A stretch of 36,815 bases of DNA from Candidatus Synechococcus spongiarum SP3 (GTDB lineage: Bacteria; Cyanobacteriota; Cyanobacteriia; PCC-6307; Cyanobiaceae): contig JXQG01000015.1 of NCBI GenBank assembly GCA_001007665.1, forward strand, positions 1 to 36,815, written 5' to 3'. Position numbers and translations under genes: made by a program. The first letter of the stretch is position 1, and each line of letters opens with the position of its first letter. The notes under the pieces were generated by a model. That model did no database searches and was not told where the DNA came from. It was given only the letters and a program-made list of their open reading frames with translations. Positions 1 to 36,815 of this stretch are shown here, piece by piece.

Positions 1-61
1 CTATCTGGAACCTTGTGGCGGCCCTTCTTGCATCACGCTAAATCCTTTTTGTCCACAGGAC

Positions 62-397
62 CTAGGTCATCGAGCGGAATCCATCCAGGATGATCCCATA
101 AAGGAAGCCCACACGGAAGGCATCAACCAGGTGGAGCCAAAGATGGTTGTCCTGTCGTTGTAAACGTGGACGTTGTCGCACCAACAGTTCTGTCAGCGCC
201 ATGGCGGCAATGGCTGCTACGGGATCAAAAACGTTGAGCGCCCCGGAAATGGTGGTGACGCCATTTCCCAACAGAAACGCCGCTGTGAAGACCACTGCCA
301 GCAAGGACACATGGCGCCAGGGGTTGGCCGCCCAAAGGGCCAGGTCATGGAGGCTTCCCCCCATGACCTGGTGTAAGCGGGTGCGTTGTATCACCAC
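62..397 (-). CDS. Ycf20-like (DUF565) membrane protein
   Basis: A 111-residue protein resembling the cyanobacterial/plastid Ycf20 (DUF565) family. In land plants and algae this family is linked to thermal dissipation of excess light, but its biochemical role is unsettled. Visible features are a basic N-terminus (RTRLHQ), a hydrophobic segment at about residues 29-50 (LLAVVFTAAFLLGNGVTTIS), a second hydrophobic stretch at about 52-71, and the family-like C-terminal pattern LVDAFRVGFLYGIILDGF. Length fits the family. It lies 30 bp downstream of the sodium:alanine symporter gene on the same strand and could be cotranscribed. The family call rests on pattern recognition of the C-terminal motif and topology. 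Confidence 0.75.
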   Translation of the reverse strand: MVIQRTRLHQVMGGSLHDLALWAANPWRHVSLLAVVFTAAFLLGNGVTTISGALNVFDPVAAIAAMALTELLVRQRPRLQRQDNHLWLHLVDAFRVGFLYGIILDGFRSMT

Positions 398-427
398 AAT
401 CCACCCTGGTCCGACGCAGAGGCGGCC

Positions 428-1798
428 TTACTCGGAGAAGGCGTAGTCTCTGGTGAGCTTGTAGACTATGCCGGAGAGGAGCACCAGGGCAATCAGGTTG
501 GGGATCGCCATCAGGCCGTTGAGGGTATCGGCCACACCCCAAACGATGCCCCGGTCGCCAGCGACACAGCCGATCACCACAACAGCCACCCAGACAAGAC
601 GGAACGGTGTGATGGCCTTGACACCCAGGAGAAACTCCGCGCATTTCTCTCCATAAAAACTCCAGCCAAGAATGGTGGTCAGGGCAAACAACATCAGGCC
701 AGCGGTCACTACCCAGCCGCTGCCGGCAATACCGGCATTGAAGGAGGCAATGGACAGATTGGAGCCGGAGAGGTTCCCGTCCATGGCGCCTGTGGAGAGA
801 ATCACCAGGGCTGTCATCGTGCAGATGACGATGGTGTCGATAAACGTTCCCAGCATGGCGATGGTGCCTTGGCGCACCGGCTCGGTGGTTTTGGCCGCTG
901 CGTGGGCAATGGGAGCACTTCCGAGGCCTGCTTCGTTGGAAAAGATGCCCCGCTTGAAGCCCATCAAAATGACCTGTGTAAGGGTGCCGGTGGCTGCGGC
1001 CTTACCTGTAAAAGCATTGGCGAAGATGCTTCCGAAGGCTCCCGGCACGACACTGGCTTGGGAGAGCAGCACAATCACACAGGCCAGCAGATAGGCCACA
1101 GCCATGAAGGGGACAAGAGCAGATGCCACGCTGGCGATCCGTTTTACCCCGCCAATAATCACCAGGAACACCAGAACAGCTAACACCACGCCGGTGAGGA
1201 GGCTGGGAACACCCACGGTGCCCAGGGCGCTGGCCACCTCGAAGGACTGGACCCCGTTGCCGATGCCAAACGCGGCCAGCATGCCAAACAAGGCAAAGAG
1301 GATCCCCAACCAGCGCCAACTGGGTCCCAGGCCGTTCTTAATGTAATACATCGGGCCACCCACGTGGTTGCCGAGGGGATCCACTTCCCGGTAGTGAACT
1401 GCCAGGACGGCTTCGGCATACTTGGTGGCAATTCCAAAGAACGCCACCACCCACATCCAGAACACTGCTCCGGGGCCACCCAAAAAGATTGCACTGGCCA
1501 CGCCAGCAATGTTCCCTGTCCCCACCGTGGCGGAGAGGGATGTCATCAGCGCCTGGAAGGGACTTACATCCCCGGCATCGTTGTCGGCTGCCGTGGTTGG
1601 CTTCAGCATCAGGCGGAAGCCGTAGCCCAGCCGCTGGATCGGCATAAAGCGGAGCCGCAACATCAGGAGGATGCCCGTCGCAGCGATGAGCAGCACCGTG
1701 GGCCATCCCCAGGCAAAGCTGTTGATCGGGTCATTGATCGACTTGATCAGTTCCTCAACACCCGCCACAGCAGGGACTGAGGGCAGTGGTGTCACCAT
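428..1798 (-). CDS. Sodium:alanine/glycine symporter (AGCS family)
   Basis: A 456-residue polytopic inner-membrane protein of the alanine/glycine:cation symporter family, which imports alanine or glycine with sodium. Family features visible are the N-terminal GWPTVLLIAATGILLMLRLR segment, the conserved block SLSATVGTGNIAGVASAI, GGPMYYIKNGLG, and the signature GIFSNEAGLGSAPIAHAAAK. Length is typical (about 450 residues). The ATG at 1798 is the natural start, followed by a short lead and the first membrane helix. Upstream lies a degraded, partly AT-rich region, so the gene is probably the first of its transcript, with the Ycf20-like gene behind it. Substrate specificity cannot be read from sequence alone. 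Confidence 0.92.
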   Translation of the reverse strand: MVTPLPSVPAVAGVEELIKSINDPINSFAWGWPTVLLIAATGILLMLRLRFMPIQRLGYGFRLMLKPTTAADNDAGDVSPFQALMTSLSATVGTGNIAGVASAIFLGGPGAVFWMWVVAFFGIATKYAEAVLAVHYREVDPLGNHVGGPMYYIKNGLGPSWRWLGILFALFGMLAAFGIGNGVQSFEVASALGTVGVPSLLTGVVLAVLVFLVIIGGVKRIASVASALVPFMAVAYLLACVIVLLSQASVVPGAFGSIFANAFTGKAAATGTLTQVILMGFKRGIFSNEAGLGSAPIAHAAAKTTEPVRQGTIAMLGTFIDTIVICTMTALVILSTGAMDGNLSGSNLSIASFNAGIAGSGWVVTAGLMLFALTTILGWSFYGEKCAEFLLGVKAITPFRLVWVAVVVIGCVAGDRGIVWGVADTLNGLMAIPNLIALVLLSGIVYKLTRDYAFSE

Positions 1799-2249
1799 GT
1801 TTCTGGCTTCAACTCAGCGCAATGCTAGCTATCCTCTGCAAATTGTCAAACCTTGGGCTGGCGGGAGTTGAGAAAGCGCTTCAATACTTGAAGGCAGTTG
1901 CACAATGGGTGCCAACTTCTATCTCTTCTTTGGAGGATGCTGAATGATGCATGAGCTAGCGAAAAATATGAAGAAAATTATCTTAAAGAAAGACAGTTAC
2001 CACAATACCAGAACTTAAATAGATCTTAACAAGCCATCAATCTGAGGAAACAGTGACACGTAGTCCATATAAAATAAAGTAAACTGTTCAATGGGACTAC
2101 AATGACAACTTAAGAGCTTGTTGAGAAAACCTGCGAGGGGGATGAATTTTCCCCTTGTGGAGAGAGAGGGAGCCTCAGAAGTTGTTCTCACGAGCGCTGG
2201 GGGAGAGTCCTGTTGGCGTTCCTGGCATGGGGATGAGCATTGCTATGGG
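1799..2249. other. Gene-free, partly AT-rich stretch
   Basis: No coding region is supported here. Roughly 1930-2115 is clearly AT-rich, with runs such as AAAAATATGAAGAAAATTAT and ATATAAAATAAAGTAAAC, in contrast to the GC-rich neighbourhood. It sits directly upstream of the symporter gene and may hold that gene's promoter. The string GAGCTTGTTGAGAAAACC near 2111 resembles the terminal sequence of some insertion elements, but no matching second end was found. Confidence 0.5.
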
Positions 2250-2597
2250 CTGATTGTCGTCCCACCGACGCCAGCTGTAGAGGCCGATGGGAGCTATTGT
2301 GCTGCTACATGCTACGGCCACCTTGGCTTTGAGGATGTTGTCCAGGCGGATCCTGTCGCAGGCGATCACGGGGAACAAGAAGACGCCACCCACAGCACAA
2401 GATCCTCAGGGGATCAGCAACAGACGAGGTGGATACCCTTCAAAGGATTCCTACAATATCTGATCGACACGGCCAGATCAGTGGTGGGCTCACCAACCCA
2501 TACTCATGTTGGGCGCCTTGAAAAATTGGATGACCTTCCCTCTGGGGTGTATTTTCATTATGAGAAAGCCAGCCTTAGAGAGAGTTCGCATGGGTGA
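2250..2597 (+). pseudogene. Decayed fragment, plus-strand copy of the sequence at 3496-3595
   Basis: An open frame runs from about 2118 to 2597 but matches no recognised intact protein. Its segment 2250-2350 aligns with the reverse complement of 3496-3595 at about three quarters identity by eye, with short gaps. Shared blocks are CTGATTGT, GATGG, CATGC and AGGCGGA. The encoded stretch GFEDVVQADPVAG resembles the D-x-x-x-D motif that precedes a membrane helix in GPH-type sugar:cation symporters, as does LEDIVEAE in the other copy. The best reading is a short remnant of a decayed gene. The parent family is tentative. Confidence 0.4.
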
Positions 2598-2635
2598 GTA
2601 AGCTTGTTCAGGCATGGGGACGGCGATTTTTCAAG

Positions 2636-2824
2636 GTGCCCGATCAACTACAGGAATGGCATGAACGAGCCAAAGCCCATGTGCAAGCTAAAGTTTAACA
2701 TGCTTTCCGCATCATAAAACAGCAGTTTGGTTTTCTGAAAACTCGACTGCGTAGTATAGAGAGGAATCACAGCAAGGTGCCGATTTTGGCAGTGCTCACC
2801 AATCTCTTTATGGTGAGAAATAAA
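2636..2824 (+). pseudogene. IS5-family transposase C-terminal remnant, internal stop
   Basis: Translation from 2636 reads VPDQLQEWHERAKAHVQAKV, then a TAA stop at about 2696, then HAFRIIKQQFGFLKTRLRSI followed by ERNHSKVPILAVLTNLFMVR. This matches the C-terminal part of IS5-group transposases. The family consensus there is about V-E-H-x-F-R-V-I-K-x-Q-F-G-F-x-K-T-R, ending in a hydrophobic L-x-x-L-x-N-L helix. The stop replaces the conserved catalytic Glu of V-E-H (GAA to TAA), so the copy cannot be active. No N-terminal half or terminal inverted repeats were found. Confidence 0.75.
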
Positions 2825-3067
2825 ATACCATCGATGAAGGTGGCATAGGATCAGTCTGTCTGATCTCGCTTTGAGATTTTCCAATGTTTCCTTAGATTCA
2901 TTTTTAGCGAGGTGGCGTTTCAGGAGATGGACTGGGAAGGTCTGAAGCCGGTTTGACCGGAAACCAGGTACAAGGTGGCTTCTGCGGCCCGGCCTGCCGA
3001 GACGGCAAGAATCTTCAAGCAGTCCAATCATGTTGGGACATTGGGTACAAGAAGCAGTAGCGCTGGT

Positions 3068-3740
3068 CTACTTGAGTCTGTAATTCCCATGCCGAAACCG
3101 GCTTCGGGCTCCACCTGGCAGGGGCGTCACTCTGTCATAGAACAGGCCGTAGTTTAGTGGGAGCACTACAAGGCAACCAGCAGCAAGGGAAGGGTAGAGC
3201 CCAGCGATGAGTTGAAACCCGGTCTGGATGGAACGGCCTGGCTCTTGTGTGATGTTGCTGGGGTCAAGGGAGGCCTTCAGTATCAAGGGCAATCAGCAGG
3301 GCGACAGGGTAACCAGGAAGGCTTCACCAGCAAAGCAACCACCACGACGGCCAACAGGGTGCATGCAGTGGCCATGAGCACCTGCAAGAGTGGAAAGGTG
3401 GAAGGGACAAACTACCTATGGAAGGTTGCCAGCAGGTCATGGATAAACTGCCAGAACATGAGCAAGAGGAATAAATCTTCATAGCCTCTTTGGTTTCCGC
3501 CTCGACAATATCCTCCAACACAGGATGGCTGTGGCATGAACAGTGCAACAGGTTCCATCGCGCTACACAGTGGGCACCGCTGGAACCACAATCAGCCGGT
3601 ATGGCCGGGCAACATCACGCTGTCGGCAGTCACCATGCATCTCCACGTCAAAGAGCCGCGGGTTCCCCTTGCACCTCTGACGCGCCTCCGGATTTCTCTG
3701 CATCTTTCGGATCAGCCTGAGGAGGGAGAGTGTAAAGGCA
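3068..3740 (-). pseudogene. Decayed GPH-like sugar:cation symporter C-terminal half
   Basis: Read on the minus strand in shifting frames, the region gives recognisable pieces in the expected order for a GPH/MFS sugar symporter. First comes RLIVVPAVPTV, ended by a TAG. Next is LEDIVEAETKEA, then a hydrophobic piece (YEDLFLLLMFWQFIHDLLAT), then LLAVVVVALLVK. Last is the motif-like QEPGRSIQTGFQLIAGLYPS, ahead of a final helix ending in YGLFYDRVTPLP; GPH proteins have Q-P-x-S-A-x-x-G-I-R-x-L-x-G-x-x-P at that place. Several frameshifts and stops make it a pseudogene. Part of it (3496-3595) is repeated in inverted orientation at 2250-2350. Family assignment is an inference from motif order. Confidence 0.45.
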
Positions 3741-4881
3741 TCTGGGCATTCAAGATGTTGATCTGTTCTATCAAACGGCGATTGGTTGGGGGCAGCCAGG
3801 CCCGTAACAGTTGATCCAGCGTGGGATCAAACCAACGGTGCAGGCAGGCAAATGGTTCCGCCCGAAAGCCCCGCCGCTGTTTGTGGCTCCCGCCCGCGCC
3901 GGGATCGAACTGCTGGATTCCCTGCTCAAGTGCCCACGTGATCGGGGTGTAGTAGCAGGTTTCAAAGTGGAGACCGCTCACTTCCACGTCGCTGCCCCAG
4001 TAGCGGCCCCACAGTTGGCGACCATTGCGCAGACAGAGGCTCATGGCCACCGGCGCCAGGGGGTCCTTCTCATGGGCGCTGAAGAGCACCAGATGGCGCC
4101 GTAGCCGTTGTTCCGCCAACCGGAAAAAGTCTTCCGTCAGGTATTTGCTGCCCCAAGGCCCCCAGCGGGCACAGTGGGCAGCATAGAAGCCATGCATCTG
4201 CTGCAACATGCCTGGGGGGATCTCCTCTCCCGCCATGGGCATGAGGCTGATGCCCGCCTGGGCAACGGCGCGGCGCTCCCGCTTGATGTTGCGCCGTTGA
4301 TTGGCGTTAAAGCTGGCCAGGTAATCTGAAAAACGATGTTCGCCGGTGCGGCGCCATTCGCTCCGGAGTTGGAGCCATGTGGCGCAACCGGCTTGCTCAG
4401 CCAGAGCAGCCCAATCTGCCGCGGCGTAGAGAAAGTTGGCGCTGAGAATGCCGTTGCGCCTGCAGAGATCATCCACCAGCTTGAACATGAGCTGGGTCAT
4501 GCTTTGCTGGTCTTCGCCGAGCGCCATGAAGAAGCGGTAGCCCATGGCAGGGGTCAGGGGACTCATGCCCAGCAGCTTGGGGTAGTACTCCAGCCCCAGT
4601 TGTCCCGCCACTTGAGCAAACGCCTGGTCGAAGACAAATTCCCCGTAGCTGTGGGCTTTGAGATAGAGGGGCGCCACAGCAATCAGCTCCTTGTGGCGCC
4701 AGAGGCTGAGGTGGCAGCTCTGCCAGCCATGGCAGGGGGCAATGGCGCCAGAGATCTCCAGGCAATGGAGCCAGTCCCAGGAGAAGTGGGGCAAATCGTG
4801 GGGCGCCACGATGGCCTGCCATGCAGATTGTGGAATCTCGGCGATGGATCGATGCCAGCGGGCCTGCAAATCCGCCCCCAT
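3712..4881 (-). CDS. FemAB/GNAT-like acyltransferase (COG3146 type)
   Basis: A 389-residue protein of the family annotated as peptidoglycan biosynthesis/recognition FemAB-like or GNAT N-acyltransferase (DUF482). The exact substrate is unknown for cyanobacterial members. Family features are an early WQAIVAPHDLPHFSWDWLHC-like segment, YYPKLLGMSPLTPAMGYRF in the middle, NANQRRNIKRERRAVAQAGI, and the C-terminal HFETCYYTPITWALEQGI then FDPGAGGSHKQRRGF. I chose the ATG at 4881 (MGADLQARWH) because the frame upstream of it is low-complexity, proline-rich shadow of the divergent transporter gene. The gene is divergent from that NSS transporter, with about 50 bp between the chosen starts. Confidence 0.85.
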   Translation of the reverse strand: MGADLQARWHRSIAEIPQSAWQAIVAPHDLPHFSWDWLHCLEISGAIAPCHGWQSCHLSLWRHKELIAVAPLYLKAHSYGEFVFDQAFAQVAGQLGLEYYPKLLGMSPLTPAMGYRFFMALGEDQQSMTQLMFKLVDDLCRRNGILSANFLYAAADWAALAEQAGCATWLQLRSEWRRTGEHRFSDYLASFNANQRRNIKRERRAVAQAGISLMPMAGEEIPPGMLQQMHGFYAAHCARWGPWGSKYLTEDFFRLAEQRLRRHLVLFSAHEKDPLAPVAMSLCLRNGRQLWGRYWGSDVEVSGLHFETCYYTPITWALEQGIQQFDPGAGGSHKQRRGFRAEPFACLHRWFDPTLDQLLRAWLPPTNRRLIEQINILNAQMPLHSPSSG

Positions 4882-4931
4882 GAGACCTGGTCCGTTGTGT
4901 GTACATTGTGACACTGCTGGATGGATTGGGG

Positions 4932-6314
4932 ATGGCCGGTCTTGAGAACTCCAACTCCTCCCCAACGGCCCCATCCGCCAGTGCCCAGCAGGGCTGGGGC
5001 TCCTCCCTGGGCTTTGTGTCGGCTGCAGCGGGCAGTGCCATTGGCCTGGGCAATCTCTGGGGGCTGACCTACCGGGTCGCCCTGGGTGGGGGCATGGCTT
5101 TTCTTGGGCTTTACCTGGTGGCCGTTGTGGTGCTGGGCTTCCCACTGTTGTTGGCGGAACTGGTGCTGGGGCGCCACACACGACGCTCACCGGTGCTGGC
5201 CACTGTGGCGGTGGGCGGCCCGGCCTGGCGGCCACTGGGTTGGCTCTTCCCCCTCAGCAGTGCTCTGATCCTTGGGTACTATGCCGTCATTACCGGCTGG
5301 GTGGGACAGGCCCTGCTTGCGGTGCTCCAGGGCTGTCTCCCCGCAGACCAGGCCAGCGCCCATGCTTTCTTCCTCCAACTGAGCGGAGGACAGGCCGAGG
5401 CGATAGCCTACGTGCTCGCGCTGGCGCTCACGGCCGCCGTGGTGGCCACAGGGGTGCAGCAGGGGATTGAGCGGCTGAGCCGCTGGTCCATGCCAATCCT
5501 GCTGGCGCTGCTCATGGGGCTGCTGTTGTGGTCCGCCACCCTTGCGGAGGCGCCGGCACGCTATGAAGAAGTGCTGCTTCACTGGCGCTGGGCCGACTGG
5601 TGGAATCCCCACATCCTGCGGCAAGCCTTCAGCCAGGCGTTCTTCTCCCTGGGTTTGGGCAGCGGCGCCATGGCAGCCTATGCGTCCCATCTGGGGCGGC
5701 GTGACCCGTTGCCCCGACAGGCGGCCGTTATCACGGCCCTGGACACAGCCGTTGGTCTCCTGGCGGTGCTCATCATCGTGCCCCTGATGAGCAGTGGCGC
5801 CGGGGCGGGGCACCAGGGCGGCACCGGGGCGGTGGGCACCCTGTTCGTGGCCATCCCGCTGGGCTTTGCCTCCCTTGGCTCTGCAGGTCCGCCGCTGCTG
5901 GCGGCGTTTTTCTTTCTGGCCAGCATTGCTGCCGTCACCTCGGCCGTCTCCTTGCTGGAGGTTCCCGTCGCTGTGCTGATGGACCGCCTGGGCTGGGAGC
6001 GAGCTGCGACCACCTGGATCACCGTGGCGGTGGTGGCCCTCCTGGGGCTGCCCGCCCTGCTGAGCACAGACCTGCTGATGGCCAGCCATGACGTGTTCGG
6101 TGGCGTGGTGCTGATGGGCAGTGGGCTGTTGCTCAGCCTGCTGATGGGCTGGGTGGCGCCTCAACACGTCATGGAGGACTTGTCCTCGCTCCCGCCGCCA
6201 CTGCTGCGGGGACTGCTGCTGACCCTGCGCTGGGTGGCGCCCCTACTGCTTGGGGGCGTGCTTGCGCTGTCCTGCATCCAGATCCTTGAGCCGAAGATCT
6301 CTCTCTGGTTGTGA
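4932..6314 (+). CDS. Sodium-dependent transporter, NSS/SNF family
   Basis: A 460-residue polytopic membrane protein of the neurotransmitter:sodium symporter family (LeuT-like fold), which takes up amino acids or related compounds with sodium. The signature first helix is clear: SLGFVSAAAGSAIGLGNLWG, then GGGMAFLGLYLVAVVVLGFP and LLAELVLGRH. Later helices include FSQAFFSLGLGSGAMAAYAS, the sodium-site region of this family. I chose the ATG at 4932 because GGATGGATTGGGG lies just upstream; an in-frame GTG at 4899 would add 11 residues. Substrate is unknown. With the AGCS symporter at 428-1798, the window holds two sodium-driven amino-acid importers. Confidence 0.9.
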   Translation: MAGLENSNSSPTAPSASAQQGWGSSLGFVSAAAGSAIGLGNLWGLTYRVALGGGMAFLGLYLVAVVVLGFPLLLAELVLGRHTRRSPVLATVAVGGPAWRPLGWLFPLSSALILGYYAVITGWVGQALLAVLQGCLPADQASAHAFFLQLSGGQAEAIAYVLALALTAAVVATGVQQGIERLSRWSMPILLALLMGLLLWSATLAEAPARYEEVLLHWRWADWWNPHILRQAFSQAFFSLGLGSGAMAAYASHLGRRDPLPRQAAVITALDTAVGLLAVLIIVPLMSSGAGAGHQGGTGAVGTLFVAIPLGFASLGSAGPPLLAAFFFLASIAAVTSAVSLLEVPVAVLMDRLGWERAATTWITVAVVALLGLPALLSTDLLMASHDVFGGVVLMGSGLLLSLLMGWVAPQHVMEDLSSLPPPLLRGLLLTLRWVAPLLLGGVLALSCIQILEPKISLWL

Positions 6315-6521
6315 CCGTTTGCTGTCGTCCATCACCAGGCGCAACAGCGTCCCGTCTCCCCGTAACCGCAGCATGATTGTTGTTGGCACACTTGGTTTTC
6401 AGTGTTGAGCAGGTTGCCTGTCAACGGGAACAGGACATCACCAGCCGGTGTGGCGAAAAGAACCCACTCGGGGACCGGAACATCACGAAGCGCAAGCAGA
6501 TGGCCGTGACAGTGCGACAGG
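6315..6521. other. Intergenic interval, no supported gene
   Basis: Convergent space between the NSS transporter and moaC. A minus-strand frame reads DVPVPEWVLFATPAGDVLFP, and a short separate one reads MLRLRGDGTLLRLVMDDS. Neither has a ribosome-binding site or a recognisable family. No convincing terminator hairpin with a T-run was seen. Confidence 0.4.
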
Positions 6522-7046
6522 TTATGGCTCCCCGTTTTCCCTGAGGCTGGAGTCAACAGACGGCCGGGACCCATGGGGATGGCGCCAATCCCCATGGCGG
6601 CCCCCTTGTTTGGAGAGCAGGCGCACGCCGCCAATCTCCATGGCGGGATCCAGGGCCTTGGCCATGTCGTAGATGGCCAGCAGACCCACCTGCACAGCAG
6701 TCAGGGCCTCCATTTCCACGCCCGTCCGGGCATGGGTGTGGACGGAGGCCTGAACCCGTAGCGCAGACAGGTGGTCCATGGGGCTGATCTGCACCTCCAC
6801 CCCATGGATGGGCAGGGGGTGGCAGAGGGGGATCAGCTCCCAGGTGCGCTTGGCGGCCTGAATGGCGGCAATCCGCGCCACAGCCAACACGTCCCCTTTG
6901 GGGATCTCAGCCGCAATCACGCGTTGCAGCACGTGGGGATCCATGCGAATCCATCCCTCCGCCAGGGCTCGACGGTGAGTAGACGGGCGCTCCACCACGG
7001 AGATCATGCGGGCCTGCCCCTGGGCATCGAGATGGGAGAGCTCCAC
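6522..7046 (-). CDS. moaC: Cyclic pyranopterin monophosphate synthase
   Basis: A 174-residue protein matching MoaC, which converts the MoaA product (3',8-cyclo-7,8-dihydro-GTP) to cyclic pyranopterin monophosphate in molybdenum-cofactor synthesis. Family motifs are THRRALAEG near the N-terminus, KGDVLAVARIAAIQAAKRT, the signature LIPLCHPLPIHGVEV, HTHARTGVEMEALTAVQVG, and YDMAKALDPAMEIGGVRLL. The start is a GTG at 7046, supported by the usual N-terminal HLDAQGQARMISV pattern. The C-terminus beyond LLSKQGG is a short, non-conserved Arg/His/Pro tail that makes it slightly longer than typical. It is divergent from the MFS gene with a gap of about 110 bp. No other mo-cofactor genes lie nearby. Confidence 0.95.
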   Translation of the reverse strand: MELSHLDAQGQARMISVVERPSTHRRALAEGWIRMDPHVLQRVIAAEIPKGDVLAVARIAAIQAAKRTWELIPLCHPLPIHGVEVQISPMDHLSALRVQASVHTHARTGVEMEALTAVQVGLLAIYDMAKALDPAMEIGGVRLLSKQGGRHGDWRHPHGSRPSVDSSLRENGEP

Positions 7047-7155
7047 AATTGGTCGAGGACTTCGCCCGCAAGGGATGGACCCATCACCTTAGCCTTGTCC
7101 CATTCGGATTCAGAACGCCCATGGGCTGTGCCGGATCGGCGCGGGACCAGTGTTG

Positions 7156-8439
7156 ATGACGAGTTGGAAGCGCCCCTCGACGCTGCTCTGTGTCTTTCTC
7201 ACGCTGCTCTACGACCGCGTTGGCGAAAGCGTGGTTTTCCCTCTGCTCACCTTTCTGGTGGCTCCCCTGGTGCCGGTCAGCCAGTTGGGACTGGTGATCG
7301 GCCTGTTGGGCGGTAGCTACACCATGGCCCAATTCCTGGCAATCCCGGTGATTGGCTCCTTGAGCGACCACTTCGGGCGGCGGTCCGTGCTGCTGGTGTG
7401 CATTGGCGGCTCTGCTGTGGGGGTGGGCCTGTTTGGCGTGGGTGCCGGTCTTGGCGGCGGCGCCAGCGGTTGGGGCTGGCTCGCCCTGGTGGGTGGACTG
7501 CCGCTCATGTTCGCAGGCCGCATTCTGGATGGGGCAACAGGAGGGACGGTCGCCACCGCCCAGGCCGTGATTGCCGACACCACGCCACCGGAGAGGCGCG
7601 CCCGCGCCTTTGGACTCATTGGTCTGGCGTTTGGCCTGGGGTTCATCATCGGGCCGGGGCTGGGGGGCTGGCTGGCGGATGTGCATTTGCAACTGCCCGT
7701 TGCCGTTGCCGTTGCCGTTGCACTCGTCAACTTCCTGGTCACTTTTCTGCTGCTCCCGGAAACATTGCCCCCCGCGGCCCGCCAACCCATGCCCAGCCTG
7801 GCCCAACTCAATCCCTTCGGTCAGGTGCTGCAACTGCTGCAGGATCCCCACGTGGGGGGGCTGAGCCTGGGGTTTGGCTTGTTTTTTCTGGTGTTCAACG
7901 GCTTTACCACCATCCTGGTGCCCTTCCTCAATCTGATGCTGGCCTGGCAAGTGGTGGACGTGGGGAAAGTGTTTGTGCTGGTGGGGGTGGTGGCAGCCCT
8001 GGTGCAGGGGGTGCTGATTGGTCCCCTGAGCCGTTGGCTGGGGGAGCAGCGCCTCACCCTGCTGGGCATCGGCCTGGTATTGGCGGGATACCTGCTGGTG
8101 GCCCTTGCCCAGCCAGAGGCCAATGCCCAGGGGCCCATGGCCCAGCCGGCGATTTACAGCGCCGTGGTGCTGTTGGCCACCGGCATTGGCGTGACGGCCC
8201 CGTCTCTGCGGGCCATGATTTCCCGGCGGCTGGATGCCGGCAGCCAGGGACGAGGCTTGGGCAGCCTGCAGGCCCTGCAAAGTCTGGGAACATCCATTGG
8301 TCCCCCCGTTGCCGGCATTTTGTTCACCGGTTTGGCGCCACGGGCCCCCTTCTGGGTGGCCATTGCTGCGCTGCTGCTGGTGACGATGCTCACCAGCGGC
8401 GCCTTGCAGCGACAGCAAAAGCGCCGCCCTCTACCATAA
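7156..8439 (+). CDS. MFS transporter (drug-exporter type)
   Basis: A 427-residue, 12-helix major facilitator with the hallmark cytoplasmic loop motif GSLSDHFGRRSVLLV between helices 2 and 3. Helix 1 carries LLYDRVGESVVFPLLTFLV and the fourth region GRILDGATGGTVATAQAVIA. The following PERRARAFGLIGLAFGLGFI with GPGLGGWLAD is typical of TetA-like and other DHA1 exporters. The N-terminal half is well conserved and the C-terminal half is ordinary hydrophobic. I prefer ATG 7156; a GTG at 7150 is two codons upstream. The transported compound is unknown. The gene is divergent from moaC. Confidence 0.88.
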   Translation: MTSWKRPSTLLCVFLTLLYDRVGESVVFPLLTFLVAPLVPVSQLGLVIGLLGGSYTMAQFLAIPVIGSLSDHFGRRSVLLVCIGGSAVGVGLFGVGAGLGGGASGWGWLALVGGLPLMFAGRILDGATGGTVATAQAVIADTTPPERRARAFGLIGLAFGLGFIIGPGLGGWLADVHLQLPVAVAVAVALVNFLVTFLLLPETLPPAARQPMPSLAQLNPFGQVLQLLQDPHVGGLSLGFGLFFLVFNGFTTILVPFLNLMLAWQVVDVGKVFVLVGVVAALVQGVLIGPLSRWLGEQRLTLLGIGLVLAGYLLVALAQPEANAQGPMAQPAIYSAVVLLATGIGVTAPSLRAMISRRLDAGSQGRGLGSLQALQSLGTSIGPPVAGILFTGLAPRAPFWVAIAALLLVTMLTSGALQRQQKRRPLP

Positions 8440-8522
8440 GCGCGCTGTGAAGGCGGTCTTCTGCTAGAAAGTAGAGAGGGTTGTTCCGCCACACCCTCCT
8501 GCTGCATTTTCTCTCCTCCCCC

Positions 8523-10718
8523 ATGGCAGCCGCCGGCCTTTCTGCGTCCACGTTTATCAACCGGGAACGGAGCTGGATTCAGTTTAACCAACGAGTATTG
8601 GCCCAGGCTCTGAATCCTCGAACGCCACTTCTGGAGCAAGCCAGGTTTAGCGCCATTTTCAGCAATAACCTGGACGAATTTTTCATGGTTCGGGTGGCTT
8701 CCCTCAAGTCTCAGGTGGAGGCAGGCGTTGACCAGCTTAGCTTGGATGGCCGTTCTCCACGGCAGCAATTGCTGGACATTCGTGAGCAACTCAACCCTTT
8801 ATTACAACAACAGCAACATCACTATAAACATTACCTTGTACCCACGTTACGGGAACATAGTGTAGACGTTCTCAACTATGCAGAGCTCAACAATCGTCAG
8901 AAGGACTGGACCACCCACTACTTTCAGTCCCTTGTCTTTGCTGTTCTCACCCCCTTGGCGGTAGACTCGGCTCATCCATTTCCCTTTATCAGTAACTTGA
9001 GCCTCAACATTGCGGTGCTCATTAAGGATTCAGAAACCGGCGGTCACCAATTTGCCCGGGTCAAGGTGCCCAGAAGCCTGCCCCGCTTTGTGGATCTTCC
9101 CTCCGGGCTGTCGGAACTGAGTCCTGTGCGCACCGTTGTCCTTCTGGAAGAGATCATCGCCAACAATATCGATATGCTCTTCCCCGGCACAATGGTAACA
9201 GATCACTATTTTTTCCGAGTGACCCGTGATGCGGATCTGGAATATCTGGAGCTGGAGGCGGACGATTTACTGCAGGCCATTGAAGCCAGCCTGCGCAAGC
9301 GCCGTCTGGAAGGCAGGGTGGTGCGCCTTGAGGTGGATGAGCACATGCCCCAAGAGGTTGTGGATCAACTCATGCAAGGGATGGTCGTTGAGGAGGAAGA
9401 CCTCTATCGCATCCGTGGCCCACTGGGTCTGGATGATCTGTTTTGCCTCACAACCCCGCCGCCTCAACCTCAACTGCGGTATCCTCCCCATCGTGGCCGG
9501 CTGCCGCCGCCGTTTCGCCGGGCCCAGAAAAGCCTGCTTGCCGATGGATCCCTCCCCCAGGAAGAATTCGAGAGCGTATTTGATGTGATTCGCCGTGGTG
9601 ATGTATTGGTGTATCATCCCTATGATCTGTTTACCAGTTCCGTGGAGGAGTTTATTAACCAGGCTGCTGATGATCCAGACGTCCTGGCCATTAAGCTCAC
9701 CCTGTATCGACTATCAAAAGAGTCAGCGATTGTGGATGCTCTGGAGCGGGCTTCAGAAAATGGTAAACAGGTGCTGGCGTTGGTGGAGTTGAAGGCGCGC
9801 TTTGATGAAGATAATAACATTCAATGGGCACGACAACTGGAACGGGCCGGTGTTCATGTGGTCTATGGCGTCTTGGGTTACAAGACCCACACAAAAGTGA
9901 CCTTGGTCGTACGCAAAGAGCATCAGGGTGTACGCAGCTATGCTCATATTGGCACCGGTAATTACAACGCAAAAACATCTCGCTTTTACACAGATCTTGG
10001 CCTGTTCACCTGTTGCCCAATGATTGGTCAAGACTTGGTGGAGCTGTTTAATTACTTCACGGGCTATGGGAAGCAGCAGTGCTTCCGCAAGCTCCTCGTG
10101 GCTCCAGTGACTCTTCGAGATCGCATGGAGGCCATGATTCAACGGGAAATCAAGCACGCCAACACTCAACGGGGAGGCCATATTCGTGCCAAGATGAACT
10201 CCCTGGTGGATCCTTCCATCATCCAGGCGCTGTATCATGCGTCGAAAGCAGGTGTTCGTATTGAACTGGTTGTGCGGGGCATGTGCTCTCTGCGGGCCGG
10301 TGTGCCCGGGTTAAGTGAGCACGTTCGCGTGGTCAGCATCATTGGCCCCTTCCTGGAGCACTCCCGCATTTTCTGGTTTGGCAATGGAGGCAAGCCGGAA
10401 GTGTATATTGGCAGCGCAGATTGGATGACCCGCAATCTGGACCGCCGGGTGGAATGCCTGACCCCTATTGAGGATCCCTTGCTACGCCAGAAGCTGGAAG
10501 CCCTTCTCAGCCTGTACCTGCAGGACAATTCCGGAGCCTGGGAGATGGGGCCTGACGGCTCCTACCGTCCGGTCCCACGCCGCCAGGACGAGGCCGGGCG
10601 CGATGCTCAACTGGTCTTGATTCAGCATTGGCAGGCCACCCAAGGGCAGGGAGACCCCTCGGACACCATGGCCTGGGAGAGCGACCCTCAAGCCGAAGAC
10701 CGTCAAACCCGAGGCTGA
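8523..10718 (+). CDS. ppk1: Polyphosphate kinase 1
   Basis: A 731-residue PPK1, which reversibly polymerises the terminal phosphate of ATP into polyphosphate. The N-domain begins with INRERSWIQFNQRVLAQA. It is followed by SNNLDEFFMVRVASL, HPFPFISNLSLNIAVLI and IRRGDVLVYHPYDLF, which precedes the PLD-like catalytic domain. The two key histidines are in THTKVTLVVRKE (His456) and YAHIGTGNYNAKTSRFYTD (His475); the spacing of 19 equals that of the E. coli essential pair His435/His454. The second half motif is IYIGSADWMTRNLDRRVE. I chose the ATG at 8523 (MAAAGLSAS) because the upstream extension starts with TTG and has no family similarity. The 3' end overlaps the convergent nagA by 16 bp. Confidence 0.96.
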   Translation: MAAAGLSASTFINRERSWIQFNQRVLAQALNPRTPLLEQARFSAIFSNNLDEFFMVRVASLKSQVEAGVDQLSLDGRSPRQQLLDIREQLNPLLQQQQHHYKHYLVPTLREHSVDVLNYAELNNRQKDWTTHYFQSLVFAVLTPLAVDSAHPFPFISNLSLNIAVLIKDSETGGHQFARVKVPRSLPRFVDLPSGLSELSPVRTVVLLEEIIANNIDMLFPGTMVTDHYFFRVTRDADLEYLELEADDLLQAIEASLRKRRLEGRVVRLEVDEHMPQEVVDQLMQGMVVEEEDLYRIRGPLGLDDLFCLTTPPPQPQLRYPPHRGRLPPPFRRAQKSLLADGSLPQEEFESVFDVIRRGDVLVYHPYDLFTSSVEEFINQAADDPDVLAIKLTLYRLSKESAIVDALERASENGKQVLALVELKARFDEDNNIQWARQLERAGVHVVYGVLGYKTHTKVTLVVRKEHQGVRSYAHIGTGNYNAKTSRFYTDLGLFTCCPMIGQDLVELFNYFTGYGKQQCFRKLLVAPVTLRDRMEAMIQREIKHANTQRGGHIRAKMNSLVDPSIIQALYHASKAGVRIELVVRGMCSLRAGVPGLSEHVRVVSIIGPFLEHSRIFWFGNGGKPEVYIGSADWMTRNLDRRVECLTPIEDPLLRQKLEALLSLYLQDNSGAWEMGPDGSYRPVPRRQDEAGRDAQLVLIQHWQATQGQGDPSDTMAWESDPQAEDRQTRG

Positions 10719-11875
10719 GGCGCGGCCCAGCGGAGACAGGCCGCTTCCGGCTGCCAACGCCAGCGCAGCAGCCGGGCAAGGGCAGCGCCCTGCAGATGTG
10801 GGACCACTGTGCCGCCATGCCCCAGACAAGCCCGTGGCCGTGCGGTTGCCGCCAGAATCGCCTCGTCTGGATTCCGGCTCCAGCGGGCCAGCCGACACGC
10901 CCCCTCCAGGATACCCACCGTGGTGCCCGCCAGGGCGCCATCCTCCAACCGACACGTGCCATGCTGGGCCGTGATCCAGCGTCCGCCCCAGGAATAACGC
11001 CCCTCGGCCAGGCCATAGGGAGCCAGGGCATCGCTCACAAGCACCACTCTGTCGGGCGCCATGCGGGTGAGCAGCACCGCCACGGCGGGATCAACATGAA
11101 TCCCGTCGGCAATGAGCCCCAGGAACACCGGATCGGACGCCATGCAGGCGGAGCCAATGGGTCCTGGAGCACGATGCCGCAAGGGAGGCATGGCATTGAA
11201 CGTGTGGGTCAGCAGGCGCGCCCCCGCCGCGAAGGCTGCTGCTGCCTGCGTCTGGCTGGCTTCCGTGTGCCCAATGCCCACCACAATGCCCTGCTCCACA
11301 AGCCAGTCCAGGACCTCGTGCCGGGGATCCAGCTCCGGCGCCATGGTCAGCAGGGCCACGTCCTTGGCGCTGAATCCATCCATGAGCTGTTTGAGGCGCT
11401 CCAGCTTCAGGGGTTGGACATGGCGCCGGGGATGAGCACCGCGCTTGCTCAGCGCCAGAAAAGGGCCTTCCAGATGGGCCCCCAGCAAGCGGGTCTCGGC
11501 AACGTCCTGCTGCTGTCGAACCCGGCGCAGCAGGGCCAGGCTCTGGCGCAACCGAGCCAGCGGCGCAGTGGTCAGGGTGGGGCAGACGGCACCCACCCCC
11601 TGCTGCCGAAGCCACACCAGGGCCTGGCGAAGACCATCCAACTGTTGAGTCTCCAGATGAGCGAACCAAAGACCGTGCAGGCCATTGATCTGCAAGTCCA
11701 CCGCCGCCGGACTCAACCAGTCCCCCTGCCAGTCCCAGTGGTGGGGACGGCGGCCCTCTGCAGCATGGGATGCATCGGGGCGCAAATCACGGACCACGCC
11801 CTGCTCGTCCAGGCGGAAGCACCAGAAACCTGGCTCCCCTGGCAGCCTGAGGTGACAACAGTGCAATTCAGCCAT
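10703..11875 (-). CDS. nagA: N-acetylglucosamine-6-phosphate deacetylase
   Basis: A 390-residue amidohydrolase-superfamily protein. NagA removes the acetyl group from GlcNAc-6-phosphate in amino-sugar catabolism or cell-wall recycling. Ordered motifs are DLQINGLHG (first metal-site region, where an H-x-H is usual but here Q-I-N-G is seen as in many NagA), AHLEGPFL (metal-binding Glu), VGIGHTEAS and LLTHTFNAM (metal His residues), LIADGIHVDP (substrate His), and VVLVSDALAP (catalytic Asp). The start ATG at 11875 fits the family. No nagB deaminase lies beside it. Its stop codon lies inside the 3' end of ppk1 on the other strand. Confidence 0.92.
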   Translation of the reverse strand: MAELHCCHLRLPGEPGFWCFRLDEQGVVRDLRPDASHAAEGRRPHHWDWQGDWLSPAAVDLQINGLHGLWFAHLETQQLDGLRQALVWLRQQGVGAVCPTLTTAPLARLRQSLALLRRVRQQQDVAETRLLGAHLEGPFLALSKRGAHPRRHVQPLKLERLKQLMDGFSAKDVALLTMAPELDPRHEVLDWLVEQGIVVGIGHTEASQTQAAAAFAAGARLLTHTFNAMPPLRHRAPGPIGSACMASDPVFLGLIADGIHVDPAVAVLLTRMAPDRVVLVSDALAPYGLAEGRYSWGGRWITAQHGTCRLEDGALAGTTVGILEGACRLARWSRNPDEAILAATARPRACLGHGGTVVPHLQGAALARLLRWRWQPEAACLRWAAPQPRV

Positions 11876-11904
11876 GGCAGCCAGCCAAGCGCTGCATTAT
11901 GGAC

Positions 11905-12222
11905 CTCCATCTTGCCTGAGGCTGAATGCACGAGGGGCTTGCCAGGCGATTTCTTCAGGCCCGGGTCCATGGGTTCCGTTGTATTTTGCCACTGATATCC
12001 GTCGAAAGCGGCAGAACTGGCTGTCCCATTGACCGAAGCAGTCAGGCAGGCGCAATCAGGCAGATCTCGCCAGAGGGCGCCGGTGTCCACCTTCCAGAGA
12101 ACAGCTTCGAGAAACAGATGATTGTCTCTTGCGGTAACGGCACGATCCGCAGCCCTGTCGGGAAGCAGCGGCCCAATGCGCTGCCAGAGCCGATCAGCGA
12201 TTACCCAGTGGTATTTGCTCAT
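11905..12222 (-). pseudogene. IS5-family transposase N-terminal remnant, frameshifted
   Basis: Starting at ATG 12222 the frame reads MSKYHWVIADRLWQRIGPLL and then PDRAADRAVTARDNHLFLEA and VLWKVDTGALWRDLP. This is the N-terminal DDE-transposase leader of IS5 (IS427-like) elements. The homology then moves to another frame: CFGQWDSQFCRFRRISVAKY matches the expected F-G-x-W-x-x-V-x-x-R-F-R-R-W segment. A frameshift and the missing catalytic core make it dead. An ATG preceded by GAGGTTGTC fits an original start. The sequence GAGCCTGTGAACAATAAGG near 12285-12303 (minus strand) may be the old left end. The remnant lies between nagA and chlD. Confidence 0.7.
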
Positions 12223-12424
12223 GACAACCTCCATTTCTGAAGGTTTGAAGGTTGAAACACCTCTACACCCATTCGACAGAACCTTATTGTTCACAGGCTC
12301 TGGTAGCACAGGGATCATCACCACTTTTCGTGCGCATAGCGCACGGGACCACGACAAACGGACGGAACCCCAAGCCTTACCATGATTGACGCTCTACAAT
12401 TTTCAGCCACAAGCCCTCCACTCC

Positions 12425-14461
12425 ATGGTTGCCAGCGACACCAGCCCTGCTCCGTTCGCTGGTGTGGGCGCCGTGGCGCGGCAGGCCTTTCCTCTGGCTG
12501 CCATCACCGGGCATGACACCGCCAAGCTGGCCCTCCTGTTGTCGGCTGTGGATCCCGGCAGCGGCGGCGTGATCATTGCCGGTCGCCGCGGTACGGGCAA
12601 ATCGGTGCTGGCGCGGGGGCTCCATGCCCTGCTGCCCCCCATTGAAATCCTGCGGGGCAGCCTCAACAGCGATCCCTACGATCCCGAAGACTGGGACCCC
12701 ACAACCTGGGAGCGCTGGGCTGGGGTGATCCCCGAGCAGTTGCCCACCCGGGTGGTGCCGGCGCCCTTTGTGCAGGTTCCCGTTGGCGTGTCCGAGGACC
12801 GGCTACTGGGGGCCGTGGACGTGGGTGCCTCTCTCGGCAGCGGGAAGGCGGTGTTCCAGCCGGGGCTGCTGGCGGAAGCCCATCGGGGGGTGCTCTATCT
12901 CGATGAGCTGAACCTGCTGGACGACACCATCATCAACCTGCTGCTGGAGGCGGTGGGCAGTGGTTGCAACCGCGTGGAGCGGGAAGGCGTCAGCACCAGC
13001 CACCCCTGCCGCTGCTTGCTGCTGGCCACCTACAACCCGGAAGAGGGTTCCGTGCGGAACCATCTGCTGGACCGCTTTGCCATGGCCCTCAACGCAGATC
13101 AACTCCTGACGGAAGACAACCGGGCCGCGGCGGTCGCCACGGTTCTGGAGGCAGCCCATGATCCCCAGGGATTCCGGCAGTGTTGGCAGCAGCAGACCGA
13201 AGCCATGGCCACCCGGTTGCTGCTGGCGCGGCAATGGCTGCCGGATGTGCGGATCAGCACGGCCCAGGTGGCCTACCTGGTGGAAGAGGCCATACGGGGA
13301 GGGGTGGACGGGCATCGGGCAGAGTTGTTTGCCATGCGGGTGGCCAGGGCCGCAGCGGCGCTGGCGGGGCGGGATGAGGTGCTGGCGGAGGACCTGCGCA
13401 CCGCTGTGGAACTGGTCATTGCGCCGCGGGCGCGGTTTGATGAGCGCCAGCAGCAGCAGGATCAGCCACCCCCCACCCCGGACCCGGGCAAGGATCAGGA
13501 CACCGGGCCGGAGACTGAGCCAGACCCGCCAGAGGAGCCGGACAATTCCCCGGAGCAGCAGGGACCCGCCACCATCCCGGAGGAGTTTCTCCTGGAGCCG
13601 GAAGCTGCTGCGGTGGACCCGGATCTGCTGGTGTTCCAGGCGGTAAAATTCCGCGCCGGACGCAGTGGTCGCCGGGCCGTGGTCAACAGTGACAGCCGGG
13701 GCCGTTATGTGCGCCCCATGCTGCCGCGGGGGCCGGTGAAGCGGATTGCGGTGGACGCCACCCTGCGGGCTGCTGCTCCCTACCAGAAGCAACGCCGCCA
13801 ACGGGATGGGCGTCGCCCTGTCATCATTGAAGACAGCGACCTGCGGGCCAAACAGTTGGAGCGGCGGGCCGGGGCCCTGGTGGTGTTTCTGGTGGACAGC
13901 AGCGGCTCCATGGCCCTGAACCGGATGCAGGCGGCCAAGGGGGCCGTGCTGCGCCTGTTGGGGGAAGCCTACAAAAACCGTGATCAAGTGGCCTTGATTC
14001 CCTTTCGTGGGGAACAGGCGGAGGTGCTGCTGCCCCCCACCCGCTCCATCACTGCCGCACGGCGACGGCTGGAAACACTGCCCTGCGGTGGCGGCTCCCC
14101 CCTGGCCCATGGTCTCACCCAGGCGGCCCGGGTTGGGGTCAATGCCGTGGCGGCTGGCGACATCGCCCAGGTGGTGGTGGTGGCCATTACCGATGGACGG
14201 GGCAACGTCCCCCTGAGCCGTTCCCTTGGCCAGGACGAGGACTCCAGCAAGGATGTGCGCCAGGAGTTGCTGGAGGTGGCGGCCCAATACGTGCGGCTGG
14301 GCATCAAGTTGCTGGTGATCGATACGGAGCGCAAGTTCATCCGCAGTGGCTTTGGCGAGGACTTGGCCCAGGCCGCCATGGGTCGCTATGTGCGCCTTCC
14401 CAAGGCCACCGGCCAGGCCATGGCCGCCATGGCCACGGATGCCCTGCGGGGAATGGTCTAA
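12425..14461 (+). CDS. chlD: Magnesium chelatase subunit D
   Basis: A 678-residue ChlD, the D subunit that works with ChlI and ChlH to insert magnesium into protoporphyrin IX in chlorophyll synthesis. Domains in order are an AAA+ module with Walker A GRRGTGKS (residues 53-60) and a Walker-B-like [10 protein letters not shown], a Pro/Glu/Asp/Gln-rich linker (about 340-380), and a C-terminal von Willebrand A domain. The vWA domain has the MIDAS motif [11 protein letters not shown] (about 490) and [16 protein letters not shown] 12425 ([10 protein letters not shown]) is preferred over an in-frame TTG at 12386. It is followed 46 bp later by the UDP-glucose dehydrogenase on the same strand. The region just upstream contains IS debris, so its promoter probably lies within 12223-12424. 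Confidence 0.95.
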
Positions 14462-14507
14462 CCGGCTGCGCTGCTGTACTTTTGCGCAGGTCTCGGAGTG
14501 GCGGACC

Positions 14508-15890
14508 ATGGACGTCGCAGTGATTGGCACCGGCTACGTGGGCCTGGTCTCGGCAGTCTGTCTGGCCCATATGGGACACACGGTGGCGGGAGTGGATAAC
14601 GACGTTGAGAAGTTGGCCCAACTACGGGGGGGGAAGAGCCCCATCTACGAACCTGGCTTGCAGGAAGACCTCACCCTGGCCATCGGCACAGGCCGACTGC
14701 AATTCCATGGGGATCTGGTGGCAGCGGTGGGGGGCAGTACCGTTGTTTTCATTGCTGTCGGCACGCCTCCGCTGCCCTCCGGCGCCAGTGACACCCGGGC
14801 CGTGGCCACGGTGGCTACAGCCATTGGTGCTGCCCTGGCGGGTGACCACCAGCCACGGTTAATCGTGAACAAGTCCACCGTGCCCGTCGGTACCGGCGCC
14901 TGGGTACAGGATCTGGTGGCTCGGAGTGCCGCCGCCGCGGGCGCCGCGCCGCCGCCGGTGACGGTGGTGAGCAATCCGGAGTTTTTGCGAGAGGGGCAGG
15001 CCCTTTGGGACAGCTACAACCCGGATCGCATTGTGCTGGGGAGCGATGATCCGGCTGCCCTGATCACCATGGAGAAACTCTATGCCCCGTTGATCAAGCG
15101 CCGCTGCAGGGGCTGCGACATCAGCCACCCTGGCCCCATCCCCCTGATCAAGACGGATCTGGCCTCGGCGGAGATGATCAAGTATGCCGCCAATGCCTTC
15201 CTGGCCACCAAGGTGTCCTTCATCAATGAACTGGCCCGGCTCTGTGACCACCTGGGGGCCGACATTACGCTGGTGGCGGACGGCATCGGCCTGGACAAGC
15301 GCATCGGCCGTGCGTTTCTGGATGCCGGCATCGGTTGGGGAGGCAGCTGCTTGCCCAAGGATGTGTCGGCCCTGGTGTACACCGCCAACAGCCAGGGCGT
15401 TCATTCCCGTCTCCTGGAGGCGGTGACCGAGATCAACCAGGATCAGCGCCGCTTGGTGGTGCGCAAGCTGCAACAGGCGCTACCAGTACTGCAGGGGCGC
15501 ACCGTCGGACTGCTGGGACTCACTTTCAAGCCCAACACCGACGACCTGCGGGAGGCTCCCGCCCTGGACATTGCCACCGAACTGATCCGCCTGGGCGCCA
15601 CGGTGAAAGGATTTGATCCTTACTGGAGCCGGCAAGACCACTGGCCAAAGTCCCTTGCCTCGATTCAACACTGCGCCAGCGCCATGGCGTTAGCCAAGGG
15701 GTGCGATGCCCTGGTGGTGGTCACCGAGTGGCCGGAGTTCAAGCTTCTGGACTGGGCACGGCTGGGTCGGGAGATGCACCAGCGGCTGGTGGTGGATGGA
15801 CGCAACTGTCTGGATGGCGCGGCCCTCACGGCCGCTGGTTTCCGCTGGCAGGGCATGGGCCGCAACCCGCCAGCACACGAATCGGCGTGA
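14508..15890 (+). CDS. UDP-glucose 6-dehydrogenase family
   Basis: A 460-residue nucleotide-sugar dehydrogenase that oxidises UDP-glucose (or a related NDP-sugar) to the uronate with two NAD, supplying UDP-glucuronate for polysaccharides. The N-terminal Rossmann motif is VIGTGYVGLVSAVCLAHMGH (from residue 4). The central substrate segment is SNPEFLREGQALWD, with KTDLASAEMIKYAANAFLAT. The catalytic cysteine is Cys281 in GIGWGGSCLPKDV. The C-terminal domain begins with GLLGLTFKPNTDDLREAPAL. The chosen ATG at 14508 (MDVAVIG) is the canonical start; the upstream open frame is a shadow of chlD. UDP-glucose is the likeliest substrate, but GDP-mannose dehydrogenases share these motifs. Confidence 0.92.
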   Translation: MDVAVIGTGYVGLVSAVCLAHMGHTVAGVDNDVEKLAQLRGGKSPIYEPGLQEDLTLAIGTGRLQFHGDLVAAVGGSTVVFIAVGTPPLPSGASDTRAVATVATAIGAALAGDHQPRLIVNKSTVPVGTGAWVQDLVARSAAAAGAAPPPVTVVSNPEFLREGQALWDSYNPDRIVLGSDDPAALITMEKLYAPLIKRRCRGCDISHPGPIPLIKTDLASAEMIKYAANAFLATKVSFINELARLCDHLGADITLVADGIGLDKRIGRAFLDAGIGWGGSCLPKDVSALVYTANSQGVHSRLLEAVTEINQDQRRLVVRKLQQALPVLQGRTVGLLGLTFKPNTDDLREAPALDIATELIRLGATVKGFDPYWSRQDHWPKSLASIQHCASAMALAKGCDALVVVTEWPEFKLLDWARLGREMHQRLVVDGRNCLDGAALTAAGFRWQGMGRNPPAHESA

Positions 15891-15920
15891 CACGCTGGGC
15901 GTCCGGGCCACCCCCCATGG

Positions 15921-16907
15921 CTATGGCTCCCCACCCTCCACCGCGGCCGCGGGATTGGCAAGCAGCTTGGCGCCGTAGAGATCTTCAAACAACAAGCCAA
16001 GCCCAACGACCAGATTCCTTAGACCCTCGGCAACGGCTGGATCACTGGTGATTCCCAGAATGTCACTACCGATTTCATCCAGACTGGCAGTGAAGCCCTC
16101 CACGTTGACGAGAATGGTGCCGGCCTTGGCACTCAACTGGTCCGTGGCCTTCTCCACGTTGGTCATGGTCTGCATGAACTTGGCGATGGTCTCGGGGCGA
16201 TCCAGCTCCGCCGACACATTGGCCAGATGGCCTGTGAGCGTGGCGACGTTGGCGGTGCTGGTGTTGACGTTATCAACAGTGGGCTCCAGTCGTTGCACCA
16301 GGTTCTGAAGGGATTGCATCAGGGTGATGGTCTCTGCGGCGGCAGTGGTGACAATGTTGCTGGTGTCGGTGAGGGCTTTGATCGTTTCGTCTGCGCTGCC
16401 GAGAAGGTCGATGTCGATGACGTAATCCAGGAGTTTTGTGATGCTGGCCACGACAGCATCCAGGCTGGGGCTCTGGTCCCCCGGCAGCACGGCACCGGCG
16501 CAAAGCTGTTGGGCGGATGGACAGTCCTCTGCCGTGGGGCTGACAGGAGCGGCCAAAGGCCTGGAGGAGCCAATCAGCACCAGCTGGGCCGTTCCTCCCA
16601 GCAGGCTGCCAGTCGTCACCCTGGCGCGAACGGGCTGGGCAATGGCCAACTCGGGGGCGCTGAGCTGCACCTGTACGGCCACAAAGTCGGGCTGCGGCGT
16701 AATGGATTGCACTGTGCCCACATCCACCCCCCGGTAGAGCACGTTGGAGCGGGAGGCCAGGCCTGTTGCATCGTCGAGGCGCACGGTGATGGTCCAGGCA
16801 GTTCCAAAAAGCCGGTTCCCTCTCAGTTGAAGCCACAGCCCGGAGGCCACGACCAGCGCGGCAAGGATGCTCAGGCCAACAGCGGCCTCGCGGAGGCTAC
16901 GACGCAT
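15921..16907 (-). CDS. MCE/MlaD-family lipid-transport protein
   Basis: A 328-residue protein with one N-terminal membrane anchor (about residues 9-28, GLSILAALVVASGLWLQLRG) and a following MlaD/MCE domain. The domain shows ITVRLDDATGLASRSNVLYR, GVDVGTVQSI and ARVTTGSLLGGTAQLVLIG. The rest is a long helical C-terminal region (about 150-320) that likely forms a coiled or barrel extension. MCE proteins carry lipids between membranes with an ABC permease and ATPase; the plastid relatives are TGD2 and Ycf22. It starts 5 bp after the ABC ATPase gene, so the two are an operon. The permease (MlaE/Ycf63 type) is not in this window. Confidence 0.88.
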   Translation of the reverse strand: MRRSLREAAVGLSILAALVVASGLWLQLRGNRLFGTAWTITVRLDDATGLASRSNVLYRGVDVGTVQSITPQPDFVAVQVQLSAPELAIAQPVRARVTTGSLLGGTAQLVLIGSSRPLAAPVSPTAEDCPSAQQLCAGAVLPGDQSPSLDAVVASITKLLDYVIDIDLLGSADETIKALTDTSNIVTTAAAETITLMQSLQNLVQRLEPTVDNVNTSTANVATLTGHLANVSAELDRPETIAKFMQTMTNVEKATDQLSAKAGTILVNVEGFTASLDEIGSDILGITSDPAVAEGLRNLVVGLGLLFEDLYGAKLLANPAAAVEGGEP

Positions 16908-16912
16908 GGTGT

Positions 16913-17716
16913 TCAGGTCGATTCGGGTTGCATGGGCCCCTGCAGGCTGGCGCTCCGGAACTGTCGGACATAGGGATTATCCGTCACCTCGAACCCCTGC
17001 ACAGAGCCGTGCCACTGTGCATGCCCTCCGTAGAGCATCACCACATGGTCGGCAGCCCGGCGAATTGTGCTCATCACATGGCTGACCACCACCGCCGTAC
17101 CTCCAGCAAATTCCGTGGTTTTGACAATCATATCCTCAATCCTGGTGCAGGCCACGGGGTCAAGACCCGCCGTGGGCTCGTCAAACAGGAGAAGGGGGGG
17201 ATGGCTGGCGTCGGCCGTGGGATCCTCAACAATGGCCCGGGCAAAACTGACCCGCTTCTGCATCCCTCCCGAGAGCTGGTCCGGCATCAAGTCCTCAACG
17301 CCCCTCAAGCCCACTTCCTCCAGCACCCTGGAGACCCGGACGCGGATGTCCGCCGGAGACAGGCGGCGGCTGCGCTGCAGCAGGAACCCCACGTTCTCCG
17401 CAACGCTGAGGGAGGCCAGCAGAGCAGGGGACTGAAACACCATGCGAACGTCTACGGGTTTGTCTTGATCTTCCCGCAAATAGACCTGCTGTCGGCCATA
17501 GAGGCTGAGACGGCCTTTGCTGGGCAGCAACAGCCCCGCAAGCAGCCGCAGGATGGTGGACTTCCCCGCTCCGGACGGCCCCACAACGGCAACCTTCTGT
17601 CCCACACCCACATCCAGGTCCAGGTTGTTGAGCACGGATTTGGCGCCAAAGCACAGGCCGATACCGCGTAGCTGAATGGCCAACACCTCCGCTGCCACAC
17701 CAAGGGGCTTGGACAT
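16913..17716 (-). CDS. ABC transporter ATPase, MlaF-like
   Basis: A 267-residue ABC ATPase. Visible motifs are Walker A GPSGAGKS (residues 46-53), signature LSGGMQKRVSFARAI, Walker B LLLFDEPTAGLDP, and the switch histidine in VVVSHVMSTIRRAADHV. The phrase QLSGGMQKRV plus the adjoining MlaD-type gene points to the MCE lipid-transport class (MlaF, plastid TGD3) rather than to nutrient import. It precedes the MlaD-like gene by 5 bp on the same strand and is divergent from the YvcK-like gene. A partner permease must be encoded elsewhere if the system is complete. Confidence 0.9.
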   Translation of the reverse strand: MSKPLGVAAEVLAIQLRGIGLCFGAKSVLNNLDLDVGVGQKVAVVGPSGAGKSTILRLLAGLLLPSKGRLSLYGRQQVYLREDQDKPVDVRMVFQSPALLASLSVAENVGFLLQRSRRLSPADIRVRVSRVLEEVGLRGVEDLMPDQLSGGMQKRVSFARAIVEDPTADASHPPLLLFDEPTAGLDPVACTRIEDMIVKTTEFAGGTAVVVSHVMSTIRRAADHVVMLYGGHAQWHGSVQGFEVTDNPYVRQFRSASLQGPMQPEST

Positions 17717-17755
17717 CGACTCAACGCGCCAAGGGTATTTCTACAATTTTCGCAC

Positions 17756-19261
17756 ATGGTGGTCGTGATCTTGACGCAGAGCACGCAACAGCAGGCGTCA
17801 GGTCCCGCTCGCCAGAAGAGCAGGAGGAGCGGCCGCCTCCGGACCGAAGGGCAGCCGGGGCGACGGCGACGGCCCCCGATCCTGGACAGGTCCTGCAAGG
17901 CGCTCCGATGGCTCTCACCAGGTCTCCTGGTCAAGCGCTGGATGCTCACCAGTGCCTTGGGTCTCCTGTTGCTGGCTCTGGGCAGTGCCATCTGGGCCAA
18001 CCTGAAGCCGGTGTACTGGATCCTGGAGACCATCGAGCGGACCCTGGCCGGCATCACCCAGGTGTTCCCCTACCAGTTGACCGGTCCCCTGGTGCTGCTC
18101 AGTGGCCTGGTCCTCATCTTTCTGGGCCAGAGCCGCACCGTCGGATCGATCCAGCAGGCCCTGGCCCCCAACCAGGATCGACCCTTGGTGGATGCCCTGC
18201 TGGCGCAGCGCCGCCTCAATCGGGGACCCAGCATTGTGGCCATTGGCGGAGGCACCGGCCTGGCCACGATGCTCAGTGGCCTGAAGCGCTACAGCAGCAG
18301 CATTACCGCCATTGTCACCATGACTGACGACGGGGGCAGCAGTGGCCGCCTGCGCCGTGATCTGGGTATTCAGCCCCCTGGAGATATTCGCAATTGCCTC
18401 ACTGCCCTGGCCAAGGAGGAACAGCTGCTCACCCAGCTCTTCCGCTACCGCTTTGCCTCTGGTAAGGGCTTGGAAGGCCACAGCCTGGGCAACCTGTTCC
18501 TCTCGGCCTTGACCACCATCACCGGCAATCTGGAGTCCGCCGTTGCCGCCAGCAGTCGGGTGCTGAACATTCAAGGGCAGGTGGTGCCGGCTACCAACGC
18601 CGATGTGCAACTCTGGGCCCAACTGGAGGACGGCCGCCTCATTGAGGGGGAATCCCGAATCAGCGGAGCGGGGGGCCGGATCCACCGGGTGGGATGCCGG
18701 CCGGCGGCGCCGCCGGCGCTCCCCAGGGCCCTGGAGGCCATCCGCCAGGCGGACTTGATTTTGCTGGGTCCTGGCAGTTTGTACACGTCGCTGCTGCCCA
18801 ATTTGCTGGTGCCCCAGCTTGTGAAGGAAATCAGCCGCTCTCCAGCCGCCAAGCTCTACATCTGCAACCTCATGACCCAGCCCGGTGAAACCGATGGGTT
18901 GGACGTGTGGGACCACGTGGCGGCCATTGGCCAGCACCTGGGCCGTCAAGGCGTCACGCCCTGGTTGTTTCCCGATGTGCTGGCCCACAGTGGTCACCTG
19001 GATCGCCCCTTGGTGGAGCGCTATCGGTCCGCAGGCTCCGAGCCCGTAACCTGTCCCGTGGACAAACTCAGGGCAAAAGGCTTGCGGCCCCATCTGGCCA
19101 TGATGCATGCTCGGGTTGAGTCCCTCAACGAGGATTCGGCCAGCAAGAGCCTGCGCCACGACCCCGTACGGCTGGCACGGGCCGTGATGCGATTCTACCG
19201 TCGGCACCAGCGGCGTCAGCAGCGCGGCGAGAGCAGCGCCCAACAACCACTCCATCCCTGA
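17756..19261 (+). CDS. YvcK/CofD-like gluconeogenesis factor with N-terminal membrane helices
   Basis: A 501-residue protein of the YvcK family (UDP-sugar-binding relatives of CofD, needed for normal cell shape or gluconeogenic growth in Bacillus). Residues 1-60 are basic and low-complexity. Then come two hydrophobic helices, the first LTSALGLLLLALGSAIW and the second with LVLLSGLVLIFLG (about 63-120). The core begins at IVAIGGGTGLATMLSGLKRY, with IVTMTDDGGSSGRLRRDLGI, PPGDIRNCLTALA, LEGHSLGNLFLSAL and LILLGPGSLYTSLLPNLLVP. A membrane-anchored form is usual in cyanobacteria. It ends 14 bp before the osmC-like gene on the same strand. Confidence 0.93.
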   Translation: MVVVILTQSTQQQASGPARQKSRRSGRLRTEGQPGRRRRPPILDRSCKALRWLSPGLLVKRWMLTSALGLLLLALGSAIWANLKPVYWILETIERTLAGITQVFPYQLTGPLVLLSGLVLIFLGQSRTVGSIQQALAPNQDRPLVDALLAQRRLNRGPSIVAIGGGTGLATMLSGLKRYSSSITAIVTMTDDGGSSGRLRRDLGIQPPGDIRNCLTALAKEEQLLTQLFRYRFASGKGLEGHSLGNLFLSALTTITGNLESAVAASSRVLNIQGQVVPATNADVQLWAQLEDGRLIEGESRISGAGGRIHRVGCRPAAPPALPRALEAIRQADLILLGPGSLYTSLLPNLLVPQLVKEISRSPAAKLYICNLMTQPGETDGLDVWDHVAAIGQHLGRQGVTPWLFPDVLAHSGHLDRPLVERYRSAGSEPVTCPVDKLRAKGLRPHLAMMHARVESLNEDSASKSLRHDPVRLARAVMRFYRRHQRRQQRGESSAQQPLHP

Positions 19262-19275
19262 TCACCGCCACCCCC

Positions 19276-19695
19276 ATGAGCACAGTCGTCACCTGCCGGT
19301 ATCTCGGTGATCTGGAGACGGAAGCCCGCCATGAAGGCTCGGCAACCCATCTGCGCACCGACGCCCTACTGGACAACAACGGCAAAGCCCGTACGTTTTC
19401 CCCCACGGATTTACTGGCCACAGCTCTGGGCGCCTGCCTGCTCACCATCATGGGCATCACGGCCTGCAACCATGGGTTCGAACTGGAGCCCTGCGCCGCT
19501 GACGTGGTGAAAACCATGAGCACCACCTCACCCCGCCGGGTGGACAGCCGGGCGGCGCGGGTGGCGCTGCCGTAAGGTCTCAGCCGTCACCAGCGACAAC
19601 TCCTGATGCAGGCCGCCCTGCATTGCCCCGTCATGAACAGTATTGGTTCTGGAATCAAGATCACGACGGAGTTCGTGGATTGCCTTCAGGGATAG
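19276..19695 (+). pseudogene. OsmC-family gene with one in-frame stop
   Basis: OsmC/Ohr-like proteins are small peroxide-stress enzymes with a conserved cysteine pair. The frame from ATG 19276 reads YLGDLETEARHEGS and FSPTDLLATALGACLLTIMG (first Cys), ending at a TAA at 19573-19575 after 99 residues. The same frame continues past the stop with LSRHQRQLLMQAALHCPVMN, the OsmC C-terminal signature with the second reactive Cys. It then reads SIGSGIKITTEFVD, to a TAG at 19693. Without the TAA it would encode 139 residues, the normal length. A truncated product would lack the second Cys. Recent nonsense mutation or a sequencing error are both possible. Confidence 0.85.
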
Positions 19696-19717
19696 AGGCG
19701 AAGAACGACGGAACAGA

Positions 19718-20956
19718 TCACCATCCATCACCCGGCGCAAGGCGGAGAACTCGGCCGTCCCGCTCATCGTCGGTCAAGGCATAGACAACACCGTCAGGCC
19801 CTGCGGCCACATCGCGGATGCGTTGCCCCTCATCGGCAATGAGTCGCTCCTCGTGGATCACCGACTCGCCATCCAGCTCCAGACGAAGAATGGCACGGGC
19901 CCTGAGGCCAGACACCAGCAGGTTGCCCTGCCAGTCTGGAAATGTCCTGGAGCCGTAGAAGGCGATGCCGCCAGGCGCAATGGCCGGGGTCCATGTGGCG
20001 ACGGGATCCTCCAGCCCCGGCGCCGACCTGAACCCACGCCCTACCGGACGGCCGGAATACTCCACCCCGTGGGACACCAGGGGCCAACCGTAATTCCCCC
20101 CTGGCTTGACCACGTTCAGTTCATCACCACCCCGTGGGCCGTGTTCACTGATCCACAGCTTGCCCGTCTCCGGGTGGATTGCCGCGCCCTGGACATTGCG
20201 GTGTCCATGGGACCAGACTTCCGGCAGGGCGTCGTCGCGGCCAATGAACGGGTTGTCGCCGGGCGCTGTGCCGTCGGGTTGCAGCCGCACCACCTTGCCC
20301 AGGTGGGAGCGGAGATCCTGGGCCTGTTGCCGCCATGGGTCCCGGAACCGTTCCCCAAGCGTCACAAACATGGTTCCATCCCTGGCGAAGACCACCCGGG
20401 CGCCAAAGTGCAGACGACCTGGATAGCGGGGTAGCTGCCGAAAGACAACGGTGACCCCTTTGAGAGTTGTTCCATCGGCAGAGAGCCGCGCCCGGGCCAC
20501 CGCAGTGGAGTTGGCGCCGTCGGAGGCTGGTTCGCTGTAGGCCAGCCAGAGCAGGCGGTTGCTGGCAAATGCCGGATCCACGGTCACATCCAGCAGCCCC
20601 CCCTGCCCCACATCCGCCACTGGGGGAACACCACCCAGCGGCGCCGACAGATTGCCCTCCTGATCCAGGATCCTGAGCCGGCCGGGTTTTTCCGTGAGGA
20701 TCATGGCGCCGTTGGGGAGCATGTCCATTCCCCATGGCTGCGCAAGACCTCGGGCCACCACACTGAGAAGTACAGGACCCTTCTCGGTTGTCACGGTGCG
20801 GGTCTGGGCGCTGGAGAGTTCCGGCATGAACGGCAGGAGGACGGACGCCACCAGGGTCAGAACGATTCTTCCCAAGGGGTCCACCACAGTTTTCACGACG
20901 GCCTTGACGGCAAGCCTCAAATGTAGGGTTACCAGAAGGCTTGTCGTTGACACCAT
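19718..20956 (-). CDS. PQQ-dependent aldose sugar dehydrogenase
   Basis: A 412-residue secreted beta-propeller of the soluble glucose/aldose dehydrogenase type (YliI/GDH-B). These oxidise sugars with pyrroloquinoline quinone in the periplasm. The N-terminus has a signal-like hydrophobic segment (LGRIVLTLVASVLLPFMPE) followed by SSAQTR. Core motifs are GLAQPWGMDMLPNGAMILTE, GGLLDVTVDPAFASNRLLWL, SHGHRNVQGAAIHP, WISEHGPRGGDELNVVKPGG and NYGWPLVSHG, which carry the PQQ- and calcium-binding sites. I take ATG 20956; a GTG at 20977 is in frame. That ATG overlaps the start codon of the divergent metallophosphoesterase within one CCATGG. Confidence 0.9.
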   Translation of the reverse strand: MVSTTSLLVTLHLRLAVKAVVKTVVDPLGRIVLTLVASVLLPFMPELSSAQTRTVTTEKGPVLLSVVARGLAQPWGMDMLPNGAMILTEKPGRLRILDQEGNLSAPLGGVPPVADVGQGGLLDVTVDPAFASNRLLWLAYSEPASDGANSTAVARARLSADGTTLKGVTVVFRQLPRYPGRLHFGARVVFARDGTMFVTLGERFRDPWRQQAQDLRSHLGKVVRLQPDGTAPGDNPFIGRDDALPEVWSHGHRNVQGAAIHPETGKLWISEHGPRGGDELNVVKPGGNYGWPLVSHGVEYSGRPVGRGFRSAPGLEDPVATWTPAIAPGGIAFYGSRTFPDWQGNLLVSGLRARAILRLELDGESVIHEERLIADEGQRIRDVAAGPDGVVYALTDDERDGRVLRLAPGDGW

Positions 20957-21761
20957 GGCGATGGCGCTCCCCACCACCCATGGGGAACAATCTCCAGCCA
21001 GCTCAGCGCCCCACCGCGCCCTGTTTCTCGGCGACGTTCACCTGGGCACCAGGCGGACAGAGGCCCGGCGTCTTCTCCAGCAGCTCAAGGCCCATCCCAG
21101 CGAGCGGCTGGTGCTGGTGGGGGACATCCTCGACTGCACCGCATGGCGAAAGCGCGGTGCGGTGTTCAGCCCCGGTGAGGTGGAGCTGTTGCTTTGGCTC
21201 GTGGCCGCCGCTGCCGAGCGCCCAGTGATCTGGATTCTGGGGAACCACGAACATCCCCTTCGGAAAGCCATGGGTCCAGATGTCATGGAGACCATCGCGA
21301 ACGACGCGCCATGGCTCCGGATCGGCCGCCGCTACATTCACCAGACGAAAGACGGTCAGCGGCTGGCGGTCATCCATGGGGACTGCCTGGGTCACGGCTC
21401 TGGCCGCTGGCAGCGCCTGGATTATTGGGGGTATCAGGTCCTGGTTGAGCTGGAACGCTGGAGCCGCCGCCTGGGGTTGCCGAGCCCCACCTTGGCGGTG
21501 CAACAGGGCCGGGGAGGGCAGCAGGTGATTGCCGCCTTCCACCGGGATGCGGCCGCCTGGGCGCAGCGCCATGGCTTCGATGGGGTGATCTGTGGCCACA
21601 TTCACAGTGCCTGCCTGGAGGATCACGCACCCGTGCGGGTGCTGAACACCGGCTGCTGGACCCATCCACCCGGTACCTTCCTTGTGGAAACAGCCGATGG
21701 CCGTTGGCAACTCCGGGACGGCCATGGCCACCTCCTGACCCAGTTGGGGGAGGAAAGTTGA
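20955..21761 (+). CDS. Calcineurin-like metallophosphoesterase (LpxH-like, COG2908)
   Basis: A 268-residue metallophosphoesterase with all the signature residues. These are the D-x-H motif FLGDVHLGTRR (Asp27, His29), LVGDILDCTAW, the GNHE motif ILGNHEHPLRK, VIHGDCLGHGS, and the H-x-H motif GVICGHIHSACLED. Members are UDP-2,3-diacylglucosamine diphosphatases (lipid A synthesis) or related phosphoesterases of unknown substrate, and the sequence does not separate them. The start is ATG 20955. A second ATG at 20961 is also possible and would avoid overlap with the divergent gene. Decayed IS sequence follows directly downstream. Confidence 0.88.
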   Translation: MAMALPTTHGEQSPASSAPHRALFLGDVHLGTRRTEARRLLQQLKAHPSERLVLVGDILDCTAWRKRGAVFSPGEVELLLWLVAAAAERPVIWILGNHEHPLRKAMGPDVMETIANDAPWLRIGRRYIHQTKDGQRLAVIHGDCLGHGSGRWQRLDYWGYQVLVELERWSRRLGLPSPTLAVQQGRGGQQVIAAFHRDAAAWAQRHGFDGVICGHIHSACLEDHAPVRVLNTGCWTHPPGTFLVETADGRWQLRDGHGHLLTQLGEES

Positions 21762-21764
21762 ATG

Positions 21765-22000
21765 AACTGAGGGTCAGGACTCACCACCAGAAGACGAGGG
21801 TGGTCCCAGGAGAACGGCAGAGCGGAAGGGATGGACACAGCGGTCGCAGCGTGTGGCCATACTGCGCCAGTCCTTTGGCATAGCCCTTCTACTGATCTTG
21901 ACGATGGGTGACCATATCAGCAAGTCTCAGGCCGTCATAGACCACAAAACGCACGGCTTTGCGGACGATGGAGGATCTGAATTTGCTCAGATCCCTGGCA
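21765..22000 (-). pseudogene. IS5-family transposase C-terminal remnant
   Basis: On the minus strand the translation includes PKDWRSMATRCDRCVHPFRS and AVLLG, then shifts frame to TTLVFWW with a stop at about 21768. IS5 (IS427-like) transposases end with G-R-L-K-D-W-R-R-x-A-T-R-Y-D-R-C followed by a short hydrophobic helix, F-W-L and stop. Two stops lie upstream in the same frame, so only debris of the catalytic region remains. The outer limit near 22000 is uncertain. This may be the missing C-terminal kind of the remnant found at 11905-12222. Confidence 0.6.
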
Positions 22001-22373
22001 AACGGAATTGCCCCAAGGTTGATGGTATTCCAATGGTTGCCCACATCCTTCCGGATCAGGTGGTCCGCAACAAGCTTCTCGCCCCCTGCCGGTTATCTGG
22101 CAAGGGTTGTTGGGTCAAGTCAAAATAGTTTGCATAGCCCAGCAACGATAAAACATCATCGCCAGATAGAAATTGTGCAGCCGGCCCGCTTTCCCATGAA
22201 TAAGGGTGCAGCTCGGCCCACAGGAGGCGGCGCTACTTGGGATGACCTGACAGGGGAATCGTTGCGCTGCCGGCCCGCACATATGCCGTGCGCTCAACCT
22301 CCACCGGGCTGGTGGGCGGCGATTTTTCGGCGGGCTGCTCAACGGGTACCCGTCACAGGCGAACGAAAACGTT
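22001..22373. other. Gene-free stretch in the degraded island
   Basis: No family was recognised on either strand. Frames up to about 97 residues exist, for example 22115-22408 minus, but they have Cys/Pro-rich composition, no ribosome-binding site and no motif. It is probably decayed sequence between the IS5 remnant and the mosaic open frame. Confidence 0.4.
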
Positions 22374-22558
22374 GAGAAGCGGAAAAACAAGATGTAGAAG
22401 CTATACAATATGACATCAGTAGGGTAAGTTTACTTGCTCAGGTCCCACAGCTTGTGGATTCTGGATCTCCTCTTCGTCAAACACTCCAAAACGAGTTGAA
22501 TCGGATTCTTTCTACCTACGACGATTCATATACGGTCAGGCTTGATGTAAGGCCATAA
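22374..22558 (+). pseudogene. Orphan open frame fragment, no start codon
   Basis: Between a TGA and the TAA at 22556 the frame encodes about 60 residues of coding-like, moderately charged sequence. It includes EAIQYDISRVSLLAQVPQLV, LRQTLQNELNRILS and TYDDSYTVRLDVRP. There is no ATG, GTG start or ribosome-binding site, and the stretch is more AT-rich than its surroundings. It is in frame with the next fragment across the TAA. The family is not recognised. It is best read as the tail of a gene whose front was lost. Confidence 0.35.
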
Positions 22559-22567
22559 GGGAGGAGT

Positions 22568-22843
22568 GTGACCGTCAGCATATCCAGCGATCACCCTGAC
22601 GCCTTTGCCATCACCCCTGACAACTGGAACCAACCCCAGGAAGTCCAGGTCAGGCTCGCCTTCACTATCCAGAACTACATTAGCGGAACGGCATCGGGCA
22701 TCATCGGTGCGGTCCAGATGGCCTGTGGCGGAGGAGCGGAAAGCCTGATTATCTATTTCGGTGCCGTCCTTGCGATGATGATCGCCATGGCCGTGCTCTC
22801 CTTGGCAGCCATTTTGTTTGTCCTGCGGGTCGAGGCAAGGTGA
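22568..22843 (+). pseudogene. Chimeric fragment: surface-repeat piece fused to MFS C-terminus
   Basis: An open frame from GTG 22568 (91 residues). Its first 30 residues, VTVSISSDHPDAFAITPDNW then NQPQEVQV, resemble the repeat of large secreted or adhesin-like proteins: S-S-D-N-x-D-x-x-V-S-P, then N-W-x-x-P-Q-x-V-x-V. Residues from about 33 on, GTASGIIGAVQMACGGGAES plus two hydrophobic helices ending in LFVLRVEAR, resemble the last helices of a Bcr/CflA-type multidrug MFS exporter (motif G-T-A-S-x-L-x-G). The two halves belong to unrelated families. I read this as an accidental junction of two gene remnants. Confidence 0.5.
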
Positions 22844-22981
22844 CGCCGCGTCGAGGACGCGGCTCACTCAATGCGCGCCGCAACATCCACCAGAACCTGC
22901 CGCTGCTGGGGGCGAATCGTCTCTACCGCCTGTTGCACCCGTCTTGGAACAATCTCTGCTCTCATACAGTCAATCCCTATT

Positions 22982-23533
22982 TCAGCCCTGACCGTCCGGC
23001 GTTTCGGGGAAGGACAAACGACGATACTCGGCATAGGTCTTCGGTTTCGGTCCCGGCTGCGCCTCTAACCAGTTCCAGGCTTTGAGCGCGTCTTTCTCAG
23101 GGATACCGGCATTGGCTGGATCGGCTCTGAAATCTGTCTTCTTGCGCCGCCAGTCATTGAGCCAGTACCATTGGCCCGACTTTCGACCGAATCCCGGTGC
23201 CTCGGCACGTACGAGTTCCAGCAGGAATGACTTAGTTTTCTTGTCATCGACATAGTTGGCGACGACCATGTCGGACGTTAGCTTGTCGCACGCCTGGCCG
23301 GCTTTACGTGGCATGACCGGTTTGCAGTCGGGCACCTTCCCCGTCCGTAGGAATTGCCGAATCAAATTCTCCAGTTCGATCTTGCGAAAATTGCCGACAG
23401 GGATTCCAACCTCGCGGGCAAAGGCCTTCAGGTCGGCGGCGTAAAAGTATCCGTTGTCGAATTCCTCGATGCTCATCTCTCGATGAAGCGTGCTCGTTCG
23501 GATCGTCTTAGTACTCATTGTTGCAAGTATCAT
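22982..23533 (-). CDS. SAP-domain protein of unknown role
   Basis: A 183-residue soluble protein. Residues about 30-64 (FYAADLKAFAREVGIPVGNF then KIELENLIRQFLRTG) fit a SAP motif, a two-helix nucleic-acid-binding fold. The rest carries PRKAGQACDKLTSDMVVANY, FLLELVRAEAPGF and KSGQWYWLNDWRRKKTD, with a C-terminal KTYAEYRRLSF, and I recognise no further catalytic site. ATG 23533 has a good ribosome-binding site, AAGGTGA at 23543-23549, nine bases upstream. ATG 23518 is also in frame. The gene looks intact although both flanks are decayed mobile sequence, which suggests acquisition with a mobile element. A bacterial DNA-binding or defence-related role is possible but not shown. Confidence 0.7.
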   Translation of the reverse strand: MILATMSTKTIRTSTLHREMSIEEFDNGYFYAADLKAFAREVGIPVGNFRKIELENLIRQFLRTGKVPDCKPVMPRKAGQACDKLTSDMVVANYVDDKKTKSFLLELVRAEAPGFGRKSGQWYWLNDWRRKKTDFRADPANAGIPEKDALKAWNWLEAQPGPKPKTYAEYRRLSFPETPDGQG

Positions 23534-23589
23534 TGAAGCTCATCACCTTAGTAAGGCTGGCGCCGACCTTCTCCGCCGCCGCGACCAGG

Positions 23590-23757
23590 TGCGCACCGCA
23601 ATGGAGAGACTCCCGATCTGGCCACCTTAGCGGTACGTGATGACTCCCGCAATGGTCGAAGCGGTGAAAGACTTCCAGGGGCGAACGGGTATCCGTCCAA
23701 CGGGTAATCTTGACGGCCTGACCATACGAAACCTGATTCTCTATCCAGATTGACAAC
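23590..23757 (+). pseudogene. Peptidoglycan-binding-domain fragment
   Basis: The plus-strand frame reads AMERLPIWPP, a TAG at about 23628, then RYVMTPAMVEAVKDFQGRTG and IRPTGNLDGLTIRNL, ending at a TGA near 23755. The second part matches the PG_binding_1 helix pattern (V-x-A-V-x-x-F-Q-x-x-x-G-x-x-x-x-G-x-x-x-x-x-T). This domain is found in L,D-transpeptidases, lysins and other wall hydrolases. Only this one domain remains and the frame is broken on both sides. It lies between the SAP gene and an IS982 remnant. Confidence 0.45.
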
Positions 23758-23914
23758 GGCTTTTCTTCGTCCTCCACTAGTTCCTTACCACACCACCAAT
23801 CAGCCCCGAGACGCAGGCCCAGGCAGCAACCACAACTGCGCCAGGCCGTACGGGTCCCCTGGCTGTCTGAACTACGGGTGCTTGACCCTGCTAAGAATGG
23901 GCAAAACGAGGTCG

Positions 23915-24140
23915 CAGCACCATGGGCTGGTTCTACCGATGGAAGCCGCGACAACTGCAAACCATTGGAGACCATGACCACGGCACTACAAGGGAAGGTC
24001 TTCACTGATCAAGGCTATCTTCCCCGGTCGCTGCTGGAGCGCCTCCGGGCTTCCACTGGGTCACCAGCATTCGCCGCAACATGAAGAACGACCGGACGCC
24101 CAGGCTGGACAACGTGCTGTTGCGCAAACGATTCATCTAT
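23915..24140 (+). pseudogene. IS982-family transposase remnant
   Basis: Plus-strand pieces in two frames give [27 protein letters not shown] then LPRSLLERL. After a frameshift near 24050 they give [20 protein letters not shown] and VLLRKRF. IS982 transposases carry G-W-F-Y-G-F-K, then G-K-x-F-x-D-K-G-Y-x-x-x-x-L, then x-K-N-M-K-N, then D-x-x-L-L-R-K-R at corresponding spacing. The frame shift, the stop after RKRFIYG and the lost ends mark it as dead. It preserves the middle part; the remnant at the right edge of the window preserves the end of the same family. Confidence 0.7.
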
Positions 24141-24376
24141 GGGTAAGCCCCTGTGCAACACGCGGCTGGCCCACGTGCCCCAAAGACAAGGCCGCTTCAC
24201 CGTTGATGGGATGAATGGCTCTGTGACCGGGGTGTTCGGTCTCGCCGATCTGGCCTCGCTCCTCCATCAAGACGGCTCCGTCACGCTGCCAGACCAACGA
24301 CCCACATCCATCTCCAGCCCCACCCTTGCCCAAAAGCCCAAAGGGGTCGCACACGGGCTTGATCAACCGCTATCCA
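24141..24376. other. Interval before tRNA-Phe, no supported gene
   Basis: No intact gene. On the minus strand a 77-residue frame ends with [20 protein letters not shown] and [11 protein letters not shown], which loosely resembles the IS982 C-terminal pattern (E-H-S-R-H-R-S then A-x-P-R-V). It would be inverted relative to the adjoining remnant. The likeness is too weak to call. Confidence 0.3.
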
Positions 24377-24449
24377 TGCCAGGTCCCAGATTTGAACTGG
24401 GGACACGGCGATTTTCAGTCGCCTGCTCTACCAACTGAGCTAACCCGGC
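24377..24449 (-). tRNA. tRNA-Phe (GAA)
   Basis: A 73-nt cloverleaf on the minus strand. The acceptor stem GCCGGGT pairs with ACCTGGC (one G-U), with discriminator A. The D arm is GCTC-AGTTGGTAGA-GCAG. The anticodon stem is GGCGA/TCGCC, enclosing loop CTGAAAA with anticodon GAA. The T arm is CCCAG-TTCAAAT-CTGGG. The 3' CCA is not encoded; the gene ends with the discriminator base, followed by TGGATAG. It lies between the degraded IS island and comF, where tRNA genes often mark integration borders, but no duplicated tRNA end was found here. Confidence 0.95.
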
Positions 24450-24494
24450 AGACTTTGACCTGATGCTGGTCAGGCCAAAACCTTGCCCTCAATC

Positions 24495-25187
24495 TTAACC
24501 CACCGCGGGGCGGCGTGGACTCTTCGGGGGCGTGCGGGCCAGGCAGAGGAGCCCCGCCACAGGGATGTTGGCCGCCTCCAGGGGGGCAGCGGCAGCCATG
24601 GCGGTGCTGCCGGTGGTCAGGATGTCGTCCACCAGGAACACCATGCGCCCTTGCTGGCCTTGGGCAATGGAGAGAAGCCGAAAGGCATCCTGCAGGTTGC
24701 GGCGTCGGCCGCTGGCGCCCAAATGGTGCTGACCGGGGCGGGGTTGCTTTTTGAGCCACTGAACCTGGGGCCAGCCGGAGCATTGGCCAAGGCTCTGGCT
24801 AAATGCCTCCGGCAGTGGATTGCCCCGACGTTTCCAGCCGGGAATTGGCATCAGCACAGGTGGGGAACCCTCCCAGTTCAGGCCCGCCAGCAGGTGTTGC
24901 GCAGCACAGTGGAGCACGCCGGGCAAGGGATTCTGGCGGCAGGCAAGGAGTTGGCTGCGCCAACTCTGGTGATACAAACCCACCGCCCAGAACCGCATCG
25001 GCTCACTGCCGTGGAGCAAGGCTTCCGGCCAGGCCCACCTCTTCAGGCAGTCTCCGCAGGGGTGGTGACGATCCGTGGCGGCGCCGCCACAACAGGGACA
25101 TGTGGGCAGGGTGATCAGGTCTCGGCCCAGTCGCAAGAGCTGTGCCAGGGGCCGACCAGTGCTTGCTGGCGAGGGATTGCTGGCCAT
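24495..25187 (-). CDS. comF: ComF-family phosphoribosyltransferase-like protein
   Basis: A 230-residue ComF/GntX-type protein. ComF is needed for DNA uptake in competent bacteria, and other members have unproven roles. An N-terminal zinc-finger-like cluster is visible: CPCC at residues 30-33 and CGDC at 44-47. The C-terminal phosphoribosyltransferase domain has LMPIPGWKRRGNPLPEAFSQ, KKQPRPGQHHLGASGRRRNL and the PRPP-binding motif VFLVDDILTTGSTAMAAA. Start ATG at 25187 directly precedes the finger domain. The tRNA-Phe gene is 45 bp downstream and the DUF2470 gene upstream on the same strand. Confidence 0.9.
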   Translation of the reverse strand: MASNPSPASTGRPLAQLLRLGRDLITLPTCPCCGGAATDRHHPCGDCLKRWAWPEALLHGSEPMRFWAVGLYHQSWRSQLLACRQNPLPGVLHCAAQHLLAGLNWEGSPPVLMPIPGWKRRGNPLPEAFSQSLGQCSGWPQVQWLKKQPRPGQHHLGASGRRRNLQDAFRLLSIAQGQQGRMVFLVDDILTTGSTAMAAAAPLEAANIPVAGLLCLARTPPKSPRRPAVG

Positions 25188-25418
25188 GACAAGGAGGGCA
25201 GAACGGGAACAGGGAGCCTTGTCTCAGCGTTCCCACAATCCCACCACCACCATCGGGATTGCCCTTGGCTTGCCCTCGGGGCACAGGATGTCGTCCGGAC
25301 CGAGGCGGGAAACCGGACCCCATGGGCTCCGGCCAATACCTCCAATTGGCGCAGATGGCCCCGCAAGATGGGGCCAGGTAACCGTTGAATGCGGTCGCCT
25401 GACCCCAGCTGCCGAGGC

Positions 25419-25685
25419 TCACCCGGGAATGGCCCGGAGCATGGCCACCAGGGTGCGATGGGCATCCTCGCTGTCTGCCAAGGGGTGATCGAAGGTAATT
25501 CTCAGGGGCTGGCCACCCACGTCCAACTCCATCCACTCGGTGGTGACAGCCACCAGTCGCGCTGCGGAGACCTGTGGACAATTGCCGTAGTGGCGCGCAT
25601 AAGCGGCAACTGCGCTCTTGTGGTCGTCATTCATGTGGCGGCAAATGCGGTCACTGACAGCAGGCGTGAGGGGATCGGCAGCCAT
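25419..25685 (-). CDS. DUF2470-domain protein
   Basis: An 88-residue protein matching DUF2470, a small domain found alone or at the end of flavin/heme-binding pyridoxamine-phosphate-oxidase-like proteins. Key pattern is ICRHMNDDHKSAVAAYARHY then VAVTTEWMELDV and the closing LRITFDHPLADSEDAHRTLV. I start at ATG 25685 (MAADPLTP); the frame is open further upstream without a better start. A 231-bp interval separates it from comF downstream. Just upstream sits a 37-residue membrane ORF. Its function is unknown. Confidence 0.82.
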   Translation of the reverse strand: MAADPLTPAVSDRICRHMNDDHKSAVAAYARHYGNCPQVSAARLVAVTTEWMELDVGGQPLRITFDHPLADSEDAHRTLVAMLRAIPG

Positions 25686-25723
25686 AATGCTGGATAGACA
25701 GGAGGCGCCCATCCTGCCTCAAC

Positions 25724-25837
25724 TCAGGCCTGCCACTGGGTCCAGAGCAAGCTCAGCAGTCTGAATCCACTGAAGCTCACGTAGCCCGCCAGGACCAGAA
25801 ACAGGCCAATGGACACGATGGCTTGCAGGCGCTTCAT
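25724..25837 (-). CDS. 37-residue single-helix membrane protein
   Basis: A small ORF beginning ATG AAG CGC: a basic N-terminus (MKRLQ), one continuous hydrophobic helix (AIVSIGLFLVLAGYVSFSGF) and a short tail (RLLSLLWTQWQA). It has a strong ribosome-binding site, GGAGGG at 25846-25851, eight bases before the ATG. The combination of exact start spacing, positive-inside start and complete helix supports a real gene. It is read on the same strand as DUF2470, which begins 38 bp downstream. It resembles small photosystem or cytochrome-complex subunits in shape only, and I recognise no family. Confidence 0.6.
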   Translation of the reverse strand: MKRLQAIVSIGLFLVLAGYVSFSGFRLLSLLWTQWQA

Positions 25838-25845
25838 AGGGGATG

Positions 25846-25851
25846 CCCTCC
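25846..25851 (-). promoter_or_regulatory. Ribosome-binding site of the 37-residue ORF
   Basis: GGAGGG on the minus strand, eight bases upstream of ATG 25837. It is among the best Shine-Dalgarno sequences in the window and is the main support for that small gene. Confidence 0.6.
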
Positions 25852-25921
25852 GATACCACAGACAAGATTGATTGTCCATTCTGGTGCTGCAAGGGCTGAA
25901 GGCTTCGACTTTTCGTTTCTG

Positions 25922-26065
25922 TCAAGGCCAGGCCGCCAGGAGGTTTTCCAATCCCCGATCCAGCTTGTCGCTCAATGTCCGGCGATCCGCCTTGAGGTCC
26001 TGCCTATCTTCCCGTAACCTGGTTTCGGTAGCGATGACCAAAGCAATTACCCGTGGGCTGATCAT
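25922..26065 (-). CDS. Small helical ORF, 47 residues or longer
   Basis: From ATG 26065 the frame encodes MISPRVIALVIATETRLRED then a Lys/Arg/Asp-rich helix, RQDLKADRRTLSDKLDRGLE, ending NLLAAWP. The frame is open upstream to a TAA near 26138, adding REPWWRQWLGPVVAAT, which would make a membrane helix before the charged helix; only GTG or TTG codons are available as starts there. The pattern (short membrane helix plus charged coiled-coil-like helix) is coherent, but there is no good ribosome-binding site. It lies between the DUF2079 gene and the 37-residue ORF. No family recognised. Confidence 0.35.
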   Translation of the reverse strand: MISPRVIALVIATETRLREDRQDLKADRRTLSDKLDRGLENLLAAWP

Positions 26066-26185
26066 GGTGGCCGCCACCACAGGTCCCAACCATTGACGCC
26101 ACCAAGGTTCCCGTGCTGGTGGAGCAACTGAGGCTTATCTCGCCGGTTGGGGCCATCACTCGTTCTGTGCATTGATGGCTTTGGA

Positions 26186-27757
26186 TCAAGGCTGACGGCA
26201 GATCACGAAAGCATGGTTGGCTTCTTCACAGACCCAGCCAAAACCTTCCAGCCAGGGGATCGTCGCTGCAGTAATCTCAGGGACATTCAAGCCGTCTGGG
26301 CGGCGATAGGCTCCGTCGTCTTGTCGAGAGAGCAACGCTGTCGTAAGACCGTCTTGCGCAATCTGTTCAGCTGTCAAGATTACGCCTCCCGTCGCAGTTG
26401 AGTTCAAAATCATCGGCGCGAGGGAATTTTCGGTTGGCCCTGAGTCGGTAGAGACCAGAGCTGCAAACAGTCCCTGGATCACCCGGCGCTGGCTGACGTG
26501 AGGGATCAGGTGGTTGGTGGTGAGCACTCCAGCATCGACAGGGATCTGGGCAACGGCTTCCTGCGCAGCCTGGATGTGATCCGCCCGGGCAAGATAGCGA
26601 CCAAAGAAAGCCTGGGAATGGGATTGGGTCAGCCCTGCCCAGCAGAGCGCTGCCCAGAGATAGCCGGCCCAGAGGTTGTGGAGCAACCAGAACCGTCTCT
26701 GGAGCCTGTCGCCGGCCAGACCGTCGATGCTGGCCACAACCAGAGGCACCGCCAACGGGAGAGAATATTGGTGCGACACGTCTTGCTGGCTAGACCAGGA
26801 GGACAGCGTGTTGGCCGCCAGAAGCGGCAGAGTTGCCGCAAGCATCGGCAGTGATCGGAGCCGCCAAGTGATGATGAGCGGCAATGCGAGCATCAGCAGA
26901 TAGCGCACGATGCCCCCCCAGTTCAGAGCGCCGAGGAAATAAATGGGGTCAAGCAGAGCACTGGGGATGATGGAGCCGGCGCCTTCACAGCCACCCTCAC
27001 AAAGGTGGCTGTAGCGACTCACTGCAGCGACGCCGACGCCCTTGTTGAGCATTGGATAGAGACCCGCAGCTAGAAACAGGAGCCACCCTCCCCCTGCCAG
27101 CAGCGCTCCCACCGCCCACCGCCAGCGACGTCGCAAGGCCTGCTCCAAGGCCAGACCCATCACAATCAACGTCAATCCATCCCGACAGCCCATGGCGGCA
27201 AAGAGGGCTATGAGCCAGAGCCATCGCCGCTCAGCACGGTTGGCCCAAATGGCCAGCGCCAACAACGGCATGGCCCAGGTTTCCGGGTGGAAGTCAAACA
27301 AGTTCACGTTGAACACCACGGGCTGGAGCCACCACAGGCCACAGGTCAGCCACTGCTGCCGTGGCCGCAAACCTGCCTGGCGCCCCAGGTGCCAGAGAGG
27401 CCAGGCTGTGATGATGAGCCCCAGCGCCTGGGTGAAGAACAGCCATTGGACGGAAGGAGCCAGCCAATAGAGAGGTGCAATGGCGTAGAACATCCAGGCT
27501 CCATGGTTGCCCATGTGATGGAGGTCCAACAGGGTGGAGCGAGGCTCCAGGCCCTGGCTCATTTGCCAGGCCACTTGGTCATAGATGCCCAGATCCCAGC
27601 CGCTGCTGTACAACAGGTGGTGCTTGAGTGCCGCTAAGCTCCAAAACAAGCCAATCAAAAGGGCTGAGATCAGCCAGAACGCCCTTGGCGGTCCCTCGGA
27701 GACGGACACGCCGGAAATCGCTGTGGATAATTGTCTTGACCTTCCAGACAAGGACAT
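26186..27757 (-). CDS. DUF2079-family polytopic membrane protein
   Basis: A 523-residue membrane protein of the DUF2079 family, whose fold resembles GT-C glycosyltransferases such as mannosyltransferases. The signature N-terminal region is HLLYSSGWDLGIYDQVAWQM, then LLDLHHMGNHGAWMFYAIAP and FNVNLFDFHPETWAMPLLAL. Both carry the conserved acidic/His residues in exterior loops that are thought to form the active site. About ten or more hydrophobic helices follow, then a soluble C-terminus. The start is ATG 27757; a GTG at 27772 is also in frame. It follows the FGGY kinase by 21 bp on the same strand and probably ends the operon. Substrate unknown. Confidence 0.85.
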   Translation of the reverse strand: MSLSGRSRQLSTAISGVSVSEGPPRAFWLISALLIGLFWSLAALKHHLLYSSGWDLGIYDQVAWQMSQGLEPRSTLLDLHHMGNHGAWMFYAIAPLYWLAPSVQWLFFTQALGLIITAWPLWHLGRQAGLRPRQQWLTCGLWWLQPVVFNVNLFDFHPETWAMPLLALAIWANRAERRWLWLIALFAAMGCRDGLTLIVMGLALEQALRRRWRWAVGALLAGGGWLLFLAAGLYPMLNKGVGVAAVSRYSHLCEGGCEGAGSIIPSALLDPIYFLGALNWGGIVRYLLMLALPLIITWRLRSLPMLAATLPLLAANTLSSWSSQQDVSHQYSLPLAVPLVVASIDGLAGDRLQRRFWLLHNLWAGYLWAALCWAGLTQSHSQAFFGRYLARADHIQAAQEAVAQIPVDAGVLTTNHLIPHVSQRRVIQGLFAALVSTDSGPTENSLAPMILNSTATGGVILTAEQIAQDGLTTALLSRQDDGAYRRPDGLNVPEITAATIPWLEGFGWVCEEANHAFVICRQP

Positions 27758-27778
27758 GAACCGCACGATCACCTGATG

Positions 27779-29032
27779 TTAAGTGATCCCTGTTAATGCT
27801 TCCCGGGCCAACTGGGCCGCTCCGCAGGCGGTGGAGGCGTGGGGCCGGTTCAGGACAGGGCAGCCCAGGGCCTGTTGGCGCAACTGCCGCCACGTGGGAT
27901 TCCGGGCGCCGCCACCCACCGTCAGAACCCGCTGCACCGCCGGGGCGCCCAAGGCCTGTAACCGTGCCCAACCCCGGGCCTCAATGGCGGCGATTCCCTC
28001 CAACAACCCCTGCAAAAACAGGGCATCGCTCACGGGCCGTGGCTCCAGACAAGGCATCAGTTGGGGATCATCCACCGGGAACCGCTCGCCGGGGGCGGGT
28101 AGGGGCAGGTAATCGAGGCCCGTGGGATGGCGGGGATCAAGCTGGCGGCTGAGGGTGACGATGGTGGCAGTATCGAAGAATTGGCGCAGCACCCCACCGC
28201 CGCTGTTGGACGCTCCACCCACCAGCCATTGGCTGCCGATGGGGTGGCTGTAGACGCCAGCACCCTGTAATGGTTCAGGGCATAGCTGCTTCAGGGCCAT
28301 GGTGGTCCCCAGGACCGTGACCCCGTCGCCAGGTTGGGGATCCACTGCCAGCACAGCAGCATTGCCGTCTGTGGTCCCGGCCACCACCTGAGCTGTGGTG
28401 GGCAGGCCCAGGCGGTGGGCCACCGGCGGATGAAGAGAACCCAGGACGGCGCCAGGGCACGCCACACGGGGCAGCAACCCGGACCATGGTTGGCGGCCAA
28501 TGGCCCCACTCCAGCCACCCTGCACCGGATCCCAGCCCAGCTTGAGGCTGTTGTGCAGATCTCCCCAGCGCCACTGGCCCAGCAACCAACCCGTCAGCCA
28601 CTCCGCCTGATGACGCAGGCCATGGGCATGGGGGTAGCGTTGTTGCAACTCTAGTGCTCTGGCCGTGGTCCCGCTGGCTGACGCGGCAGGATGACCGGGT
28701 TCCGCCAACCGCCGGCACTGGCTTGCCCATTGGGGCTGAGCCGCGCTGTAGGGCAAAGCCTCTCCCAAGGGATGCCCCTTGGCATCCATGGCCAGCAGCG
28801 TGCCGGAGGTGCCGGCCACCGCCAGACCAGCAACTTGGCGCCGCAGGGGCAACGGGATGGCGTCGCAAAGCTGTGTCAAGCCCTGCTGCCAGGTTCGGGG
28901 CTGCACAAAGGGCCCGGGGTAGGCACAACCGGCGTGATGGTGCAGCTCTCCGGCAGGATCCATGAGGGCCACCCGCACACCACTGGTCCCCAGGTCCACC
29001 CCCAGAGCAAGATGTGTGGCGCCACCAACCAT
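27779..29032 (-). CDS. FGGY-family carbohydrate kinase
   Basis: A 417-residue sugar kinase of the FGGY (xylulokinase/ribulokinase/glycerol kinase) class. The N-terminal ATPase fold starts with LALGVDLGTSGVRVALMD. Later motifs are VVAGTTDGNAAVLA, GVTVLGTTMALKQL and VLTVGGGARNPTWRQLRQQA, then the C-terminal ASTACGAAQLA. Similar cyanobacterial proteins have been called D-ribulokinase or xylulokinase-like; the sugar cannot be fixed from sequence here. The chosen ATG at 29032 is 20 bp after metK, and the upstream open frame is a shadow of metK's end. Length is shorter than classical xylulokinase (about 480), fitting the cyanobacterial subgroup. Confidence 0.88.
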   Translation of the reverse strand: MVGGATHLALGVDLGTSGVRVALMDPAGELHHHAGCAYPGPFVQPRTWQQGLTQLCDAIPLPLRRQVAGLAVAGTSGTLLAMDAKGHPLGEALPYSAAQPQWASQCRRLAEPGHPAASASGTTARALELQQRYPHAHGLRHQAEWLTGWLLGQWRWGDLHNSLKLGWDPVQGGWSGAIGRQPWSGLLPRVACPGAVLGSLHPPVAHRLGLPTTAQVVAGTTDGNAAVLAVDPQPGDGVTVLGTTMALKQLCPEPLQGAGVYSHPIGSQWLVGGASNSGGGVLRQFFDTATIVTLSRQLDPRHPTGLDYLPLPAPGERFPVDDPQLMPCLEPRPVSDALFLQGLLEGIAAIEARGWARLQALGAPAVQRVLTVGGGARNPTWRQLRQQALGCPVLNRPHASTACGAAQLAREALTGIT

Positions 29033-29052
29033 GACAACATGCGCCCTGGATG

Positions 29053-30291
29053 TCAGCAGGACAGCGCCGTCTGCCGCAGGGTGCTGGCCATGGTTGTCAC
29101 GTCTTCCCAAGGTGTCTGAAGATCGGTGCGGCCGAAGTGGCCATAGGCGGCGGTGTCTTGATAAAAACGACCGCCCCGTTCAGCGCAGATGGTGGACAGG
29201 CCGAAGTTCTGAATAATGGCCGCCGGCCGCAGATCAATGTGTTGCTGAACCAGCTCCATCAACTGTTCATTGCGCAACTGACCGGTGCCAAAGGTGTCCA
29301 CAAGGACGGACACGGGGCGGGCGCGGCCAATGGCGTAGCTGAGCTGCACCTCCACCCGCCTGGCCAGCTCCGCCGCGACGATGGACTTGGCCACAAAACG
29401 GGCGGCATAGGCTGCTGAGCGATCCACCTTGGTGGGATCTTTGCCGGAGAAGGCGCCGCCACCATGGCGGGCATAGCCTCCGTAGGTATCAACAATGATC
29501 TTGCGGCCGGTGAGACCGGCATCCCCCTGGGGTCCGCCCACCACAAATTGACCGGTGGGATTCACCAGGAACTGGGTGGTGCTCCGCTCTGGCTTGAGGG
29601 GGAGGTCAGCGGTGGCCGGCGCAACAACATGGGTCCAGAGATCGTTGCGGATGTGGTCGCGGATGGCCCCGGCCTGGCGGAGGCCGGCCACCTGGGCAGT
29701 GTGTTGGGTGGAGATGAGGATCGTGTCAATGGCCACCGGCTGGCCATTGTCGTAGACCACACTCACCTGGGTTTTGCCGTCCGGCAAGAGATAGTCCAGC
29801 GTGCCGTTTTTGCGAACACGGGCCAACTGCAACGCCAGGCGATGGGCCAGGCTGATGGGCAAGGGCATCAACTCCGGGGTTTCGTTGCAGGCATAGCCAA
29901 ACATGATGCCCTGGTCACCGGCCCCCACCAAATCCAGGGGATCTCCGTCGTGGTCAACCGCTTCATCAACCCCCTGGGCAATATCCGGCGACTGCTGATC
30001 CAGAGCCACCAGAACTGCGCAACTATGGGCATCAAAACCACCGGCCCGAGAGCCAGTGTAGCCAATGTCGGCAATGACGCGCCGCACAATGGCGGTGATA
30101 TCAACACGAGCCTTGGTGGTCACCTCACCCGTGACCAGACAGAGGCCTGTGTTCACAACCGTCTCACAGGCCACACGACTGTCGGGATCGGCGCTGAGCA
30201 AGGCATCGAGCACAGCGTCGCTTACCTGGTCGCAGATCTTGTCGGGATGGCCCTCGGTAACCGATTCCGAGGTGAACACGTAGGTAGCCAT
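29053..30291 (-). CDS. metK: S-adenosylmethionine synthetase
   Basis: A 412-residue MetK, which makes S-adenosylmethionine from methionine and ATP. Family motifs are [20 protein letters not shown] at the N-terminus (ATP/substrate His), [12 protein letters not shown] (the signature hexapeptide GAGDQG), and the P-loop-like [20 protein letters not shown]. Further ones are [17 protein letters not shown] and [20 protein letters not shown]. Start at ATG 30291 is the conserved [11 protein letters not shown]. It lies 81 bp after the HAD phosphatase and 20 bp before the sugar kinase, all on the minus strand. Confidence 0.97.
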
Positions 30292-30372
30292 GGGGATCCG
30301 GGCTAGGGGAGGAGACCCACCATCCCAGCAGCCAGGGGGATGGGACCAGCGGAATTTTACGTGCTGGCCATG

Positions 30373-31146
30373 TCAAGTACCGGCTGTGAGCGTTACGGCG
30401 CCCCAGTCTGCCACCAGGGCATCAAAACCACGAAGCCGGGGTGGGTTCCGCCAGCCGCCGGTGTACCCAACCACCGCGCCAACGCCTGCTGCGCGGGCCA
30501 TGGTCAAATCCTGGCCCGAATCACCACAGAGGAGGCAGTGCTGCGGCTCAACACCAAGGTCACGGCAAAGATGAAGAGCCGCTTGGGCCGCTGGTTTGGC
30601 GGGCGCCTGGTCCGAGCCGCGGAAGACTGCGATGGCGCTGAGCAGGTCCCAATGCCGCAGAAAGCCCTCAATGCCCTGGCGGCAATCCCCGCTGATGATG
30701 CCGCAGGGCAGGCCTAGATTCTGGGCACGACGCAGCAGCGGTTGCACACCGGGCAATGGTGGGGTGAGCGCTGCCCTGGAGCGGTGGTTATCCAAGGACT
30801 GGGCATGGATGGTCCGGGCTGTGGCCAAGGCCTCACTCCAGCTCAGGCCCACCTGTGTCAGACAGGTGGCCGTGCTGATGAGGTTATGGCCGGCGCTGGC
30901 CACGGCTGTGGCCCCACCAGGATCCAGGCCCGGTGTCCCCTGGTCCACAGAAAGCCCGTAGGCGCGCTGCAGCAGGCTCGCAAGCTGGGGACGCAGGTCC
31001 ATGGGAACCTGCTCCAGAGCAGTGGTCAGGCGCGCCTGGGCGAGGGCCATGAGAAACGCTTCGCTGTTGGAGAGGGTGCCGTCTTTGTCAAAAAGAATGG
31101 CCCGCAGCGGGCCGAAGCGCTGAAGACCAATCTGCAGCGAGATCAT
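30373..31146 (-). CDS. HAD-family hydrolase, phosphoglycolate-phosphatase-like
   Basis: A 257-residue haloacid-dehalogenase phosphatase. Motif I is ILFDKDGTLSNS (nucleophile Asp20, acid Asp22), motif II GLPCGIISGDCRQGI, the motif III Lys is probably in QAPAKPAAQ, and motif IV is CLLCGDSGQDLTMARAAG. A helical cap lies between residues about 35 and 120. The substrate is unknown; phosphoglycolate and other small phosphates are possible. It starts 26 bp after rpsA on the same strand, so it is probably cotranscribed with rpsA and metK. Start ATG 31146. Confidence 0.88.
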   Translation of the reverse strand: MISLQIGLQRFGPLRAILFDKDGTLSNSEAFLMALAQARLTTALEQVPMDLRPQLASLLQRAYGLSVDQGTPGLDPGGATAVASAGHNLISTATCLTQVGLSWSEALATARTIHAQSLDNHRSRAALTPPLPGVQPLLRRAQNLGLPCGIISGDCRQGIEGFLRHWDLLSAIAVFRGSDQAPAKPAAQAALHLCRDLGVEPQHCLLCGDSGQDLTMARAAGVGAVVGYTGGWRNPPRLRGFDALVADWGAVTLTAGT

Positions 31147-31172
31147 GGGGGGCGACGTGCTCCAAGTGCTCT

Positions 31173-32333
31173 CTAGCCCTCGTAGGCCGTCTCGGTACCC
31201 ATATTCACAGGCTCCCCTTCCACCTGCTCTTCCAGCATCTGCTTGTAGAGCGCAGCCATTTGCTCGGCCTGGTCAAACACCTTCTGGGGATTTGTCAGCA
31301 TGTCGCCCGGTTCCGGTTCCAGTGCTTTGGTGGAGAGGGAAATACGGCCGCGCTCCGCATCCAGGTCAATAATCATGACCTTCAACTGGTCGCCCACATT
31401 GAGAACGGCGTGGGACGTCTCAATGTGCTCATGGCTGATCTCGGAGATATGCAGCAGTCCGCTGACGCCACCGATATCAATAAAGGCGCCGTAGGGCTTG
31501 ATGCCACGCACGTTGCCCACCACCACTTCACCTACTTCCAGACGATTCATCTTGCGCTCCACCAGGGCGCGGCGGTGGCTGAGCACCAGGCGGTTGCGTT
31601 CCTCGTCCACCTCAAGGAATTTGAGAGGAAGCACCTCGTCCACCAGCTCCTCCTTGGGCTTGCGGGTGCTGATATGGCTGCCGGGGATAAAGCCCCGCAG
31701 ACCCTCCACCCGCACCAAGGCGCCGCCGCGGTTGGTGGCAAACACATCGCTGTAGATGGTGGCGTCTTCCTTTTGCAGTTGCCGGACCCGTTCCCAGGCC
31801 ATCTGGTACTCAATCCGGCGGATGGACAGCATCAACTGACCGTCTTCGTTCTCCTCCGAGAGGATGAAGAACTCCCGCACATCCCCCGGCTGGAGCACGT
31901 CAGCCAGGTCTTCCACCCGGTTGATGGAGGCTTCCTGGAGAGGCATGAACGCTGCAGTTTTGGCGCCAATATCAATCAGGCTTCCCTTGGGCTCCAGGTT
32001 AAAGACGGTGCCACTCACCACGTCACCGGAGTTGAAGTGGTAGTCGTATTGGCTCAGCAGCGCTGTGAACTCCTCCATGGTGAAGCCCACGTCGTCCAGA
32101 TCTCTGCCTCCACCTCCGGACCGTGGTCTCTCTTCAGCGGCTACAACGACGTCATCCTTGTCCTCGTCAAGGAGAGCAACATCAATCTCGTCGGATTCTG
32201 GTTCTTCCTCGGGAAGATCCGGGGTGTTTTCTGGAAGATGGTTAGCGGATTGCGTGCCGTTCGGTGGGCGGTCCTCCGGGCTGGACGTGTCGGGACTGGG
32301 CGTGTCGGAGCTGGATGTGGGTGTGGAAACCAT
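31173..32333 (-). CDS. rpsA: 30S ribosomal protein S1
   Basis: A 386-residue cyanobacterial/plastid-type S1 with three S1 RNA-binding repeats. They lie at about residues 103-173 (GDVVSGTVFNLEPKGSLIDI), 191-255 (ALVRVEGLRGFIPGSHIS) and 268-336 (GEVVVGNVRGIKPYGAFIDI then GLLHISEIS). The repeats are preceded by an unusually long acidic, Ser/Pro/Glu-rich N-terminal tail of about 90 residues. S1 helps the 30S subunit hold mRNA at initiation. The start MVSTPTSSS at 32333 leaves the tail intact; a start at Met86 would remove it but has no visible advantage. The 208-bp leader to psbT contains a psbT terminator. Confidence 0.94.
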   Translation of the reverse strand: MVSTPTSSSDTPSPDTSSPEDRPPNGTQSANHLPENTPDLPEEEPESDEIDVALLDEDKDDVVVAAEERPRSGGGGRDLDDVGFTMEEFTALLSQYDYHFNSGDVVSGTVFNLEPKGSLIDIGAKTAAFMPLQEASINRVEDLADVLQPGDVREFFILSEENEDGQLMLSIRRIEYQMAWERVRQLQKEDATIYSDVFATNRGGALVRVEGLRGFIPGSHISTRKPKEELVDEVLPLKFLEVDEERNRLVLSHRRALVERKMNRLEVGEVVVGNVRGIKPYGAFIDIGGVSGLLHISEISHEHIETSHAVLNVGDQLKVMIIDLDAERGRISLSTKALEPEPGDMLTNPQKVFDQAEQMAALYKQMLEEQVEGEPVNMGTETAYEG

Positions 32334-32474
32334 TGACTGGGCGGCAGCCTGCCGGGGACAGGACGAAAGTAGTGAAGATCCCTGGCGGCTGCCGCACCGC
32401 CGTGGGAGGCTCCAAATGTTAGCCGTTTATGGCCCTTGTGTTGAGAGGTTTGGGTGTAGAAGCAACGATACGAA

Positions 32475-32500
32475 AGGCCCCAGCCGAAACAGCGGGGCCT
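32475..32500 (-). terminator. Rho-independent-like terminator after psbT
   Basis: On the minus strand AGGCCCC-GC-(TGTTTCG)-GC-T-GGGGCCT forms a strong hairpin with one bulged base, followed by TTCGTATCG. It lies about 40 bp after the psbT stop and before rpsA, so it probably ends the psbB-psbT transcript. The following T-run is short, which may allow partial read-through into rpsA. Confidence 0.6.
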
Positions 32501-32541
32501 GACAAGGTTGATGGGCAAGGCTGCTGAAACCAGCGGTTTGC

Positions 32542-32637
32542 TCACTTACCAATCTTCGGAGGGTCTCGGAAGGCAATGGCAAAGAACAGGGTGGAGAGGG
32601 CCAGGAAGAGAATGAGGATGTAGGAGAGAGATTCCAT
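32542..32637 (-). CDS. psbT: Photosystem II reaction-centre protein T
   Basis: A 31-residue single-helix thylakoid membrane protein. It begins [20 protein letters not shown] and ends [11 protein letters not shown], the PsbT pattern with the conserved R-D-P-P-K tail. PsbT stabilises the PSII dimer and the QA-side electron acceptor complex. It begins 18 bp after the psbB stop on the same strand, the usual psbB-psbT order in cyanobacteria and chloroplasts. Length equals that of other cyanobacterial PsbT. Confidence 0.96.
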
Positions 32638-32655
32638 GTTGGGCTCCTATAAGGT

Positions 32656-34218
32656 TCAGCGAACGGATGTTCCAGCTTGGGACGCAGCCGTTGTTGTGGG
32701 AAGGCGGCGTGTGGATTCGTCACCAAGCTTGCGGAACAGGCCAAATTCCACCTGATCGCCCAGGTCGGGATCAATGCCGGCAAACACATCCCTGTAAAGG
32801 GTGCGGGCTCCATGCCAGATGTGGCCGAAGAAGAAGAGCAGGGCAAAGCAGGCATGGCCAAAGGTGAACCAGGCCCGGGTGGAACTGTGGAAGGTGCCGT
32901 CGGAATGATAGCGCTCCAGGTCGAATGTGAAGGGCTCGCCCAACTGGGATGCTCGCGCCAATTTCCTCACCTCGGCAGGATCCGTGACGGTTTGTCCATT
33001 GAGCTCACCGCCATAGACGCTGGCCGTCACGCCGGTCTGCTCGAAGGAATAGCGCGCCTCGGCTCGGCGGAAGGGAATGTCAGCCCGAACCACGCCATCA
33101 CCATCCTCCAGAACCACCGGGAAGTTCTCGAAGAAGTTGGGCAGGCGCCGCACAGACAACTCCCGACCTTCCCCGTCGGTAAAGACCGGGTGGCCCAGCC
33201 AACTGGTGGGCAGGCCATCCCCGTTGACCATGGGGCCCACACGGAAGAGACCGCCTTTGGCAGGGCTGTTGCCCACGTAGTCATAGAAGGCAAGCTTCTC
33301 GGGAATGGTGGACCAGGCCTCTTCCCGTGTTGCCCCATTGGTTTCTGCCGCCTCCACCCTGCGGCTGATCTCCTGTTGGAAGTAGTTCTGATCCCATTGA
33401 TAGCGGCTGGGGCCAAACAACTCAATGGGGTTGGCCGCACTGCCGTACCACATGGTCCCCGCCACCACAAAGGCGGCAAAGAACACCGCGGCGATGGCGC
33501 TGGCCAGCACCGTCTCGATGTTGCCCATGCGCAGAGCCCGGTAGAGGCGTTGCGGGGGACGGCTGGTGATATGGAAGACACCGGCGATGATGCCAACAAT
33601 GCCTGCGGCAATATGATGGGCGACGATGCCACCGGGATTGAAGGGGTTAAATCCACCAGGGCCCCAATCCGGCTGTACAGGCTCCACGTGTCCGGTGAGC
33701 CCGTAGGGATCGGAAACCCACATCCCCGGACCAAAAACACCGGTCAGGTGAAAGGCGCCAAAGGAAAAACAGCCCAGCCCGGCCAGGAGCAGGTGGATGC
33801 CAAAGATTTTGGGCAGGTCAAGGGCTGGTTCACCGGTTCTGGGGTCGTACCAAATCTCCAGGTCCCAGAAGGTCCAGTGCCAGATGGCAGCCAGGAACAT
33901 CAAGCCGCTAAACACGACGTGAGCCGTAGCCACGCCTTCAAAACTCCAAAAGCCCGGGTCCACGCCCGTAGCACCGGTGACGTCCCAGCCACTCCAGCTT
34001 CCCGTGACGCCAAGACGGGACATGAAGGGCAAGACAAACATGCCCTGACGCCACATGGGGTTCAAGACCGGATCAGAAGGATCAAAGACGGCCAGTTCAT
34101 ACAGGGCCATCGAGCCCGCCCAGCCGGCGACGAGAGCGGTGTGCATTATGTGGACGGCTAACAGCCGGCCCGGGTCGTTAATAACAACCGTATGCACCCG
34201 ATACCAGGGCAATCCCAT
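32656..34218 (-). CDS. psbB: Photosystem II CP47 chlorophyll apoprotein
   Basis: A 520-residue core antenna protein of photosystem II that binds chlorophyll a and passes excitation to the D1/D2 reaction centre. The N-terminus [20 protein letters not shown] is diagnostic. The six membrane helices carry chlorophyll-ligand histidines, seen in [80 protein letters not shown] and [21 protein letters not shown] large lumenal loop lies between helices 5 and 6. I start at ATG 34218; the upstream open frame is shadow of the ferredoxin leader region. The gene is divergent from the ferredoxin gene with a 226-bp gap. Confidence 0.98.
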
Positions 34219-34444
34219 TGTTTGGTTCCAGGGGTGATCTGCGAGAAGTGGAGAACCAGATGGCTCCGGTTCAAGGGAGAAGAGCGACCGATGGCCGATC
34301 AGGGCACCAATGTAAGAGCAGGACTGTGGCCATGGGTCGCCCCCGTCGCGAACTGCAACCTGGCCCGTAACACATGCCTCCACCTGGCGGCCCCCACGCT
34401 GACCAGGTGTTTCCTTCCAGAATCGGCGTTCTTCCCTCCAGACC

Positions 34445-34930
34445 ATGCCCACCATCCACTTCTTGCGAGAACAGTTGGACGTTGACTGCCCCGCTGGCGT
34501 CATCCTGAGGGATGTGGCCCTGGACGCCGGAGTAGAGCTCTATGGCCTCAAGGGGAAGCTGGGCAACTGCGGTGGCTGCGGTCAGTGCAGCACCTGCTTT
34601 GTGGCCGTGGCCGGCCAGGACGAGGCTACCTGTCTCACACCGCGGACGGCCCCGGAACAACGTTTCCTCAAAAAACGACCGCTGAATTGGCGCCTCGCCT
34701 GTCAAGCGGTAATTCGAGATTCCCTGGTGGTGGTGACTCGTCCCCAGGCTGGTTGGCCTGGTGGTGACGAGGCCCTGGCTGCCGCTGTGAGCACCATGCC
34801 CGTGAACGCCATGCCGAGCACCCAGGACAGTCCTCACCAGGACAGTGCACAAGAAGACGACGACGCGCAGGATGATGGTGACGGGGGTGAGACCGGTGTT
34901 GAGACGATTGACGAGATGGAGGAGCGGTGA
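34445..34930 (+). CDS. 2Fe-2S ferredoxin with acidic C-terminal tail
   Basis: A 161-residue protein whose first 100 residues are a plant-/adrenodoxin-type 2Fe-2S ferredoxin. The cluster cysteines are Cys42, Cys48, Cys51 and Cys86, in [16 protein letters not shown] and LACQAVI (C-x5-C-x2-C...C). A further Cys45 lies between them. Ferredoxins pass electrons from photosystem I or other donors. Residues about 115-161 form an acidic, Asp/Glu/Gln/Ser-rich tail ([14 protein letters not shown]) that lacks a known domain. The gene is divergent from psbB, as in related marine picocyanobacteria, and is followed by psbM. Confidence 0.92.
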
Positions 34931-35029
34931 TTGGGGACTTGCTTGACAAACTGCAAAGTCCAAGGCCGCCAGCCCTCTACCCATGAATGGAAGTGGTAAG
35001 CTTAATCTGCTCTGCCTTGCCGTTCCCGG

Positions 35030-35134
35030 ATGGAAACGAACCCCCTGGGTTTCATCACCAGCCTCTTATTCGTCCTGGTGCCGGCCCTGTTTCTTGTCAT
35101 TCTTTACATCCAGACCAACAAGCCGCAGACCTGA
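35030..35134 (+). CDS. psbM: Photosystem II reaction-centre protein M
   Basis: A 34-residue single-helix protein of PSII that lies at the monomer-monomer interface. It begins [20 protein letters not shown] and ends [14 protein letters not shown], the PsbM pattern with its conserved P-L-G-F and the Y-I-Q-T tail. ATG 35030 gives the usual length. It is 99 bp after the ferredoxin gene and convergent with sodX; its 3' flank holds a 20-bp tandem repeat. Confidence 0.96.
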
Positions 35135-35141
35135 TGGCAGG

Positions 35142-35180
35142 CCCGACCGCAGTCATCTCAACCCGACCGCAGTCATCTCA
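35142..35180. repeat. Two-copy tandem repeat, 20-bp period
   Basis: CCCGACCGCAGTCATCTCA occurs at 35142-35160 and again at 35162-35180, separated by one A. The second unit contains the sodX stop codon (35173-35175, minus strand), so the sodX 3' end was probably duplicated. It lies between the psbM stop and the sodX body. Confidence 0.85.
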
Positions 35181-35526
35181 ATCTGGTCAGTCTGGATGTG
35201 CCGTGGCGCCCGATTCGCAGAACGGCCTGCCCGATGATGTCCTGACGTGCCACATTCCCCATGTGGCTGCTGTCCACGGATAGGGCCGAAAGGCCACTCA
35301 ACCTGAATCGATCTGGCCTGGTTTCTTCTTCCAGCAGTTTGACGATGGTTCCCAGTCGCTGATGGCGGACGATGACAATCCTTCCCGGGGAAGGACTGTC
35401 ATCGGCTGAGAGCCGGCGAAACAGGATGAAGTCCCCGTCCTGGAGAGTTGGGGCCATGCTGAGCCCCGCCACGCGAATGATGCCGAAGCCCAGCAGTGTG
35501 ACAATACCTTGAGCCAGACGGATCAA
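35173..35526 (-). CDS. sodX: Nickel-SOD maturation protease (S26 signal-peptidase type)
   Basis: A 117-residue S26-family serine protease that removes the N-terminal propeptide of nickel superoxide dismutase. The catalytic serine motif is VAGLSMAPTLQDGDFILF and the general-base lysine follows in GTIVKLLEE, as in type I signal peptidases. A hydrophobic N-terminus (LAQGIVTLLGFGIIRV) may anchor it. The start is a TTG at 35526 whose bases overlap the sodN TGA stop (TTGA), so translational coupling is likely. Start choice is uncertain, since no ATG precedes the catalytic Ser motif. Confidence 0.87.
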   Translation of the reverse strand: MIRLAQGIVTLLGFGIIRVAGLSMAPTLQDGDFILFRRLSADDSPSPGRIVIVRHQRLGTIVKLLEEETRPDRFRLSGLSALSVDSSHMGNVARQDIIGQAVLRIGRHGTSRLTRLR

Positions 35527-36023
35527 AGCACCGGATAGACCACCTCAAGGCTGGGTGGATAGGGGCAGGTTGCCCTGGTGGTCTTGATGCCTTTGGTGGC
35601 CCAGAACATCTCGGCAAACTGGTTCACCGCGTCCACCAGTGCTTCCCCGTCAGCGCGGTTGACGCCCTGCTTGCAGGCGCCACCCAGCAACATGATCTTG
35701 TGAACTACACTGCTGGCGTCCGGGAACGCCTCGAACTGCGGCGCCTTGAAATAGTCACCCCAGATGATCCGAACCTCGTGTTTCACCTTCTCCGCTTCCT
35801 CTTCCTTGCGCATGACACACCGGGCGACGCTGTTTTGGGTCGCCAGGGATGTCATGTCGCCACCTTCGGACTTCTCTTTCATGATGTCCATCAGGCGTAC
35901 GACCGACAGGGCTGCCATCAAGGCCGTGGAAGGATCGTAGATCTTGCAAGGGATGTCGCAATGGGCGTCAGCCCGCTGGAATGGATGGATGGCGTCCAGA
36001 AACTGCAGAAGACTGTGAAGCAT
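35523..36023 (-). CDS. sodN: Nickel superoxide dismutase precursor
   Basis: A 166-residue Ni-SOD, which removes superoxide made by photosynthesis without needing iron or manganese. Residues 1-20 are the propeptide (MLHSLLQFLDAIHPFQRADA). The mature enzyme begins with the nickel hook HCDIPCKIYDP, whose His1, Cys2 and Cys6 bind nickel. The remaining helical bundle ends in MFWATKGIKT and CPYPPSLEVV. ATG 36023 is supported by a strong ribosome-binding site, AGGAAGGAA at 36027-36035. It overlaps sodX by 4 bp. Ni-SOD is standard in marine picocyanobacteria. Confidence 0.96.
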   Translation of the reverse strand: MLHSLLQFLDAIHPFQRADAHCDIPCKIYDPSTALMAALSVVRLMDIMKEKSEGGDMTSLATQNSVARCVMRKEEEAEKVKHEVRIIWGDYFKAPQFEAFPDASSVVHKIMLLGGACKQGVNRADGEALVDAVNQFAEMFWATKGIKTTRATCPYPPSLEVVYPVL

Positions 36024-36378
36024 GGGTTCCTTCCTGGCCTGGTTCATTCTGTTGGTATAGATCGTTGCTGACGGGGAAAACGCGACGACCTGGGAACAGA
36101 TGCTACCAGGTCTTGGGGCTGAAGCGCCTCGGATAAGGGCGTCCTCCGCGTGCCACCTTGGGGTCTGGCCCCACGTCCCGATCTTCTCCCCCAGGGATTT
36201 GTACAAGGCTTAATTGGCGAATCGTAGGCAGAGTAAGCAGGATGCGGTCCGTTCGGCTGGGGAGTTAGAGGGATGGAACAAGGGCAATTTCGGAATTGGC
36301 TCTCTAGCATGGATGCGCTGACGTCGTGGCAGCACAAGGAAGCGGCAGCAGCGTAGTCGTCTCCGCCGAAGGGGGAGG
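36024..36378. other. Upstream region of sodN, no gene
   Basis: This 355-bp stretch holds no supported coding region. Open frames on both strands have no family likeness. Close to sodN it contains the ribosome-binding site and presumably the promoter; no confident -35/-10 pair or regulator site could be read. Confidence 0.4.
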
Positions 36379-36392
36379 CATGGCTGTTGGCC

Positions 36393-36600
36393 ATGGAACG
36401 GGCGGATGAGCAGCGGCGTTGTCCCCATTGTGGCTGCAGCGGCACGGTGTCCCATGGCAAGAGGCCCTTGGCCTGCGGCGCTTCCGCTGCAAAGGGAGTG
36501 GAAGGCCCTGCAATGCCCTGACAGGTGCCAGCCTGTCCGGTCTGCACCACAGGGAGCGCTGGCTTGCCTTTGGTAACCCCAGTTTTGGATAAGGCGAGGG
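36393..36600 (+). pseudogene. IS1595-family transposase N-terminal remnant
   Basis: The plus-strand ATG at 36393 opens MERADEQRRCPHCGCSGTVS then HGKRP. A frameshift then leads into LGLRRFRCKGSGRPCNALTG and ASLSGLHHRERWLAFG. This is the N-terminal zinc-ribbon and start of the helical domain of IS1595 transposases (C-P-H-C-G...F-R-C-x-x-C-x-x-x-F-N-A-L-T-G-T-x-L). The third ribbon cysteine is replaced by Ser in KGSGRP and the frame is broken, so the copy is inactive. The catalytic domain is missing. Confidence 0.7.
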
Positions 36601-36642
36601 ATGGCTTGAGATGTTCGGAATGGGGATGGGGCCGCTGCTGGC

Positions 36643-36815
36643 AATGTTGACCCTGGGTTCTGCCAGGGTGTAAGCCGACAGGCAAGAGAGAACATGGACC
36701 AGGACATTGACGGGGGAGCGTCGCCGGCTGTGCTCTAAGCCCATGGTGGACTTGCGCTTGTCAAAGAGGGTCTCGATGATGCATCGCTTGCGCAACACCA
36801 CTTTCTCCCGCCGGG
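36643..36815 (-). pseudogene. IS982-family transposase C-terminal end (partial, runs off window)
   Basis: The minus-strand frame from the window edge reads VVLRKRCIIETLFDKRKSTM then GLEHSRRRSPVNVLVHVLSC and LSAYTLAEPRVNI. This is the IS982 transposase end (L-L-R-K-R-x-I-I-E-T, then E-H-S-R-H-R-S-P-x-N-x-L-V-x-L, then A-Y). Whether the element is intact cannot be decided because its N-terminal part lies beyond 36815. The opposite-strand IS1595 remnant begins right after its end. The reading frame continues downstream as non-homologous sequence, so its own end may be eroded. Confidence 0.75.

Follow-up and report, generated by a model that had tools for sequence, protein, structure and literature searches.

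The gene at positions 22982-23533 of the window, which is the whole stretch of 36,815 nucleotides of Candidatus Synechococcus spongiarum SP3 analysed here (contig JXQG01000015.1), was found to be shortened in comparison with its relatives, and we consider that it probably represents an accessory gene that was gained by lateral transfer and is now in an early stage of decay. A full-length version of about 207 residues, with an N-terminal SAP domain, a DUF6434-like helical middle part and a conserved helical C-terminus, would have come into the cyanobacterial lineage with Rhodospirillales-type bacteria as its source or as an intermediary, and would have landed in a variable region beside a tRNA-Phe gene. 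The start codon and 38 codons, where the middle part joins the C-terminal part, would then have been lost, leaving a frame that is open but damaged. A stop-free frame can thus still be a damaged gene, which is revealed only by comparison, and the gene would be one more example of an accessory gene moved laterally between phyla.

The open frame and its protein family

An earlier note on this DNA described a 183-residue open frame with a SAP domain. The frame is real and is located on the minus strand (the note gave no strand), and the domain was confirmed as SAP_new25 (PF18953). The frame and its parts were as follows:

22982-23533, minus strand: 183-codon open frame, a shortened member of the SAP_new25/DUF6434-like family
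23321-23467, minus strand: SAP_new25 domain, residues 23-71 (Pfam)
23138-23284, minus strand: DUF6434-like middle part, from its beginning up to the conserved KSGQWYWLNDWRRKK motif, with the end missing (alignment; the profile comparison is collinear with a DUF6434 protein)
22985-23137, minus strand: remaining C-terminal part (alignment)

The SAP_new25 match of the window protein had an E value of 4.6e-12 and 45.8 bits, above the curated cut-off of 26.3; the Pfam entry describes a domain only and is silent on function. In the same Pfam search, the window protein had no match to the classical SAP domain (PF02037) or to DUF6434 (PF20026) at E values up to 1, and the full-length protein of a close relative, L002, also fell short of DUF6434. 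The NCBIfam scan of the window protein gave nothing. A weak match to a PHROGs profile of 1440 positions for a minor head protein (E 0.0088) was taken as chance, because the window protein had no matches in phage records or viral contigs. A match to one phage record was obtained with a distant Sinorhizobium DUF6434 protein.

The family alignment matched a SAP_new25-DUF6434 protein, WP_018210696.1 of Sinorhizobium medicae (26% identity by tblastn), over nearly its whole length with an hhalign probability of 99.6%, and the middle part of the family is therefore best read as a diverged DUF6434 domain, of which the window gene lacks the end. No good match to a solved structure was found: the best E value was 0.27 in the PDB by sequence and 0.95 with Foldseek against the PDB. 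The best Z score of VIA-align 2 (3.7 over 57 residues) was uninformative either way. The AlphaFold2 model of the L002 protein was almost wholly helical, with a mean pLDDT of 88.7 and a pTM of 0.69. We infer that the full-length protein most likely holds DNA or RNA by its SAP domain, and that the tryptophan-rich middle part and the C-terminal helices serve as a protein core or in partner binding. Literature searches by the Pfam identifiers of SAP_new25 and DUF6434 found no paper.

The scan of genome contigs yielded 29 related loci (L002-L030). Many of these were metagenome-assembled genomes (MAGs) of Rhodospirillales, Rhodothermales, Chloroflexi, Acidobacteria and Gemmatimonadetes, and further loci were found in Pseudovibrio, Hahella, Bartonella, Orbaceae and actinobacteria. 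Several of the MAG names (RHO1, COS1 and others) resemble, as we take it, those of sponge samples. Sponge MAGs are the subject of PMC8163846. Alignments, models, conservation counts and the tree were made from 27 of the 29 loci, omitting the incomplete L029 and L030; L031 and L032 were left out as the same gene as L008.

Lesions and selection

The earlier note called the gene intact, with a full frame and a clear ribosome-binding site. Comparison with the relatives contradicts the first two descriptions and qualifies the third, and the following lesions and signals were found:

23137-23138, minus strand: junction of a 38-codon (114-bp) in-frame deletion; residues 121-158 of L002 are absent
23495-23497, minus strand: ACG at the start-codon place of the seven closest relatives; the preceding string is AAGACG, in L002 GGGAGG
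23045-23050, minus strand: 6-bp (two-codon) insertion, found in no other row of the alignment
23542-23549, minus strand: AAGGTGAT, a string like a ribosome-binding site, before a non-ancestral ATG at 23531-23533

The missing 38-residue stretch follows KSGQWYWLNDWRR, the most conserved motif of the family, and belongs to the segment between the NDWRR and TDF motifs, where the window gene has a clean in-frame junction. The stretch was whole in 28 of the 29 related loci; the remaining one, L029, ends inside it. Of the alignment columns with at least 90% conservation among the other rows, 13 were deleted and 3 substituted in the window gene. The other 27 rows contained between 0 and 9 substitutions, with a median of 2, and L017 was the one row among them that also lacked some of these columns (3). 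The start methionine was conserved in the seven closest relatives (L002-L007 and L027) and is replaced by threonine (ACG) in the window. The purine-rich AAGGTGAT is indeed present, 8 bases before an ATG, but it precedes a start that is not ancestral; L002 has TTG at that position, and translation from the upstream ATG would add 12 residues ahead of the lost start. In the L002 model, the deletion takes out the helix 129-141 and part of the helix 153-163, and the window protein, modelled by AlphaFold2 with the same 28 rows, reached a pLDDT of 74.2 and a pTM of 0.49.

The deleted interval, the losses in conserved columns, the ACG start with its altered Shine-Dalgarno (SD) string and the drop in the AlphaFold2 model together argue for decay, and the window gene has presumably lost its function. 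With respect to two features by which pseudogenes are recognized, loss of conserved parts and of start signals was found in the window gene, whereas a frame broken by a stop codon or frameshift was not, both indels being multiples of three. The open frame and the in-frame indels count against decay, as does the upstream ATG with its SD-like string, which could drive translation. They are also what would be expected of the main rival, a functional shortened variant in which the SAP domain, still with a good score, would bind nucleic acid and the upstream ATG would serve as the start of translation, the in-frame indels having been either tolerated or favoured. We regard this rival as unlikely: 13 highly conserved columns are gone together with the ancestral start and its SD string, the confidence of the model is lower, and the same deletion was found in none of the other members (29 loci).

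The deletion is known from one assembly, of 117 contigs, which also weighs against decay and would fit an assembly artefact in which the organism still has the 114 bp and only the assembly lacks them. Such an artefact is quite improbable, since the start-codon change, the 6-bp insertion and the changes at conserved sites fall outside the deletion, and no collapsible repeat was seen at the junction when compared by eye with L002 and L003.

Two of the related loci look damaged themselves. In L017:5890-6531, an in-frame stop lies close to the conserved end and the similarity continues beyond it, and L029:5781-6239 has lost its C-terminal part.

The rate of nonsynonymous to synonymous change, proposed earlier as a check, was far from 1. 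The pairwise dN/dS was 0.188 between the window gene and L002, 0.184 between the window gene and L003, and 0.178 between L002 and L003; the family is under purifying selection, with a dN/dS of about 0.19. With L003 as the outgroup, the window branch carried 21 synonymous and 18 nonsynonymous changes, against 13 and 7 on the sister branch of L002. The two branches did not differ significantly (Fisher p 0.58), and the window branch was below neutral expectation (p 2.8e-5), which speaks against decay and in favour of the shortened variant. What the dN/dS reveals is selection that acted on the family and over most of the window branch; it does not extend to the shortened form of today. As the family and most of the window branch have been under selection, the lesions are probably recent in a gene that we still read as decaying. 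In simulated neutral change, the chance that the frame stayed open was 0.68 with 10 substitutions and 0.24 with 39, and the open frame alone is therefore weak evidence of function. The earlier suggestion that survival of the frame points to selection is not borne out, given the loss of the conserved start and of the 38 codons.

Genomic surroundings and probable arrival

Features of the surroundings were as follows:

22975-23580, minus strand: DNA block 85-86% similar to L002, with the similarity stopping at both edges (blastn, two pieces split at the deletion)
24376-24450, minus strand: tRNA-Phe (gaa); synteny with the genus continues on its right side but not on its left
23887-24142, plus strand: multi-copy DDE transposase remnant, presumably IS982
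22528-22665, plus strand: fragment that matches a part of a leucine-rich-repeat/autotransporter frame in genome G007 at 69% similarity
21872-22315, minus strand: broken remnant of a Schlafen/AlbA_2 and RecG-C-terminal-like gene

The closest relatives of the window gene were the Rhodospirillales MAG gene L002 (JAPPFK010000151.1), with 85% protein identity, and the Rhodospirillaceae MAG gene L003 (WTGH01000057.1), with 82%. Unlike the window gene, both are full length (207 residues) and have ATG at the conserved start. The tree placed the window gene with these two (support 95/92). The gene was found once in its own genome (2.13 Mb) and in 2 of 99 searched genomes around it, the window genome and G008. 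The G008 copy, with 55% identity over its match, grouped with two Rhodothermota/Bacteroidota rows (85/83), apart from the window gene, and vertical inheritance within the genus was rejected on this ground. In the order of the Hahella genome, matches were found in 2 of 293 genomes, one of them weak.

The tRNA-Phe gene is about 840 bp from the window gene. To its right, five genomes of the genus (L087-L091) have stretches similar to the window, whereas to its left the similarity extended at most 10 bases in any of them. Contamination of the contig by an alphaproteobacterium was rejected, since the right side is syntenic with these five genomes. The piece at 21872-22315 recurs about 21.7 kb from tRNA-Phe on the same G008 contig, and as both flanks are found there on one contig, the region at tRNA-Phe is a variable region. 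The GC content of the window gene was 0.553 against 0.604-0.668 in five neighbouring genes.

Lateral transfer is likely from sequence comparison, because the nearest relatives are Rhodospirillales MAGs and the other copy in the genus groups elsewhere; the direction of transfer, into the cyanobacterium, is the presumed one. Acquisition is further indicated by the restriction of the L002 similarity to 22975-23580, the presence in so few genomes, the GC content, and the tRNA-Phe with its synteny break, and the window gene, which belongs to a known domain family, was probably acquired laterally. The decayed mobile island and recent arrival proposed in the earlier note fit the alphaproteobacterial kin, the synteny break and the multi-copy transposase remnant. 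Its description of the surroundings stood for the transposase remnants, but the fragments of MFS and peptidoglycan-binding genes were unconfirmed by Pfam: among 12 flanking fragments scanned, 11 had no match and one had two sub-threshold matches (E 0.015 and 0.12).

G008 has the Schlafen/AlbA_2 and RecG-C-terminal-like gene as an open frame of 518 codons (L061:852-2405). A metallophosphatase gene at 20952-21761 was whole in the window and in G004, and only pieces of it were found in G008 and G009. A stretch of about 70 bp at 21800-21875 has many repeats in the genus and overlaps a DDE transposase frame in L078, which we take to be IS5-like.

Neighbourhoods of the full-length relatives

The comparison of homologous neighbourhoods, also proposed earlier, gave no gene group common to more than three loci, other than the family gene itself and overlapping wrong-frame picks; most of the 29 loci are without a common partner. 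The neighbour scans covered 85 of 108 frames; 13 neighbours in L008-L011 and L024, most of which were scanned separately, and 10 short or doubtful frames were dropped.

A role as a phage-defence accessory, considered in the earlier note, is not supported and appears highly improbable. It is favoured by two Rhodothermales loci, L007 and L027. The family gene adjoins type III restriction-modification genes there, and each locus also contains a frame weakly matching STAND/NACHT-type ATPases, which in L027 has a partial SAP_new25 match as well. Against it, the PADLOC scan of the window protein matched 0 families at E values up to 1, none of its relatives was found in phage records or viral contigs, and among the 85 neighbouring frames the defence models matched by more than one frame were those of restriction-modification, with two frames each (among the first 25 of 54 families). 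In L027:4017-11834 and L007:2-4041, the STAND/NACHT-like frame is located upstream of the family gene and the type III restriction-modification genes downstream.

The window gene itself is of little import, and the interesting lead lies outside the window, in the relatives located in natural-product clusters (Pseudovibrio, Hahella and a distant Sinorhizobium relative). In Pseudovibrio (L011), the family gene has an acyltransferase gene on one side and a DeoC-type aldolase gene on the other; the surrounding cluster contains an HpaB hydroxylase, MatE, 3-dehydroquinate synthase II, a thioesterase and AMP-binding enzymes. When nine proteins of this cluster were compared with the surroundings of the family gene elsewhere, L024 had homologues of four of them, L009 of two and L010 of one, so that 4 of the 29 loci contain such cluster genes, with L009 and L010 closely related. 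The only other matches were AMP-binding genes near L003 and L008, the latter of the acetyl-CoA-synthetase type. The distant DUF6434 relative of Sinorhizobium is carried on a plasmid, where it is part of an NRPS cluster that includes HpaB and 3-dehydroquinate synthase II; a Niallia relative was not in such a cluster.

From L011, L024 of Hahella, L009/L010 and the plasmid relative, it could be supposed that the full-length SAP-DUF6434-like family serves 3-dehydroquinate synthase II natural-product clusters as a portable helper or for self-protection. Such a protein would shield or mark DNA against the product, and its gene would move by itself between symbionts to confer immunity; the window copy would be one that has lost its use. 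This proposal is quite improbable as it stands. If the association held, it would provide the first testable role for a domain family without one. Literature searches found no paper joining SAP domain, biosynthetic gene cluster, self-resistance and DNA, and none on 3-amino-4-hydroxybenzo compounds with Pseudovibrio. We take the 3-dehydroquinate synthase II clusters to be of the 3,4-AHBA type.

Natural-product clusters, each with 3-dehydroquinate synthase II and with the family gene or a distant DUF6434 relative inside it, were found to span L011:160-12572, L024:1-7925 and L034:10319-39752. In L009 and L010, two closely related loci from actinobacterial MAGs, the full-length SAP gene is accompanied by no more than fragments of such a cluster.
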